A stretch of 64,000 nt of DNA, from assembly GCF_024970185.1 (NCBI RefSeq), contig NZ_CP103965.1, forward strand, positions 5,103,001 to 5,167,000, read 5' to 3'. Numbering within the stretch: position 1 is the first letter of the stretch; the number at the start of each line of letters is the position of its first letter. Positions 1 to 64,000 of the stretch are shown piece by piece. The position numbers were made by a program, and so were the translations under genes. Under the pieces are notes generated by a model. That model did no database searches. It saw only the letters and a program-made list of their open reading frames with translations, and had not been told where the DNA came from. Origin of the DNA: Pseudomonas sp. N3-W. Lineage in GTDB: Bacteria; Pseudomonadota; Gammaproteobacteria; Pseudomonadales; Pseudomonadaceae.

Positions 1-1483
1 TCACCGCGCAGTTGGCAACTTTCGGGTGGGCCATCACCACGTCTTCGATCTCGTTGGGGTACACGTTGAAACCCGAGACGATGATCATGTCCTTCTTGCG
101 ATCAACAATGCGCACGAACCCGTCCGGATCGATCACTGCAATGTCACCGGACTTGAACCAGCCCTCGGCATCCAGCACCTCGGCGGTCGCCTCGGGTTTG
201 TGCCAATAGCCCTTCATGATCTGCGGGCCCTTGATGCACAACTCGCCCCGCTCACCCAACGGTTGCTCGACGCCTTCCTCGTTGATGATCTTCAGCGTGG
301 TGCCCGGCACCGGCATGCCGACAGTGCCCAGGCGTGATTTGCCGCCATACGGGTTGGTGCAGGCCACTGGCGAGGTTTCGGTCAGGCCGTAACCCTCGGT
401 GATGCGGCAACCGGTCAATTGCTCCCAACGCTCGGCAGTGGCCTTCACCAGCGCGGTGCCGCCGGAGTTGGTGAGTTTGAGGCTGGAAAAATCCAGGGTC
501 TTGAAGTCAGGATGCTCCATCAGCGCCACGAACAGCGTGTTGAGCCCCAGCAACGCCGAGAAACGCCAGTTCTTCAGCTCCTTGATGAAGCCCTTGATGT
601 CCCGTGGATTGGTGATCAGCACGTTGTGGTTGCCGGTCACCATCATGCACATGCAGTTCGCCGTGAACGCATAGATGTGGTAGAGCGGCAGCGGCGCGAT
701 CATCACCTCCTGCCCTTCACGCAACAACGGCTGGCCGTCATCACCGAACTGCCCCAGACACGCCCGCGCCTGCTGCATGTTGGCCACCAGGTTGCCGTGG
801 GTCAGCATCGCGCCCTTGGCCAGGCCCGTGGTGCCGCCGGTGTATTGCAGCACGGCGATGTCATCGAGGCTGACTTTCAGCGGCTTGATGCCCAGGCCGC
901 GGCCCAGACGCAGCGCGCTCTTGAAGGAAATGGCCTGGGGCAGCGAATACTCCGGGACCATTTTCTTGACCTTGCTGACCACGGTGTTGATCAGCCAGCC
1001 CTTGGCGGCGGGCATCAGGTCGCCCATCTTCGCTTCAATCAAATACTGGATGTCGGTGTCGGCCAGCACTTCCTGGACCTTGGACCCGAACATGTTCAGG
1101 TAGACCAGCGCCCGGGCACCGGAATCCTTGAACTGATGACGCATCTCCCGCGGGGTGTACAGCGGGTTGGTATTGACCACGATCAGCCCGGCGCGCAACG
1201 CGCCGAATACGGCAATCGGGTAATGCAGCACGTTGGGCATCTGCACCGCGATGCGATCCCCCGGCACCAGATCGGTGTGGGCTTGCAGGTAGCCAGCGAA
1301 GGCGGCGCTGTGGCGTTCGAGTTCGGCGTAGGTCAGGGTCACGCCCATGTTGCTGAACGCAGGGCGATCGGCGAACTTTTTGCAGGAACGCTCGAACACC
1401 TCGATCACCGACTTGTACGCCCCCATGTCGATCTCCAGGGGCACGCCGGCCGGGCGTTTGTCATTCCAGAAATCAGGTTGCAT
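1..1483 (-). CDS. fadD2: long-chain fatty acid–CoA ligase FadD2 (partial, 3' end outside window)
   Basis: Activates long-chain fatty acids to acyl-CoA with ATP, the entry step of beta-oxidation, at the cytoplasmic face of the inner membrane. The minus strand stays open from the ATG at 1483 to the left edge (494 codons of an expected ~560). The start MQPDFWNDKRPAGVP and the AMP-binding P-loop YTGGTTGLAKGAML are typical of Pseudomonas FadD. AGGAC lies ahead of the ATG. The divergent neighbours, a hydrolase and a MaoC hydratase, reproduce the PAO1 order PA3300–PA3301–PA3302, so this is FadD2 rather than FadD1; fadD1 would be expected just beyond the left edge. An AAGAACAA motif overlaps the start region and could bind Hfq/Crc. 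Confidence 0.93.
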   Translation of the reverse strand, partial: MQPDFWNDKRPAGVPLEIDMGAYKSVIEVFERSCKKFADRPAFSNMGVTLTYAELERHSAAFAGYLQAHTDLVPGDRIAVQMPNVLHYPIAVFGALRAGLIVVNTNPLYTPREMRHQFKDSGARALVYLNMFGSKVQEVLADTDIQYLIEAKMGDLMPAAKGWLINTVVSKVKKMVPEYSLPQAISFKSALRLGRGLGIKPLKVSLDDIAVLQYTGGTTGLAKGAMLTHGNLVANMQQARACLGQFGDDGQPLLREGQEVMIAPLPLYHIYAFTANCMCMMVTGNHNVLITNPRDIKGFIKELKNWRFSALLGLNTLFVALMEHPDFKTLDFSSLKLTNSGGTALVKATAERWEQLTGCRITEGYGLTETSPVACTNPYGGKSRLGTVGMPVPGTTLKIINEEGVEQPLGERGELCIKGPQIMKGYWHKPEATAEVLDAEGWFKSGDIAVIDPDGFVRIVDRKKDMIIVSGFNVYPNEIEDVVMAHPKVANCAV

Positions 1484-1712
1484 TGTTCTTGTCCTCTTTA
1501 CCTGAATCTATCCGGGCCACTTTCTGTCATTTCTGAAAAAACCAGAAAGCGAAAAGCGGAGCTCCACCGACACTAGCAGTTATGGCCAATCAGGCAAATA
1601 CGCCAAACGGCGTCATAGATCGTGTGAATCTTCTGGCCGTGCCGTGGCCTGATCGGACGCCGGGCAATGGATGCGCTATACAATGCAACCGACTCTGCGC
1701 AAAGGAATCGCC

Positions 1713-2657
1713 ATGATCCACGACACGTTCTGGCTGACAGCCAGTGACCATAGCCGCCTCTTCGTCAACCAGTGGCTGCCCGACGGACCGCTCAAGGCCG
1801 TTGTCCTGCTGGCCCACGGCATGGCGGAACACAGCGGTCGCTACGCTCGATTGGCGCAGCAGTTCTGTGATCAGGGCTACGGCGTCTATGCGCCGGACTT
1901 GCGCGGACATGGCAAAACTGCCGAAAACGGCACACTCGGCCATTTTGCCGACGATGATGGCTGGTGCAAGGTGGTCGGCGACCTCGCCAGCCTCAATCAA
2001 TACATAGGCCAGCAGCATCCGGGCCAGCCGATTGTGTTGCTGGGGCACAGCATGGGCAGCTACATTGCCCAGGCTTACTTGCTGCACCACAGCGCCAGCC
2101 TGCACGGGGCGATTCTCAGTGGTTCGAACTTCCAGCCAGTGGCGCTCTATGGCGTGGCGCGGCAGATCGCCCGTTTCGAAAAACTGCGCCAAGGGCCCAA
2201 GGGTCGTAGCGCGCTGATCGAGTGGTTGTCGTTCGGCTCGTTCAACAAGGCATTCAAGCCGGCGCGCACGCCGTTCGACTGGCTGAGCCGCGACCCGGTG
2301 GAAGTCGACTTGTACGCCAACGATCCGCTCTGTGGCTTTCGCTGCACCAATCAGCTGTGGATCGATTTGCTCGGCGGCTTGCAGCAAATCAGCAAAGCGT
2401 CCAATCTCGCTCAGCTTGATCCGGGCCTGCCACTGCTGGTGATCGGCGGTGAATGTGATCCGGTAAGCCAGGGCAAGCGTCTGAAAGATCTGGCCGACGC
2501 GTTGCGTGAGGCCGGCAGCCGGAGCTTGCAACTGACCATTTACCCGCAGGCCCGGCATGAATTGTTCAACGAGAGCAATCGCGATGAAGTGACCGCCGAT
2601 GTGCTGAGCTGGATCGCCCAGGCTCTGAGCAATCGCCGGCCCACCAGAACCGAATAG
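1713..2657 (+). CDS. alpha/beta hydrolase, monoacylglycerol lipase/lysophospholipase-like
   Basis: A 314-residue serine hydrolase, probably cytoplasmic since no signal peptide is seen. The nucleophile elbow GHSMG is at residues 111–115 (Ser113), an oxyanion-type HG is at ~35, the acid is in GGECDP and the catalytic His is in ARHELF near the C-terminus. PDLRGHG is typical of the Hydrolase_4/monoacylglycerol-lipase group. I chose the ATG at 1713 because AAAGGA sits just upstream; an in-frame start at 1671 has no such site. It is divergent from fadD2 and followed 53 bp later by phaJ1, as in PAO1 (PA3301), so a role in freeing fatty acids or in acyl-CoA metabolism is likely but unproven. The substrate is unknown. 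Confidence 0.85.
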   Translation: MIHDTFWLTASDHSRLFVNQWLPDGPLKAVVLLAHGMAEHSGRYARLAQQFCDQGYGVYAPDLRGHGKTAENGTLGHFADDDGWCKVVGDLASLNQYIGQQHPGQPIVLLGHSMGSYIAQAYLLHHSASLHGAILSGSNFQPVALYGVARQIARFEKLRQGPKGRSALIEWLSFGSFNKAFKPARTPFDWLSRDPVEVDLYANDPLCGFRCTNQLWIDLLGGLQQISKASNLAQLDPGLPLLVIGGECDPVSQGKRLKDLADALREAGSRSLQLTIYPQARHELFNESNRDEVTADVLSWIAQALSNRRPTRTE

Positions 2658-2710
2658 TTTTTTATGGCTTTTTTGTGGATTTATTTCATTTGTCACAGGA
2701 ATCAACACCG

Positions 2711-3181
2711 ATGACCCAGGTTACCAACACGCCTTACGAAGCCCTTGAAGTCGGCCAGACCGCCAGCTACAGCAAGACCGTCGAAGAACGCGACATCCAG
2801 CTGTTCGCAGCGATGTCCGGCGACCATAACCCGGTGCACCTGGACGCCGAGTTCGCTGCCGGCACGATGTTCAAGGAGCGTATCGCCCACGGCATGTTCA
2901 GCGGCGCGCTGATCAGTGCGGCGGTGGCGTGCGAGCTGCCTGGGCCGGGGACTATCTATATCGGGCAGCAGATGAGCTTTCAGAAGCCGGTGAAAATTGG
3001 CGACACCCTGACCGTGCGTCTGGAAATCCTCGAGAAACTGCCCAAGTTTCGCGTACGCATTGCCACTCGTGTGTTCAACCAGCGTGATGAGTTGGTAGTG
3101 GATGGCGAGGCGGAAATTCTGGCGCCGCGTAAACAGCAGACGGTGACATTGCCTGTCTTGCCGGCGATCAGCATTGGCTGA
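2711..3181 (+). CDS. phaJ1: MaoC-family (R)-specific enoyl-CoA hydratase PhaJ1
   Basis: Hydrates trans-2-enoyl-CoA from beta-oxidation to (R)-3-hydroxyacyl-CoA, a polyhydroxyalkanoate precursor. The protein has 156 residues, the length of P. aeruginosa PhaJ1 (PA3302). The hot-dog fold carries the hydratase motif with catalytic Asp38 and His43 (GDHNPVHLD) followed by RIAHGMF. The ATG at 2711 follows CACAGGA; an upstream in-frame start at 2675 lacks support. Its position after the hydrolase and near fadD2 matches PAO1 and suits a fatty-acid-to-PHA branch. Other MaoC hydratases look similar, so the symbol rests partly on gene order. Confidence 0.85.
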   Translation: MTQVTNTPYEALEVGQTASYSKTVEERDIQLFAAMSGDHNPVHLDAEFAAGTMFKERIAHGMFSGALISAAVACELPGPGTIYIGQQMSFQKPVKIGDTLTVRLEILEKLPKFRVRIATRVFNQRDELVVDGEAEILAPRKQQTVTLPVLPAISIG

Positions 3182-3213
3182 AGCACCGTGCTTGGGTGAT
3201 GAATTAAACACGT

Positions 3214-3346
3214 CGTGGCGAGGGGGGCTTGCCCCCGTTGGGGCGCGAAGCGTCCCTGAAATCTGCAACGCGGTGTATCAGGTACATCGATTGCGATGGT
3301 TTACGACTGCTGCGCAGCCGAGCGGGAGCAAGCTCCCTCGCCATAG
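3214..3346. repeat. REP pair (GTGGCGAGGG / CCCTCGCCA family)
   Basis: Inverted copies of the 'GTGGCGAGGGxGCTTGC' type of fluorescens-group REP lie between phaJ1 and the convergent four-helix-bundle gene. The inner part (GGGGCGCGAAGCG…GCTGCGCAG) is the same kind as in the pair at 39491–39583. Confidence 0.85.
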
Positions 3347-3360
3347 TGATTGGCAGGCAT

Positions 3361-3391
3361 AAAAAACGCCAGTGCAGACTGGCGTTTTTTT
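3361..3391. terminator. bidirectional intrinsic terminator
   Basis: The stem ACGCCAG/CTGGCGT around the loop TGCAGA is flanked by A-runs on the left and T-runs on the right. It can serve both phaJ1 (+) and the convergent gene ending at 3406 (−). Confidence 0.9.
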
Positions 3392-3405
3392 GTCGCTACG
3401 AACGA

Positions 3406-3873
3406 TTAAGAACGCGCACGAGCCTGGTTACGCAGGGCTTTTACTTGATCGTGGTTGCGTTGCACGCCGTGGTACTGGCGCTCGACCAGGTCACGAATGC
3501 CCACCAGGTTGTGCTTGTTGATCTTCTCGATCGCTTCCTTGTACGCCTTCAGCGCGTGGTCTTCACCGCGTTCGGCTTCGTTCAGCACGGCTTCTTCGTC
3601 CTTGCCGGTGAACATGGATTTCACGTCCACCCAGCGACGGTGCAGATCACCGCTGACGCTGGTCGAGGTTTCCGGATCGCCACCCATGGAACGCACAGTG
3701 CTTTGCAGTTCGGCAGCCGCGGTCGCGCAATCGGCGGAGCGCTGAACAAACAGGGTCTTGAGTTCTGGGTGTTTGATGTCTTCGGCGCAAGTCTTGAACC
3801 CTTCCTGACCGTCTTTGCAGGTTTCGATCAGGTCGTTGAGTACAGAGATGGCTTCTTTGTTGAGGTCGGTCAT
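3406..3873 (-). CDS. PA2169-family four-helix-bundle protein (DUF2383)
   Basis: A 155-residue, mostly helical, charged protein with no signal peptide. MTDLNKEAISVLNDLIETCK with the later GFKTCAEDI and ERGEDHALKAYKEA matches the DUF2383/PA2169 family, a ferritin-like four-helix bundle common in pseudomonads. AAGGAATTGAAAA precedes the ATG. Members are often stress or stationary-phase linked, but the molecular role is unknown. It stands alone: it converges with phaJ1 across a terminator and diverges from the DUF3820 gene. Confidence 0.85.
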   Translation of the reverse strand: MTDLNKEAISVLNDLIETCKDGQEGFKTCAEDIKHPELKTLFVQRSADCATAAAELQSTVRSMGGDPETSTSVSGDLHRRWVDVKSMFTGKDEEAVLNEAERGEDHALKAYKEAIEKINKHNLVGIRDLVERQYHGVQRNHDQVKALRNQARARS

Positions 3874-4077
3874 TTTTCAATTCCTTGCGGGTTGATGAAA
3901 GATGCAATATCCATTGCAGTGTGCATGCCAGCTTCGAATTGATAATTTATCCGTTATTTTTCAATAACTTATACTTTGAGCAGAAATCTGCATCCGCGTT
4001 ATTTGCATGATCTGTCATTTGGCCTGCATGCAGAATGCCTGTATTTTCCAGACTGTTTGAATCACGACGACTGATTG

Positions 4078-4314
4078 ATGAATCCTGAAAAGCTCGAACT
4101 GCTGATTACCCGCGAAATGCCCTTTGGCAAATACAAGGGGCGCATCATCGCCGACCTGCCCGGCCAGTACCTGAACTGGTTCGCCCGAGAGGGATTTCCC
4201 CACGGCGAACTGGGTGGCTTGCTGGCGTTGATGCAGGAAATCGACCACAACGGTTTATCGGAACTGCTCGAACCGCTACGCGCCAAGCACGGCAAACCAG
4301 CCCCCCGCCACTGA
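4078..4314 (+). CDS. DUF3820 family protein (putative quorum-sensing-regulated factor fold)
   Basis: A small 78-residue protein. MPFGKYKGRII followed by LPGQYLNWFAREGFP is the conserved core of DUF3820, whose structure resembles nuclease-like folds. I start at the ATG at 4078; the TTG one codon earlier is unlikely. It lies 16 bp upstream of the class-V PLP enzyme and is probably co-transcribed with it. The biochemical function is unknown. Confidence 0.8.
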   Translation: MNPEKLELLITREMPFGKYKGRIIADLPGQYLNWFAREGFPHGELGGLLALMQEIDHNGLSELLEPLRAKHGKPAPRH

Positions 4315-4330
4315 ATCGACCGAGTAGCCC

Positions 4331-5512
4331 ATGCCCGATAACACCCGCCGTGCCCGTGATGAAGCCTTCTGGCAGACGTTTGCTGACCGCTATGCTGTAG
4401 AACCCGGCCCCATCAACCTGGAGAACGGCTATTTCGGGCGCATGTCCCGCACTGTGGTCGAGGAATACCAGCGCAACATCGAGCTGATCAATCGCAGCAA
4501 CTCGGTGCACGTGCGCCAGCGCTTCGAGCAGGGCGAAAGCCTGGATATTCGCGCGCAACTGGCGGAGATGATCGGCGTACGCGCGCAATCCGTCGCCCTC
4601 ACCCGCAACGCCAGCGACGGCCTGCAATCGCTGATCCGTAACTACAACCGGCTAGAACCGGGGGATCAGGTGCTGCTGTGCGACCTGGAGTACGACACCG
4701 TCAAAGGCGCCCTGCGCTGGCTGGCCCGCCATCGTGGCGTGGAGGTGATCGAGATCGAACACAGCCACCCCGCCAGCCATGAGAGCCTGCTGGCCAGCTA
4801 CCGCGAAGCCTTCGAGCGCTATCCACGACTGAAACTGATGGCCCTGACCCACGTCACCCATCGCACCGGCCTGGTAATGCCGGTGAAGGCCATCGCCGCC
4901 CTGGCCAAAGAATATGGCGTAGACATCATTCTCGATGGCGCTCACGCACTGGGCCAGATCAAATTCGATCTTGAAGACCTCGGCATCGCTTTCGCCGGCT
5001 ACAACCTGCACAAGTGGATCGGTGCACCGCTGACTCTGGGGTTCATTTACATCGCCCCACAGCGCCTGGCCGACATCGACCCGGACATGGGCGAGATGCA
5101 TTTCCCGGTCGGCGACATCCGCTCCCGTACGCCCTACAGCACCCCCAACATCCCGGCGTTGCTGACCTTGCCGCTGGTGTTCGAAGAGCATCAGGCCATG
5201 GGCGGTTCCGCGGCCAAGGGCGCACGGCTCAACTATCTGCGCAACGTGTGGGTGAACGCCGTGCGCGAGCTGCCGGGCATTGAAATCATGACCCCTGACG
5301 ACCCGCGCCTGTATTGCGGCATCACCTCGATGCGCTTCACCCGACATGCCGATCAGCAGGTGATGGCCGAACGCTTGCTCAACGACTACAACCTGTTCAC
5401 CGTGGTCCGCAGCGGCGCCGCCTGTGGCCCGTGTATCCGCATTACACCCGGGCTGACCACCACCGCCGCCGAAATCGAGGTCTTGACCCAGGCGCTGACC
5501 GAGCTGCGCTGA
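4331..5512 (+). CDS. class V aminotransferase-fold PLP enzyme (isopenicillin-N-epimerase-like)
   Basis: A 393-residue cytosolic enzyme of fold type I. Typical sites are TRNASDGLQSLI (cofactor phosphate), DGAHALGQIKFDL (the Asp that binds the pyridine N) and the Schiff-base lysine in GYNLHKWIGAPLTLGF. The start LENGYFGRM and the epimerase-like core fit the CefD/isopenicillin-N-epimerase group rather than cysteine desulfurases. CGPCIRIT near the end is a Cys pair of unknown importance. The substrate cannot be read from sequence. It is probably expressed with the DUF3820 gene and converges with the intradiol-dioxygenase-like gene, only 5 bp apart. Confidence 0.82.
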   Translation: MPDNTRRARDEAFWQTFADRYAVEPGPINLENGYFGRMSRTVVEEYQRNIELINRSNSVHVRQRFEQGESLDIRAQLAEMIGVRAQSVALTRNASDGLQSLIRNYNRLEPGDQVLLCDLEYDTVKGALRWLARHRGVEVIEIEHSHPASHESLLASYREAFERYPRLKLMALTHVTHRTGLVMPVKAIAALAKEYGVDIILDGAHALGQIKFDLEDLGIAFAGYNLHKWIGAPLTLGFIYIAPQRLADIDPDMGEMHFPVGDIRSRTPYSTPNIPALLTLPLVFEEHQAMGGSAAKGARLNYLRNVWVNAVRELPGIEIMTPDDPRLYCGITSMRFTRHADQQVMAERLLNDYNLFTVVRSGAACGPCIRITPGLTTTAAEIEVLTQALTELR

Positions 5513-5517
5513 GCGGC

Positions 5518-6243
5518 CTACACCGTGTACTTGTCGAAGTCTTCGGGCTTGATCTGCGTCGATACCGCAAAGGTATCGATGCCAATGGTCAACTGGCCGA
5601 AAAAGCCGTCATCAAGGCTGTCTCGACTCACGGGGTGAACGTTCAGGGTCGACGCCTCGCCGCCCATGTCGGCGTAAAACATGTCCTTGTCGTTGGTCAG
5701 CACCGGGATCGCCCGCCCGCGGTACTCACGAGCGTTAAGCACCGACCGTGACGCCGACTCTGGAAAATACAGCTGACCAACCCAGGCAACATGCCGTTCT
5801 TCCAGATAGTTGTTCCCCGCCACGATGCGCACCGCTACATGAAGGTGCAGGGCGCGGCCAGCGTAAAACCCCGGATAAATGGTGGTGAATCTCACGATGC
5901 CGCCCTGATCGCTGAACTGCCCGCCGCGCAGGTACGTGTCGTCATCCGTGCGCGGGACCGAACCGATATCACCGGAATCCACCTTCTTGTCCGGATCGAT
6001 CTTGCTCCAGCCCGAGTAGGCACCGCGGGCATTGCAGTGCCAGACATCCACCAGGGCGCCCGTGACCGGTTCGCAGGTCATGGCATCGACAATGGTCAGG
6101 CGCAGTACCAACGGGATACCGTCGGCGCCTTCGCTGATGTTGCGCCTGATCAGTTTCGGGTTACGGAAATACGGGCCGGCGATCTGTTCCGCAGACAGCA
6201 GGCACACAGGTTGTTTTGATGAAGCAGGGATTGTGACGTCCAT
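5518..6243 (-). CDS. intradiol ring-cleavage dioxygenase-like protein
   Basis: A 241-residue protein with the intradiol dioxygenase core: VDVWHCNARGAYSG holds the first Tyr ligand (Tyr76), TIYPGFYAGRALHLHV the second Tyr (Tyr123) and the two His (133, 135). All four Fe(III) ligands of protocatechuate 3,4-dioxygenase-type enzymes are therefore present. There is no aromatic-degradation gene beside it, no partner subunit and no signal peptide. GAGAG precedes the ATG at 6243. It may be a stand-alone dioxygenase acting on an unidentified catechol; the substrate is unknown. Confidence 0.82.
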   Translation of the reverse strand: MDVTIPASSKQPVCLLSAEQIAGPYFRNPKLIRRNISEGADGIPLVLRLTIVDAMTCEPVTGALVDVWHCNARGAYSGWSKIDPDKKVDSGDIGSVPRTDDDTYLRGGQFSDQGGIVRFTTIYPGFYAGRALHLHVAVRIVAGNNYLEERHVAWVGQLYFPESASRSVLNAREYRGRAIPVLTNDKDMFYADMGGEASTLNVHPVSRDSLDDGFFGQLTIGIDTFAVSTQIKPEDFDKYTV

Positions 6244-6374
6244 GTCGTTCTCTCTTCCATAAGATGAACGCAGGTTAACGCTGGGTGGCGGTCAGGGTGC
6301 GGTAACTATGTATCGCATGATTTCCCCGGGGGTGGTTGGCCGGCCCACGAAGCAACAGATACACCGCGTTATCG

Positions 6375-6402
6375 TTCATCGCGGGCAAGCCCGGCTCCCA
6401 CC
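6375..6402. repeat. single REP half-site
   Basis: ATCGCGGGCAAGCCCGGCTCCCAC is a lone REP copy abutting the terminator downstream of eda. Confidence 0.75.
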
Positions 6403-6447
6403 GTTTTTTTTGCAAAAAAAAACGGTGCACCGACCAAGCGCACCGTA
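6401..6447 (-). terminator. intrinsic terminator of the zwf–pgl–eda operon
   Basis: On the minus strand ACGGTGC…GCACCGT forms a stem, followed by nine T. An adjacent T8-GC-A9 palindrome (6401–6425) adds a second, symmetric structure. Confidence 0.85.
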
Positions 6448-6485
6448 AAGCCGTAGAACACACAACGAAGTGTTTGATCGAGCAA

Positions 6486-7151
6486 TCAGTCCAGCAGCGC
6501 CAGGGCCTCGGCGGTGCATTCCTGAATGCGGGCCCAGTCGCCGTTCTTGATCCACTCGGGATCAAGCATCCAGCTACCGCCCACGCACATGACGTTTTTC
6601 AACGCCATGTAGCTCTTGATGTTGGCCGGGCTCACGCCGCCGGTCGGGCAGAATTTCACCTCACCGAACGGGCCGCCCAAGGCCTTGATGGCTGCCACGC
6701 CACCGCTGACTTCCGCCGGGAACAGCTTGAAGCGACGATACCCCAGGCCATAGCCTTCCATGATGCCGGAAGCGTTGCTGATGCCCGGCAGCAGCGGGAT
6801 CGGGCTGTCGACACTGGCTTCGAGCAAATCACGGGTGATACCCGGCGTGACAATAAACTGCGAGCCCGCGGCTTCCGCCGCGGCCAGCATCTTGCGATCA
6901 AGCACCGTGCCGGCACCGGTCATCAGCTCCGGACGCTGCTCACGCAGAATCTGGATGGCCTTGAGGCCGAACTGCGAACGCAGGGTCACTTCCAGCGCGC
7001 TCAGGCCACCAGCGGCCAAGGCGTCGGCCAGAGGCAGTACGTCCTGTTCGCGAGCGATGGTGATCACCGGCAGGATCCGCGCCTTGGCGCAGAGGCTGTC
7101 GATCAGGGCAACTTTATCCGCCATGGAAACGGTCGGGGATGGGTTTGTCAT
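6486..7151 (-). CDS. eda: KDPG aldolase (2-dehydro-3-deoxy-6-phosphogluconate aldolase)
   Basis: Cleaves KDPG to pyruvate and glyceraldehyde-3-phosphate, the last step of the Entner–Doudoroff pathway, in the cytoplasm. The protein has 221 residues as expected. Schiff-base Lys142 is in YRRFKLFPAEVSGG and the general base Glu54 is in LEVTLRS. I prefer the ATG at 7151 (MTNPSPTVSM); an in-frame start at 7178 would extend it into pgl without a better ribosome site. It is the last gene of zwf–pgl–eda and ends at a strong terminator. As in P. putida and P. aeruginosa, HexR is expected to control this unit from the zwf promoter. Confidence 0.97.
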   Translation of the reverse strand: MTNPSPTVSMADKVALIDSLCAKARILPVITIAREQDVLPLADALAAGGLSALEVTLRSQFGLKAIQILREQRPELMTGAGTVLDRKMLAAAEAAGSQFIVTPGITRDLLEASVDSPIPLLPGISNASGIMEGYGLGYRRFKLFPAEVSGGVAAIKALGGPFGEVKFCPTGGVSPANIKSYMALKNVMCVGGSWMLDPEWIKNGDWARIQECTAEALALLD

Positions 7152-7168
7152 AGCGGCTGATCCTTGGC

Positions 7169-7882
7169 TCATGGGCACCAGTAAATCTCTAACGTAGGTT
7201 GCAGAAAGGCACGAATCGGCATGGCGGCGACATCGTCACCGGCCAATGCGGCATTCAGGGTGGTCAACTTGGACTGACCGGAAATCGACAGCACTTTGTG
7301 GGTGGCCGATGCCAGCAGTGCGCGGCTCATGCTCAGGCGTTGATGAGGCACGGTCGGCGCCAGCATCGGCCAGCAGCGACGGCTGCCATCAAGCTTCAAG
7401 GCGTCCGCCAGGTTCGGGCTGTCGGGGAACAGGGACGCAGTGTGGCCGTCATCGCCCATGCCCAGAATCAGCACGTCGATGGGCGGCAATTCGGCGAGCA
7501 GGCGATCCGCATTCTGCGCAGCCTCTTCAAGGTTGGCAGTGGCGCTGTACAGGCTAAGGAATTTCGCCCTGGCCGCCGGACCTTGCAGCAGGTAGCGCTT
7601 GAGCAGGCCGGCATTGCTGTCGGCGTGTTCCACGGGCACCCAGCGTTCGTCCGCCAGGGTCACCACGACCTTGGACCAGTCCAGCGCCTGTTTGGCCAGG
7701 TTCTGGAAAAACGCGACCGGGCTGCGACCACCGGACACCACCAACACAGCGGTGCCACGGGCTTCGATCGCTGCGCGCAGTTGCTCGGCCACTTTCAACG
7801 CCAGACCGTCGGCCAACAGCACCGGGTTCTTGAACGCATGGGCGCTGACGCCTTGCGGCAGTTTCAATTCAGATATCGCCAT
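7169..7882 (-). CDS. pgl: 6-phosphogluconolactonase
   Basis: Hydrolyses 6-phosphoglucono-delta-lactone to 6-phosphogluconate. The 237-residue protein has the NagB/Pgl fold with VVSGGRSP near residue 50, TLADERWVP and [15 protein letters not shown], which carry the sugar-phosphate and catalytic residues of the family. Its ATG at 7882 lies inside the end of zwf (14-bp overlap), so translation is probably coupled. eda follows 17 bp later. Confidence 0.97.
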
Positions 7883-9338
7883 ACCATGACCTCCCGTCCC
7901 GCGTGATCAGTGCAATGGAGCTCATCGGTCCCCAGGACCCGGCCGCGTACGGCTTGGGCGCATCACCGGATTTTTTCCACCCGGCGATCAACTGGTCACA
8001 CCACTTCCACGCGGCTTCGATTTCATCTTTACGGACAAACAGGTTCTGATTGCCCCGCATCACTTCCAGCAACAACCGCTCATAGGCATCGGGGATCCGT
8101 GCGCTACGCCAGGTGTCGGAAAAGTTCAGTTGCAGCGGACCGCTGCGCAGTTGCATGCCCTTGTCCAGGCCTTGTTCCTTGGTCATCACGCGCAAGGAAA
8201 TACCTTCGTCCGGTTGCAGGCGGATGATCAGTTTGTTGCTGATCTGCAGGCGCTGCTCAGGGGCGAAGATGTAGTGCGACGGCTCTTTGAAATGAATGAC
8301 GATCTGCGACAGCTTTTGCGGCATGCGCTTGCCGGTACGCAGATAGAACGGCACGCCGGCCCAGCGCCAGTTACGAATGTCGGCACGCAAGGCAACAAAT
8401 GTTTCAGTGTCGCTCTGGGTGTTGGAATTCGGCTCTTCCAGATAACCCGGCACCGGCTTGCCTTCGCTGTAACCGGCGATGTACTGGCCGCGCACCACTT
8501 GCGTGGTCAGGCCTTCCGGGCTGATCGGCGCCAGGGCCTTGAGCACTTTGACTTTCTCGTCGCGGATGCTGTCGGCGGACAGGTCGGCCGGCGGGTCCAT
8601 GGCGATCAGGCAGAGCAGTTGCAGCAGGTGATTCTGGATCATGTCGCGCAGCTGACCGGCCTTGTCGAAGTAGCCCCAGCGGCCTTCGATACCGACCTTC
8701 TCGGCCACGGTGATTTCCACGTGGGAGATGTAATTCTGGTTCCACTGGGTTTCGAACAGGCTGTTGGCGAAGCGCAGCGCGATCAGGTTCTGTACCGTCT
8801 CTTTGCCCAGGTAGTGGTCGATGCGGTAGGTGCGATTCTCCGGGAAGAACTGCGCCACCGCGTCGTTGACCTTGCGCGAGGACTCCAGGTCCGAGCCGAT
8901 CGGTTTTTCCAGCACCACACGGGTGTTTTCCGCCAGGCCGACCCTGGACAGGTTTTCGCAGATCGCGCCGTAGACCGCCGCCGGGGTGGCGAAGTAGGCG
9001 ATCACCCGTTGAGCGGTGCCGGCCTGTTCGGCCAGGGCGACATAGTCGTCCGCCTTGAGGAAGTCGACGTGCAGGTAGCTCAGTCGGGCCAGGAAGCGCT
9101 CGACCACGGCTTCGTCCAGCTCCTTGGCATCGACGTAGCGGCGCAGTTCGCTGGCAATAAAGGCCAGGTGCTGCTGCTCGCTGCCGGGTTCACGGGCCAG
9201 CGCGATGATTCGCGTGTTCTCGTGCAGCAGACCGGCGCCGTCAAGTTGATAAAGGGCAGGAAACAGCTTGCGTATGGCCAGATCGCCAAGGGCGCCGAAC
9301 AAGGCAAAGGTGCACGGTTCAACCGTAATCGAAGGCAT
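7869..9338 (-). CDS. zwf: glucose-6-phosphate 1-dehydrogenase
   Basis: Oxidises glucose-6-phosphate to 6-phosphogluconolactone with NAD(P)+. The 489-residue protein has the dinucleotide motif [10 protein letters not shown] at 15–24 and the active-site signature RIDHYLGKE at 172–180. It heads the zwf–pgl–eda operon, divergent from hexR. In related species HexR represses this promoter and KDPG relieves it. An AAGAACAA motif close to the ATG may allow Hfq/Crc control. A degenerate HexR-like palindrome lies at 9403–9418. Confidence 0.97.
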
Positions 9339-9343
9339 GATGT

Positions 9344-9351
9344 TTGTTCTT
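9344..9351 (-). promoter_or_regulatory. candidate Hfq/Crc (CA) motif before zwf
   Basis: AAGAACAA on the minus strand, 6 bp upstream of the zwf ATG, matches AAnAAnAA. Confidence 0.45.
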
Positions 9352-9402
9352 TTATCAAGTTAAGCTACAAATACCTTTTTTCAAGGCATCACTCAAGGAA
9401 AA

Positions 9403-9418
9403 ATGTAGTAATAAACAC
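9403..9418. promoter_or_regulatory. degenerate HexR-operator candidate in the zwf/hexR intergenic region
   Basis: ATGT-N8-ACAC resembles the TTGT-N7/8-ACAA consensus with one mismatch per half. It is the only candidate I found in this divergent region, which is known in related species to hold a HexR site. Confidence 0.4.
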
Positions 9419-9554
9419 AACATTTTCGCAAAATACAGATTCCGTGTGGTGGTCCGCCAGAGCCATCAGTAGGATAGGCCACCGTGACGGGCCGCATCAA
9501 AGGCCCAATTTGCATAGCAGAGCGCCTTTTCGTAGGTGAACCAAGGAAACATAT

Positions 9555-10424
9555 ATGGACCGCGTGCGAAATTTACTGGAGCAGATCCAGAACCGCCTGG
9601 AAGACCTTAACAAGGCCGAACGCAAAGTCGCCGAAGTGATCCTGCTCAACCCACAACAGGCCACCCGCTTCAGCATCGCCGCCCTCGCCCAGGCGTCCAA
9701 GGTCAGCGAACCGACCGTCAACCGCTTCTGCCGTTCGTTCGGCGTCAGCGGCTATCCCGAACTCAAGCTGCAACTGGCCCAGAGCCTGGCCAGCGGCGCT
9801 GCGTATGTCAGTCGAGCGGTAGAGGCGGATGACAATCCTGAAGCCTACACCCAAAAAATCTTCGGCAGCGCCATCGCATCGCTGGACAGTGCCTGTCAGG
9901 CGCTGGACCCGAACCTGATCAGCCGAGCCGTCGATCTGTTGATCCAGGCTCGCCAGATCCACTTCTTCGGCCTCGGGGCTTCGGCGCCGGTCGCCCTGGA
10001 TGCACAGCACAAGTTTTTCCGCTTCAACCTGGCGGTCACTGCCCATGCCGATGTGCTGATGCAACGCATGATTGCCTCGGTGGCCCATACCGGCGAATTG
10101 TTCGTGATCATTTCCTACACCGGCCGCACTCGCGAACTGGTGGAAGTGGCGCGCATTGCGCGGGAAAACGGCGCTTCGGTGCTGGGTTTGACGGCCGAGG
10201 GCTCGCCTTTGGCCAAGGCCAGTACCTTGAGCCTGAACATCCCGCTGCCGGAAGACACCGACATCTATATGCCAATGACGTCGCGGATCATTCAGTTGAC
10301 CGTACTGGATGTGCTGGCGACGGGCATGACCTTGCGCCGGGGTGTGGATTTCCAGCCGCATTTGCGCAAGATCAAAGAGAGCTTGAATGCGAGCCGGTAT
10401 CCGGTTGGGGATGAGTTTAATTAG
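9555..10424 (+). CDS. hexR: HexR, RpiR-family repressor of glucose catabolism
   Basis: A 289-residue regulator with an N-terminal RpiR helix-turn-helix (residues ~1–77; [20 protein letters not shown] is the recognition part) and a C-terminal SIS sugar-phosphate domain (~120–260; [13 protein letters not shown] and [11 protein letters not shown]). In P. putida and P. aeruginosa HexR represses zwf–pgl–eda, edd–glk and gap-1, and releases DNA on binding KDPG. The divergent position beside zwf and the operators found at 24348–24424 fit that role. It is followed by a perfect inverted REP pair that may also act as transcript end. Confidence 0.96.
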
Positions 10425-10451
10425 TCCAGTATCTTTAGTGCCTGATCTGAT

Positions 10452-10522
10452 GCCATCGCGAGCAAGCTCGCTCCCACATTTGAAATGCATTCCCCTGTGG
10501 GAGCGAGCTTGCTCGCGATGGC
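10452..10522. repeat. inverted REP pair (BIME-like)
   Basis: GCCATCGCGAGCAAGCTCGC… and its exact reverse complement face each other across a ~20-bp spacer between the convergent genes hexR and the mutarotase gene. Confidence 0.92.
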
Positions 10523-10549
10523 GTCATCTGCAGCACCGAAACGCTTGAA

Positions 10550-11404
10550 CTAAGCTCCAACCCGCGCCTGCAAACTCAAATGCGCCCGCTCCCCCGGTGC
10601 CAGGCTCAGGCTATCGGTCCCGCCGCTCGCCGCCTCGACACAGACAAACTCACACACCTCACTCCAGCTCACCCCCAGCAACGGCCGCGAGCCCGGATGC
10701 CAGACCACTGTGTCGCCATCGTCACCAGTATCAATGCACAACTCGCGCTGCCAGGCGTGATCCTTGATCTGTAGCTCACCGTCGTGCTGGAACACCCGCT
10801 GACAGCCACCGTCAACCCGCAACTCGCCTTCCTGCTGACAGACCTGACGATTCAACTGGTCATAACCTTGCGCACCGTCGAGCCCAGACAGCGCTACCTC
10901 AGCAACGTCACCAATACGCCAATAAGCATGCAAAGCCTGGCTCAACTGGCATGGCAGGCTGTCCTGATGCTCGGTGCTCAGGCGCAGATCCATCCGTTCA
11001 CCCAGGTGCGCGTGCAGCTCTACCGTCCAGTCGCACAACTGCAACTGCCAGTGCAAACGCACGCCGTCGTCATCGCTGCTGCTGTCGAGCAATTTCCAGT
11101 CGAGCAGCCGCGCCCAGCCATGGGACGGCCAGGCATTTTCGCTCGGGTGACGGCCGTACCAAGGCCAGCACACCGGCACGCCACCGCGAATGGCCCCCAC
11201 ATGCGGCCACTTCGCCGCGCACCACAGCCAGGGCTTCTGGCCCTTGGGCTGAAAGTGCAGCAACTGCGCGCCCTGGCGACTGAACACTGCCTGACACAAC
11301 GGGTGATCGATCACCAACACGTCGCGCACCTGATAGCGCTCCCACGCAAACACCGGACGTTCGCGCAAGGACTTGAAGAAGCGTTGTAGCGGATGCTCAT
11401 GCAT
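10550..11404 (-). CDS. D-hexose-6-phosphate mutarotase (aldose 1-epimerase family, YeaD-like)
   Basis: A 284-residue galactose-mutarotase-fold protein that probably interconverts alpha and beta anomers of glucose-6-phosphate, helping Zwf use the pool. RGGVPVCWPWYGRHP with PSHGWAR and ALHAYWRIGD are conserved YeaD-type segments with the catalytic His residues. The ATG at 11404 is preferred; a nearby ATG at 11400 is in another frame. It lies downstream of oprB beyond a terminator and corresponds to the aldose-epimerase gene at the same place in the P. putida glucose cluster. The exact substrate is inferred. Confidence 0.87.
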   Translation of the reverse strand: MHEHPLQRFFKSLRERPVFAWERYQVRDVLVIDHPLCQAVFSRQGAQLLHFQPKGQKPWLWCAAKWPHVGAIRGGVPVCWPWYGRHPSENAWPSHGWARLLDWKLLDSSSDDDGVRLHWQLQLCDWTVELHAHLGERMDLRLSTEHQDSLPCQLSQALHAYWRIGDVAEVALSGLDGAQGYDQLNRQVCQQEGELRVDGGCQRVFQHDGELQIKDHAWQRELCIDTGDDGDTVVWHPGSRPLLGVSWSEVCEFVCVEAASGGTDSLSLAPGERAHLSLQARVGA

Positions 11405-11447
11405 GTGCCACGGTCCTGAAAATCAACTACCCGGGCTGCGCCGCCCC

Positions 11448-11477
11448 AAAAAAAAGCGGACAGCCTTGGCTGTCCGC
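11448..11477 (-). terminator. intrinsic terminator after oprB
   Basis: The 10-bp perfect stem GCGGACAGCC/GGCTGTCCGC is followed by eight T on the minus strand, 38 bp after the oprB stop. Confidence 0.93.
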
Positions 11478-11515
11478 AAATATGCGCACATAGAGAGGAG
11501 CTTATCGCAACAACG

Positions 11516-12862
11516 TTAGAACACCGACTGAATTTTCAGACCGGCCACCAGGGCGTTGTCGACTTCATCGACACCGCCTGGGTGAGTGACGTATTGCAGG
11601 TTAGGACGCACGGTCAGCCAGTTGGTGACGTGGAAACCGTAGTTGATCTCGTAGTTGTATTCAGTGGAACGCAGCGGCGAGAACAGCGGGTCGTCGTAGT
11701 TGGTAGCACCATCAGCAACGTTGAGCAGCTCGGCGTTTTTCTTCACGTCATCGTTGACATGGATACGGGCGAAACCGATACCGACGTCGTCTTTTGGACG
11801 TGCATCGAACGGGCCCTTGTACACAAACATCAGCGACTGGTAGTTGTCGACGACGTTGGTGTCCTTGTCGTGGAAGGTGGCGTTGGCCGCGACGTTCAGG
11901 CCGCGCGAAGCATCACCGTTGTGGCTGGTGAGTTGCTGCTGCGCCACGAACCAGTAGCCGTGCTTGCTATCGTGAACGCGATACGGTTCACCGGTGGTTG
12001 CAGCGTCGTTGCCATTGGCGTCTTTAAGCACGTCATCAGCAGGTGCAGTACTTTTGTAGTAACCGACACGGTATTCGCCCGGCAGGCTGTTGACCTTCGG
12101 CGACCAGACCAGTTCGACGGGCAGGACGGTGCCTTTGGTGCCACTGCCGCTGAGTTTGAAGCCGTTACCGTGCTCCAGTTGCGACGGGTTCTGGTTGTAG
12201 GCACCGATCTGCGCATACAACTCAGGCGTGATGTTGTACTTGATGCGCAATGCCGCCTGGCTGACCGGCCAGTTGTACCAGATGCCGGTCGCCCAGTTAC
12301 CCACCTGGGAGCCGCAGAACGCCAGGTTCTGGAAGTCACACGGGAAGGTGTTGAAGTCTTCGCCTTCGCCGAAGTAACCGGCCTTGATGTCCAGTTTGTT
12401 GTCGAGGAACTGGTGCTGAACCCACAATTGGGTCAGACGAACCATGTGGCCACGGCCATAAACCTCTTGAGAGGAACTCAAGGTGCCGGCACGCGGATCG
12501 CCGACGCGGTCATTGGAAATGTTTTCACCGTTACGGTTGGTGAGCTGGACCTTGGCCTGGGTGTTATCCCAGCCGAGCAGTTTTTGCAGGTCCAGCGCCA
12601 CGCCCAGACCAAACTGGTCGCTGTAGCGCGCCGTCTTGTCGTTGTTGTAACCGCCGTGGAGGTTGCCGCCCACTTCACCAACGTAGTCGGCCTTGATATC
12701 GATACCTTGCTCGATCAGCTTGGTCCGCTCGCCACCCCAGTCACCCGTCATCCACTGGGAATCCTGGCTGAACGCGTCAGCCGCGTGAACGCTACCGGCC
12801 AGGGTTATTGCCGCCGCAACAGCTGACAACTGGCAGATACGCACATTGGTGTTCTTTTTCAT
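11516..12862 (-). CDS. oprB: carbohydrate-selective porin OprB
   Basis: Outer-membrane channel for glucose and related sugars. The 448-residue precursor has a signal peptide (MKKNTNVRI… to VHAADAF, cleavage near 27), DWGGERTKL shortly after it, and many alternating beta-strands ending in LKIQSVF with a C-terminal Phe, the usual porin sorting signal. It is the outer-membrane partner of the GtsABCD importer just upstream. An AATAACAATAA motif sits before the start codon and marks it as a likely Hfq/Crc target. A strong terminator follows. Confidence 0.96.
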   Translation of the reverse strand: MKKNTNVRICQLSAVAAAITLAGSVHAADAFSQDSQWMTGDWGGERTKLIEQGIDIKADYVGEVGGNLHGGYNNDKTARYSDQFGLGVALDLQKLLGWDNTQAKVQLTNRNGENISNDRVGDPRAGTLSSSQEVYGRGHMVRLTQLWVQHQFLDNKLDIKAGYFGEGEDFNTFPCDFQNLAFCGSQVGNWATGIWYNWPVSQAALRIKYNITPELYAQIGAYNQNPSQLEHGNGFKLSGSGTKGTVLPVELVWSPKVNSLPGEYRVGYYKSTAPADDVLKDANGNDAATTGEPYRVHDSKHGYWFVAQQQLTSHNGDASRGLNVAANATFHDKDTNVVDNYQSLMFVYKGPFDARPKDDVGIGFARIHVNDDVKKNAELLNVADGATNYDDPLFSPLRSTEYNYEINYGFHVTNWLTVRPNLQYVTHPGGVDEVDNALVAGLKIQSVF

Positions 12863-12878
12863 CCCTACATCCTCGTCT

Positions 12879-12889
12879 TTATTGTTATT
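12879..12889 (-). promoter_or_regulatory. candidate Hfq/Crc (CA) motif before oprB
   Basis: AATAACAATAA on the minus strand, 16–26 bp upstream of the oprB ATG, matches AAnAAnAAnAA. Confidence 0.6.
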
Positions 12890-12970
12890 AACTGTTTTTA
12901 TCTAACGCGGTTTACATCAATTGCGACGAACGACAGGCCGCCCACCGCGTGCTCCCTCTGGAAGCTGGAC

Positions 12971-13074
12971 CCTGTGGGAGCTGGCTTGCCTGCGATGGCA
13001 TCAACCCGGTTCGGCACTGAACCGAGTTGTCTGCATCGCGGGCAAGCCCGGCTCCCACAGGTCCTGCTCCCACA
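12971..13074. repeat. REP pair between oprB and gtsD
   Basis: CTGTGGGAGCTGGCTTGCCTGCGATGG and CATCGCGGGCAAGCCCGGCTCCCACAG face each other; a third short GCTCCCAC follows. Confidence 0.9.
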
Positions 13075-13082
13075 TTTGATCT

Positions 13083-14243
13083 TCAGCGACCTTTGAATTG
13101 CGCGATGTTGCCTACCGATGCTTCGGTTTTTGGCACACCCGCAACCCCCAGGCGCTCCCCTGTCTGGGCATCAAACAGCAACACCTTCGACGGATCGAAT
13201 TGCAACGTCAGGGTCTCACCAACACCTGGCGCGACATCCGGCGCCAGACGGCAGCAGACCTTGGTGTCGTTGAGATTGACGAACACCAGCGTGTCCGGCC
13301 CGGTCGGCTCGGTGACTTGAACTTCAGCACGAATAGTCGGCAAGCCATTGGCCTCGCTGCCCGCCAGCACGATCTGCTCCGGGCGCATGCCGAGGATCAC
13401 TTCGCGATCTTCAAGGCCGGCGTCCTGCATGCCCAGCGGCAATTCACAGCGCGCCTGACCGCTGTCGAGCAGCGCCACCAAACGCCCGTCCTTGCGCTGC
13501 AGACGCAGTGGAATGAAGTTCATCGGCGGCGAACCGATGAAGCTCGCCACGAACAGGTTAGCCGGATTGTTATAGATGTCTTTCGGCGTACCGAACTGCT
13601 GGATGATGCCGTCCTTCATCACCGCCACTTTGTCACCCAGGGTCATGGCTTCGATCTGGTCGTGGGTCACGTAGACCGTGGTGGTTTTGAGGCGCTGGTG
13701 CATCAGTTTCATTTCGGTGCGCATCTCGACCCGCAGCTTGGCGTCGAGGTTGGACAGCGGTTCGTCGAACAGATAGATCTTCGGCCGGCGCGCCAGGGCA
13801 CGCCCCATTGCCACGCGCTGTTGTTGACCACCGGAGAGCTGGCCGGGTTTGCGGTTGAGCAAGTGTTCGATCTGCAACAGCTTGGCCACTCGCGCCACTT
13901 CCGCTTCGATGTCGGCAGCGGGCATTTTGCGGATCTTCAAGCCGAAGGCGATGTTCTCGCGCACGCTCATGGTCGGGTACAGCGCATAGGACTGAAACAC
14001 CATGGCAATGTCACGGTCTTTCGGGCTCATGCCGCTGACGTCCTGGTCACCGATCATGATCGCGCCGCCGGTGATGGTCTCAAGGCCGGCGATGCAATTC
14101 ATCAGGGTCGACTTGCCGCAACCCGAAGGCCCGACAAGGATCAGGAACTCACCGTCCTTGATCGACAGCTCGATGTTCTTGAGGGTGTCCGGCAGGCCTG
14201 GGCCATAGGTCTTGTTTACGTTGCGAAGTTCGAGCGTTGCCAT
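13083..14243 (-). CDS. gtsD: glucose ABC transporter ATP-binding protein GtsD (MalK/UgpC type)
   Basis: A 386-residue ATPase driving glucose import at the inner membrane. Walker A GPSGCGKST is at 39–47, the Q-loop in FQSYALYP, the signature LSGGQQQR near 135, Walker B YLFDEPLSNLDAKLR and the H-loop VYVTHD; the C-terminal third is the MalK-type regulatory TOBE domain. It is the last gene of gtsABCD, 2 bp after gtsC. In the P. putida order the same gene is followed by oprB. Confidence 0.95.
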   Translation of the reverse strand: MATLELRNVNKTYGPGLPDTLKNIELSIKDGEFLILVGPSGCGKSTLMNCIAGLETITGGAIMIGDQDVSGMSPKDRDIAMVFQSYALYPTMSVRENIAFGLKIRKMPAADIEAEVARVAKLLQIEHLLNRKPGQLSGGQQQRVAMGRALARRPKIYLFDEPLSNLDAKLRVEMRTEMKLMHQRLKTTTVYVTHDQIEAMTLGDKVAVMKDGIIQQFGTPKDIYNNPANLFVASFIGSPPMNFIPLRLQRKDGRLVALLDSGQARCELPLGMQDAGLEDREVILGMRPEQIVLAGSEANGLPTIRAEVQVTEPTGPDTLVFVNLNDTKVCCRLAPDVAPGVGETLTLQFDPSKVLLFDAQTGERLGVAGVPKTEASVGNIAQFKGR

Positions 14244-14245
14244 GA

Positions 14246-15091
14246 TTACCCCTTGACTGCGCCGGCCGTCAGCCCGCGCACGAAATACTTGCCTGCGACC
14301 ACATAGACCAGCAGGGTCGGCAGCCCGGCGATCATCGCCGCCGCCATATCAACGTTATATTCCTTGGCCCCGGTACTGGTGTTGACCAGGTTGTTCAGCG
14401 CCACCGTGATCGGTTGCGAGTCACCGCTGGAGAACACCACGCCGAAGAGGAAGTCGTTCCAGATCTGGGTGAACTGCCAGATCAGGCAGACCATGATGAT
14501 CGGGGTGGACATCGGCAGGATGATCAGGCGGAAGATCGTGAAGAAACCCGCGCCATCGAGCCGCGCCGCCTTGACCAGCGCATCGGGAACACTGACGTAG
14601 TAGTTGCGGAAAAACAGCGTGGTGAATGCCAGTCCGTAGACGATGTGCACAAACACCAGGCCGGTAGTGGTACTGGCCAGGCCCATCTTGCCAAGTGTGA
14701 ACGAGGCCGGCAGCAGGACGGTCTGGAACGGCAGGAAGCAGCCGAACAACAGCAAGCCGAAGAATAGTTGCGACCCACGGAAGCGCCACATTGACAGCAC
14801 ATAGCCGTTCAGTGCACCGATCGCGGTGGAGATCAGCACCGCCGGGACGGTGATCTTGATCGAGTTCCAGAAATACCCGTCGACCGTGGCCCAGGCCTTG
14901 ACCCAGCCAACGCCGGTGACCACGGTCGGCCAGCTCAGCAGGTTGCCGGTATTGATGTCTTCCGGCGTCTTGAAACTGGTCAACAGCATGACCACCAGCG
15001 GTATCAGGTACAGGAATACGGCAAGGATCAGCACGGCGTAGATCGCGATGCGACTCAGGCTGATGGAAGGTTTGGCAGCGAAACTAGTCAT
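14246..15091 (-). CDS. gtsC: glucose ABC transporter permease GtsC (MalG type)
   Basis: A 281-residue inner-membrane permease with about six membrane helices (the first at ~15–37, IYAVLILAVFLYLIPLVVML). The EAA-loop region LVKAARLDGAGFFTIFRLIILP is the contact to the ATPase. Its start overlaps the end of gtsB by 8 bp, so the two are translated together. Confidence 0.94.
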   Translation of the reverse strand: MTSFAAKPSISLSRIAIYAVLILAVFLYLIPLVVMLLTSFKTPEDINTGNLLSWPTVVTGVGWVKAWATVDGYFWNSIKITVPAVLISTAIGALNGYVLSMWRFRGSQLFFGLLLFGCFLPFQTVLLPASFTLGKMGLASTTTGLVFVHIVYGLAFTTLFFRNYYVSVPDALVKAARLDGAGFFTIFRLIILPMSTPIIMVCLIWQFTQIWNDFLFGVVFSSGDSQPITVALNNLVNTSTGAKEYNVDMAAAMIAGLPTLLVYVVAGKYFVRGLTAGAVKG

Positions 15092-15992
15092 GACGCTTGG
15101 TCCTCAGCTCGGAGTACAGGTAAGGCACGATGATTGCGAGAATCGCACCGAGCATCAGAATCGCACTGGCCGAGCCCATGCCCATCTGGCCGCGACTGAA
15201 GGTAAAGGAATACATGAACATCGCAGGCAGGTCGGAGGAATAACCCGGGCCACCGGCGGTCATTGCCGCCACCAGGTCAAAACTCTTGATGGCGATGTGG
15301 GCCAGGATCATCACCGCACTGAAGAACACCGGGCGCAGGCTCGGCAATACCACTTTGAGGTAAATGCGCGGCATGCTCGCGCCATCGATCTGGGCGGCAC
15401 GGATGATCGATTGATCAACCCCACGCAGGCCGGCGAGGAACATCGCCATGATAAAGCCCGAGGCTTGCCATACCGCAGCGATCACCAGGCAATACACCAC
15501 GCGATCCGGGTCGATCAGCCAGTCCAGGCGAAAGCCTTCCCAGCCCCAGTCACGCAGCAATTTGTCCAGGCCCATGCCCGGGTTGAGCAGCCACTTCCAG
15601 GCGGTACCGGTGACGATCATCGAGAGCGCCATCGGGTACAGGTAAATGGTGCGAATGAAACCTTCGCGACGAATGCGCTGGTCAAGAAACACCGCCAGCA
15701 GCACTCCGATTACCAGGGTGATACCGATGAACATGCCGCCGAACACCGCCAGATTCTTGCTCGCCACCCACCAACGGTCGTTGTCGAACAGCCGCTGGTA
15801 CTGCGCCAGGCCCGCCCATTTGTAAGTGGGCAGGAAGGTCGACGTGGTGAACGAGAGGACGAATGTCCACAGGATATAGCCATAAAAGCCCACCAGAACG
15901 ATGAACATGCTGGGCGCCAGCACCAGTTTGGGGAGCCAGCGCTGCAGTGCATCGAACGGCGAGGCCTTGCTGAACACAGCAACAGAACTCAT
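15084..15992 (-). CDS. gtsB: glucose ABC transporter permease GtsB (MalF type)
   Basis: A 302-residue inner-membrane permease, partner of GtsC. It has a first hydrophobic helix around FIVLVGFYGYILWTFVLSF, several further helices and the EAA-like segment IIRAAQIDGASMPRIYLKVVLP. It lies 183 bp downstream of gtsA; the gap carries a REP pair, which may lower expression of the permeases relative to the binding protein. Confidence 0.94.
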   Translation of the reverse strand: MSSVAVFSKASPFDALQRWLPKLVLAPSMFIVLVGFYGYILWTFVLSFTTSTFLPTYKWAGLAQYQRLFDNDRWWVASKNLAVFGGMFIGITLVIGVLLAVFLDQRIRREGFIRTIYLYPMALSMIVTGTAWKWLLNPGMGLDKLLRDWGWEGFRLDWLIDPDRVVYCLVIAAVWQASGFIMAMFLAGLRGVDQSIIRAAQIDGASMPRIYLKVVLPSLRPVFFSAVMILAHIAIKSFDLVAAMTAGGPGYSSDLPAMFMYSFTFSRGQMGMGSASAILMLGAILAIIVPYLYSELRTKRHD

Positions 15993-16053
15993 GGGAAGAT
16001 CCAGTACGAGAAAAAGAGACTACTTATGTTATGCACGCCTTGTGGGCAGGCTC

Positions 16054-16142
16054 TTGTGGGAGCTGGCTTGCCTGCGATGGCATCACTCGGTTGCAACGGG
16101 TACACCGAGGTGTCTGCATCGCGGGCAAGCCCGACGCCCATA
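16054..16142. repeat. REP pair between gtsA and gtsB
   Basis: TTGTGGGAGCTGGCTTGCCTGCGATGG and CATCGCGGGCAAGCCCGACGCCCA face each other inside the gts operon; the second copy has diverged at its end. Confidence 0.88.
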
Positions 16143-16175
16143 AAAGCCTTCCACAGGGGACGGCGGCTCTAACAG

Positions 16176-17477
16176 TTACTTGGCAGACTTGACCGCTGCG
16201 CCGAGTTTCCTGGCGGCATCGGCAGGATCAGCTTTTGGATCGTTGATGTAGTTGGTCACGACATCAAAGAACGCGCCCTGTACGGCCAGCGTGGTCGCCA
16301 TGTTGTGCGCCATGCTTGGTTGCAGGCCGCCGGTCTTGGCATCTTCCAGGAAGTCCTTGGCCGCCTTCTGGGCACACTCGTCGAAGCCGAGCTTGTCCAT
16401 TTCGTGGAGCATGTCGTTGCGAACCGGGATCGAGCCTTTGTTGATGCTGAAGACTTTCTGGAAGTTCTCACCCAGCACGATTTTGGCAATGTCCTGCTGC
16501 GCGGCAGCAGTGCCCGCGTTCTTCTGCTTGAACACGGCCAGGGAGTCGATGTTGTAGGTGAACGCCTTGTCAGTGCCCGGGAACGCTACGCACTCGTAGT
16601 CCTTGCCAGCGACTTTCTTGGCGGCTGTCCACTCGCTCTTGGCCCAGTCACCCATGATCTGCATGCCGGCCTTGCCGTTGATGACCTTGGCCGCTTCCAG
16701 GTTCCAGTCCTGGCCTTTGCCGTCGACGTCCATGTAGGTCGCGACTTTCTTCAGCTCGGTCAGCGCCTTGACCATGCCAGGGCCGGTCAGTGCGTCGTTG
16801 TCCAGGTCCACCAGGGCTTTCTTGTAGCCATCAACGCCCATGACCGACAGCACCACCGCTTCGAACACGGTGCTGTCCTGCCAAGGCTGGCCGCCATGGG
16901 CAAGCGCAATGAAGCCCGCAGCCTTGAGCTTGTCGCCGGCCGCGTAGAACTCTTCAAGGGTAGTAGGTGGTTTTTCGATGCCGGCTTTCTTGAAGACTTC
17001 CGGGTTGATCCACAGCCAGTTGACGCGGTGGATGTTCACCGGCACGGCCACGTAGTCACCGTTGTACTTCACGGTATCAGAGACTTTCTTGTCGAGCAGG
17101 CTGTCCCACTTCTCTGATTTGGCGGTGTCTTTCAGGACGTCGGTGTCGAGCAGGCCGGTAGACGCCCATTCCTGGATGTCCGGCCCCTTGATCTGCGCAA
17201 CGCCTGGCGGATTACCGGCTACGGCGCGGCTTTTGAGAACGGTCATGGCCGTGGCACCGCCACCGCCGGCGACTGCGCCATCTTTCCAGGTGAAGCCGTC
17301 TTTTTCGACTTGGGCCTTCAGTACATCGACCGCGGCTTTTTCGCCACCGGACGTCCACCAGTGAACAACTTCCACCGAACCTTTGGAGTCGGCGGCAAGC
17401 GTACTGAGGGGAAATGCACTGAGGGGAAGCAATGAGGCAAGAGAAATGACAGTAGCGAGGCGAGAAATCGCATTCAT
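16176..17477 (-). CDS. gtsA: periplasmic glucose-binding protein GtsA
   Basis: A 433-residue extracellular solute-binding protein (family 1). A signal peptide [20 protein letters not shown]… is cleaved near [24 protein letters not shown] at the mature start and the helical C-terminal lobe are typical of the glucose/mannose-binding group. It delivers glucose to GtsBC/GtsD and is the first gene of the operon. An AACAACAAGAA motif directly before the ribosome site marks it as a likely Hfq/Crc target, which would repress uptake when preferred carbon sources are present. Confidence 0.95.
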
Positions 17478-17489
17478 CTAGAAGTACCT

Positions 17490-17500
17490 TTCTTGTTGTT
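17490..17500 (-). promoter_or_regulatory. candidate Hfq/Crc (CA) motif before gtsA
   Basis: AACAACAAGAA on the minus strand abuts the AAAGGT ribosome site of gtsA. Confidence 0.65.
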
Positions 17501-17593
17501 ATGCATGCAAGTCTGGTGCTTGCGCTGCACGGATTTTAAACAGAGGGTAGCCCTTCTCAGGTAACGAAGGGACGCGGGAATGTCACCATATGG

Positions 17594-18865
17594 TTACATG
17601 GAACCGCTCTGGGACACGCTGCGGGACAATTGCGCCAGAGCAGTAGCCATGCTCGGCGCCAACGGCAGGCGCGGAATCAGCACTGCTTGCCAGGCGTGAT
17701 ACAGGTCCGGCTTGCCGGCCCAGATATCGGCGCTCGGGCGGTTTTGCGGGTCGAGTTCGTGATGCCAGCTGCCGTCACAACGGTCGATGAAATGACTGTC
17801 ACAGAAGTCCCACAACAATCGATACCAGTGTTCATATTGCTCCTCGCCGGTACGTTGTAGCAGCGCACTGGCAGCGGCGCTGGCTTCGCAATGGGTCCAG
17901 TGCAGACGATGGCGGACCACGGCGCGGTTGTCCCAGTCGAGGGTGTAGACGATGCCCGGCAAGCCGTCGACGTCCCAGCCATGACGACAGTTGTGCTCGA
18001 AAAGTTTCTGCGCATCAGTGGCCAGCCAGCCCGGCGTGAGCATGCCCGCGCGCACTCGCGCCGCTTCCAGGTGCAGCACCAGCCGCGCCCACTCGAAGCC
18101 GTGACCAGGCGTGGTGCCGTAGGGGCGGAAGCCGTCGGCCGGGTTATCGTGGTTGTATTCACGCAGGGGCTGCCAGTCGCGGTCGAAATGCTCGATTACC
18201 AGATAGCCGTTGGCGGCGGCATGACCATGGATAAGCCGCTCGACAATGCGTTGCGCACGGACCAGCCAACGGTTGTCGTCGGTGACATCGGCCAGGGCCA
18301 GAAATGCTTCGGTGGCGTGCATGTTGCTGTTGGCGCCACGATAGGCCTCTTCTTGCGCCCAGTCGCGGCTGAAGGATTCGCGCATGGCGCCCTCCTCCTC
18401 GCTCCAGAAATGGGTGTCGATGATGTTGATTGCGTCATCAAGCAAGGCTTCGGCGCCAGGACGCTGGGCAACCACGGCGGAACTGGCGGCCAAGGCAACA
18501 AAGGCATGCAGGTAAGCGGCTTTGCCGGTGTTGTTATCGCGATGATGGGCAACGGCGAACCAGCCCCCATGCCTGGCGTCGCGCAATGGGCCACTGAGGG
18601 CTTTGACGCCGTGATCCACCAGTTCGGCAAACCCGGGCAGGCCCTGAATATGGGCCATGGCGAAGCTGTGGGTCATGCGCGCGGTGTTCATGGTTTCGGC
18701 ATGGGCATTGGCAGGCAGGCGGCCTTTTTCGTCGAGGTTGCCGAAGCCTTCGGGGAGCCTGGAAGCCTTGGCGAATGCCAGCAGGCGCTGGCCTTCGGCG
18801 GCGAGCCATTGCTGGTGGGCAGGGGCTTTCAGCCAACTGCTGAAGGCGGGTTGGAAGGAGTCCAT
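17594..18865 (-). CDS. AGE-family epimerase/isomerase (mannose/sugar isomerase-like)
   Basis: A 423-residue (alpha/alpha)6-barrel protein of the N-acylglucosamine 2-epimerase / YihS family. The conserved His/Arg-rich segments are NTARMTHSF, GGWF, NSNMHATEAFLAL, TPGHGFEWARL and RHRLHWTHCEA, which carry the family's catalytic His and Arg positions. I start at the ATG at 18865; the frame stays open further upstream but without a ribosome site. It sits between gltRS and gtsABCD as in P. putida (PP_1014 position). It may interconvert mannose and fructose or similar sugars; the true substrate is not readable. AACAACAA precedes the start. Confidence 0.85.
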   Translation of the reverse strand: MDSFQPAFSSWLKAPAHQQWLAAEGQRLLAFAKASRLPEGFGNLDEKGRLPANAHAETMNTARMTHSFAMAHIQGLPGFAELVDHGVKALSGPLRDARHGGWFAVAHHRDNNTGKAAYLHAFVALAASSAVVAQRPGAEALLDDAINIIDTHFWSEEEGAMRESFSRDWAQEEAYRGANSNMHATEAFLALADVTDDNRWLVRAQRIVERLIHGHAAANGYLVIEHFDRDWQPLREYNHDNPADGFRPYGTTPGHGFEWARLVLHLEAARVRAGMLTPGWLATDAQKLFEHNCRHGWDVDGLPGIVYTLDWDNRAVVRHRLHWTHCEASAAASALLQRTGEEQYEHWYRLLWDFCDSHFIDRCDGSWHHELDPQNRPSADIWAGKPDLYHAWQAVLIPRLPLAPSMATALAQLSRSVSQSGSM

Positions 18866-18873
18866 AGGGTGCC

Positions 18874-18888
18874 TTTTTTTGTTGTTTT
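18874..18888 (-). promoter_or_regulatory. candidate Hfq/Crc (CA) motif before the AGE isomerase
   Basis: AAAACAACAAAAAAA on the minus strand, just upstream of the start at 18865, contains AAnAAnAA. Confidence 0.6.
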
Positions 18889-18996
18889 GACGGGGGGAGT
18901 CTAAACAACGGGCAGGGATGGGCAGGTAACGAAGGGGACGAGTTATGTCACCGGATGGTGACATTCAGGTATGAACAGTACTGCCTGATCTGACAC

Positions 18997-19076
18997 CTTC
19001 GCGGGCAAGCCCATTCCCACAGGGGTTTCGTGTCGTACACGAATCCAATGTGGGAGCCGAGCTTGCCCGCGATGAA
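18997..19076. repeat. REP pair downstream of gltS
   Basis: TTCGCGGGCAAGCCCATTCCCACA and TGTGGGAGCCGAGCTTGCCCGCGA face each other, with small deviations from the usual copies. Confidence 0.85.
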
Positions 19077-19093
19077 CGATAACGCGGTCCCTG

Positions 19094-20563
19094 CTAGTCA
19101 ACACTGCGCGGCAACTGCAACGTCACCCTCAACCCGCCCTCGCGCAAATTCTGCAGCGTCACTTCACCGCCATGGCTGTGGGCAATGTTGCGTGCAATCC
19201 CCAGCCCCAGCCCATACCCCTGCTGCTGTCCAGCCAGTCGAAAATGCGGTTCGAACACCTGCTCCAGCCGCTGCTCGGGCACGCCCGGTCCTTCGTCATC
19301 GACATGCAGGACAAACGCGCTGTCATCGTCGTCGATGTGCAAATGCGCGTTCTGCCCGTACTTCAAGGCGTTGTCGATCAGGTTGCCGATGCAGCGTTTA
19401 AGCGCCAGTGGTTTACCCGGATACGCCGCCAGTGCACGGCCATCCTGGGTGACGCGGCCATTGCCATTGGGTGCCAGGTACGGCTCGACCAGGCAATCAA
19501 GCACATGATTGAGGTCCACCGGCTCGATATTTTCGTGGATGTCGGTGTCTTTCACACATTGCAGTGCGCCTTTGACCAGCAGCTCCAACTCGTCCAGGTC
19601 GCGCCCGAACTTGGCTTGCAGCTTCTCGTCTTCGAGCAGTTCGACCCGCAGCCGCAAGCGGGTGATCGGCGTACGCAAGTCATGGGAAATAGCACTGAAC
19701 AACTGGCTGCGTTCGGTCAGGTATCGGCTGATGCGCTCACGCATGGCATTGAAGGCACGGCCGACCTCGATCACTTCACTGCCGCCGCCCTCGGCCACCG
19801 GCTCGACATCGGCGCCCAGGGACATGTCCCGCGCCGCACGGGCCAGGCGCTTGAGCGGCCGGCTCTGCCAGTGCACCAGCAAGCCGATGAACAACAGCAA
19901 GAAGCCGCTGGTGAGGACGATAAACCACACCTGCTGCGCCGGCAGCCCCTGCTCTTCCAGGCTGGTGTAGGGCTCGGGCAACAGCGAGGCGATGTACAGC
20001 CATTCGCCCGGTGCCATCTGGATCTGCGTGACCAGCACCGGTGGGTTCACCGGCTCCAGGGTCAACGCGTAGTGCGCCCAGGAACGCGGCAATTCATCGA
20101 GTTTCAGCCCGCTGTTGAAAATGCGCAGGTCTTCGGGGCTGACAAAAGTCACCGAGATGTCGACGTCCTGGCCCAGCGACTCACGCAGTACCTGATCGAC
20201 TGCATTGAGCACGGCTTGCTTGCGCGGGGTGATCGGCAGCACTTCCATGCCCAGCGGTTTGTCATTGAGCGTCACCACGAACCGGGTGCCGCCCATGCTG
20301 CGCAACTGGTCGAGCACCAATGGGCGGAACGCCACCGGCAGCGAGCGCAAATAGCTAACGCTGGCGGTCATCGAATGCGCCAGGCTGCGGGCGCTGGTCA
20401 CCAGCCCTTCGAGCTGGGTGGCGCGCAGTTGCGAGACCCAGATCACACTGGAAAGCGCCTGGGCCGCCAACACCACCAGCAAGGTCAGCAGCAACATCCG
20501 GCCCAGCAACGAATGCGGCACCGGCACCCGGCCCGCAAGTTTTCGCAGGCCGTCAGTGACCAT
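19094..20563 (-). CDS. gltS: sensor histidine kinase GltS
   Basis: The sensor of the GltR/GltS two-component system that controls glucose uptake genes in Pseudomonas. It has ~489 residues: a membrane helix near the N-terminus (LLGRMLLLTLLVVLAAQALSS), a periplasmic sensor region, a second helix (VWFIVLTSGFLLLFIGLLV), HAMP, the HisKA box SAISHDLRTPITRLRLRVE, and an ATPase domain with NLIDNALKYG and DEGPGVP. I place the start at the ATG at 20563, overlapping gltR by 11 bp; ATG 20578 and GTG 20599 are also possible and none has a clear ribosome site. Confidence 0.9.
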   Translation of the reverse strand: MVTDGLRKLAGRVPVPHSLLGRMLLLTLLVVLAAQALSSVIWVSQLRATQLEGLVTSARSLAHSMTASVSYLRSLPVAFRPLVLDQLRSMGGTRFVVTLNDKPLGMEVLPITPRKQAVLNAVDQVLRESLGQDVDISVTFVSPEDLRIFNSGLKLDELPRSWAHYALTLEPVNPPVLVTQIQMAPGEWLYIASLLPEPYTSLEEQGLPAQQVWFIVLTSGFLLLFIGLLVHWQSRPLKRLARAARDMSLGADVEPVAEGGGSEVIEVGRAFNAMRERISRYLTERSQLFSAISHDLRTPITRLRLRVELLEDEKLQAKFGRDLDELELLVKGALQCVKDTDIHENIEPVDLNHVLDCLVEPYLAPNGNGRVTQDGRALAAYPGKPLALKRCIGNLIDNALKYGQNAHLHIDDDDSAFVLHVDDEGPGVPEQRLEQVFEPHFRLAGQQQGYGLGLGIARNIAHSHGGEVTLQNLREGGLRVTLQLPRSVD

Positions 20564-21284
20564 TGCTGGCAACCACATTGGCTGCCAGTTGGTAGCCACT
20601 GCCGCGCACGGTACGGATCAGTCGCGGCGGCTTTTCGGTGTCGCGCAGACGTTGACGCAGGCGGCTGACCGCCATGTCGACGATGCGATCCAGCGGCATC
20701 AGGTCGCGGCCACGGGTGGCGTTGCCGATGGTGTCGCGGTCGAGAATTTCCTGGGGGTGATCGAGGAACAGTTTCAGCAGGGCGAAATCGGCGCCGGACA
20801 AGATCACTTCTTCGCCATCAATGTGAAACAGGCGATGACTGACCATGTCCAGCCGCCAGTCGTCGAAAACCAGCACTTCCGGGCCGGATCGCTCCTGACC
20901 AAACTGCGCACGACGCAACAGCGCCTTGATCCGGGCCTGCAATTCTCGTGGGCTGAAGGGTTTGCCAAGATAATCGTCGGCACCGAGTTCCAGGCCGATG
21001 ACCCGGTCGGCCTCGTCGGAACTGGCGGTGAGCATGATGATCGGCACCTGCGCCTGACGCGGGTGCTGGCGAATCCAGCGACAGAGACTGAAACCGTCTT
21101 CATCCGGCAGCATCACATCGAGAATCACCAGATCGCTCGGCGCATCGTTCATGGCTTGGCGAAAGCCTGCGCCATCGGGCGTGGTGCGCACCTGAAAACC
21201 TGCACGGGTCAGGTAGGTGTCCAGCAACTCGCGTATCTCTTGATCGTCATCGACCAACAAAATCGACTTGTTGACTGAGCTCAC
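20553..21284 (-). CDS. gltR: response regulator GltR (OmpR family)
   Basis: A 243-residue regulator. The receiver domain has the acidic pocket VDDD (12–14), phospho-acceptor Asp56 (VILDVMLP) and the switch Lys in GKPFSP; the C-terminal winged helix has GNATRGRD and RLRQRLRDTEKPPRLIRTV. I prefer the GTG at 21284, which has AAGGA about 11 bp upstream; the open frame continues to 21482 but runs through a REP pair. In P. putida (GltR-2) and P. aeruginosa it controls glucose transport genes, consistent with the downstream gts/oprB genes. Confidence 0.92.
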   Translation of the reverse strand: MSSVNKSILLVDDDQEIRELLDTYLTRAGFQVRTTPDGAGFRQAMNDAPSDLVILDVMLPDEDGFSLCRWIRQHPRQAQVPIIMLTASSDEADRVIGLELGADDYLGKPFSPRELQARIKALLRRAQFGQERSGPEVLVFDDWRLDMVSHRLFHIDGEEVILSGADFALLKLFLDHPQEILDRDTIGNATRGRDLMPLDRIVDMAVSRLRQRLRDTEKPPRLIRTVRGSGYQLAANVVASNGH

Positions 21285-21361
21285 TTCGAAGGCGTCCTTG
21301 TTTTTGGTATTGGGGCGGATTATGCCTGATGAACCCTGAATATTTGTTGCCTGTTCTGGCC

Positions 21362-21439
21362 CTATCGCGAGCAAGCTCGCTCCCACAGGGGTCATGTGAT
21401 CGACACAAAACCAATGTGGGAGCGAGCTTGCTCGCGATA
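21362..21439. repeat. inverted REP pair between glk and gltR
   Basis: TATCGCGAGCAAGCTCGCTCCCACA and its reverse complement are separated by ~28 bp. It sits between glk (upstream) and gltR and may separate the two units at the RNA level. Confidence 0.92.
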
Positions 21440-21453
21440 AAGGCGACTCGGTA

Positions 21454-22404
21454 TCAAGCCTGCTCGAGCGCCACACCCGCACCCATCAGCCCGGAATACG
21501 GCGCTGTCACCAGCCACACCGGAATGCCCTTGAAGTAGTCGCTCATGCAGCCCTTGTCGGCAAAACACCGGGCGAAACCGCTTTCGAGGAAGAAATCGGC
21601 AAACCGAGGAATCACCCCGCCGACGATGTACACACCGCCGCGCCCACCGACCGTCAGCACGTTGTTGCCCGCCACGCGGCCGAGCCAGCAGCAGAACTGC
21701 TCCAGCACTTCCAGCGCTACCGGGTCACCAGCCAGCCCTGCCGCCGTGATGGCTTCCGGGGTGTCGAACTGCGGCTCATGACCATCTACCGCGCAGATCG
21801 CCCGGTAAACCCGGGGCAGCCCGCCGCCGCTCAACGCGGTCTCGGCGCTGACATGCCCGATCTCATTGAAGATGTGCTGCCACAGCTGGGTTTCACGCGA
21901 ACTGCTCAAGGGCAAATCAACGTGACCGCCCTCCCCCGGCAATGCCGCGAAACGGCCTTCGCCCAGGTGCAGCAACGTGCCCACACCCAGCCCCGTGCCC
22001 GGCCCGATCACCACGGCCGGGCGCAACGGCTCCGGCGTGCCTTCGCAGACCACCCGAAACTCGTCTGGCTGCAAACGGGTCATGCCCAGTGCCATCGCCG
22101 AGAAATCGTTGACCAGCAGCAACTGGTCCACCTGCAAGGTCTGGCAGAACGCCTTGCGGCTCAGGCGCCAGTGGTTGTTGGTGAACTTGAATTCGTCACC
22201 GCTCACAGGCCCGGCCACCGACAGGCACACCGAGCCAATGGCGCCCGGCTTGAGGCCGAGGCCAGTCAGGTAGACGCCGATGGCCTCTTCCGGACTGGTA
22301 TGTTCCGCCGTCGGCAGCACCTGGATCGATTCCAGTTGCTGGTTTTTCCACAACGCGAAGCGTGCGTTGGTCCCACCGATGTCACCGACCAAAGCCAGTT
22401 TCAA
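21454..22404 (-). CDS. glk: glucokinase
   Basis: Phosphorylates cytoplasmic glucose to glucose-6-phosphate with ATP. The 316-residue protein of the bacterial GlkA family has phosphate-1 motif [14 protein letters not shown], catalytic Asp in [12 protein letters not shown], phosphate-2 GPGTGLGVG and the LPGEGGH segment. The start is a TTG at 22404 that overlaps the edd stop (TTGA), so translation is almost certainly coupled to edd. It is part of the HexR-controlled edd–glk unit. Confidence 0.95.
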
Positions 22405-24227
22405 TTAAGCGTCTCCAGGGCAGAAGTAAAGGCGCTGGCGCCCTGCTCTGCCGAGCTGAAAGCCATGCGCATGAAACCGAACAGTTCGCGACCGCTGCCA
22501 ATGTTATTGCCCAACAGGCCCTTGGCCGGGGTGCGTGCTGCGAATTCGTCAGGGTCCACCTTAAGCTCCAGGGTGCCTTTGACGCCATCGACGCGGATGA
22601 TATCGCCCTCTTGCACCCGCGCCAAAGCGCCGCCGACATAAGCTTCGGGACTGACGTGAATGGCCGCCGGGATTTTCCCCGAGGCGCCGGACATGCGCCC
22701 GTCGGTCACCAGTGCGACCTTGAAGCCGCGATCCTGCAACACGCCGAGGAACGGCGTCATCTTGTGCAGCTCCGGCATACCGTTGGAACGCGGGCCCTGG
22801 AAGCGCATGACGGCAACAAAATCCTTCTCCAGCAAACCGGCCTTGAACGCATCGGCCAGGTCCTGCTGGTCCTGGAACACCATCGCTGGCGCCTCGACAA
22901 TCTGGTTTTCCAGCGCCACAGCCGAGACCTTCATCACACCGCGACCGAGATTACCTTCCATCACCCGCAGGCCACCTTCTTGGGAGAATGCGCGTGCCAC
23001 CGGACGCAGAATCGTTTCGTCGAGGCTCTCGATCGGGCCTTCGCGCCATACCAGTTCGCCGTTATCGAGGAACGGCTCCACGGTGTAACGGCTCAGGCCA
23101 TGACCCAGCACGGTGTTGACGTTTTCGTGAAGCAGGCCCGCTTCCAGCAGTTCGCGGATCAGGAACGACATGCCGCCTGCTGCCTGGAAATGGTTGATGT
23201 CAGCTTTGCCGTTCGGGTAGACGTGGCTAAGGGTCGGCACCACCTCGGACAGATCGGCCATGTCCTGCCAGGTCAGCTGAATGCCTGCCGCCATGGCGAT
23301 GGCCGGCATGTGTAGCGTGTGGTTGGTCGAGCCGCCGGTGGCGTGCAGGGCCACGATGGAGTTGACCAGCGAACGCTCGTCGACGATTTCGCCGATGGGC
23401 ATGAAGTCGCCGTTCTGCTTGGTCAGACGCGTGACCTGATGCGCCGCCTCGCGAGTCAGGGCGTCGCGCAACGGTGTGTTCGGATTGACGAAAGAGGCAC
23501 CCGGCAAGTGCAGGCCCATGACTTCCATCAGTAACTGGTTGGTGTTGGCGGTGCCGTAGAAGGTGCAGGTGCCGGGGCTGTGGTAGGAGTTCATTTCCGA
23601 CTCCAACAGCTCTTCGCGGCTGGCCTTGCCTTCGGCGTAGCGCTGGCGCACATCGGCTTTCTGCTTGTTGGAAATCCCCGAAACCATTGGCCCGCCCGGC
23701 ACAAAGATGGTCGGCAGATGGCCGAAACGCAACGCGCCCATCATCAGGCCCGGCACGATCTTGTCGCAGATGCCCAGCATCAGCGCGCCGTCGAACATGT
23801 TGTGGGACAACGCCACGGCGGTGGACAGCGCGATCACTTCGCGGCTGGGCAGACTCAGCTCCATGCCGGGCTCGCCCTGCGTCACGCCATCGCACATGGC
23901 CGGGGTGCCGCCCGCGAATTGACCGACGGAGCCGATCTCGCGCAGGGCTTTCTTGATTTGTTCGGGAAAGACCTCATACGGCTGATGCGCCGAGAGCATG
24001 TCGTTATAAGACGAAACAATAGCGATGTTGGCGGAGTTCATCATCCGCAGGCTGTGCTTGTCCTCGGTGCCACACCCGGCCACGCCATGGGCAAAGTTGG
24101 CGCATTGCAACTTACCGCGCATCGGGCCATCGCTGGCGGCGCCGCGAATGAGCGCAAGGTATGCCTCACGGGTTGCACGGCTGCGGGCAATAAGCCGTTC
24201 GGTGACCTCAAGTACGCGGGGATGCAT
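22401..24227 (-). CDS. edd: 6-phosphogluconate dehydratase
   Basis: Dehydrates 6-phosphogluconate to KDPG; a [4Fe-4S] enzyme of the IlvD/Edd family. At 608 residues it has the usual length. IlvD/Edd signatures are visible: [12 protein letters not shown] and, near the C-terminus, [18 protein letters not shown]. It is divergent from gap, with a TTGT-N7-ACAA operator 121 bp upstream of the ATG, and is followed by glk with overlapping stop/start codons. HexR with KDPG as inducer is the expected control. Confidence 0.97.
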
Positions 24228-24347
24228 GTGTAGAACTCCAGGCTAACGGATGTGGCGACCTGATTGTCTATGCTGATCAAGGACCGGTGTCGATGGGATG
24301 ACGGACGGTTTTCTTGATCGATCGGACCAGTTGATTCAGGTCACTCG

Positions 24348-24362
24348 TTGTAGATTGAACAA
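24348..24362. promoter_or_regulatory. HexR operator (edd side)
   Basis: TTGTAGATTGAACAA fits TTGT-N7-ACAA exactly. It lies in the edd/gap divergent promoter region. Confidence 0.85.
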
Positions 24363-24409
24363 AATATTGCCATTAAAAAGGCTTGTTTTCTATTTTTATG
24401 CGAATAATC

Positions 24410-24424
24410 TTGTAATTCCAACAA
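24410..24424. promoter_or_regulatory. HexR operator (gap side)
   Basis: TTGTAATTCCAACAA fits TTGT-N7-ACAA exactly, 22 bp upstream of the gap ATG, so a bound repressor would block the promoter or leader. Confidence 0.85.
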
Positions 24425-24429
24425 CAAAA
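24420..24429 (+). promoter_or_regulatory. candidate Hfq/Crc (CA) motif before gap
   Basis: AACAACAAAA overlaps the HexR operator and lies ~18–27 bp upstream of the gap start. Confidence 0.4.
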
Positions 24430-24446
24430 CCACGGCGGCGCTGTAA

Positions 24447-25448
24447 ATGACTCTTCGAATCGCAATCAATGGTTTTGGCCGTATCGGCCGTAACGTCCTG
24501 CGCGCACTGTATACCCAAGGCTATCGACAGGATCTGCAGATCGTCGCCATCAACGACCTGGGCGACAGCTCGATCAATGCACATCTGCTCAAGTACGACA
24601 CCGTTCACGGCACATTCGACGCCGATGTTCAGCACGACAACGAAAGCCTGACCGTCAATGGCGACCGCATCTCGGTCAGCGCCATCCGCAACCCGGCGGA
24701 ACTGCCCTGGGCTGCCGAGAAAATTGACGTGGTGTTCGAATGCACCGGTCTGTTCACCGACCGCGCCAAAGCCGCCGCGCATATTACCGCTGGCGCCCGC
24801 AAAGTGATTATCTCGGCCCCGGCCAAAGGCGCCGATGCCACCGTGGTTTATGGTGTCAACCACGACATTCTGCGCCAGTCGCACCAGATTATTTCCAACG
24901 CGTCGTGCACCACCAACTGCCTGGCCCCGGTGGCCCAGATACTGCACCGCGAGTTGGGCATCGAAAGCGGTCTGATGACCACCATTCATGCCTACACCAA
25001 CGACCAGAACCTGACCGACGTCTATCACACCGACCCGTACCGCGCGCGTTCGGCCACCCAGAACATGATCCCGAGCAAGACCGGCGCCGCTGAAGCGGTG
25101 GGCCTGGTGCTGCCGGAACTGGCAGGCAAACTGACCGGCATGGCCGTGCGTGTGCCGGTGATCAACGTGTCACTGGTGGATTTGACCGTGCAACTCAAGC
25201 GCGAAGCGTCGGCTGATGAAGTGAATGCGCTGCTGAAGGAAGCCAGCCAGCACTCGAAAATCCTTGGCTACAACACCCTGCCGCTGGTCTCCAGCGACTT
25301 CAACCACAACCCGCTGTCGTCGATCTTCGACGCCAACCACACCAAAGTCAGCGGCAAGCTGCTCAAGGTGCTGGCCTGGTACGACAACGAATGGGGCTTC
25401 TCCAACCGCATGCTGGATAACTGCCTGGCGTTGTGTAACGCGGAATAA
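24447..25448 (+). CDS. gap: glyceraldehyde-3-phosphate dehydrogenase, type I
   Basis: Oxidises and phosphorylates glyceraldehyde-3-phosphate from the Entner–Doudoroff pathway. The 333-residue protein has NAD fold [10 protein letters not shown] (7–16), Asp37 in AINDLGD (typical of NAD use) and catalytic Cys154 in SNASCTTNC, with the matching His in [10 protein letters not shown]. It corresponds to gap-1 of P. putida and P. aeruginosa, the HexR-controlled copy used during sugar growth, and is divergent from edd with a HexR site just before the start. Confidence 0.97.
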
Positions 25449-25458
25449 CCCACGGCCC

Positions 25459-25551
25459 CCTGTGGGAGCGAGCCTGCTTGCGAAAGCGGTGTGTCAGTAA
25501 ACATTCGCGTCGACTGACACGCCTTCTTCGCGAGCACGCCGGCTCCCACAG
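25459..25551. repeat. REP pair downstream of gap
   Basis: CTGTGGGAGCGAGCCTGCTTGCGAA and TTCGCGAGCACGCCGGCTCCCACAG face each other, with a GTGTCAGT/ACTGACAC inner stem. Confidence 0.9.
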
Positions 25552-25602
25552 GTTTGAAGGCGTTACATCGCGGTCACAAATCAGCGCTTGACCATTCGAG
25601 CA

Positions 25603-25621
25603 GATGATAAGCATTATCATT
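25603..25621. promoter_or_regulatory. Fur box upstream of the haem-signalling sigma factor
   Basis: GATGATAAGCATTATCATT is a near-perfect Fur box, 26 bp upstream of the GTG start. Iron starvation should derepress the sigma/anti-sigma pair. Confidence 0.9.
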
Positions 25622-25646
25622 CGCTAAAAATGGATCAGGTCCTCCC

Positions 25647-26165
25647 GTGAGTCAATCGCGCTTCAATCACGTCTTCATCGCCCAGCGCCTCTCGTTGCTG
25701 CGAACCCTGGAGCGGATGGTCAACAATCACAGCACCGCCGAAGACCTGTTGCAGGAAACGTATCTGCGCGTGACGCGGGCGTTGAGTGAACGGGCCATTG
25801 ATCACCTTGAACCCTTCGTATTCCAGACCGCCCGCAACCTGGCACTGGACCATTTGCGTGCGCGGCGCATTCAGTCACGCACCCTGGTCGACGATGTGCC
25901 GCTGGACGTGGTGCAAAGTATTGCCGCCCCCACCAGCAGCGCCGAAGACGCTGCCCACGCCGAACAACTGCTGGAACGCCTGAACCTGAGCCTCGGTGAG
26001 TTGAGCCCGCGTCAGCAGCAGATCTTCATCCTCAGTCGCCTGCACGGCCACAGCTACCTGGAAATCGCCGAACAACTCGGTGTGTCGTTGAGCACCGTGC
26101 AAAAGGAATTGAAGCTGATCATGGCGATCTGCATCGGCGTGGCGCAACGGTTGAATGGCGATTGA
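25647..26165 (+). CDS. hxuI: ECF (FecI-type) iron-starvation sigma factor, HxuI-like
   Basis: A 172-residue sigma factor with region 2 (NNHSTAEDLLQETYLRV … FQTARNLALDHLRARR) and region 4 (SPRQQQIFILSRLHGHSYLEIAEQLGVSLSTVQKEL). The start is a GTG at 25647, just after a strong Fur box. It is followed by a FecR-type anti-sigma factor, a TonB receptor with signalling domain and haem oxygenase, the order of the haem-responsive Hxu system of P. aeruginosa (PA1300–1302). It should transcribe the receptor gene when haem is sensed. The symbol is by context. Confidence 0.87.
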   Translation: MSQSRFNHVFIAQRLSLLRTLERMVNNHSTAEDLLQETYLRVTRALSERAIDHLEPFVFQTARNLALDHLRARRIQSRTLVDDVPLDVVQSIAAPTSSAEDAAHAEQLLERLNLSLGELSPRQQQIFILSRLHGHSYLEIAEQLGVSLSTVQKELKLIMAICIGVAQRLNGD

Positions 26166-26288
26166 GTCTGCAACAGCGGCTGCTCAACACCGTTGATCAA
26201 CTGCGCGCACGCTCAGGCTTTGCTACCCTTGCGCTACTTTCAAGCTGACTAAAAAACAGCGGTGCACAGACACTGCCGAGGAAACACC

Positions 26289-27254
26289 GTGACCGACACC
26301 CACCGCTCCCAAACGCCCGACCCGGCGCGGGACCCTGCACAGGCGATGGACCAGGCGCTGGACTGGTTGATCGTGATGGGCAGCCCGAGCGAGGAACAGG
26401 CCCGGGCATTTCACCAGTGGTTGGTCGCCGATCCGCTGCACGCCGAGGCGTTCGCCAGGGCCCAGATGATCTGGGACAGTCCGCCAATCAGCCTGTGCGC
26501 ACAAAATCTTGCCGCCGCGCCTGCAAAAGTGACCATGCTGTCGCGCCTGCGCCTGCACTGGAAACCGCTGGCCACCGCGGCCGTGCTGGTGCTCGGCCTG
26601 TTCAGTTTCACCAATCTGCCAATGCGCATTCAGGCCGATCATCTGACGGTGGTCGGCGAGCGCCAGCGTCTGCAACTGGAGGACGGTTCGAAAGTCCTGC
26701 TCAACACCAACTCGGCGTTTTCCAGCACCATCAACGATCACCAACGCGTAGCCCGCTTGTATCAGGGCGAAGCGTTTTTCGAGGTGCCCGCCAATCGCCC
26801 CGGCTCACTGGAAATCGATGCCGGCCCGGTCAAGGCCAGCGTGCGTGATACCACGTTCGCCGTGCGCTACCTTGACGGCATCGCACAAGTCCAGGTGCAG
26901 CGCGGTGACGTGGATTTACGCGCGACCCGGGACGACACGCGGGTACGGCTGTCGGCCGGCGAAAGCATTCGCATCGGTCCGAACGGCTTCGACCGCCCGG
27001 CCAAACTCGATGCGGCCACTGACCTTGCGTGGGTCCAGGGCCGGTTGGTGTTCGAGAACTGCCCGATGAGCCAGGTACTGGCGGAACTGCGTCGCTACTA
27101 TCCAGGCTGGATCATCAACAATAACGAGCAGTTGGCCGATGTCGCCGTCACCGGCAATTACCGACTCGATCAGCCGCTGGATGTTGTCCGCTCGCTGGCC
27201 CATATCACTTCGGCGCGACTGCAGGAATTTCCGTCCCTGATGATCCTGAACTAA
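26289..27254 (+). CDS. hxuR: FecR-family anti-sigma/sigma regulator, HxuR-like
   Basis: A 321-residue inner-membrane regulator. The cytoplasmic N-terminal domain binds the sigma factor (ALDWLIVMGSPSEEQARAF…), one membrane helix lies near 85–105 (ATAAVLVLGLFSF), a periplasmic FecR domain follows (LTVVGERQRLQLEDGSKVLLN), and a C-terminal STN-like domain contacts the receptor. I use the GTG at 26289, preceded by GAGGAAA; a start at 26262 would add nine unlikely residues. The 123-bp gap after the sigma gene is larger than usual for such pairs. Confidence 0.87.
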   Translation: MTDTHRSQTPDPARDPAQAMDQALDWLIVMGSPSEEQARAFHQWLVADPLHAEAFARAQMIWDSPPISLCAQNLAAAPAKVTMLSRLRLHWKPLATAAVLVLGLFSFTNLPMRIQADHLTVVGERQRLQLEDGSKVLLNTNSAFSSTINDHQRVARLYQGEAFFEVPANRPGSLEIDAGPVKASVRDTTFAVRYLDGIAQVQVQRGDVDLRATRDDTRVRLSAGESIRIGPNGFDRPAKLDAATDLAWVQGRLVFENCPMSQVLAELRRYYPGWIINNNEQLADVAVTGNYRLDQPLDVVRSLAHITSARLQEFPSLMILN

Positions 27255-27255
27255 A

Positions 27256-27270
27256 TGAGAATTATTTTTA
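27256..27270. promoter_or_regulatory. probable Fur box before the haem receptor
   Basis: TGAGAATTATTTTTA matches 11 of 14 arm positions of the 7-1-7 Fur consensus, directly after the anti-sigma gene stop, so the receptor likely has its own iron control as well. Confidence 0.6.
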
Positions 27271-27376
27271 CTCGATAACTGAAGCTCGTTCGTCTAGTTA
27301 TAGCCAATGCAATTGATTCGCATCTCGATATGCCAATCAGCACCTATAAAGATTCGTGCGACACGGAGCGTTATCG

Positions 27377-29962
27377 ATGTCCTCTCGCCTTACCCGCCAG
27401 TCCTCTTCACCTTCTCGCGTATTGTCACTATTGACCGCCGCCATCCTGATGGCCGGGGCCACGCCGTTGATGGCCGCCACGGCCGCCGACCAGCCGAGCC
27501 ACAACATGGGCGACTACGCGTTCGCCATTCCACAGCAGTCTTTGGTCTCGGCGCTCAACGCGTTTACCGCCGTGACAGGCTGGCAGGTCGGCTTGCCAGC
27601 CGAACTGGCGCAAGGCGTTTCCTCGCCGGGCGTGCGCGGTTCACTGCCACCGGAAAAAGCCCTGGATCGCCTGTTGGTGGGGACCAACCTGAGCTATCGC
27701 AAGCTGAGCAATAACAACATCGTGCTGGAACGCCGCGCCAACAGCGGCTCGCTCAACCTGCAACAGGTGACCATCAGCGCCACTCGCCAGGAACAAAGCA
27801 TCGACAGCGTACCGGCCACCGTCACCGTGCACACCCGCGACGAGCTGGACCGCAACAACGTCAACACCATCAAGGAACTGGTGCGCTACGAGCCGGGCGT
27901 TTCGGTGGGCGGCGCCGGTCAGCGTGGCGGCATCAGCGGTTACAACATTCGCGGCATCGACGGCGACCGCATCCTGACCCAGGTCGACGGCGTCGAAATA
28001 CCGGACGGCTTCTTCAACGGTCCGTACGCCAAGACCCAGCGCAACTACGTCGACCCGGAAATCATCAAGCGCGTCGAAATTCTTCGCGGCCCGGCCTCGG
28101 TGCTGTACGGCAGCAATGCCATCGGCGGTGCGGTCAGTTATTTCACCCTCGATCCAGACGACATCATCAAGCCCGGCAGCGATGTCGGCGCCCGCCTCAA
28201 GACCGGCTACAGCTCCGCCGACGACAGCTGGCTGAAATCCGCCACCATCGCCGGCCGCGCCGACCAGTTCGACGGTTTGCTGCATTTGAGCCAGCGCGAC
28301 GGTCACGAAACCGAGTCCTATGGCAGTAACAACGGCATCGGTCTGGAACGTACCGCCGCCAACCCGGAAGACGTGAAAACCACTAACGTACTGGCCAAAC
28401 TCGGCTGGAACTACGGCGACGGTTCGCGTCTGGGCCTGACCTACGAGAAGTACAAGGACGATCGCGATACCGATCAGAAAAGCGCCTACGGCGGTCCCTA
28501 CGACAACGGCAAGCCGGCTATCCCTGGCTTGCCGGGTGGCATGTATCAGTGGCGAACCGGCAACGACACCGTTACCCGCGAGCGTTTCGGTTTGCAAAAC
28601 AGCTTCGAGCTCAACAGCCTGCTGGCGGACAACGTCAAGTGGAGCCTGAACCACCAGGTCGCGAAAACCGATCAGAGCACCGAAGAGTATTACTACCCGA
28701 TGTCGCGCAAGGTGCTGCGTACCCGGGACACTGTTTATGAAGAGAAACAGTGGGTCTTCGACGCCCAGCTGGATAAAGCCTTCAGCATCGCCGACACCGA
28801 ACACCTGCTGACCTACGGCACCACCATCAAGCAACAGAAAGTCACCGGTTCGCGCAGCGGCAACGGCACCTGCGTGGCGGTCGGCCGCGGCTGTACCGCC
28901 ATCGGCGCCGTCAGCCCGGCGGATGTGCTGAAAAAATCCAGCGACTTCCCGGACCCGACCATCAACACCTACAGCCTGTTCGCCCAGGACCAGATCAGCT
29001 GGAACAAGTGGACCTTCCTGCCGGGCCTGCGCTACGACTACACCCAGCTCAAGCCGCACATCACCCAGGAATTCCTCAACACCGTCAATCCCGATGGCAA
29101 AGGCACCGTCAGCGACGAGAACAAGACCTGGCATAAAGTGTCGCCGAAATTCGGCCTGACCTACGCCCTCACCGACCAGTACACCTGGTACGGCCAGTAC
29201 GCCGAAGGTTTCCGCACGCCGTCCGCCAAGGCGCTGTACGGCCGCTACGAGAACTCCATCATCGGCTACAACGTGGCACCGAACCCGAACCTGGAACCGG
29301 AAAAGAGCAAGAGCTTCGAGACCGGTCTGCGCGGCAATTTCGAATCCGGCTCGTTCGACGTGGCAGTGTTCTATAACAAGTACCGCGACTTCATCAACGA
29401 AGATGCCGTGACGCCTGGCTACAACGAGATGACCTTCCAGAGCAACAACATCAAGCACGCCACGATCAAGGGCGCGGAGGTCAAAGGTCGCCTGAACCTC
29501 GATGCCTTCGGCGCACCCCAAGGCCTGTACACCAAGGGTTCGGTGGCTTACGCCTACGGCCGCAACAACGACACTGGCGAACCGATCAACAGCGTCAACC
29601 CGCTGACCGGCGTGTTGGGTCTGGGCTACGACCAGGACAACTACGGCACCCTGCTGAGCTGGACCCTGGTGAAAAAGAAGGACCGCGTCGACGACAGCAA
29701 CTTCAAATCGCCGGACGGCGTCAGCAGCCAGTTCAAGTCGCCGGGCTTCGGCATCCTCGACCTGAGTGGTTTCTACAAAGTGACCGACGATGTGACCGTC
29801 AGCGCCGGCGTCTACAACCTGACCGACAAGAAGTACTGGCTGTGGGATGACGTGCGCGGCTACGACAGCGTGGGCGAAGCGGCGGTATTGAGCCCGGCCA
29901 ACCTTGATCGCCTGACCCAGCCGGGTCGCAACTTCGCGATCAATCTGGTCTGGGATATCTGA
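27377..29962 (+). CDS. hxuA: TonB-dependent haem/haemoglobin receptor with signalling (STN) domain, HxuA-like
   Basis: An 861-residue outer-membrane transducer. A signal peptide (VLSLLTAAILMAGATPLMA) is followed by an STN signalling domain (~45–97, AIPQQSLVSALNAFTAVTGW), a TonB box region, a plug (~125–240, GYNIRGIDGDRILTQVDGVEIP; ILRGPASVLYGSNAIGG) and a barrel ending in NLVWDI. The barrel has the FRTP…NPNL segment of haem receptors. Unlike classic HemR-type receptors, no His lies between FRTP and NPNL, where several Tyr occur. The ATG at 27377 has GGAG upstream; an in-frame start at 27356 is weaker. Confidence 0.9.
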   Translation: MSSRLTRQSSSPSRVLSLLTAAILMAGATPLMAATAADQPSHNMGDYAFAIPQQSLVSALNAFTAVTGWQVGLPAELAQGVSSPGVRGSLPPEKALDRLLVGTNLSYRKLSNNNIVLERRANSGSLNLQQVTISATRQEQSIDSVPATVTVHTRDELDRNNVNTIKELVRYEPGVSVGGAGQRGGISGYNIRGIDGDRILTQVDGVEIPDGFFNGPYAKTQRNYVDPEIIKRVEILRGPASVLYGSNAIGGAVSYFTLDPDDIIKPGSDVGARLKTGYSSADDSWLKSATIAGRADQFDGLLHLSQRDGHETESYGSNNGIGLERTAANPEDVKTTNVLAKLGWNYGDGSRLGLTYEKYKDDRDTDQKSAYGGPYDNGKPAIPGLPGGMYQWRTGNDTVTRERFGLQNSFELNSLLADNVKWSLNHQVAKTDQSTEEYYYPMSRKVLRTRDTVYEEKQWVFDAQLDKAFSIADTEHLLTYGTTIKQQKVTGSRSGNGTCVAVGRGCTAIGAVSPADVLKKSSDFPDPTINTYSLFAQDQISWNKWTFLPGLRYDYTQLKPHITQEFLNTVNPDGKGTVSDENKTWHKVSPKFGLTYALTDQYTWYGQYAEGFRTPSAKALYGRYENSIIGYNVAPNPNLEPEKSKSFETGLRGNFESGSFDVAVFYNKYRDFINEDAVTPGYNEMTFQSNNIKHATIKGAEVKGRLNLDAFGAPQGLYTKGSVAYAYGRNNDTGEPINSVNPLTGVLGLGYDQDNYGTLLSWTLVKKKDRVDDSNFKSPDGVSSQFKSPGFGILDLSGFYKVTDDVTVSAGVYNLTDKKYWLWDDVRGYDSVGEAAVLSPANLDRLTQPGRNFAINLVWDI

Positions 29963-29971
29963 TCCACGATC

Positions 29972-30014
29972 CCTCACTGCGCGGTTCCAACCCACCGCGC
30001 AGTGAGGTTTTTTT
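29972..30014 (+). terminator. intrinsic terminator after the haem receptor gene
   Basis: The 13-bp stem CCTCACTGCGCGG/CCGCGCAGTGAGG is followed by seven T. Confidence 0.93.
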
Positions 30015-30075
30015 ACTGTCAGGCGCCTTCTTGTTCGTCTCGTTACCAAGCGCCTCTTTTTCTCAAGGATTTGTC

Positions 30076-30678
30076 ATGACCACTCAGGACACTGCTCAAC
30101 GCCCTGCTCTGCGTTCACAACGTTTGAACCAGATCACCAACGAGCCGCACACCCGGCTCGATGCCCTGGTCAAAGCCCACGCACCGTTTGAAACCCGGGC
30201 CAACTTCGCGCGCTTCGTCGTCGCTCAGTACCTGTTCCAGTCGGAACTGGTGTCGCTGTACAACGATGCTGAACTGACCGCCATCGTCCCGGACCTGCCG
30301 GCCCGTTGCCGTGCCGAAGCGGCCAAGGCTGACCTGGCGGATCTGGACACCGACGTACCGGCACCGGTGGCCGGTGCGGTGAAAAATCCAACCAAGGCTG
30401 CGGCGCTGGGCTGGTTGTTCGTGTCCGAAGGCTCGAAACTGGGAGCCGCGTTCCTGATCAAGCGTGCAGTGGGGCTGGGCTTGAGCGAAACCTTTGGCGC
30501 CCGCCATCTGGGCGAGCCGGCCGGTGGCCGTGCTGAAGGCTGGAAGCGCTTCGTGAAAACCCTCGATGGCCTGGAACTCAGCGCCGAGGAAGAAGCCGAA
30601 GCAGAACAAGCCGCCGTCGATGCGTTCACCCGCTTCACCGTGCTGCTGGAACAGGCGTATACCCCGGAACTCGCCTGA
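30076..30678 (+). CDS. hemO: biliverdin-producing haem oxygenase
   Basis: A 200-residue cytoplasmic enzyme that opens haem to release iron, CO and biliverdin. The proximal haem ligand is His25 in ITNEPHTRLD; the distal-helix glycine/serine segment is FVSEGSKLGAAFLIKR. Length and features match HemO/PigA of P. aeruginosa. The ATG at 30076 follows CAAGGA. It lies after the receptor gene beyond a strong terminator, so it may use its own promoter or read-through; no clear Fur box was found in the 113-bp gap. Confidence 0.92.
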   Translation: MTTQDTAQRPALRSQRLNQITNEPHTRLDALVKAHAPFETRANFARFVVAQYLFQSELVSLYNDAELTAIVPDLPARCRAEAAKADLADLDTDVPAPVAGAVKNPTKAAALGWLFVSEGSKLGAAFLIKRAVGLGLSETFGARHLGEPAGGRAEGWKRFVKTLDGLELSAEEEAEAEQAAVDAFTRFTVLLEQAYTPELA

Positions 30679-30691
30679 CGAAACCAATCCC

Positions 30692-30783
30692 CCTGTGGGA
30701 GCTGGCTTGCCTGCGATGGGGGTGGATCAGTCGACATCCCTGTCGGCTGACATACTGCAATCGCAGGCAAGCCAGCTCCCACA
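30692..30783. repeat. inverted REP pair after hemO
   Basis: TGTGGGAGCTGGCTTGCCTGCGATGG and ATCGCAGGCAAGCCAGCTCCCACA, with GTCGACA/TGTCGGC complementarity in the spacer. Confidence 0.92.
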
Positions 30784-30855
30784 ATGGTTCTGGATACACC
30801 GCAAGACCCAATCAACACTTGCCGATCGTGCACCACACTGGTCACCATAAGCCCC

Positions 30856-31251
30856 ATGCCTCACCTAGCCTCCTCCAAACTCGCCCGCCTCCTCTTCGGC
30901 CTGCTCGCCTACGTCAGCCTGGGCATCGGCCTGATCGCCATCATCGTGCCGGGCCTGCCAACCACCGAATTCATTCTGCTGGCCGCCTGGGCCGCCACCA
31001 AGAGTTCGCCGCGTCTGAGCGCCTGGCTGGAAAACCATCGGTTGTTCGGGCCGATCCTGTGCAACTGGCGCAACGGCAAAATCATCGCCCGCAAGGCCAA
31101 GGTCAGCGCCACCGTCAGCATGCTGCTGTGTGCAGGCCTGATGCTGGTGATGCTCGATCACGGCTGGCCGATTTACCTGGCGATTGCCGGCATGAGCCTG
31201 GGCAATCTGTGGATCTGGTCGCGGCCAGAGTCACTGCCGCAAGTATCCTGA
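30856..31251 (+). CDS. DUF454 (YbaN-like) inner-membrane protein
   Basis: A 131-residue membrane protein with helices at ~10–32 (LLFGLLAYVSLGIGLIAIIVPGLPTTEF) and two more near the C-terminus (VSMLLCAGLMLVML, IYLAIAGMSLGNLWIW). PGLPTTEFILLAAW and LFGPILCNWRNGKII are the DUF454 core. I use the ATG at 30856; the frame is open upstream through the REP pair. Function is unknown. In many proteobacteria DUF454 genes lie beside haem or iron genes, as here, but no role is proven. Confidence 0.8.
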   Translation: MPHLASSKLARLLFGLLAYVSLGIGLIAIIVPGLPTTEFILLAAWAATKSSPRLSAWLENHRLFGPILCNWRNGKIIARKAKVSATVSMLLCAGLMLVMLDHGWPIYLAIAGMSLGNLWIWSRPESLPQVS

Positions 31252-31400
31252 CACTTCTGAACACCTGCCAATAACAGCCAGCCACAGCACTTTCGAAACT
31301 GCCTACTTATTGTTCGGAATATTCCTACGTGTTTATCAGGTCACCCATTTCCGGGTCTGGCCGTTAAGCAACATGGAACCCCCTACAATGAGAAATTGAT

Positions 31401-32132
31401 ATGAATATAAGCAGCGCTGCATCCTTTCAAACTCCGTATCCGCAAATAGCGAAAGCGAGTATGGAAAAAAACCTGACTGAGAAAATCGAAGGTCCGGTAA
31501 TAGATGAGGGAAGGGTGATGTTGACTATAGAGAAACTCAGGGCCGAGTGGAAGCTACATATCAACATCGAGGATCTTGACGAACTGGAAGAGTTCTTGAA
31601 GAAACCCGATCTGGACAAAAAATTCGACAGCCTACATAGCGAGATAAAGTCCTTTAAATCCCTAATGATTTGGGGAAAAGAAGCCCGCGCAGGAGATATG
31701 CTTCTCGACATGGAAGTTATGTACTCCGAGTTAAAACAAAACCTGCGGAACAAATGGTCTGTCTTGGCCGATAAAGTAACCGGCTTCACGCTGGGCGAAG
31801 ACGGTCTATTGAAAGTCACTTCGCCTCCCAACACGCTGGACGAATGGGAATCGAACATATTGAATGCCCTGCTGAACGAGAACAAAGCCTTGGTATCCGT
31901 GACCCTCAAACACGCTACCACCGTGATTGAACTGGTCCAGCTGGATAAGAAGCAGTTCGCCGACAAGGTGACGCTAAATCTGGGCAACTTCCACAAGTTC
32001 ATTGACTATGGATTGTTGTTGAACAAAGGCGCACTGAGTCTGCACGCGCCAGACTCCTGGCTGGACCAGTTGCATAAAAATGCCGACATGGAGCAGCGCG
32101 AGAAGAAACAAGGGTTCCACGTCGAGGCCTGA
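31401..32132 (+). CDS. hypothetical protein, lower G+C, charged helical
   Basis: Not recognised. It has 243 residues, no signal peptide and no membrane segment; charged and helical, with Lys/Glu/Asp-rich blocks such as DLDELEEFLKKPDLDKKF and HKNADMEQREKKQ. Codon use is clearly more A+T-rich than the neighbours (many AAA, GAA, ATA), which suggests recent acquisition. It is followed by a 12-bp stem-loop and converges with a secreted protein gene of similar composition. The ATG at 31401 has GAGA 9–12 bp upstream. Confidence 0.7.
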   Translation: MNISSAASFQTPYPQIAKASMEKNLTEKIEGPVIDEGRVMLTIEKLRAEWKLHINIEDLDELEEFLKKPDLDKKFDSLHSEIKSFKSLMIWGKEARAGDMLLDMEVMYSELKQNLRNKWSVLADKVTGFTLGEDGLLKVTSPPNTLDEWESNILNALLNENKALVSVTLKHATTVIELVQLDKKQFADKVTLNLGNFHKFIDYGLLLNKGALSLHAPDSWLDQLHKNADMEQREKKQGFHVEA

Positions 32133-32143
32133 TCGTTTGATAA

Positions 32144-32183
32144 CACCCGGCAAAGCGAATGTGTCTAACCACTTTGCCGGGTG
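32144..32183. terminator. stem-loop between two convergent genes
   Basis: Perfect 12-bp arms CACCCGGCAAAG/CTTTGCCGGGTG flank a 16-base loop. No T-run follows on either side, so it may be a terminator or a transcript-end protector. Confidence 0.65.
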
Positions 32184-32193
32184 CGTGACAGAG

Positions 32194-33081
32194 TTAGTTG
32201 CGCAACATCCGCTGATGACAGACATGAGCGAATGACACGTTCGGCACATTAGCGCCTCCTACACCCGAAGCCGCTTTGCCTTGAACCTCAAGCGACCAAT
32301 GACCCCGGTTGTATTCAATTTCCCATTGATAGTGATACTTGCCACTGCGGGTCCAGAAAGGGTCAGATTTCAGACTGCCGTGACACCGGCCTAACTGAAT
32401 GACACCCTCTGCGTTACCGGTGCTGTCCGTTGTTAGGGAGAACAGGGAATCACCCGCCCCCTTGTTCAATATCAAAGTAGCCGTAGCGCCTTCAAGCGCC
32501 TGCCCTGTCGAGTCCCTCAACCGGACCGACCAGTTCAAGACTCTGTAGGCCTGTGTAGTCGCCCAGTACAGCGGCAACTGACTGGCGTCGCCCTGCACGA
32601 GACTGCCGTCATAATAAGGCGCCGAACCAAACTCAAGGGTGTAAGTATCACCCGCCACGAACGGAACAGACGGCGTCTTCGAGATGCGAACCTGGACTTC
32701 CTGATTCGGCTGTAAGCCAGACACTGTAAAAGGTGTTCCCCAAGGGATAGCCGCCCAGTTTCCATCGCTTTGGTATTCCAGCGTCAATGTCGCGCCTTTG
32801 CTCCCCCTCGCATGGATCCACACATCCTGCCCCCGTAACGCCACAAAGCTGTAAAGCTTCACATCCGCCTCGTCAGTCAGACGGTCCTCAAGGGTATTCA
32901 GTTTGTCCGGCAATACCGTTGCCGCTGCCGGTAGGTAAGAGGCCACGACCGGAATCGCTGCCGTGCTCAAAAAAGACATCGCCGGTGCCGAACCTGCCGC
33001 CAATAACACGCCCCAAAACAATAACACCGAGCGTAACCCGGTACTTTTAACGCCAATAATCCGCATGATGACTTTTCTCAT
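32194..33081 (-). CDS. hypothetical exported protein
   Basis: Not recognised. It has 295 residues with an N-terminal signal peptide (STGLRSVLLFWGVLLAAGSAPAMS). After that the chain looks beta-rich: ADVKLYSFVALRGQDVWIHARGS and QEVQVRISKTPSVPFVAGDTYTLEF resemble bacterial pre-peptidase-type or Ig-like modules, and WSVRLRDSTGQALEGATATLIL resembles a carboxypeptidase-regulatory-like fold. Two Cys near the C-terminus (GRCHGS, HVCHQR) could form a disulfide. An alternative ATG at 33066 has a better ribosome site (GAGAAAAG). It could be a periplasmic or surface factor; no function is assigned. Confidence 0.7.
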   Translation of the reverse strand: MRKVIMRIIGVKSTGLRSVLLFWGVLLAAGSAPAMSFLSTAAIPVVASYLPAAATVLPDKLNTLEDRLTDEADVKLYSFVALRGQDVWIHARGSKGATLTLEYQSDGNWAAIPWGTPFTVSGLQPNQEVQVRISKTPSVPFVAGDTYTLEFGSAPYYDGSLVQGDASQLPLYWATTQAYRVLNWSVRLRDSTGQALEGATATLILNKGAGDSLFSLTTDSTGNAEGVIQLGRCHGSLKSDPFWTRSGKYHYQWEIEYNRGHWSLEVQGKAASGVGGANVPNVSFAHVCHQRMLRN

Positions 33082-33373
33082 TATTAAAACCAGATGCCAG
33101 AAGCAAAAACTTCCGGAAGAGATCCACCGAAGTGGGCATCTGTATTCAAGCGCTGCTCGCTGTGTAAAAGGCGGTACATATGTATCGTGTGAACTTCATT
33201 GAACGCTCGACATAACCGACATGGGCATCGATGACGAACTGATGACCGCTCATCGGCTCTGTCTCATGCAAACGCACCGCAAGCCGATGTTTCGGGTAAG
33301 GCGCTGAATGGATTTGGCGGCACGAGTCATCCCGGCTCACAGCTAATCAGCCATCCATTCGCGAGTTCGCCCT

Positions 33374-35512
33374 ATGTTCGACGCTCTGTCCATCCGCCTG
33401 AAAATCGTCCTGCTCTCGGGTCTGTGCCTGCTCGGCGTCGTTGCGCTGATCGTCGGCATGAACCTGTACCAGACCAGCCGCAATGACGAACTGGTCAGCG
33501 CCTCCAGCAGCAAAATGCTCACCAACAGCGTGCAGAACCTGCTGCAGGCCAAGGCTGCCGAGCAGGCGGTGCGGTTGCAGAAGACGTTTGGCGAAAGCCT
33601 GCTGGTGGTGACCGCCCTGGCCGACCAGATCAAGGACATGCGGACCCTGGCCGCCAAGCGTTCACTGGCCGCTGGCGACCTGCGTGAGGAACTGAACCAG
33701 AGCCTGAAAACCGCCTTCGAGCGCAACAGCAAGGTGCTGGGGATCTGGCTGGCATTCGAGCCCAACGGCCTGGATGGCAAGGACAGCGAGTTCGTCAACG
33801 ATGCGGCGCGTCAGTCCAACGAGGCCGGACGTTTCGCCAGTTACTGGAGCCGTGCCGGTGGCGCCGGGATCAACACGGTCATGGTCGAAGACGACATGAC
33901 CAAAACCACCCTGAGCGTCAGCGGCACGCCGTATAACAGTTGGTACACCTGCCCTCGCGACAACAAGCGCACCTGCCTGCTGGACCCGTATGCCGATACG
34001 GTCGCCGGCAAGGAAATGTTGATGACCACTATTTCCGTGCCGCTGCTGGTGGACGGCAAGGCCATCGGCGTGGTCGGTGTGGACATCGCCCTCGACGCCC
34101 TGCAAGCGGCAGCCGTGGATTCCCAGCGCGACCTGTTCAACGGTGCCGGGCACATGCTGATCGTCTCCGGCAGCGGCGTACTCGCCGGTTTCAGTGTCGA
34201 CGCCAGCAAGGTCGGCAAAAGCATGGGCGACACCTTGGGCGCCGACGGCAAGGACGTGCTGCAACTGCTCGCCAGCGGCACACCGAAAATTCTCGAACAA
34301 GGCGACCTGATCCGCGCGGTGTACCCGGTCAGCCCGATCAGCGACTCGAAAGCCTGGGGCGTGGTGATCGACCTGCCCAAGCAAGTGTTGCTGGCGGATT
34401 CGGTGAAACTGCAAACGCTACTCGATGACGCGCAACAAAGCGGTCTGATCAAGGCGCTGCTGGTGGCGATCGCCGCCGGGCTGGTCGGCTTGCTGCTGAT
34501 TTGGCTCACCGCCTCCGGCGTGACCCGGCCAATCAACAGCGTGGCCCAAATGCTCAAGGCAATTGCCAGCGGCGACGGCGACCTGACCCAACGCCTGCAC
34601 TACAGCAAGCAGGACGAACTGGGCGAACTGGTGAGCTGGTTCAATCGCTTCCTCGACAAACTGCAACCGACCATCGCGCAGATCAAGCAAAGCATTACCG
34701 ACGCACGCACCACCGCCGATCAGTCTTCGGAAATCGCCCGTCAGACCAGCGAAGGCATGCAGGTGCAGTTCCGCGAAATCGACCAGGTAGCCACCGCCTC
34801 CAACGAAATGAGCGCCACCGCCCACGACGTCGCCAACAGCGCTTCGAATGCTGCCAACGCCGCCAAAGGTGCCGATCAGTCAGCCCGTGACGGCATGCAG
34901 ATCATCGAGCGCAGCACCCACGACATCAATCTGCTGGCCGATGAAGTCAGCAAGGCAGTGACCGAAGTTGAGGCACTGGCGGTCAACAGCGAGCAGATCG
35001 GATCGGTACTGGAAGTGATCCGCAGCATCGCCGAGCAGACCAACCTGCTGGCGCTCAACGCAGCGATCGAAGCAGCCCGTGCCGGCGAAAGCGGTCGCGG
35101 CTTTGCCGTGGTGGCCGACGAAGTGCGCAACCTGGCCAAACGCACCCAGGATTCGGTAGAGGAAATCCGCATCGTCATCGAGCGCATACAGACAGGCACT
35201 CGCGGCGTGGTCGCCACCATGCATTCGAGCCAGACCCAGGCCCACAGCAACGCCGGGCAGATCCAGCAAGCGGTCCAGGCACTGGGTAAAATCAGCGACG
35301 CGGTGACGGTGATCAGCGACATGAACCTGCAAATCGCCAGCGCCGCTGAACAGCAAAGCGCCGTGGCCGAAGAGGTCAACCGCAACGTCTCGGCGATCCG
35401 CACCGTTACCGAAACCCTGACCGGCCAGGCCACCGAATCAGCGCAGATCAGCAGCCAGCTCAATGCACTGGCCACCCACCAGATGAAATTGATGGATCAG
35501 TTCCGGGTTTAA
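33374..35512 (+). CDS. methyl-accepting chemotaxis protein with double-Cache-type sensor
   Basis: A 712-residue transmembrane chemoreceptor. The first helix (~10–30, [21 protein letters not shown]) and second helix (~357–380) flank a ~325-residue periplasmic domain with dCache-like traits ([12 protein letters not shown] … [22 protein letters not shown]). HAMP follows ([25 protein letters not shown]), then the signalling hairpin tip [19 protein letters not shown]. There is no C-terminal CheR-tethering pentapeptide. It stands alone, so the ligand cannot be inferred from neighbours. Confidence 0.93.
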
Positions 35513-35529
35513 AGGAACACCACAGTCCC

Positions 35530-35558
35530 CCCTGTGGGAGCAAGCCCGCTCCCACAGG
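35530..35558. repeat. short REP hairpin
   Basis: CCTGTGGGAGCAAGCCCGCTCCCACAGG is a single self-complementary REP unit after the chemoreceptor gene and may also act as transcript end. Confidence 0.85.
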
Positions 35559-35646
35559 ATTGAGTGCAAGACAGAGCATCGGGGGAATTCATCTGGCAGA
35601 TCTTTTTTTTGATCTATCATCGAGCCCTCACCCCGGAGGGCCTTCG

Positions 35647-36978
35647 ATGACTGATTTACTCACGTCCATTCAAGCCGCACTCGGCTTGCCGCACACCCCG
35701 ATTCCGTTCACCTCGAGCGGCGCCCTGCCCTCGGCGTTTGCCGTTACCGACCTGGCCTGCGCCAGCATCGCCGTCGCCGGCCAAGCCGCCAGCGAACTGC
35801 TGCACCAGCAAACCGCTCGCCTGCCCACGCTCGAAGTCGACCGCCGCCTCGCCTCTTTCTGGTTTGCCTCCTCAATCCGCCCGACAGGCTGGAACGTGCC
35901 GCCGTTGTGGGACCCGATTGCCGGTGACTACGCGACCAAGGATGGCTGGATTCGCCTGCACACCAACGCCCCTCATCACCGTGTCGCCGCCCAAAGCGTG
36001 CTTGGGGCCTGCGCCGACCGCGCCGCGATGGCGAGCAAAGTCGCGCAGTGGGCGAAAACCGATCTGGAGCACGCCGTGGTCGAGGCCGGTGGTTGCGCCG
36101 CCGAGATGCGCAGTTGGGCACAGTGGCAGGCTCATCCACAGGGCCTCGCGGTGAACGCCGAACCGTTGGTGCAATTCACCGCAGCCAGCCAGCCACGCAG
36201 CACGCCGTGGCAAGGTTCGGTGGCGCAACCGTTGGCCGGAATCAAGGTACTGGATTTGACCCGTGTACTCGCCGGCCCAATCGCCAGTCGCTTCCTCGCC
36301 GGGCTGGGCGCCGACGTCCTGCGCATCGACCCACCGACCTGGAACGAACCTGGCGTGGTCCCGGAAGTCACCCTGGGCAAACGCTGTGCGCGGCTGGACC
36401 TGCACGATGCAGCGGATCGCGCGGTGTTCGAAAGCCTGCTCAAGGACGCCGACATCCTGCTCCACGGCTACCGCGCCGACGCCCTGGAGCGTTTGGGCTA
36501 CGGCGCCGAGCAACGCCAGCGCCTGGCACCCGGCCTGATCGACGTGTGCCTCAATGCCTATGGCTGGAGCGGCCCGTGGCAGCACCGTCGTGGTTTCGAC
36601 AGCCTGGTACAGATGAGCAGCGGGATTGCCGAGGCTGGCATGCAGTGGAAAAAAGCGGACAAGCCGACACCGCTGCCAGTGCAGGCGCTGGATCACGCGA
36701 CCGGGTATTTGATGGCGGCCAGTGCGATCAAACTGCTCGGTAGCGGTGGTTCGGCGCGGCTGTCATTGGCGCGTACGGCGAAGCTGTTGATCGAGCAAGG
36801 TGCCGGGACGGATGAGCCGTTGCGGGCTGAGGATGAACAGGATCAGGGGATGTTGATTGAACAGACACCGTGGGGGCCGGCGCATCGGTTGCAGGTGCCG
36901 CTGAGGATCAGTGGGACGCCGGTGCAGTGGGCATTGCCGGCAACGGAATTGGGTGCGCATCGCGCACAGTGGTGGTGA
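35647..36978 (+). CDS. CaiB/BaiF (family III) CoA-transferase
   Basis: A 443-residue protein. The C-terminal two thirds hold the family III core: GIKVLDLTRVLAGPIASRFLAGLGADVLRIDPP, then RCARLDLHDAADR, DILLHGYRADALERLGYG and GWSGPWQHRRGFDSLVQ. The N-terminal ~190 residues are an extra half-domain seen in this Pseudomonas subgroup. The ATG at 35647 follows CGGAGGG. It likely moves CoA between carboxylic acids; substrates are unknown. There is no acyl-CoA dehydrogenase or partner next to it. Confidence 0.85.
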   Translation: MTDLLTSIQAALGLPHTPIPFTSSGALPSAFAVTDLACASIAVAGQAASELLHQQTARLPTLEVDRRLASFWFASSIRPTGWNVPPLWDPIAGDYATKDGWIRLHTNAPHHRVAAQSVLGACADRAAMASKVAQWAKTDLEHAVVEAGGCAAEMRSWAQWQAHPQGLAVNAEPLVQFTAASQPRSTPWQGSVAQPLAGIKVLDLTRVLAGPIASRFLAGLGADVLRIDPPTWNEPGVVPEVTLGKRCARLDLHDAADRAVFESLLKDADILLHGYRADALERLGYGAEQRQRLAPGLIDVCLNAYGWSGPWQHRRGFDSLVQMSSGIAEAGMQWKKADKPTPLPVQALDHATGYLMAASAIKLLGSGGSARLSLARTAKLLIEQGAGTDEPLRAEDEQDQGMLIEQTPWGPAHRLQVPLRISGTPVQWALPATELGAHRAQWW

Positions 36979-36985
36979 CTGAACC

Positions 36986-37120
36986 GGCCCTTTCGCGAGC
37001 AGGCTCGCTCCCACACTTGATGGCATTCCACCCTAAGAACCCGGTCACCTGTGGGAGAGCTTGCTCCCACATTTGACCGAGTTCATCTGGAGAAACGCGA
37101 TCACCTTTGGAACGGGCTTG
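36986..37120. repeat. REP cluster between CoA-transferase and alkA
   Basis: TTTCGCGAGCAGGCTCGCTCCCACA is followed by a degenerate CTGTGGGAGAGCTTGCTCCCACA hairpin and a decayed GGGCTTGCCCGCTC copy. Confidence 0.8.
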
Positions 37121-37151
37121 CCCGCTCAATCACCACACACTCCAGATCAGC

Positions 37152-38015
37152 TCAATCAGCCCGACTCAAAGAAGTCCAAACAAGCTGCGCCGCATACCCC
37201 CGCCACGGCCGCCAATCCTCAGCCCGGCGCAACAACTCCCGAGCCGTCACAGGCTGACCCTCCAGCGCCGCCAACCCATTGATCAACCCCACATCGCCAC
37301 CGGGAAACGCATCCAGATCCCGCAACTGGCGCAACGCGATGTACTGCGCCGTCCAGTCACCAATCCCGTGCAAAGCCCGCAACCGTGCCACGCCATCGGC
37401 CCGCCCCGGCTCAAACAACAACGGATCATCAAGCAATGCCTGCGCCACGCCAGACAGCGTTCGCCCACGGCTTTTGGGCATGCCCAGCGTCGCCAGATCC
37501 GCCGCCGCCAACACCGCCGCATCGGGAAACACATGGCTCAAGCCCGGCTGCGGCGCACGCAATGGTGCGCCATATTGCGCCACCAGTTTCCCCGCCAATT
37601 TGATCGCAGCGACGACAGTAATCTGTTGCCCCAACACCGCACGAATCGCCAGCTCCAACCCGTCCCACGCCCCTGGCACTCGCAGTCCCGGACGCTGGGC
37701 GATCAAACTTTCCATCAGTGGATCAACCGCCAGTTGCCGATGAATCAACGGCAGATCGGCATCCAGATCAAACATCCGCCGCAATCGCACCACGATCTGC
37801 GGCACGGCGCCGGGATCGGGGAAGTCCAGCGTCACCTCCAGCCCGTCGCCAATACCTGGCTTGATCGAAAAGGAACCGTGAACACCGTTCAAGCTGATGC
37901 TGCGCGAATACACGCCATCGACCACGGTTTCCATTCCGGCAATCGCCCGCGCCGACAAGAAGCCAAGCATCGCCGGCCAGTCATAGGGCGGCTGATAGTC
38001 GAGTCGCACGTTCAC
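37152..38015 (-). CDS. alkA: DNA-3-methyladenine glycosylase II (AlkA family)
   Basis: Removes alkylated bases such as 3-methyladenine from DNA. The 287-residue protein has an AlkA N-terminal domain, the segment AIRAVLGQQITVVAA, helix-hairpin-helix LHGIGDWTAQY (215–225) and catalytic Asp241 in DAFPGGDVGL. The start is a GTG at 38015 overlapping the stop of the upstream antiporter gene (GTGA), so it seems translationally coupled to a transporter, an unusual partner. No ada gene is present here. Confidence 0.9.
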   Translation of the reverse strand: MNVRLDYQPPYDWPAMLGFLSARAIAGMETVVDGVYSRSISLNGVHGSFSIKPGIGDGLEVTLDFPDPGAVPQIVVRLRRMFDLDADLPLIHRQLAVDPLMESLIAQRPGLRVPGAWDGLELAIRAVLGQQITVVAAIKLAGKLVAQYGAPLRAPQPGLSHVFPDAAVLAAADLATLGMPKSRGRTLSGVAQALLDDPLLFEPGRADGVARLRALHGIGDWTAQYIALRQLRDLDAFPGGDVGLINGLAALEGQPVTARELLRRAEDWRPWRGYAAQLVWTSLSRAD

Positions 38016-39439
38016 AGCGACAGCAACCCGCTATACAGCCCATACGCGGCCAACCCTGCCCCGCTGACGACACAGGCAAAGATCCCCTTCTCGACATGGG
38101 TGAACAATGGCTCGCCCTGCTCGCGTTTGGCCTTGGCAAACAGAATCACCCCCGGCGCATACAGCAGCGCTGACAGCAGTAGGTATTTCACCCCGCCGGC
38201 ATACAAAAGCCACACGGCATAGCTCAGGGCGATGCCGCCGATCAGCAAGTCCTTGGTGCGTTCGGCCGAGGCGTGTTCATAGGTTTCGCCGCGCCCGCTC
38301 AGCAGTACGGCGTAGGCCGCCGACCACAGGTACGGCACCAGAATCATCGAGGAGGCGAGGTAGATCAGGCTGGTGTAGGTGCCGGCGGAAAACAGCGTGA
38401 TCAACAGGAAAATCTGGATCATGCCGTTGGTCATCCACAGCGCGTTGACCGGCACATGGTTGGCGTTTTCCCGGGTCAGGAACGCCGGCATGGTCTTGTC
38501 CTTGGCGGTGGCGAAAAGGATCTCGGCGCAGAGCAATGCCCACGACAGCAACGCCCCGACCAGCGATACCGCCAGACCGACGCTGATCAGCAGCGCGCCC
38601 CAGGGCCCGACGATGTGTTCCAGCACCGCCGCCAGCGACGGATTCTGCAAGGCGGCCAGTTCCGGTTGACTCATGATGCCCAGCGACAACACGTTCACCA
38701 GCACCAGCAGCGCCAATACCCCGAGAAAACCGATGACGGTCGCCCGGCCCACATCTGTGCGCTTTTCGGCCCGGGCCGAGTAAACGCTGGCGCCTTCGAT
38801 GCCGATGAACACGAAGACGGTGACCAGCATCATGTTGCGCACCTGGTCCATCACCCCGCCAAAGCTCGGGTTGCTGTGGCCCCAGATGTCGCGGGTAAAG
38901 ACGTCTGTCTTGAACGCCACGGCGGCAATCACGATGAACATGATCAGCGGCACGATCTTGGCCACAGCCGTCAGTTGATTGATGAACGCCGCCTCCTTGA
39001 TCCCGCGCAACACCAGGAAATGCACCGACCACAACAGCAGCGAAGCGCAGCCGATGGCAATCGGCGTGTTGCCCTGGCCGAAGGCCGGGAAGAAATACCC
39101 GAGGGTGCTGAACAGCAGCACGAAATAACCGACGCTGCCCATCCAGGCGCTGATCCAGTAACCCCAGGCGGATGAAAAGCCCATGTAGTCGCCGAACCCG
39201 GCCTTGGCATAGGCGTACACACCGGAGTCCAGTTCCGGCTTGCGGTTGGCCAGGGTCTGGAACACGAAGGCCAGGGTCAGCATGCCGACGGCGGTGATCG
39301 CCCAACCGATCAATATCGCCCCGGCATCGGCCCGTGCCGCCGTGTTCTGCGGTAATGAAAAAATCCCGCCACCAATCATCGACCCGACCACCAGCGCGAT
39401 CAGCGCACTCAAGCGAAGTTTTTGTGTCGGTTGCGACAT
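38012..39439 (-). CDS. APC-family basic amino-acid antiporter, ArcD-like paralogue
   Basis: A 475-residue inner-membrane protein with ~12–13 helices, closely similar along its whole length to the ArcD encoded divergently at 39984 (for example LIALVVGSMIGGGIFSLPQN, GVYAYAKAGFGDYMGFSSAWGYWISAW). It probably exchanges arginine for ornithine or another basic amino acid or amine. It is not in the arc operon; it pairs with alkA by overlapping codons. The paralogue differs mainly in loop residues, so its specificity may differ. Confidence 0.9.
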   Translation of the reverse strand: MSQPTQKLRLSALIALVVGSMIGGGIFSLPQNTAARADAGAILIGWAITAVGMLTLAFVFQTLANRKPELDSGVYAYAKAGFGDYMGFSSAWGYWISAWMGSVGYFVLLFSTLGYFFPAFGQGNTPIAIGCASLLLWSVHFLVLRGIKEAAFINQLTAVAKIVPLIMFIVIAAVAFKTDVFTRDIWGHSNPSFGGVMDQVRNMMLVTVFVFIGIEGASVYSARAEKRTDVGRATVIGFLGVLALLVLVNVLSLGIMSQPELAALQNPSLAAVLEHIVGPWGALLISVGLAVSLVGALLSWALLCAEILFATAKDKTMPAFLTRENANHVPVNALWMTNGMIQIFLLITLFSAGTYTSLIYLASSMILVPYLWSAAYAVLLSGRGETYEHASAERTKDLLIGGIALSYAVWLLYAGGVKYLLLSALLYAPGVILFAKAKREQGEPLFTHVEKGIFACVVSGAGLAAYGLYSGLLSL

Positions 39440-39490
39440 GACGGCCTCTTTCCTTTTTTCAATGTGCTTTACAGGGCCTGACGCAAAACG

Positions 39491-39583
39491 TGTGGCGAGG
39501 GAGCTTGCTCCCGCCGGGGCGCGAAGCGGCCCCCAAAAAAGGGTCTGCTACGCAGTCCAGCGGGAGCAAGCTCCCTCGCCACC
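39491..39583. repeat. REP pair (GTGGCGAGGG type) upstream of the antiporter paralogue
   Basis: GTGGCGAGGGAGCTTGCTCCCG and CGGGAGCAAGCTCCCTCGCCAC face each other; the same subtype as the pair at 3214–3346. Confidence 0.92.
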
Positions 39584-39983
39584 ATTGCAAGGCTTTAACT
39601 AAATAGATAAAGCTTCAAGTCGTTTATTCATAACGCCAACAACTCTATGTTATTGAAAACCGATCAATCTATCCGCATAGAGCTCGCCAGCAGTTTTGTG
39701 CGCTTAAACCAATAAATCAATTCTGTACTGAAAACAGATGCGGAAATTTGCCAATTCGTGAAAACGAACTAGCTTCAACAGCTCCACGCGATAGGAGTCA
39801 TTACCGTTTGTTCTGAACCGAAGCGTCTGGACCGGGCTTTTCACTCAGTACAGTTATGCCCGTAAATAGTTCATAAGTCTTTCATTAACAATGGAATGTG
39901 CCCATGCACTGATCTAGGTCAGCTGATTGAACTGCTAACAGATTTACTCTGTTGTCTCTCTTCTCCTGCACTGGAGTCATGCA
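39584..39983. other. A+T-rich control region of arcDABC
   Basis: About 400 bp without a gene. It holds the candidate Anr box at 39909–39922, a −10-like TACTCT at 39945–39950 and the ribosome site GGAG before arcD. The long leader-side A+T-rich stretch (39600–39760) has no other signal I can assign. Confidence 0.7.
39909..39922. promoter_or_regulatory. candidate Anr/FNR-type box of arcD
   Basis: CTGATCTAGGTCAG is a palindrome matching 7 of 10 conserved positions of TTGAT-N4-ATCAA. A start predicted from TACTCT (~39957) puts its centre near −41.5, the class II activation position. Anaerobic Anr control of arcDABC is established in P. aeruginosa. Confidence 0.65.
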
Positions 39984-41411
39984 ATGTCTGAATCCCCCGG
40001 AAAACTGCGACTCGGCGCCCTGGTGGCACTGGTTGTTGGCTCAATGATTGGTGGCGGGATCTTCTCTTTGCCGCAGAACATGGCCGCCAGTGCCGACGTC
40101 GGTGCCGTGCTGATCGGTTGGGCGATTACCGCTGTCGGCATGTTGACCCTCGCTTTCGTCTTTCAAACCCTCGCCAATCGCAAGCCTGACCTGGACGGCG
40201 GTGTCTATGCCTACGCCAAGGCCGGTTTCGGCGACTACATGGGCTTCTCGTCCGCCTGGGGTTACTGGATCAGTGCCTGGCTGGGCAACGTCGGCTACTT
40301 CGTGTTGCTGTTCAGCACCCTCGGTTATTTCTTCCCGATTTTTGGCGAAGGCAACACGGTTGCCGCAGTGGTCGGTGCTTCCGTGCTGCTGTGGGCCGTG
40401 CACTTCCTGGTCCTGCGCGGCATCAAGGAAGCGGCGTTCATCAACCTGGTGACCACCGTCGCCAAGGTCGTGCCGCTGGTGCTGTTTGTGCTGATCGCGA
40501 TTTTCGCCTTCAAACTGGACATCTTCACCGCTGACATCTGGGGCAGTAAAAACACCAGCTTGGGCAGCGTGATGAACCAGGTGCGCAACATGATGCTGGT
40601 CACCGTCTGGGTGTTCATCGGCATCGAGGGCGCGAGCATCTTCTCGGCCCGCGCGGAAAAACGCAGCGACGTGGGTAAAGCCACCGTCATCGGTTTCATC
40701 ACCGTGCTGTTGTTCCTGGTGCTGGTGAATGTGTTGTCGCTGGGCATCATGACTCAGCCAGAACTGGCCAAGTTGCAGAACCCGTCAATGGCTGCCGTGC
40801 TGGAGCATGTGGTCGGTCACTGGGGCGCGGTGCTGATCAGTATCGGCCTGATCATATCCCTGCTCGGCGCGCTGCTGTCCTGGGTGCTGCTGTGTGCGGA
40901 GATCATGTTCGCCGCCGCCAAGGACCACACCATGCCGGCGTTTTTGCGCCGCGAAAATGCCAACCATGTGCCGGCCAACGCCCTGTGGCTGACCAACGCC
41001 ATGGTTCAGCTGTTCCTGATCATCACCCTGTTTTCGGCCAGCACTTACCTGTCGCTGATCTACCTCGCCACCTCGATGATTCTGGTGCCGTACCTGTGGT
41101 CGGCGGCCTATGCGCTGCTGCTGGCGGTGCGCGGCGAGAGCTATGAAAACGCCCTGGCCGAACGCAAGAAAGACCTGGTCATCGGCGCCATTGCCGTGAT
41201 CTACGCGGTCTGGCTGCTGTATGCCGGCGGCATCAAATACCTGCTGCTCTCCGCCCTGCTCTATGCCCCCGGCGCGATCCTGTTCGCCAAGGCCAAGATG
41301 GAAGTGGGCAAACCGGTTTTCACCAATGTCGAGAAGCTGATTTTCGCGGCCGTCGTCGTCGGCGCCCTGGTGGCTGCCTACGGGCTGTATGCGGGTTTCC
41401 TGACTCTGTAA
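39984..41411 (+). CDS. arcD: arginine/ornithine antiporter
   Basis: A 475-residue inner-membrane APC-family exchanger that brings in arginine and exports ornithine for the arginine deiminase pathway. The N-terminal GSMIGGGIFSLPQN substrate-binding turn and ~12–13 helices are clear. It is the first gene of arcDABC; GGAG precedes the ATG. arcA starts 33 bp later. Low-oxygen induction through the Anr-like box is expected. Confidence 0.95.
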   Translation: MSESPGKLRLGALVALVVGSMIGGGIFSLPQNMAASADVGAVLIGWAITAVGMLTLAFVFQTLANRKPDLDGGVYAYAKAGFGDYMGFSSAWGYWISAWLGNVGYFVLLFSTLGYFFPIFGEGNTVAAVVGASVLLWAVHFLVLRGIKEAAFINLVTTVAKVVPLVLFVLIAIFAFKLDIFTADIWGSKNTSLGSVMNQVRNMMLVTVWVFIGIEGASIFSARAEKRSDVGKATVIGFITVLLFLVLVNVLSLGIMTQPELAKLQNPSMAAVLEHVVGHWGAVLISIGLIISLLGALLSWVLLCAEIMFAAAKDHTMPAFLRRENANHVPANALWLTNAMVQLFLIITLFSASTYLSLIYLATSMILVPYLWSAAYALLLAVRGESYENALAERKKDLVIGAIAVIYAVWLLYAGGIKYLLLSALLYAPGAILFAKAKMEVGKPVFTNVEKLIFAAVVVGALVAAYGLYAGFLTL

Positions 41412-41444
41412 TTGCTGATTGTTTCAATCTGGAGGATCACTGTA

Positions 41445-42701
41445 ATGACCACGGAAAAAGTGAAGTACGGCGTACATTCCGAAGCCGGCAAACTGCGCAA
41501 AGTCATGGTTTGCTCCCCAGGTCTGGCCCACCAGCGGCTGACCCCGAACAACTGCGACGAACTGCTGTTCGACGATGTGTTGTGGGTCGCCCAGGCCAAG
41601 CGTGACCACTTCGATTTCGTCACCAAGATGCGCGAACGCAACGTCGATGTACTGGAAATGCACAACCTGCTGACCGACATCGTCGCCATCCCCGAAGCGC
41701 TGGACTGGATTCTTGAGCGCAAGATCACCGCCAACACCGTTGGCCTCGGCCTGGTGAACGAAACGAGCTCGTGGCTGCGCAGCCTGGAGCCGCGCAAGAT
41801 CGCCGAGTTCCTGATTGGCGGCGTGTCCGCCGATGACCTGCCGACCAGTTTCGGTGGCAAGACCATCGAGATGTTCCGCGACTTCCTCGGCCACTCCAGC
41901 TTCATTCTGCCGCCGCTGCCCAACACCCAGTTCACCCGCGACACCACTTGCTGGATCTACGGTGGCGTGACCCTGAACCCGATGCATTGGCCGGCGCGCC
42001 GTCAGGAAACCCTGCTGGCCAGCGCCATCTACAAATTCCACCCCGAGTTCACCAACGCCGACTTCCAGGTCTGGTACGGCGACCCGGATCAGGAACACGG
42101 CAACTCGACGCTCGAAGGCGGCGACGTCATGCCCATCGGCAACGGCGTGGTGTTGATCGGCATGGGCGAACGCTCGTCCCGCCAGGCCATCGGCCAGCTG
42201 GCGCTGAACCTGTTCAAGCACAAAGCCGTGGAGCGAGTGATCGTTGCCGGTCTGCCGAAATCCCGCGCCGCGATGCACCTGGACACCGTGTTCAGCTTCT
42301 GCGACCGCGACCTGGTGACCGTTTTCCCGGAAGTGGTGAGCCAGATCGTTGCGTTCACCCTGCGCCCTGACGAGAGCAAACCCGGCGGCATCGACATCCG
42401 CCGCGAAGAAACCAATTTCCTCGACACCGTGGCCCAAGCCCTGAACCTCAAGGCCCTGCGCGTGGTGGAAACCGGCGGCAACAGCTTCGCCGCCGAACGC
42501 GAGCAGTGGGACGACGGCAACAACGTGGTGGCCCTGGAACCGGGCGTGGTGATCGGCTACGACCGCAACACCTACACCAACACCCTGCTGCGCAAGGCAG
42601 GTGTGGAAGTCATCACCATCAGCGCCGGCGAACTCGGACGCGGCCGTGGCGGCGGCCACTGCATGACCTGCCCGATCATTCGCGACCCCATCGACTATTG
42701 A
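41445..42701 (+). CDS. arcA: arginine deiminase
   Basis: Hydrolyses arginine to citrulline and ammonia. The 418-residue protein has the guanidino-group-modifying fold: FTRDTTCWI (substrate-binding Asp), the EGGDVMPIG segment and catalytic Cys406 in [16 protein letters not shown], the same number as in P. aeruginosa. The ATG at 41445 has a strong GGAGG. It is second in the operon and followed by a conserved-looking stem-loop before arcB. Confidence 0.98.
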
Positions 42702-42710
42702 TTCGTATGC

Positions 42711-42741
42711 CCTGCTTCGCGCCCATAACGCGTGAAGCAGG
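42711..42741 (+). other. intercistronic stem-loop between arcA and arcB
   Basis: CCTGCTTCGCGC and GCGTGAAGCAGG pair over 12 positions (one G·U) around a 7-base loop. No T-run follows, so an RNA-processing or mRNA-stability element is more likely than a terminator. Confidence 0.65.
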
Positions 42742-42770
42742 CGGATAACCGAAACCCAAGGAGATCCAAA

Positions 42771-43781
42771 ATGGCTTTTAACATGCGTAACCGCAGCTTG
42801 CTGAGCTTGATGCACCACACCACTCGCGAGCTCAACTACCTGATCGACCTGTCCCGCGACCTCAAACGCGCCAAGTACACCGGCACCGAACGTCCACACC
42901 TGCAAGGCAAGAACATTGCCCTGATCTTCGAAAAAACTTCGACCCGCACCCGTTGCGCCTTCGAAGTCGCGGCCCACGACCAGGGTGCTCACGTCACCTA
43001 CATCGACCCGGTGTCGTCGCAGATCGGCCACAAGGAAAGCATGAAAGACACCGCCCGCGTCCTGGGCCGGATGTTCGATGCCATCGAGTACCGTGGCTTT
43101 GAACAGGAAATCGTCGAAGAACTGGCCAAGTTCGCCGGCGTGCCGGTGTTCAACGGTTTGACCGCTGAATTCCACCCGACGCAAATGATCGCCGACGTAC
43201 TGACCATGCGTGAGCACAGCGACAAGCCGATGCATGACATCAGCTACGCCTACCTGGGCGACGCACGCTACAACATGGGCAACTCGCTGCTGATGATCGG
43301 CGCCAAACTGGGCATGGACGTGCGCATCGGCGCACCGAAAGCGCTGTGGCCACACGCCGACTTCATTGCCCAGTGCAAGGCCTTCGCCGAAGAAAGCGGC
43401 GCACGCATCACCATCACCGAAGACCCGAAAGAAGCGGTCAAGGGCGTGGACTTCATCCACACCGACATCTGGGTGTCGATGGGTGAGCCGGTGGAAGCGT
43501 GGGACGAGCGCATCGAGCAACTGCTGCCGTACCAGGTCAACACCAAGATGATGAAGGCCTCGGGCAACCCACGGGTGAAATTCATGCACTGCCTGCCGGC
43601 CTTCCACAACAGCGAAACCAAGGTCGGCAAGGACATCGCCGCCCGTTATCCGCACCTGGCCGGTGGCGTTGAAGTGACTGAAGAAGTCTTCGAATCACCC
43701 GCCAACATCGCCTTCGAGCAAGCGGAAAATCGCATGCACACCATCAAGGCCATCCTGGTGTCGGCATTGGCGGATATCTAA
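42771..43781 (+). CDS. arcB: catabolic ornithine carbamoyltransferase
   Basis: Phosphorolyses citrulline to ornithine and carbamoyl phosphate. The 336-residue protein has carbamoyl-phosphate motif STRTR (57–61), HPTQ and the ornithine-side [21 protein letters not shown] is typical of the catabolic enzyme. The ATG at 42771 follows AAGGAGAT. A 6-bp hairpin and then REP copies follow before arcC. Confidence 0.98.
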
Positions 43782-43802
43782 TAGCTATCGCTATTTGCTC
43801 TC

Positions 43803-43953
43803 CTGTGGGAGCCGGGCTTGCCCGCGATGGCATCGCCTTGGTCTGTCAGATAGACCGAGGTGATGCCATCGCAGGCAAAGCCAGCTCCCACAGTGACCGG
43901 GTTTCAACAGGTGACCGAGTCGCCTGCATCGCGAGTAAGCCCGGCGCCTACAA
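43803..43953. repeat. triple REP copy inside the arc operon (arcB–arcC)
   Basis: Three copies: TGTGGGAGCCGGGCTTGCCCGCGATGG, CCATCGCAGGCAAAGCCAGCTCCCACA, and CATCGCGAGTAAGCCCGGCGCC. The second carries an extra A and the third is decayed. Confidence 0.9.
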
Positions 43954-43979
43954 AGGCCTCTCTTTAGAAGGACTGCACT

Positions 43980-44909
43980 ATGCGTATCGTCGTTGCTCTG
44001 GGCGGTAACGCCCTGCTCCGCCGTGGTGAACCCATGACCGCGGACAATCAACGCGCCAACATCCGCGTCGCCACCGAACAGATCGCCCGGATCCATCCCG
44101 GCAATCAACTGGTCATCGCCCACGGCAATGGCCCGCAAGTCGGCCTGCTGTCGCTGCAGGCGGCGGCCTACACCTCGGTCTCCCCTTACCCGCTGGACGT
44201 GCTCGGTGCCGAAACCGAAGGCATGATCGGCTATATCATCGAACAGGAACTGGGCAACCTGCTGGACTTCGAAGTGCCGTTCGCCACCCTGCTGACCCAG
44301 GTCGAAGTGGACGCCAACGACCCAGCCTTCAAGAACCCGAGCAAACCCATCGGCCCGGTCTACTCCAAAGCCGAAGCCGAAGCGCTGGCCGCCGAAAAAG
44401 GCTGGGCGATTGCCCCGGACGGCGACAAATTCCGTCGCGTGGTGGCCAGCCCCAGACCCAAACGCATCTTCGAGATTCGCCCGATCAAGTGGCTGCTGGA
44501 CAAGGGCAGCATCGTGATCTGCGCCGGCGGTGGCGGCATCCCAACGATGTATGACGAGAACCACAAGCTCAAGGGCGTCGAAGCGGTGATTGACAAAGAC
44601 CTGTGTTCGGCGCTGCTGGCCGAACAGCTTGAAAGTGATTTGCTGGTGATCGCCACCGACGTCAACGCCGCCTACATCGACTTCGGCAAACCGACCCAGA
44701 AAGCCATCGGCCAGGCCCACCCGGACGAAATGGAAAAACTCGGCTTTGCTGCCGGTTCCATGGGGCCGAAGGTCCAGGCTGCCTGCGAGTTCGCCCGCCA
44801 CACTGGCAAAACCGCGGTGATCGGCTCACTCTCGGACATCGAGGCCATCGTCCAGGGCACCGCCGGAACCCGGATCAGCACGGCCAAACCGGGCATCACC
44901 TACTTATAA
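43980..44909 (+). CDS. arcC: carbamate kinase
   Basis: Makes ATP from carbamoyl phosphate and ADP, the energy-yielding last step of the arginine deiminase pathway. The 309-residue protein of the amino-acid kinase fold has [23 protein letters not shown] and CAGGGGIP. It is 198 bp after arcB, the gap being filled by three REP copies, so its level may be set below that of arcA/arcB. GAAGGA precedes the ATG. Confidence 0.97.
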
Positions 44910-44918
44910 GAAACTCCA

Positions 44919-44944
44919 GGGGCAGGCCTGTGGTCTGCCCTTCT
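44919..44944 (+). terminator. weak stem-loop after arcC
   Basis: GGGCAG/CTGCCC with a 9-base loop and a short pyrimidine tail; a possible partial terminator before the DUF5064 gene. Confidence 0.45.
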
Positions 44945-44970
44945 CCAATGCCTTCGAAGGAGAAACGCTT

Positions 44971-45330
44971 ATGGCCATGTTCGAACCCGGTCACTTGCAT
45001 ATCGAGCGCCACGCGCTGAATAAAGACGATTACAGCTACAACCTGTGCATCGACTACGAAGTCACCAACGATCCCAGGGAAGGCAAAGGGATGTTGTTCA
45101 AGATGCACGGCAGCATCGAGGGCAAGGACCTGAAGGAAGAGTTCTTCCTGCCCAAGGACCAGGCCTTCGACTTTGCCCGCCATGCCATGCAGATCGCGCA
45201 GAAGCACGGCATGCCCGCCACTGCGAACATCGCCTCGATGCACAAGACCTACGACGAAATGTTCGAGGATGTGCGCAAGCAGCTGGATGTGAAATCCGGC
45301 GATCCGGTGAAGCCTGAGCATCTGGAGTAA
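44971..45330 (+). CDS. DUF5064 family protein
   Basis: A 119-residue soluble protein of unknown function found in Pseudomonas. FEPGHLHIERHALNK, LCIDYEVTNDP and FKMHGSIEGKDLKEEFFLPKD are its conserved parts. GAAGGAGA precedes the ATG. It lies 61 bp after arcC past a weak hairpin and may be read from the arc promoter, which would make it low-oxygen induced; this is inference. Confidence 0.8.
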   Translation: MAMFEPGHLHIERHALNKDDYSYNLCIDYEVTNDPREGKGMLFKMHGSIEGKDLKEEFFLPKDQAFDFARHAMQIAQKHGMPATANIASMHKTYDEMFEDVRKQLDVKSGDPVKPEHLE

Positions 45331-45357
45331 ACACATTCATCAGAGTGAACACTGAAC

Positions 45358-45449
45358 CTGTGGGAGCGAGCCTGCTCGCGAAAGAGGAGTGTCAGGCACA
45401 TTGATGCCTGCTGATACACCGCTATCGCGAGCAGGCTCGCTCCCACAGG
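45358..45449. repeat. inverted REP pair before gcsR
   Basis: CTGTGGGAGCGAGCCTGCTCGCGA and TCGCGAGCAGGCTCGCTCCCACAG, with TGATGCCTG-type inner pairing. Confidence 0.93.
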
Positions 45450-45548
45450 GGATTTTCGCCATGCCGAGGATCTGCGCCAGATTTCACCTAACCCCCTCCT
45501 CCAAGGCATACTGGCCACCCTCCGCATTGCAGAATCAAAAACCGCCCC

Positions 45549-47057
45549 ATGCGTATCCACGTCAGTTTCATCGACCGCGTCGGCATCACCCAGGAAGTCC
45601 TGGCCCTGCTCGGTGGGCGTAATCTCAATCTGGATGCGGTGGAAATGGTGCCGCCCAACGTCTACATCGACGCCCCGACCCTGAGCCCGCAAGTGCTCGA
45701 AGAATTGCGCGATGCGTTGTTCAGCGTGCATGGCGTGCAAGCGGTGACGGTGGTCGATATCCTGCCCGGCCAGCGCCGGCACTTGCAGCTCGATGCCTTG
45801 CTCGCCGCCATGACTGACCCGGTACTGGCGCTGGACAGCGCCGGCAAAGTGCTGTTGGCCAACCCGGCACTGATCGCCCTGTACGGCCGCGAACCGGCCG
45901 GTGAAAGCGTCGCCGAGCTGTTCGCCGATCCGGCGCTGCTTGAAGCGCTATTGGAAAACGGTTTTCGCCTGCCGCTGCGCGAAATCACCGTCAACGGCCA
46001 GACCCTGCTGCTGGACGCGACACCGATCACCGATGCCGGCGCTCTGCTGACGTTGTACCAGCCCAATCGCATCGGCGAACAACTCTCGGCGCTGCACCAC
46101 GACCACGCCGAAGGCTTCGACGCCTTGCTCGGCGAGTCCCCGGCGATCCGCACGCTCAAGGCCCGTGCCCAGCGCGTGGCGACCCTGGATGCACCGTTGC
46201 TGATTCAAGGCGAAACCGGCACCGGCAAAGAACTGGTCGCCCGCGCCTGCCACGCCATCAGCGCTCGCCACAGTGCACCGTTTCTGGCGCTGAACTGTGC
46301 GGCATTGCCGGAGAACCTCGCCGAAAGCGAACTGTTCGGCTACGCCCCCGGTGCCTTTACCGGCGCGCAACGAGGCGGCAAACCGGGGCTGATGGAGCTG
46401 GCGAACCAGGGCACGGTGTTTCTCGACGAGATCGGCGAGATGTCACCGTACTTGCAGGCCAAGCTGCTGCGCTTCCTGAATGACGGCAGCTTCCGCCGGG
46501 TCGGTGGCGATCGTGAGGTAAAGGTCAACGTGCGCATTCTCAGCGCGACCCACCGCGACCTGGAAAAAATGGTCAGCGAAGGCACGTTTCGCGAAGACCT
46601 GTTCTATCGCCTCAACGTGCTCAACGTCGAAGTCCCGCCGTTGCGTGAACGCGGCCAGGACATTCTGCTGCTGGCCCGCTATTTCATGCAGCAGGCCTGT
46701 GCACAGATTCAGCGCCCGGTCTGCCGCCTGGCACCGGGCACTTACCCGGCGTTGCTGGGCAACCGCTGGCCAGGCAATGTGCGGCAATTGCAGAACGTGA
46801 TTTTCCGCGCCGCGGCGATTTGCGAAAGCAGCCTGGTGGACATCGGCGACCTCGACATCGCCGGCACCTCGGTGGCGCGTCAGAGTGACACCGAGGTCGA
46901 CAGTCTTGAACAGGCGGTGGAAGCGTTCGAGAAAACCCTGCTGGAAAAACTCTACGTCAGCTACCCATCGACCCGACAGCTGGCCAGCCGGCTGCAAACC
47001 TCGCACACGGCGATTGCGCATCGGTTGCGCAAGTACGGGATTCCGGGAAAGCCGTAG
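45549..47057 (+). CDS. gcsR: sigma-54-dependent TyrR-family activator GcsR (glycine cleavage regulator)
   Basis: A 502-residue enhancer-binding protein. An ACT domain (1–75, RIHVSFIDRVGITQEVLALL) probably senses glycine; then PAS (~78–190), an AAA+ domain with Walker A GETGTGKE (~222–229), the sigma-54 contact GAFTGA (268–273), FLDEIGE and GNVRQLQN, and a C-terminal TyrR helix-turn-helix (TRQLASRLQTSHTAIAHRLRK). Its place beside gcvHP–sdaA–gcvT matches PA2449 (GcsR) rather than PhhR, the phenylalanine regulator with the same domains. Operators and a sigma-54 promoter lie between it and gcvH. Confidence 0.88.
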   Translation: MRIHVSFIDRVGITQEVLALLGGRNLNLDAVEMVPPNVYIDAPTLSPQVLEELRDALFSVHGVQAVTVVDILPGQRRHLQLDALLAAMTDPVLALDSAGKVLLANPALIALYGREPAGESVAELFADPALLEALLENGFRLPLREITVNGQTLLLDATPITDAGALLTLYQPNRIGEQLSALHHDHAEGFDALLGESPAIRTLKARAQRVATLDAPLLIQGETGTGKELVARACHAISARHSAPFLALNCAALPENLAESELFGYAPGAFTGAQRGGKPGLMELANQGTVFLDEIGEMSPYLQAKLLRFLNDGSFRRVGGDREVKVNVRILSATHRDLEKMVSEGTFREDLFYRLNVLNVEVPPLRERGQDILLLARYFMQQACAQIQRPVCRLAPGTYPALLGNRWPGNVRQLQNVIFRAAAICESSLVDIGDLDIAGTSVARQSDTEVDSLEQAVEAFEKTLLEKLYVSYPSTRQLASRLQTSHTAIAHRLRKYGIPGKP

Positions 47058-47100
47058 GCATTTGGGCTGGAACACAACTTTCCCAAACACCATACCCCCC

Positions 47101-47191
47101 CTGTGGGAGCGAGCTTGCTCGCGATGAGGCCGTGTCAGCCAAAATCAATGTTGACTGACCTACCGCAATCGCGAGCAAGCTCGCTCCCACA
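47101..47191. repeat. inverted REP pair after gcsR
   Basis: CTGTGGGAGCGAGCTTGCTCGCGAT and ATCGCGAGCAAGCTCGCTCCCACA; the spacer can extend the pairing (GTCAGCC / TTGACTGAC). Confidence 0.93.
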
Positions 47192-47237
47192 AGTTTTGTG
47201 TGTGCCTTATAAATCGGGTTCAAAAGCGACCTGCGTC

Positions 47238-47255
47238 TGTACTGAAAGCGCTACA
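47238..47255. promoter_or_regulatory. GcsR operator 1
   Basis: TGTACTGAAAGCGCTACA has the TGTA-N10-TACA frame of 18-bp TyrR/GcsR sites. Confidence 0.7.
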
Positions 47256-47256
47256 G

Positions 47257-47274
47257 CGGAACGATATCGATACA
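47257..47274. promoter_or_regulatory. GcsR operator 2
   Basis: Read on the minus strand, TGTATCG-N4-CGTTCCG differs by one base from the TGTAACG-N4-CGTTCCG site described for P. aeruginosa GcsR. It is spaced 1 bp from operator 1. Confidence 0.75.
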
Positions 47275-47337
47275 CCCTTCTTTGATCACCGCTGTGCAAG
47301 GCTTTGATCCTCCTCGGCTTTTCTCTTCGTCACAGGC

Positions 47338-47355
47338 TGTATCGATTTCGCTACA
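47338..47355. promoter_or_regulatory. GcsR operator 3
   Basis: TGTATCGATTTCGCTACA has the same 18-bp frame, 63 bp downstream of operator 2. Confidence 0.7.
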
Positions 47356-47387
47356 GCGTTCAAATCTCCAGCAATCACCATTCCATC

Positions 47388-47400
47388 TAACTTATTGATT
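47388..47400 (-). promoter_or_regulatory. IHF-like site between operators and promoter
   Basis: On the minus strand AATCAATAAGTTA matches WATCAA-N4-TTR fully; it lies 20 bp upstream of the −24 element. Confidence 0.6.
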
Positions 47401-47419
47401 TATATCAATAAAATAACTT

Positions 47420-47435
47420 TGGCCGCGATCTTGCT
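47420..47435 (+). promoter_or_regulatory. sigma-54 (−24/−12) promoter of gcvH
   Basis: TGGCCGCGATCTTGCT has the invariant GG-N10-GC (GG 47421–47422, GC 47433–47434). Transcription would start near 47446, about 72 bp before the gcvH ATG. Confidence 0.8.
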
Positions 47436-47517
47436 TAGTAACCACTCATAAATCAGGGCCTTGGCCCAAGCATTCAATCGCGTCCACCAGACGAGTCTGG
47501 CCCCCTTAGGAGTTTCC

Positions 47518-47901
47518 ATGAGCGAATTGCGTTTTACTGAAGATCACGAATGGCTGCGTACCGAAGCTGACGGCAGCGTCACAGTCGGCATCACCGCTTT
47601 TGCGCAGAACGCCTTGGGCGACGTGGTTTTCGTACAACTGCCTGAGCTGCAGTCCTACGACAAAGGCGCCGAAGCCGCCACCGTGGAATCGGTAAAAGCG
47701 GCCAGCGGCGTGTACATGCCACTGGACGGTGAAGTGCTGGAAGTGAACCCGGCGCTCGAAGACAGTCCGGAACTGGTCAACGAAGATCCGCTGGGTGAAG
47801 GCTGGTTCTTCCGCTTCCAGCCAAGCGATGCCTCGGCTGTTGCCAAGCTGCTGGATCAGGACGCCTACGACCGTCTGATCAAAGCCAACGCACAAGCCTG
47901 A
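47518..47901 (+). CDS. gcvH: glycine cleavage system H protein
   Basis: Lipoyl carrier that shuttles the aminomethyl group between P, T and L proteins. The 127-residue protein has lipoylation Lys60 in [10 protein letters not shown] and H-protein start [13 protein letters not shown] use the ATG at 47518 after TTAGGAG; an upstream in-frame TTG at 47461 is not supported. It is first in the sigma-54-driven operon; gcvP follows in 13 bp. Confidence 0.97.
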
Positions 47902-47914
47902 GGAGCGCCTACCC

Positions 47915-50767
47915 ATGTCTCAAATCAATCTCGGCACTGCCAACGAATTCATCGCACGCCACATCGGCCCGCGTGCAGGCGATGAGCAAGCCATGCTCAA
48001 CAGCCTGGGCTTTGACTCCCTCGAAGCCCTGAGCGCCAGCGTCATCCCCGAGAGCATCAAGGGCACCAGCGTCCTGGGCATGGACGACGGCCTGAGCGAG
48101 GCCGATGCACTGGCCCTGATCAAGACCATCGCCGCCAGGAACCAACTGTTCAAGACCTACATCGGCCAGGGCTACTACGGCACTCACACGCCGTCGCCGA
48201 TCCTGCGCAACCTGTTGGAAAACCCGGCCTGGTACACCGCCTACACCCCGTACCAGCCTGAAATTTCCCAGGGCCGTCTCGAAGCGCTGCTGAACTTCCA
48301 GACGCTGATCAGCGACCTGACCGGCCTGCCGATCGCCAACGCCTCGCTGCTGGACGAAGCCACCGCCGCTGCCGAAGCCATGACCTTCTGCAAACGCCTG
48401 AGCAAGAACAAGGGCAGCCATGCGTTCTTCGCCTCCAGCCATTGCCACCCGCAGACCCTCGACGTCCTGCGCACCCGTGCAGAACCGTTGGGCATCGACG
48501 TTGTCGTCGGCGACGAACGCGAACTGACCGACGTCAGCCCGTTCTTCGGCGCCCTGCTGCAATACCCGGCCAGCAACGGTGACGTGTTCGACTACCGCGA
48601 ACTGACCGAGCGCTTCCACGCCGCCAACGCATTGGTGGCCGTGGCCGCTGACCTGCTGGCCCTGACCGTGCTGACCCCGCCAGGCGAATTCGGCGCCGAC
48701 GTGGCCATTGGCAGCGCACAACGCTTCGGCGTACCGCTGGGTTTCGGCGGTCCACATGCTGCTTACTTCTCCACCAAGGACGCGTTCAAGCGCGACATGC
48801 CGGGCCGTCTGGTCGGTGTTTCCGTGGACCGTTTCGGCAAGCCGGCCCTGCGCCTGGCGATGCAGACCCGCGAGCAACATATCCGCCGCGAGAAAGCCAC
48901 CAGCAACATTTGCACCGCGCAAGTGCTGCTGGCCAACATCGCCAGCATGTACGCCGTGTACCACGGCCCCAAAGGCCTGACGCAGATCGCCCAGCGCATT
49001 CATCACCTGACCGCCATTCTGGCCAAAGGCTTGAGCGCATTGGGCCTGAGCGTCGAGCAAGAACATTTCTTCGACACTCTGACCCTCAAGACCGGCGCCA
49101 ACACCGCCAAACTGCACGACAAGGCGCGTGCCCGGCAGATCAACCTGCGCGTGGTCGATGCCGAGCGCCTGGGCCTGTCCCTGGACGAAACCACCAGCCA
49201 GGCCGACGTCGAAACCCTGTGGAGCCTGCTCGCCGACGGCAAGGCGCTGCCGGACTTCGGCACCCTCGCCGCTTCGGTGGTCAGCACGGTTCCGGCCGCT
49301 CTGGTTCGCCAGTCGCCGATCCTCAGCCACCCGGTGTTCAACCGTTATCACTCGGAAACCGAGCTGATGCGCTACCTGCGCAAGCTCGCCGACAAGGACC
49401 TGGCACTGGATCGCACCATGATCCCGCTGGGTTCGTGCACCATGAAACTCAACGCCGCCAGCGAGATGATCCCGGTGACCTGGGCTGAATTCGGTGCCCT
49501 GCACCCGTTCGCCCCGGCCGAGCAAAGCGCCGGTTATCAGCAACTGACCTTTGAGCTGGAAGCGATGCTCTGCGCCGCGACCGGCTATGACTCGATCTCG
49601 CTGCAACCGAACGCCGGTTCGCAAGGCGAATACGCCGGTCTGCTGGCCATTCGTGCCTACCACCAGAGCCGTGGCGAAGACCGTCGCGACATCTGCCTGA
49701 TCCCCTCGTCCGCCCACGGCACCAACCCCGCTACCGCCAACATGGCCGGCATGCGTGTAGTCGTCACTGCGTGTGATGCCCGTGGCAACGTCGACATCGA
49801 AGACTTGCGCGCCAAGGCCATCGAGCACCGCGAACACCTCGCCGCGCTGATGATCACTTACCCGTCGACCCACGGCGTGTTCGAAGAAGGCATCCGCGAA
49901 ATCTGCGGCATCATTCATGACAACGGTGGCCAGGTGTACATCGACGGCGCCAACATGAACGCGATGGTCGGCCTCTGCGCGCCGGGCAAGTTCGGCGGCG
50001 ACGTTTCGCACCTGAACCTGCACAAGACCTTCTGCATTCCTCATGGCGGTGGCGGTCCTGGCGTCGGCCCGATTGGCGTCAAGTCGCACCTGACTCCGTT
50101 CCTGCCGGGCCACGCCCAGATGGAGCGCAAGCAAGGCGCGGTCTGCGCGGCACCGTTCGGCAGCGCGAGCATCTTGCCGATCACCTGGATGTACATCCGG
50201 ATGATGGGCGGCGCAGGCCTCAAGCGTGCATCGCAGCTGGCGATCCTCAATGCCAACTACATTTCCCGTCGTCTGGAAGAGCACTACCCCGTGCTGTACA
50301 CCGGCAGCAATGGTCTGGTGGCACACGAGTGCATTCTGGATCTGCGTCCGTTGAAAGACAGCAGCGGCATCAGCGTCGATGACGTGGCCAAGCGCCTGAT
50401 CGACTTCGGCTTCCACGCCCCGACCATGTCGTTCCCGGTGGCTGGCACGCTGATGATCGAGCCGACCGAAAGCGAATCCAAAGAAGAACTGGACCGCTTC
50501 TGCGACGCCATGATCCGCATCCGCGAAGAAATCCGCGCAGTGGAAAACGGCACCCTGGACAAGGATGACAACCCGCTGAAAAACGCACCGCACACCGCTG
50601 CGGAAATCGTTGGCGAGTGGGCGCATCCGTACAGCCGTGAGCAAGCGGTATACCCGGTTGCGTCGCTGATCGAAGGCAAATACTGGCCACCGGTCGGCCG
50701 CGTCGACAACGTGTTCGGCGACCGCAACCTGGTGTGCGCTTGCCCGTCGATCGAAAGCTACGCTTAA
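47915..50767 (+). CDS. gcvP: glycine dehydrogenase (decarboxylating), P protein
   Basis: PLP enzyme that decarboxylates glycine and loads the H protein. At 950 residues it is the fused (homodimeric) form: an N-terminal half ([28 protein letters not shown]) and a C-terminal catalytic half with Schiff-base Lys704 in [25 protein letters not shown] precedes the start. The following gap carries a GC-rich hairpin and a long inverted REP pair before sdaA. Confidence 0.97.
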
Positions 50768-50776
50768 AGCTGTGTG

Positions 50777-50798
50777 GGGGCGGTCCAACCGCCCCTTT
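50777..50798 (+). terminator. hairpin after gcvP (possible attenuator)
   Basis: GGGGCGGT/ACCGCCCC with a 3-base loop followed by TTT; short tail, so read-through into sdaA is likely. Confidence 0.5.
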
Positions 50799-50817
50799 CA
50801 AGAACACCGCATATCCG

Positions 50818-50907
50818 TGTGGGAGCTGGCTTGCCTGCGATGGCGGTAGGTCAGTCACATCTTTGTTGCCTGACCCACCGCCATCGCAGGCAAGCCAGCT
50901 CCCACAG
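50818..50907. repeat. long inverted REP pair between gcvP and sdaA
   Basis: The arms of about 36 bp (GTGGGAGCTGGCTTGCCTGC… and complement) pair almost perfectly, including TAGGTCAG/CTGACCCA-side bases, leaving a loop of ~15. Confidence 0.94.
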
Positions 50908-50967
50908 GATCGCAGCACACTTCAAGATCTGTGCCGATCCCCATAACAAGAAACCGGAGAACCACTC

Positions 50968-52344
<1,377 letters not shown>

Positions 52345-52386
52345 TGCGCGCGCATCGGCATCTGCACACTTTTTCAGGAGCTGAAT

Positions 52387-53511
52387 ATGTCCACCGAACA
52401 ATTGCTGAAAACCCCGCTGCACGCACTGCACATCGAACTCGGCGCGCGCATGGTGCCGTTCGCCGGCTACGACATGCCGGTGCAATACCCGCTGGGCGTA
52501 ATGAAAGAACACCAGCACACCCGTGATCAGGCCGGGCTGTTCGACGTGTCGCACATGGGCCAGATTCGCCTGACCGGCGCCAACGCCGCCAAGGCGCTGG
52601 AAGCCCTGGTGCCGGTGGACATCATTGACCTGCCGGTGGGCATGCAGCGCTACGCGATGTTCACCCATGAAAACGGCGGCATCCTCGACGACCTGATGGT
52701 CGCCAACCTGGGCAACGACGAGCTGTTCCTGGTGGTTAACGCCGCCTGCAAGGATCAGGACCTGGCGCACCTGCGCAAGCACATTGGCGAACAGTGCAGC
52801 ATCGAGCCGCTGTTCGAAGAGCGTGCATTGCTGGCCCTGCAAGGCCCTGCCGCCGTAACAGTGCTGGCGCGCCTGGCGCCTGAAGTGTCGAAGATGACCT
52901 TCATGCAGTTTGCCCGCGTTAAATTGCTGGGCGTGGACTGCTTTGTCAGCCGTTCGGGCTACACCGGTGAAGACGGTTTCGAAATCTCCGTGCCGGCCGC
53001 CAACGCCCAAGCCCTGGCTCGCGCCCTGCTGGCCGAACCGGAGGTGGCGGCCATCGGCCTTGGCGCGCGTGACTCGCTGCGCCTGGAAGCCGGTCTGTGC
53101 CTCTACGGCCACGACATGAACACCGAGACCACGCCGATTGAAGCGAGCCTGCTGTGGGCGATCTCCAAGCCACGCCGTGCCGATGGTGCGCGGGCTGGCG
53201 GCTTCCCCGGCGCTGAAACCGTGTTCGCGCAGCAGCAAAACGGTGTCAGCCGCAAGCGTGTTGGCCTGCTGCCGCAAGAGCGCACGCCAGTACGTGAAGG
53301 CGCAGAAATCGTCAACGAGGCCGGCGAGATCATCGGCACCGTTTGCAGCGGTGGCTTTGGCCCGACCCTGGGAGGCCCGCTGGCCATGGGTTACCTGAAC
53401 AGCGCGTACATCGCACTGGACACACCGGTATGGGCGATCGTTCGTGGGAAAAAGGTGCCTTTGCTTGTAAGCAAAATGCCATTTGTTCCACAACGCTACT
53501 ATCGCGGTTGA
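52387..53511 (+). CDS. gcvT: aminomethyltransferase (glycine cleavage T protein)
   Basis: Transfers the C1 unit from the H protein to tetrahydrofolate, releasing ammonia. The 374-residue protein has FAGYDMPVQYPLGVMKEHQHTR, FDVSHMGQ and RSGYTGEDGFEI, and the C-terminal LGGPLAMGYL…. CAGGAG precedes the ATG. It is the last gene of the operon; a candidate terminator follows ~185 bp later. Confidence 0.96.
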   Translation: MSTEQLLKTPLHALHIELGARMVPFAGYDMPVQYPLGVMKEHQHTRDQAGLFDVSHMGQIRLTGANAAKALEALVPVDIIDLPVGMQRYAMFTHENGGILDDLMVANLGNDELFLVVNAACKDQDLAHLRKHIGEQCSIEPLFEERALLALQGPAAVTVLARLAPEVSKMTFMQFARVKLLGVDCFVSRSGYTGEDGFEISVPAANAQALARALLAEPEVAAIGLGARDSLRLEAGLCLYGHDMNTETTPIEASLLWAISKPRRADGARAGGFPGAETVFAQQQNGVSRKRVGLLPQERTPVREGAEIVNEAGEIIGTVCSGGFGPTLGGPLAMGYLNSAYIALDTPVWAIVRGKKVPLLVSKMPFVPQRYYRG

Positions 53512-53904
53512 TTGACTGTTTCTATAAGTAACGCGGTTGCATCAACAGTGCACTAATCTGTCACGCAACCGCCATAAAACAGTGCACGCTTTCGCTTATG
53601 AACTTGGCTTATAACGTTCGAAAACAATTGAACACCGTTATCGAATAAGCCCGCACTAGTGAACATACTAAGCGCCACCAAGCCGAGCAAAACCGGGCCC
53701 CTCACGGGGGCTTGTTTTTTCTCCCGTAGTTGGCGTAGAGTTTGTTCACTGTGTTTGCATGGGTCGCTTGGAATCGTGACCTGGGCAGTAGCCTACAAGT
53801 TAGCTACATCCCGTTCGACGTCTTCTTACTCTCCTGCAACCAGCCCCAGTACTCTTTCATGAGAAGGAGGCTGTCATTAATTTTTTGCGTCAAAGGAATA
53901 AGAA
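53512..53904 (+). other. long leader region of cspA with internal terminator
   Basis: 393 bp without a gene. It holds several complementary pieces (GCGGTTGC…GCAACCGC around 53533–53573; CAGTGCAC repeated at 53546 and 53580), a terminator at 53695–53720 and a T-rich segment before the ribosome site AAGGA. It may contain the gcvT transcript end, a small RNA and the cold-shock 5' leader. Confidence 0.5.
53695..53720 (+). terminator. intrinsic terminator upstream of cspA
   Basis: GCCCC-TCACG-GGGGC is followed by TTGTTTTTT. It can end gcvT or an unannotated short transcript. Confidence 0.8.
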
Positions 53905-54117
53905 ATGTCCACACGTCAGAGCGGTACCGTCAAGTGGTTTAACGACGAGAAAGGTTTTGGTTTTATCACTCCAGAAAGCGGTCCGGATCTGTTTGTGCAT
54001 TTCCGCGCTATTCAGGGCAACGGCTTCAAGAGCTTGAAAGAAGGCCAGAAAGTGACTTTCATCGCCGTGCAAGGCCAGAAAGGCATGCAGGCTGACGAAG
54101 TACAAGCAGAAGCCTAA
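53905..54117 (+). CDS. cold-shock domain protein (CspA family)
   Basis: A 70-residue OB-fold RNA/DNA chaperone. RNP1 KGFGFI (16–21) and RNP2 LFVHF (29–33) are intact; GTVKWFNDE is the family start. AAGGA precedes the ATG. It ends at a strong terminator and has a long leader typical of cold-shock genes. Which Pseudomonas Csp paralogue it is cannot be told from this window. Confidence 0.95.
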
Positions 54118-54129
54118 CCTTCTGTAACG

Positions 54130-54165
54130 AAAAAGCCCCTGATATTGATATCAGGGGCTTTTTTG
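54130..54165. terminator. intrinsic terminator after cspA
   Basis: The 13-bp stem AGCCCCTGATATT-type/AATATCAGGGGCT-type is flanked by A-runs and T-runs, so it works in both directions. Confidence 0.93.
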
Positions 54166-54212
54166 TGCGCGCAAATCCGTAAAATGGCTTCTTTTTTCGC
54201 ATCGAGGCAGTC

Positions 54213-54701
54213 ATGTCGAAACACCTGCTTACCCCTCAGGGCGACTTTCCCGCCGCGACCCTGGGTCGTCGTCTGGCAGCGATGTTCTATGACTTCCTGT
54301 TGTGCACCGCCCTGCTGATCGTCACCAGTGGCCTCTACAAGATGATTCAGATGGCGATCATCGGCGAAGAGAAGATGCGCAGCCTGACCGAAGCCGGTGC
54401 ACTGGATGGTGATCCATTGCTGTCGACGGTGTTGCTGTTTGTGCTGTTCGGATTCTTCGCCAAGTTCTGGACCTGGTCAGGCCAGACGCTGGGCATGCAG
54501 GTGTGGTGCATCCGCGTGCAGAACGCCGACGGCTCGGCGATCAGCCTATGGCAGGCGCTGCTGCGGTTTGTAGTGTCGATTGCGTCGTGGCTGTGTGGCG
54601 GGCTGGGGTTCTTCTGGTCGCTGTTCGATAAACACAAACGCAGCTGGCATGACATGTATTCGAATACGCAGCTGGTGCGGATTCCGAAGAAGACCAAGTA
54701 A
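54213..54701 (+). CDS. RDD-family inner-membrane protein
   Basis: A 162-residue membrane protein with the RDD hallmark at LGRRLAAMFYDFLLCTALLIV (~18–38), a second helix (LLSTVLLFVLFGFFAKFWTWS), GQTLGMQVWCIRV, a third helix (LLRFVVSIASWLCGGLGFFW) and the closing DKHKRSWHDMYSNTQLV typical of the family. Function is unknown; some RDD proteins act as ion exchangers. It is alone between cspA and the convergent nadA. Confidence 0.88.
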   Translation: MSKHLLTPQGDFPAATLGRRLAAMFYDFLLCTALLIVTSGLYKMIQMAIIGEEKMRSLTEAGALDGDPLLSTVLLFVLFGFFAKFWTWSGQTLGMQVWCIRVQNADGSAISLWQALLRFVVSIASWLCGGLGFFWSLFDKHKRSWHDMYSNTQLVRIPKKTK

Positions 54702-54720
54702 ATCAGCAGTACGAAAACCA

Positions 54721-54750
54721 CTGTGGGAGCGAGCAGGCTCGCTCCCACAT
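54721..54750. repeat. short REP hairpin
   Basis: CTGTGGGAGCGAGCAGGCTCGCTCCCACA between the convergent RDD gene and nadA; it may serve as shared transcript end. Confidence 0.88.
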
Positions 54751-54771
54751 TGATTGCTGGCGTGTCAGGCC

Positions 54772-55830
54772 TTAGGCATTCCCCGCCAATTTCATCCGCG
54801 CTGCCTGGGTGAAATCCAGCATGCGCTTCAACGGGCGGATCGCCTGGGGGATCAACGCCGGATCAACAAAGATCTCGTTCGTCCCCTCTTTCAGGCTCTT
54901 GAGCGTGCGCTCCAGGGTGTTCATCGCCATCCACGGGCAATGCGCGCAACTGCGGCAGGCCGCGCCGTTACCGGCGGTTGGCGCTTCGATGAAGACCTTG
55001 TCGGGGCACAGCTGCTGCATCTTGTAGAAGATGCCGCGGTCGGTGGCGACAATAAACGTCTTGTTCGGCAGGGTTTGCGCCGCCGCGATCAGTTGGCTGG
55101 TGGAGCCGACGGCATCCGCCAGTTCGATCACCGAAGTAGGCGACTCCGGGTGCACCAGAATGGCTGCGTCAGGGTACAGCGCTTTCATGTCTTCAAGCTG
55201 CTTGGACTTGAACTCCTCGTGCACGATGCAGGCACCGTCCCACAGCAGCATGTCGGCGCCGGTCTTGCGCTGGATGTAGGTGCCCAGGTGCTTGTCCGGG
55301 CCCCAGATGATGGTCTCGCCGTTGTCCATCAGGCTTTCGACGATTTCCAGCGCGCAGCTGGAGGTCACCACCCAGTCCGCCCGGGCTTTGACTGCCGCCG
55401 AGGTATTGGCATAGACCACCACGGTGCGTTCCGGGTGCTGGTCGCAGAACGCCGAAAACTCGTCCACCGGGCAACCCAGGTCCAGCGAGCAGGTCGCTTC
55501 CAGCGTCGGCATCAATACGCGTTTTTCAGGGTTGAGGATCTTCGCGGTTTCGCCCATGAACTTGACGCCGGCGACCACCACTGTCTTGGCCGGGTGAGCG
55601 TTGCCGAAACGGGCCATCTCCAGGGAGTCGGAAACACAGCCACCGGTTTCTTCGGCCAGGGCCTGGATGATCGGGTCGCAATAGAAATGGGCAACCAGCA
55701 CCGCGTCCTGAGCCTTGAGCTCGGCGGCGATGGCGGCGCGGTAGTGGGCCTCTTCCTCGGGCGTCAGCGGCTTGGGCTGCTTGGCGTCGAGGTGGGCTTG
55801 AACCAGAAGGCGTTCGGAAATCTGCGTCAT
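54772..55830 (-). CDS. nadA: quinolinate synthase A
   Basis: Condenses iminoaspartate with dihydroxyacetone phosphate to quinolinate in NAD synthesis. The 352-residue protein has the three [4Fe-4S] ligands at Cys114, Cys201 and Cys298, matching Cys113/200/297 of E. coli Nad[10 protein letters not shown] and [15 protein letters not shown] are family segments. It is monocistronic here. Confidence 0.97.
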
Positions 55831-56005
55831 GTTCGCAAGACCTGCAGGCGCTTTCGCGCGAAAGTCGAGTATACACCCGGCTCCGGACCCTACTGGGTAC
55901 CGCCGGGAGAGTGAGTATCATCAGGTACGGACAGCGTTGAAGCTGCGCAAGGCTACAGAATATCCCGTTGATGCAAAAGATGATTCTGAGTGTGGGGGAT
56001 TGCGC

Positions 56006-57076
56006 TTAGCAGTCCGTTAACCGATAGACCAGCACTTCTGCTTCGACGGTGATCATGACTTCATCACCTGGCCTTGGACACAGATGCCCCGGCAAACGTG
56101 AAGTCAGCACGGTCGATGACCCGTCTTCGCCGGCAAGGCTCAGCCGCACGCAGGCATCGTGACCGTAATAATCGACCGTCAGCACCCGGCCTCGGGCCTT
56201 GGCCGCACCGATGCCCACGCCGTCATGAACCGGCACCAGCCGTATCTGTTCCGGGCGCAGCAACACCTCGACGGCCCCTTGCGGCATCCCGGCCATTACC
56301 TGCAATCGCCCCAAGGCACAGCTCACGAAACCGCCTTCGGCCACACCCGGCAACAGCACCGCATCGCCCACAAAGCGCGCCAGCTCAGGGTTCACCGGCG
56401 TCCGGTACAACTGTTCAGGCGTCGCCACCTGCACCAGCCGCCCCTCCAGCAACACGGCCACCTGGCTGCCCATCGACAACGCCTCGGACTGATCATGGGT
56501 AACCAGCACCGCCGTCGCACCCGCTGCCGATATCGCTTGCGCCACGGCTTGCCGGGTCTCCACCCGCAACGTCGCATCCAGCGATGAAAAAGGCTCGTCG
56601 AGCAGTACCAATGCTGGCGCTGGTGCCAGCGCTCGCGCCAACGCTACCCGTTGCTGCTGTCCACCCGACAAGGCATGAGGCGAGCGGCTGGCAAAGCTGG
56701 CGGGCAAGCCGACCAGCTCCAGCAATTCATCGACGCGGTGCCGGGTCTTGCGCAAGTGCCGTGGCAGGCCGAAGACGATGTTGTCGGCGACCGACAGGTG
56801 CGGAAACAGCGCGCCTTCTTGCGGCACATAACCGATGTGGCGTTTCTCGGACGGTACAAACAGGCCGGGGCCGGTGACCGTCTGGCCGTTGATCCGGATC
56901 GTCCCCGCATCGGCACGCTCGAACCCGCACAACAGCCGCAAGAGCGTGGTCTTGCCGCTGCCCGAGGGCCCGAGAATGGCCACCAGGCTGCCGGAGGACA
57001 CCGACAAGTCGACGCCGCGTAACACGGCGGTACTGCCGAACTGTTTGCTGATGCCGTGAATGTGTAGATCAGCCAT
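56006..57076 (-). CDS. ferric-iron ABC transporter ATP-binding protein (FbpC type)
   Basis: A 356-residue ATPase. Walker A GPSGSGKTT (~36–44), Q-loop YVPQEGALFPHLS, signature LSGGQQQRVALARAL, Walker B LVLLDEPFSSLDATLR and switch VLVTHDQSEAL, followed by a TOBE-type C-terminal domain. It lies 9 bp after the permease gene and is last in a six-gene minus-strand cluster. With the ferric-binding protein upstream, Fe3+ import is the likely role; thiamine- or putrescine-type ATPases look similar but lack this context. Confidence 0.9.
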   Translation of the reverse strand: MADLHIHGISKQFGSTAVLRGVDLSVSSGSLVAILGPSGSGKTTLLRLLCGFERADAGTIRINGQTVTGPGLFVPSEKRHIGYVPQEGALFPHLSVADNIVFGLPRHLRKTRHRVDELLELVGLPASFASRSPHALSGGQQQRVALARALAPAPALVLLDEPFSSLDATLRVETRQAVAQAISAAGATAVLVTHDQSEALSMGSQVAVLLEGRLVQVATPEQLYRTPVNPELARFVGDAVLLPGVAEGGFVSCALGRLQVMAGMPQGAVEVLLRPEQIRLVPVHDGVGIGAAKARGRVLTVDYYGHDACVRLSLAGEDGSSTVLTSRLPGHLCPRPGDEVMITVEAEVLVYRLTDC

Positions 57077-57085
57077 GAACCGTGC

Positions 57086-58666
57086 CTATGGTTGGATACC
57101 ACCCAGCACTGCCGATTTGCCGAACAGCGACATCAGCAGCCAGGTGGAAAAAAGCGAAATGCCGACCAGCAGAGCGGCGTACGGTGCGGCGGCGGCAAAG
57201 GCCAGCGCCGACGTATCGACCCACACTTGCGTGGCCAGGGTGTGGGTGCCGATGGGCGACAGCAATAAGGTCGCGGTCAGCTCAGTGACAATGGTGATAA
57301 ACACCATCGACGCCGCCGCACCGATACCCGGCCCGGCCAGCGGCAGAATCACTCGCCATGCCGTTTGCCAGCCGTTCAGGCCCAGCGAGCGGGCGGTGTC
57401 TTCAAGACGCGGCTCAATCTGCACCAGTGCCGCATGCACGCCGACCAGCGCGAGCGGCAGGAACAGGATCGAATAGGTGAGCACCAGCAACGCCGAACTC
57501 TGATAAAGCGGCTGGATGACATGGATCGAAATCGAAATCACCGCCAGGGCGATCACGATCCCGGGAACGCCCTGCCCCAGATAAGAAATACGCTCCAGCA
57601 ACGTGGTCAGCCGACTGGGGTAACGCACCAGCAAAAAGCCCAACGGCAATGCGAGCAGCGTGGTCAGCACGGCCCCGGCCAGACCAAACCCGAGCGACGC
57701 GCAGGTGGTGCTGATCAGTTGTTCCACTGACACTTCGACCGGCGTCACCGCCGCCTCACTGTGCTGCAACAGCCAGTAACCGATCATGCCCAGCGGCACG
57801 CCCAGTGTCGCGACGGTCAGGCCGGTGAAGCCGCTGAAGACCAGCCACTTCTTCCAGCCCAGCTCATAGCGAATAGTGGAGCGGCGCGCGCCCCGGTCTA
57901 GCCGGTCATAACGAGCCAGCCCGCGCACCTTGAATTCCGCGATCAGGCAAATCAGGCACAGCAGCATCAGAATGCATGCCAACACCGCCGCCCCGGCACC
58001 GTCGAAGCTGGCGCGGTACTCGGCGTAGATTTCAGTGGTGAAGGTGCGAAAGCGCAGCAACACGAATGCGCCGAACTCGGACAACACACTGAGGGCGACC
58101 AGCAACACGCCACCGAGCAATGCCGGTTTCAGTTGCGGCAACACCACACGAAAAAAACTGCGCCACGGGCCAAGTCCGAGGGAGCGGGCTGTTTCCTCCA
58201 GCGCCGGGTCCATGCCCCTGAGCGCGGCCGCAACGGGAAGATAGACCAGCGGAAAATAGGCGGTGGTCACGACCAGCAACGCGCCGCTGAAATCCTGCAG
58301 CGACAGGCTGAAAGACAGCCACGCATAGCTGGTGATAAACGGCGGAATCGCCAGCGGCACAGCGGCCAGCACTGCCCAGAAGCGGTAGCCGGGCAGGTGC
58401 GTCCGTTCGACGAACCAGGCCACGGCCGTGCCGATCACCGCCGAGGCAACCGTCGCCGCGACAACGATGAACAAGGTATTGAGGGCCAGCTCGCCCACCA
58501 GAGGACGGAACACCAGTTCAATCGCGTCCTGGTAGCCAAAGCTCGCTGCCTGTTTCAAGGTGAACGCCAGCGGCACCAACACCAGCAGCGCCACACAGCA
58601 ACAGACGAACAAAAGCCCGAACGGCGTACGCCGTTCGGGCTTGACCGCAATGGCCAGGTTAGCCAT
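57086..58666 (-). CDS. ferric-iron ABC transporter permease (FbpB type, fused two-domain)
   Basis: A 526-residue inner-membrane permease with two tandem permease halves (~12 helices). Each half has an EAA loop: ALEETARSLGLGPWRSFFRVVLP in the first and RLEDTARSLGLNGWQTAWRVILP in the second. This double architecture is typical of FbpB/SfuB iron importers. Its ATG directly abuts the stop codon of the binding-protein gene. Confidence 0.92.
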   Translation of the reverse strand: MANLAIAVKPERRTPFGLLFVCCCVALLVLVPLAFTLKQAASFGYQDAIELVFRPLVGELALNTLFIVVAATVASAVIGTAVAWFVERTHLPGYRFWAVLAAVPLAIPPFITSYAWLSFSLSLQDFSGALLVVTTAYFPLVYLPVAAALRGMDPALEETARSLGLGPWRSFFRVVLPQLKPALLGGVLLVALSVLSEFGAFVLLRFRTFTTEIYAEYRASFDGAGAAVLACILMLLCLICLIAEFKVRGLARYDRLDRGARRSTIRYELGWKKWLVFSGFTGLTVATLGVPLGMIGYWLLQHSEAAVTPVEVSVEQLISTTCASLGFGLAGAVLTTLLALPLGFLLVRYPSRLTTLLERISYLGQGVPGIVIALAVISISIHVIQPLYQSSALLVLTYSILFLPLALVGVHAALVQIEPRLEDTARSLGLNGWQTAWRVILPLAGPGIGAAASMVFITIVTELTATLLLSPIGTHTLATQVWVDTSALAFAAAAPYAALLVGISLFSTWLLMSLFGKSAVLGGIQP

Positions 58667-59680
58667 TTACAGCAGGCCGGCCTGACGCAGCAACTTGACC
58701 GCCTGGGTATCGTCACCCAGCGCTTTCATGTCCAGGGCGGGTGGTGACAGCTGACTGAACGGCGTCAGCAAAGGATCAGGCGCCACACCGGCACGCAACG
58801 GATACTCGTAGGTCACCTTGTTCTGCGCCATCAACTGCTGTGCGCCTTCGCTGGTCAGGTAAGCCAGGAACTTGTTCGAGGCGTCCCTGTTGTGCGTGGT
58901 CTTCAGCACGGCTGCGCCCGACACGTTGACCAGCGCGCCGACATCACCGTTACCAAAGTGATAGAGCGCGCTGTGCGTGCCTTTATCACCCAGCTCGGCA
59001 TGCAGGCGAGCCCAGTAGTAGTTGTTGATGATGCCAACCGCCACACCGCCACGGTTGACGGCGGCGGTGACACCTTCGTCGTCATTGAAAATCTGCGAGT
59101 TGGTGCGCAAGCCCTTGAGCCATTCCAGCGTCGCGGCATCGCCCTTCAACGCCAGCACAGCGCTGACCACCGGCAGGAAATCGCCATCGGATGGCGCGAT
59201 GGCCAGCTTGCCTTTCCAGGCAGGGCCGGCCAGATCCAGCAGCGATGCCGGCAAATCAGCAGGCTGGATCAGCTTGGTGTTGTACGCCAGCACGTTCTCA
59301 CGGGCGACCACACCGACCCATTCGCCGCTCGGCGAGTTGAAGCGTGCCGGGATGGTGGACAAGGTGGCGGGCTCGACTTTCTCCAGCATGCCTTTGCCTT
59401 CCAGCAACATCAGCTCGGGGGAGTTTTCGGTGAAATACACATCGGCGGGCGAGGCGCTGCCTTCGGCCAGCAATTGCGCCGCCAGTTCCGGACCTTCGCC
59501 GGTACGGACTTTCACCGAAATGCCGGACTGCTTCTCGAAGTCCTTGACCAGCAGATTGACGGTCTGCTCGTGCTGGGCGCTGTACAGGGTCAACGAGGCC
59601 GCCTGGGAAACGCCCGACGCCAGCAGTGCTGCGGCTACGCAAGCGAGTTTGAACGTGCCGTTGAAAACGTTGAAAGACAT
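58667..59680 (-). CDS. periplasmic ferric-binding protein (FbpA type)
   Basis: A 337-residue exported protein; signal peptide to VSQAAS (~28). All four protein iron ligands of FbpA-type transferrin-like proteins can be placed: His37 in YSAQHEQT, Glu85 in FTENSPEL, and the adjacent Tyr221–Tyr222 in IINNYYWARL. I use the ATG at 59680 with GGAG upstream; an in-frame start at 59701 is less likely. It should pass Fe3+ to the permease. A REP hairpin lies between it and the upstream peroxidase gene. Confidence 0.92.
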   Translation of the reverse strand: MSFNVFNGTFKLACVAAALLASGVSQAASLTLYSAQHEQTVNLLVKDFEKQSGISVKVRTGEGPELAAQLLAEGSASPADVYFTENSPELMLLEGKGMLEKVEPATLSTIPARFNSPSGEWVGVVARENVLAYNTKLIQPADLPASLLDLAGPAWKGKLAIAPSDGDFLPVVSAVLALKGDAATLEWLKGLRTNSQIFNDDEGVTAAVNRGGVAVGIINNYYWARLHAELGDKGTHSALYHFGNGDVGALVNVSGAAVLKTTHNRDASNKFLAYLTSEGAQQLMAQNKVTYEYPLRAGVAPDPLLTPFSQLSPPALDMKALGDDTQAVKLLRQAGLL

Positions 59681-59716
59681 TCGCAATGCTCCAAAAACCA
59701 AAGATGAGTACGCCCC

Positions 59717-59743
59717 ACTGTGGGAGCAAGCCCGCTCCCACAG
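59717..59743. repeat. short REP hairpin inside the iron cluster
   Basis: ACTGTGGGAGCAAGCCCGCTCCCACAGG sits between the peroxidase gene and the ferric-binding-protein gene. Confidence 0.88.
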
Positions 59744-59773
59744 GGGTTTCGCTTAACTGACTGATTTGGGTGT

Positions 59774-61078
59774 TTACCCGGTCAGCCCTTCGAACAGCGC
59801 CGCGCCAATGAACGAGCCCTCGGCAGCCCCCGGCGGGCAGGCAAAAATGCCGCTGCCGACGTGGGTGGTGTACTGGTTCATGATGTCGAGGGAGGCCAGT
59901 TTCTTGTTGATCTTGATAAAGCCGGTGCGTGGATCCCGCTGATAGGCGACGAAAAACAACCCGGCATCCAGCATCATTCCCTGGCGCCATGGCGGCCAGC
60001 GTTCGGCATAAAAACCGACACCGTCGTTGAAGGAATAAGCGCGACGCAGGATTTGCGAACCGTCGTTTTCAGCGGCGGATGACAAGCGCGAATGCGCGGT
60101 TGCCGGGATCACCGGGTTGCCGTCCTGGTCCTCGGCGTCCAGGTCCAGCGGATCGGTTTCATGGGTCTTGCCCAGCGGCGCGCCAACGGCCTTGTCTCGA
60201 CCGACGACTTCCTCCTGAAAGCCCAGCTCGGTCTTGTCCCAGTGCTCCAGCGCGATACGGATGCGCCGTACCACCACATAGGAGCCGGCCTTCATCCAGC
60301 CGCCTTCGTCACCGACCCAGAGCATCTTGCTCATCAGGTCGTTGTCGTGGGTCGACGGATTGTTGGTGCCGTCCTTGAATCCCATCAAATTGCGCGTGGT
60401 GCCGCCCGCAGGCGGTGGACTGGTAAAGCCCGATTGCACCCACTTGATCGTGGCGATGCCGGTCGCCAGATTGAGCAGTTCGCGCAAGGCGTGAAACGCC
60501 ACTTGCGGATCATCGGCACAGGCCTGAATGCTCAGGTCACCGTCAGATTTTTCCGCAATCAGCTGGTCGCCATTGAATTTCGGCAAGTCGACCAGCGCTT
60601 CCGGCCGGCGTGCCGCCAAGCCGTAGCGATCCACGCCATCACGGGTGAACAACCCCGGCCCGAAGCCGAACGTGATGGTCAGGCGAGCCGCTGCAAGCCC
60701 CGCTGCCGAGCCGCCATCCGGCGCTGGAGAGTCCTTGGGCTGGCTCAACGGCTGCGCGGTTTCGCCACGGCTCATGCGATTGGCGGCGTCGGTCCAGCGC
60801 TTCAGCAGCGTGATGACATCGGCCCGTGTGCTGGTGTCGAGATCGAACGTGGCGAAGATCGAATGCGTCTGCTGCGGCGTGACAATGCCGCTTTGATGCA
60901 CGCCATAAAACGGTTCAACCATGGACGCCGGACTGGCCGGCTGATCACCCCGGGTGAAGCGATCGGCAGCCGCCATGCCGCCGGCGCCGATGGCCCCGGC
61001 AGCAATGGCCAGGCCACCAGCGGCAGTCAACAGACCGCGCCGGGACAGACCGCTGTTAGTGTCGACGGGCTTGTTCAT
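59774..61078 (-). CDS. efeB: Tat-exported DyP-type peroxidase / deferrochelatase (EfeB-like)
   Basis: A 434-residue haem protein exported by the Tat path: LSRRGLLTAAGG (11–22) is the twin-arginine signal. The DyP motif GFKDGTNNP (GxxDG at 233–237) and a C-terminal VGFYAERWPPWRQGMMLDAGLFFVAYQRDP are clear. EfeB oxidises Fe(II) or releases iron from haem in EfeUOB systems; here no EfeU or EfeO is near and an FbpABC importer follows. Its ATG overlaps the stop of the upstream beta-propeller gene (ATGA), so the two are co-translated. Confidence 0.92.
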   Translation of the reverse strand: MNKPVDTNSGLSRRGLLTAAGGLAIAAGAIGAGGMAAADRFTRGDQPASPASMVEPFYGVHQSGIVTPQQTHSIFATFDLDTSTRADVITLLKRWTDAANRMSRGETAQPLSQPKDSPAPDGGSAAGLAAARLTITFGFGPGLFTRDGVDRYGLAARRPEALVDLPKFNGDQLIAEKSDGDLSIQACADDPQVAFHALRELLNLATGIATIKWVQSGFTSPPPAGGTTRNLMGFKDGTNNPSTHDNDLMSKMLWVGDEGGWMKAGSYVVVRRIRIALEHWDKTELGFQEEVVGRDKAVGAPLGKTHETDPLDLDAEDQDGNPVIPATAHSRLSSAAENDGSQILRRAYSFNDGVGFYAERWPPWRQGMMLDAGLFFVAYQRDPRTGFIKINKKLASLDIMNQYTTHVGSGIFACPPGAAEGSFIGAALFEGLTG

Positions 61079-62205
61079 TTGGCCAGTACGAGCGTATTCA
61101 CGTCGTCTTCCACGTAGTAGAAACCGTCGCCCGTCGGGGTCATGGCAATGCCGAACAAATCGCCGTTACCCGGTGGCACCTGAGCTTTGTTGGCGTCGAT
61201 CCACTGCGCATAGAGTTGCTTGCCGGTTTGCAGGTCGATCTCGACAACCTTGCCGTTCAAACCGTTGGTGGTCAGCAAGTGGCCATTAGGCGCGGTGGCC
61301 AATGCCAGCGGACGCATCAACAAACCATCGTGGGTCAACGTGCGGCCGACACCGGCGCTGGTGGTACGGGTGGTCGCATCCCAAATTTCGCTGATGCGGT
61401 TGGCAACGGTATCGGAGACGTACAGCTTGTCGTCCTTGCCCAACGCCAGGCCGGTAGGGCCGACGAGGAACACGGCTTTGTCCGCCTGGGCGCTGAAGCC
61501 ACCCGCTACCACTGTCTGGTTCTTGATAACCGGTGGCTTGCCATCGGCGATGGACAGTTCAAGACGCAATACCGTGGACTGGGTGACCACCGGCGGCGTG
61601 CCCTTGGAGCTGCCCATGCCGAAGCCTGCGTTGCTGACAAACAAGGTCGCGCTGGAGCCGTTGTCGATCACCGCCATGTTGCCCCACGGGTCGTTGATGT
61701 TCGGCCCCGACCAGACATCAGCAACCTTGCCGTTCGGATCCAGCACGATCAGGCAACCCGCGCCCTTGGTGTCGGTCGTACCGTCGTTGCTCGGGGTGCT
61801 GCCGACGATCACCCAGCCGCTCTTGAGCATGGTCATCGCTGTGCTGAGGCCGACGCCGCCCGGGCACTGAGGCAAGTCGTGGGGCAACTGGGCAAATAGT
61901 GACAACTGCTTGCTGGTCGGGTTGTAGTCAACAATGGTAGTGCCGACACCTTGCAGGTTGGCGGCGTTGTTGAAGTTGTCGACCAGCACGTCATCCTTCT
62001 GGATTTTCCCGGCGGACACCGGCGCGACGACGATGGCGTACGGGTTCTGGTCGCCGTTGTCCGGCACCGTGGACGTCAGGGTCAGGTGCTTGTGAATATT
62101 CTGCAGAAAACCTTGCGGCTCATCGGCCTGTGCCGAACCAAAGACGCACAGCGTGGCCAGCACCGCGATGCCTTTGCCAAGGCGCGGAAAGTTCAAATGT
62201 GTCAT
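61075..62205 (-). CDS. exported NHL-repeat beta-propeller protein
   Basis: A 376-residue periplasmic or secreted protein; signal peptide to GSAQADEP (~27). Repeats such as GPTGLALGKDDKLYVSDTVANRI, RPLALATAPNGHLLTTNGLNGKVVEID and PWGNMAVIDNGSSATLFVSNA are NHL/SMP-30-like blades. It is coupled to the DyP peroxidase by a 4-bp overlap, so the two probably work together, perhaps holding a substrate or partner. No catalytic motif is recognised. Confidence 0.85.
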   Translation of the reverse strand: MTHLNFPRLGKGIAVLATLCVFGSAQADEPQGFLQNIHKHLTLTSTVPDNGDQNPYAIVVAPVSAGKIQKDDVLVDNFNNAANLQGVGTTIVDYNPTSKQLSLFAQLPHDLPQCPGGVGLSTAMTMLKSGWVIVGSTPSNDGTTDTKGAGCLIVLDPNGKVADVWSGPNINDPWGNMAVIDNGSSATLFVSNAGFGMGSSKGTPPVVTQSTVLRLELSIADGKPPVIKNQTVVAGGFSAQADKAVFLVGPTGLALGKDDKLYVSDTVANRISEIWDATTRTTSAGVGRTLTHDGLLMRPLALATAPNGHLLTTNGLNGKVVEIDLQTGKQLYAQWIDANKAQVPPGNGDLFGIAMTPTGDGFYYVEDDVNTLVLAK

Positions 62206-62288
62206 GCAATACTCCTGATATCTCGAACTCGGCAGGACCCGTGGGTCAGGGGCCGATTCATTTGTTCCCGGCTTAAGCGTTCACACCG

Positions 62289-63794
62289 CTACAGCGTGAT
62301 GTTGGTGCGCAAGCCCCAGACAAAGGTGTTGCCGAGTCGCTGAGTCGGGTCGTTCGGGTTCTGCCCCGCGCCTGGATTGAGCGTGTATTGAATGTCCGGT
62401 TGCAGTTGCCACCATGGGGTCAACTGGTACTGGTAGGTCGCTTCGACGTAGGTCTCGCCGTGACGCTGGCGGTTGCCGGCATCGGCATCCAGCCCGCTGG
62501 CATAATTGCTGACCCTGGCGTAACCCATGCCCAGGTTGACCGTATCGGTATCACGTCCGGCAAAAGGCGCCGTCAGGCTGACGCCGGCGTTGGCACTGAA
62601 ACCGATCAGGTTGCGATCACCCGGTGCGCCCATGACACGGGCAAACACGCCCAGCGCTTGCGGGCTGTCGTCGGCCTTGCGCCAGACCATCTGGTCCGCC
62701 ACGGCGTAGACGCTGTAGTCACCCTTGTGCTCGGCCGGATTGCCGCTGCTGGCCGGATCGGCAAGCGAAAGCCCGTCGGCGTCGTAACGCTGATCGGCGA
62801 ACTTCTCATTGTTGTACCAGGCGCCAAGCTTGTAGGTGCCCGGCAGACCGTTTTTGCCACCGGTATCCAGTTGCCCGACCGAAGGCTGATTGACGCCGTA
62901 CTGCAACTCGCCGATGAACATCGCACCGTCGTGGGTGTTGAAGTTGGTGCCGTGGGCGTTCGCCCGTTGTGGATCGCCCACGTTCGTACCGGCCGGGTTA
63001 CCGTCGTATACGCCACCGAGAACGGTCAGTTCATCGGTCAGGTGAGCGCGCAGACGCACACCCAATGCGGACAGCGGGTAGGCAGGGCCGCCGGCTGGCA
63101 TGTCGTAGGAAGGCACGGCCGGCCAGCCGAACATGGTGTTGACGAAGGTACCGGCGTACTGACTGACCATGAACTCCTGGTCGATACTTTGCTGGCCGGC
63201 GCGGATATCCAGCGCGTCATCGAGGAATTTCTGCTGGTACCACGCCTCCCACAGACGGGTGCCGGTGTCCGCTTCGATGCCGCTGGCGGTTTGAATGCTG
63301 CCGAGGTTGTTCTGGCTCAGGTTGCGGCCGTGCACATTCACCGCGCTGACGTTGAGGGAGCCGCCCGCCAGGCCGAAGGCCTTCAGGGTGTCGAGTTTCA
63401 GCGTCATGGTCGTCAGGCCGTCATAGGCCCCGCCGCGCTTCAAACCACCGTTGGCGTTGTTCAGGTATTCGCTGGTTTCCGTCAGACCGAGGGTCACACC
63501 GTAGCCTGCCAGGACGGAACGCAAACCGCCGATATCACCGAGCATGTTTTGACGGGTCCAGAACCCGGTCCACTGATCGGCGGGCGCGGCCTTGATGGTC
63601 AGATCCGCTTCAGGCAGATCAGCCGGGTTGACGTCATCGGCCGCTGCGGATTGCGCTGCAAACGTCGGGCTGATCCAGGCGCAGGCGAACGCACAGGCGA
63701 TGGCCGTCGCGAGGCCTGTCTTGCGGGCTGAAAATGAATTGGACCGGGTTATTGTTCGGTATTGTTTTGATCGGTGGAAAGACATCGCCCGCAT
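62289..63794 (-). CDS. OprB-type outer-membrane porin, iron-regulated
   Basis: A 501-residue porin. A long N-terminus with signal peptide (TGLATAIACAFACAWISPTFAAQ) leads into GFWTRQNMLGDIGGLRSVLAGYGV and repeated beta-strands (DIRAGQQSIDQEFMVSQY, TYKLGAWYNNEKF), closing with GNTFVWGLRTNITL. It belongs to the carbohydrate-porin (OprB) family, but heads a cluster of iron genes and has a Fur box 84 bp upstream. The ATG at 63794 has CGGAG at the right distance; ATG 63785 is an alternative. The cargo may be a ferric complex rather than a sugar. Confidence 0.88.
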   Translation of the reverse strand: MRAMSFHRSKQYRTITRSNSFSARKTGLATAIACAFACAWISPTFAAQSAAADDVNPADLPEADLTIKAAPADQWTGFWTRQNMLGDIGGLRSVLAGYGVTLGLTETSEYLNNANGGLKRGGAYDGLTTMTLKLDTLKAFGLAGGSLNVSAVNVHGRNLSQNNLGSIQTASGIEADTGTRLWEAWYQQKFLDDALDIRAGQQSIDQEFMVSQYAGTFVNTMFGWPAVPSYDMPAGGPAYPLSALGVRLRAHLTDELTVLGGVYDGNPAGTNVGDPQRANAHGTNFNTHDGAMFIGELQYGVNQPSVGQLDTGGKNGLPGTYKLGAWYNNEKFADQRYDADGLSLADPASSGNPAEHKGDYSVYAVADQMVWRKADDSPQALGVFARVMGAPGDRNLIGFSANAGVSLTAPFAGRDTDTVNLGMGYARVSNYASGLDADAGNRQRHGETYVEATYQYQLTPWWQLQPDIQYTLNPGAGQNPNDPTQRLGNTFVWGLRTNITL

Positions 63795-63877
63795 CTATAG
63801 CTCCGTATCCCCTGGCCTGCCTGCGCCCTGCACCACCTCTTGGCGGGTGGTAGTCAAAGCGAGGCATGCATGAGAAT

Positions 63878-63896
63878 AATAATGAGAATGACTATC
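63878..63896. promoter_or_regulatory. Fur box of the porin–propeller–DyP–Fbp cluster
   Basis: AATAATGAGAATGACTATC matches 15 of 19 positions of the Fur consensus. A second overlapping half (GAGAATAATAATGAG) lies just left, as in multi-dimer Fur sites. Confidence 0.8.
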
Positions 63897-64000
63897 GAAA
63901 ACGCGCGAATATTAGGCACCGGCCCTTTTAAATACAATTTGTTTCAGATGACACTTTTTTCATGTTGGAGAGGCGGGATTTTTGCGCGTTCTCAGCAGGC

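Follow-up and report, generated by a model that had tools for sequence, protein, structure and literature searches.

Do the six genes at 56006-63794 of the window, the whole 64,000-nucleotide stretch of Pseudomonas sp. N3-W DNA analyzed here (contig NZ_CP103965.1, positions 5,103,001 to 5,167,000), form a single unit for iron import, and what would each of them contribute? The reading that we favor, with modest confidence, is that they constitute a self-contained, acquired iron import module headed by a Fur box, in which a DyP peroxidase would oxidize or free iron for an FbpABC importer and a beta-propeller would act as partner to the peroxidase. The gene content and order, the Fur-like box, the iron-binding and peroxidase residues, the propeller-DyP pairing, and the lack of the segment in relatives can all be read from the sequences themselves.

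Organization of the cluster

All six genes lie on the minus strand, and the list of open reading frames together with family matches bears out the gene set given in an earlier note on this DNA. The first gene codes for an OprB-family porin (62289-63794; PF04966, E 2.1e-99), and is followed by genes coding for a beta-propeller of NHL type (61075-62205; NHL PF01436), which belongs to an uncharacterized family and has a signal peptide predicted by eye, a Tat-type DyP peroxidase that is an EfeB equivalog (59774-61078; Dyp_perox N and C, TIGR01412), an FbpA/HitA-type ferric-binding protein (58667-59683; SBP_bac; nearest solved relatives HitA, SfuA, and YfuA), an FbpB-type permease with two BPD domains (57086-58666; BPD_transp_1 PF00528, two stretches), and an FbpC-type ATPase with a TOBE domain (56006-57076; ABC_tran PF00005 and PF08402). 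The ATGA overlap of the propeller and DyP genes and the abutting FbpA stop and FbpB start, both described in the earlier note, are present in the sequence; the intergenic gaps are 83 bp (OprB-propeller), 90 bp (DyP-FbpA), and 9 bp (FbpB-FbpC). The start of FbpA is a chosen ATG, the longest open reading frame beginning at a TTG at 59701. One promoter-like site is observed where 1.7 are expected.

The dyp-fbpA spacer (folding z -2.59) includes a REP-like inverted repeat at 59720-59741 (GTGGGAGC...GCTCCCAC), and the REP-like pattern has no match in the three loci in which it was looked for (L012, L013, and L015). An identical copy of the repeat sequence is located at 35534-35555 of the window. 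A 13-bp hairpin with a perfect stem (58613-58642, minus strand; z -4.65) is formed by the first fbpB codons. Its counterparts in L013, L015, and L016 are likewise 13 bp long and have both bases of one stem pair changed; L012 has a 9-bp version, and L014 and L018 have none at the same place. The hairpin may act as a control element inside the operon in Pseudomonas, and together with the REP-like repeat before fbpA it could uncouple the two halves of the cluster, which we count against the favored reading.

Conservation among relatives

A search with a 15-sequence propeller alignment through 84,980 species, each represented by a single genome, yielded 234 loci that encode relatives, and the best 80 of these were analyzed by tblastn of all six proteins, with gene order counted by match position. 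All six genes are present in 75 of these best 80 of 234 loci, and the remaining five (L023, L024, L047, L055, and L056) have incomplete sets at a contig end. The flanking genes vary, and further genes are rejected as members of the unit since the commonest neighbor family is found in 23 of the 80 loci. The carriers, as named in their records, are Pseudomonas (including P. gingeri), Andreprevotia, Aquitalea, Chromobacterium, a Neisseriaceae bacterium, Polaromonas, Burkholderia, Paraburkholderia, Caballeronia, Trinickia, Pararobbsia, Candidatus Burkholderia crenata (L091), and one Burkholderiales MAG; some are soil and plant bacteria. One annotated record gives the cluster order as carbohydrate porin, hypothetical protein, efeB, and then iron ABC transporter genes (binding protein, permease, and ATP-binding protein).

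We also compared 120 genomes of one Burkholderia-type family (centered on G345), with a strong propeller match defined as E below 1e-160 and a cluster-type DyP as 59-69% identity; the count disregards DyP matches that are weak and class-P-like (E above 1e-11), which many genomes have. A strong propeller match is present in 25 of the 120 genomes, the same 25 have a cluster-type DyP, and by their coordinates the two are adjacent in every one. Four more genomes have just a 38-45% DyP, with the propeller unmatched; of these, the three that were examined (L111-L113) have no propeller, porin, or FbpA, and the neighbors of the L113 DyP are, by eye, EfeU- and EfeO-like. FbpA at an identity of at least 67% is present in 26 genomes, which comprise 24 of the 25 cluster genomes, where it lies beside the propeller-DyP pair, plus G438 and G461. 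There is an OprB match in all 25 genomes with the pair, and at E < 1e-60 such matches are present in 43 of the 120: the 25 with the cluster, 15 that are cluster-less, G438 and G461, and G427, which has a remnant. By these counts the association is closest between propeller and DyP, almost as close for FbpA, and loosest for the porin; with close homologs in 15 of the 120 genomes without the cluster, the porin is by its distribution the least specific part. In a wider sample of the phylum a strong propeller match is found in two of 299 genomes, that of the window and G345.

The earlier note had treated the six genes as one cluster behind one Fur box and raised the possibility that they rarely travel together. 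The opposite is found, with conserved co-occurrence and identical order and strand in all 75 complete loci, and this, together with the presence of propeller and DyP in the same 25 genomes, leads us to reject chance adjacency. Judged by these comparisons the cluster is a real, conserved, co-inherited gene unit of iron-uptake type.

The Fur-like box

The best Fur-like site, AATAATGAGAATGACTATC, is located ahead of the porin gene at 63878-63896 and matches 15 of 19 positions of the Fur consensus, confirming the box reported earlier. A scan allowing up to three mismatches finds no site. On a 15-base 7-1-7 pattern, with strong sites defined as 13/15 or better, the box in the window scores 13/15, and 61 of the 78 usable loci, and the window as well, have a site of at least 13/15 ahead of OprB, compared with an expected rate of about 0.033 per region as estimated from the loci themselves. 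The 80 loci (1,557,519 bases) contain 68 strong sites, 62 of which precede the porin, each in a different locus, with one within the cluster and five elsewhere. These proportions support the earlier proposal of a single box heading the unit and indicate that it is conserved, and the lone internal site rules out a second conserved box within the cluster. Outside the cluster, none of 12 porin homologs has a site of at least 13/15, and two reach 12. The Fur-like box ahead of the cluster is thus, by pattern matching, conserved more than chance would give, and the cluster would be regulated by iron. The six other Pseudomonas loci in the set score just 11-12/15, which counts against the favored reading. 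Another, overlapping 15/19 Fur-like site is found far from the cluster, at 25600-25624.

The porin and the FbpABC importer

The porin matches the OprB Pfam domain with 333.9 bits (cut-off 22.9) and the solved Porin B with 62 bits. The OprB family is known for sugar porins, and OprB homologs also stand alone in genomes, a further point against the favored reading. The two other homologs in the same genome are 31% and 29% identical to the cluster porin. The 29% homolog is located inside the window (G000:C1:5114570-5115760, approximately 11570-12760). The porin of Candidatus Burkholderia crenata aligns in three pieces, and its open reading frame is still at least 90% of the query length.

FbpA matches the solved HitA with 263 bits. 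None of the ABC parts reaches its NCBIfam cut-off, with FbpC scoring 219 against the ferric ATPase model (cut-off 496). The four FbpA-type iron ligands that the earlier note had seen are indeed kept in the window (H38, E86, Y222, and Y223), and residue alignments of 78 sequences (77 loci plus the window) have H38, Y222, and Y223 invariant and E86 kept in 69. In the other nine it is Ser (a Pseudomonas, Andreprevotia, a Neisseriaceae bacterium, Aquitalea, four Chromobacterium, and Polaromonas), which also counts against the favored reading. FbpA is a ferric-binding protein of the FbpA/HitA group that has the iron ligands, and the assignment of the cluster importer as an ABC importer of the iron type is supported by sequence.

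The DyP peroxidase

The DyP scores 458.9 bits (cut-off 428) against TIGR01412, NCBI's EfeB equivalog and a family named deferrochelatase/peroxidase. Residues R13, R14, D236, R271, R272, H329, R345, and R346 are invariant in the 78 sequences, and we take them to be the Tat motif, catalytic Asp, proximal His, and distal Arg; the match to TIGR01412 and the invariant R13 and R14 place it in the EfeB class with a twin-arginine signal. Its best solved-structure match is 4grc (330.7 bits), with E. coli-type YcdB chains at 223 bits, YcdB being EfeB in the available text of PMC8197335. Oxidation of Fe2+ for an Fe3+ permease has been proposed for EfeB homologs (available parts of PMC3068169 and PMC8197335), and their role as heme deferrochelatases is described as disputed (available parts of PMC8197335 and PMC3577903).

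The membership of the cluster DyP in the deferrochelatase/peroxidase family is compatible with extraction of iron from heme, in which the DyP would be a deferrochelatase acting on periplasmic heme, the propeller would hold heme or porphyrin, and FbpABC would import the freed iron. Heme is, however, large relative to an OprB-type pore, and the conserved loci have a porin and no heme receptor. Use of heme iron is supported for E. coli EfeB and for S. aureus FepB together with its partner (accessible portion of PMC3577903), but deferrochelatase activity is disputed, and was unseen with YwbN in what is available of PMC8197335; we regard heme extraction as unlikely here.

The propeller family

Among the six proteins, mean identity to the window is highest for the propeller (0.717), which also has the biggest share of near-invariant columns (0.431); an annotated public record calls it a 'hypothetical protein'. 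By sequence it matches only NHL-type and similar repeats, and a profile search of solved structures gives mainly NHL-repeat alignments. An AlphaFold2 model (pLDDT 80.9, pTM 0.84) matches propeller folds in the PDB, and the predicted fold resembles the SMP-30/gluconolactonase-type lactonases, the SGL model matching 19 of 52 members. NHL domains and DFPase have fold scores nearly as high, so the fold indicates no function.

Another reading is that the cluster destroys ligands, with the porin admitting small ferric chelates of phenolic or sugar acids from plants or soil, the propeller binding or opening the ligand, the DyP oxidizing it, and Fe3+ passing to FbpA. The close fold scores of NHL domains and DFPase, and a sequence that resembles only NHL-type and similar repeats, speak against it, and we consider ligand destruction improbable.

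Paralogues of the propeller at 35-42% identity are found at 17 full-length places. The 15 of these 17 regions that were examined (L096-L110) all lack DyP, FbpA, and OprB nearby; their neighbors include generic ABC ATPases (L099, L101, and L109) and a 42-bit FbpB-like fragment (L106).

Variant clusters

Two genomes (G438 and G461) have porin-FbpA-FbpB-FbpC with no propeller or DyP match anywhere in either genome, which ties the porin to the ferric importer and makes the propeller-DyP pair look like an add-on. In G406 there is porin-propeller-DyP, with no FbpABC match within 19 kb and no FbpA at 1e-60 genome-wide, and this too we count against the favored reading. A 1235-codon open reading frame follows the G406 DyP gene where FbpABC is missing (L130:7791-11498); its 1235-residue product has no Pfam match and it may not be a gene. 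G427 has a porin gene followed by short propeller and DyP pieces, an apparent decayed copy. Scores on the 7-1-7 pattern are 12 and 13 for the two minimal porin-FbpABC clusters, 11 for G406, and 10 for the remnant in G427.

The existence of both porin-FbpABC and porin-propeller-DyP variants suggests that two modules, porin-FbpABC and propeller-DyP, are joined in most carriers. In a broader formulation, to which we give a chance just short of even, the cluster would be a transferable system of two exchangeable modules, TonB-independent porin-FbpABC for ferric iron and propeller-DyP, in which an EfeB-type ferroxidase feeds an ABC importer rather than an Ftr1-type permease and the NHL family acts as an EfeO-like partner. 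The two kinds of variant are also consistent with two functions sharing one regulon, in which porin-FbpABC imports ferric iron and propeller-DyP is a separate peroxide or envelope defense under the same Fur box. We think this very unlikely, as cluster-type FbpA adjoins the pair in 24 of 25 genomes and the DyP falls within an iron-uptake equivalog.

The cluster in Pseudomonas

Propeller and cluster-type DyP are present in the same four of 99 sampled Pseudomonas genomes, and other full-length DyP matches in the 99 are 35-39% identical. The segment from 55990 to 64000, which ends approximately 150 bases beyond the window at L117:150, is missing from two of six relatives examined (G002 and G005). 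At this empty site the counterpart of 55989 is followed by that of L117:151-153 with 47-49 bases between, compared with about 8.16 kb in this genome. In G004 both flanks are present about 3 kb apart, and in G007, G009, and G010 the left flank alone is found within the 5.5 kb read. There is a tRNA-Lys at L117:217-292, and the stretch from nadA to queC/tRNA-Lys (55989 to L117:150) has the look of a hot spot for insertions. Since the cluster is missing from most of the genus, its gain by this genome is the simplest reading; loss in the relatives may be the alternative. A foreign base composition is not seen (G+C 0.622 in the cluster versus 0.603 in the window), and the Pseudomonas clusters fall beside Andreprevotia with low support (0.043).

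Elsewhere, this genome has an efeU-efeO-efeB-efeM operon, in which the genes were named by eye and EfeB shares 36% identity with the cluster DyP, and also a HitA-like protein (42%). EfeO and EfeM are not among the six cluster genes and are present at this separate operon, and an EfeU (Ftr1-like) permease is found neither among the six genes nor as a conserved neighbor in the 80 loci. The earlier note had EfeO and EfeU replaced by FbpABC and the porin, which is wrong for this genome, and replacement of efeUO in this organism is rejected since the efe operon is retained. With that operon in place and an empty site in relatives, the cluster is, from its genomic context, an addition and not a replacement.

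A proposed route for iron

The cluster probably serves iron uptake under scarcity, and we infer its substrate, redox step, porin cargo, propeller role, and regulation by iron. In the reading favored above, the OprB-type porin would pass iron or a small iron complex across the outer membrane independently of TonB, a task for which FeoP and Slr1908, described below, offer precedents, and the Tat-exported, EfeB-like DyP would use peroxide to oxidize Fe2+ to Fe3+ in the periplasm, or alternatively loosen iron from a weak ligand. FbpA would then bind Fe3+, and FbpBC would pump it inward. Having a DyP and a ferric-binding protein together is chemically coherent, because oxidation yields the form that FbpA binds. 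The NHL propeller would be a dedicated periplasmic partner of the DyP, holding the DyP, iron, or ligand at the hand-over, in the way that EfeO serves EfeB. FepA/FepB and EfeO/EfeB function only as matched pairs (available parts of PMC3577903), and the constant pairing of propeller and DyP may be comparable to theirs.

If this is correct, EfeB-type peroxidases are not bound to EfeU and EfeO and can serve in an iron-supply module that is exchangeable, some Gram-negative bacteria have a path for iron across the whole envelope that needs no TonB receptor, and a conserved propeller family would have its first role. The cluster would also offer a new test bed for the disputed question of whether EfeB acts by Fe2+ oxidation or heme deferrochelation, since its importer belongs to the ferric-binding type and its DyP is tied to a different partner. 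A secreted Paraburkholderia DyP has been read as an oxidative soil-carbon enzyme (PMC9723775, available text); its membership in such a cluster is putative, and a role in iron is worth considering.

Comparison with known systems

We found no description of the six-gene unit in the literature searched, chiefly outside subscription journals, and one may be in print; the unit is apparently undescribed, and combines known kinds with one uncharacterized family. The closest parallels each share a part of it. In Acidithiobacillus, the OprB-family porin FeoP heads an iron locus (FeoPABC) with a predicted Fur box, as in the cluster, but the available text describes a ferrous FeoB route and no DyP or propeller (PMC2631029). 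Slr1908 of Synechocystis is an iron-selective porin that supports uptake without a siderophore receptor (PMC11126600), a cyanobacterial protein with SLH and OprB domains (PMC8707739); the likeness lies in porin-based uptake with no siderophore receptor, and the accessible parts of these accounts place Slr1908 in no such unit.

The EfeUOB and EfeUOBM loci (FepABC in S. aureus, YwbLMN in B. subtilis) resemble the cluster in being Fur-linked and in combining a Tat-exported, EfeB-class DyP with a second extracytoplasmic partner (PMC3577903 and PMC9174327, available parts), but the cluster is without the EfeU permease and EfeO/EfeM, and in their place has an ABC importer together with a porin and a propeller. 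FbpABC, HitABC, and SfuABC have the same binding protein, fused-domain permease, and ATPase, and the window keeps the His, Glu, Tyr, and Tyr ligands, with Glu replaced by Ser in nine of 78 sequences; unlike these systems, the cluster importer is joined with a porin, a propeller, and a DyP.
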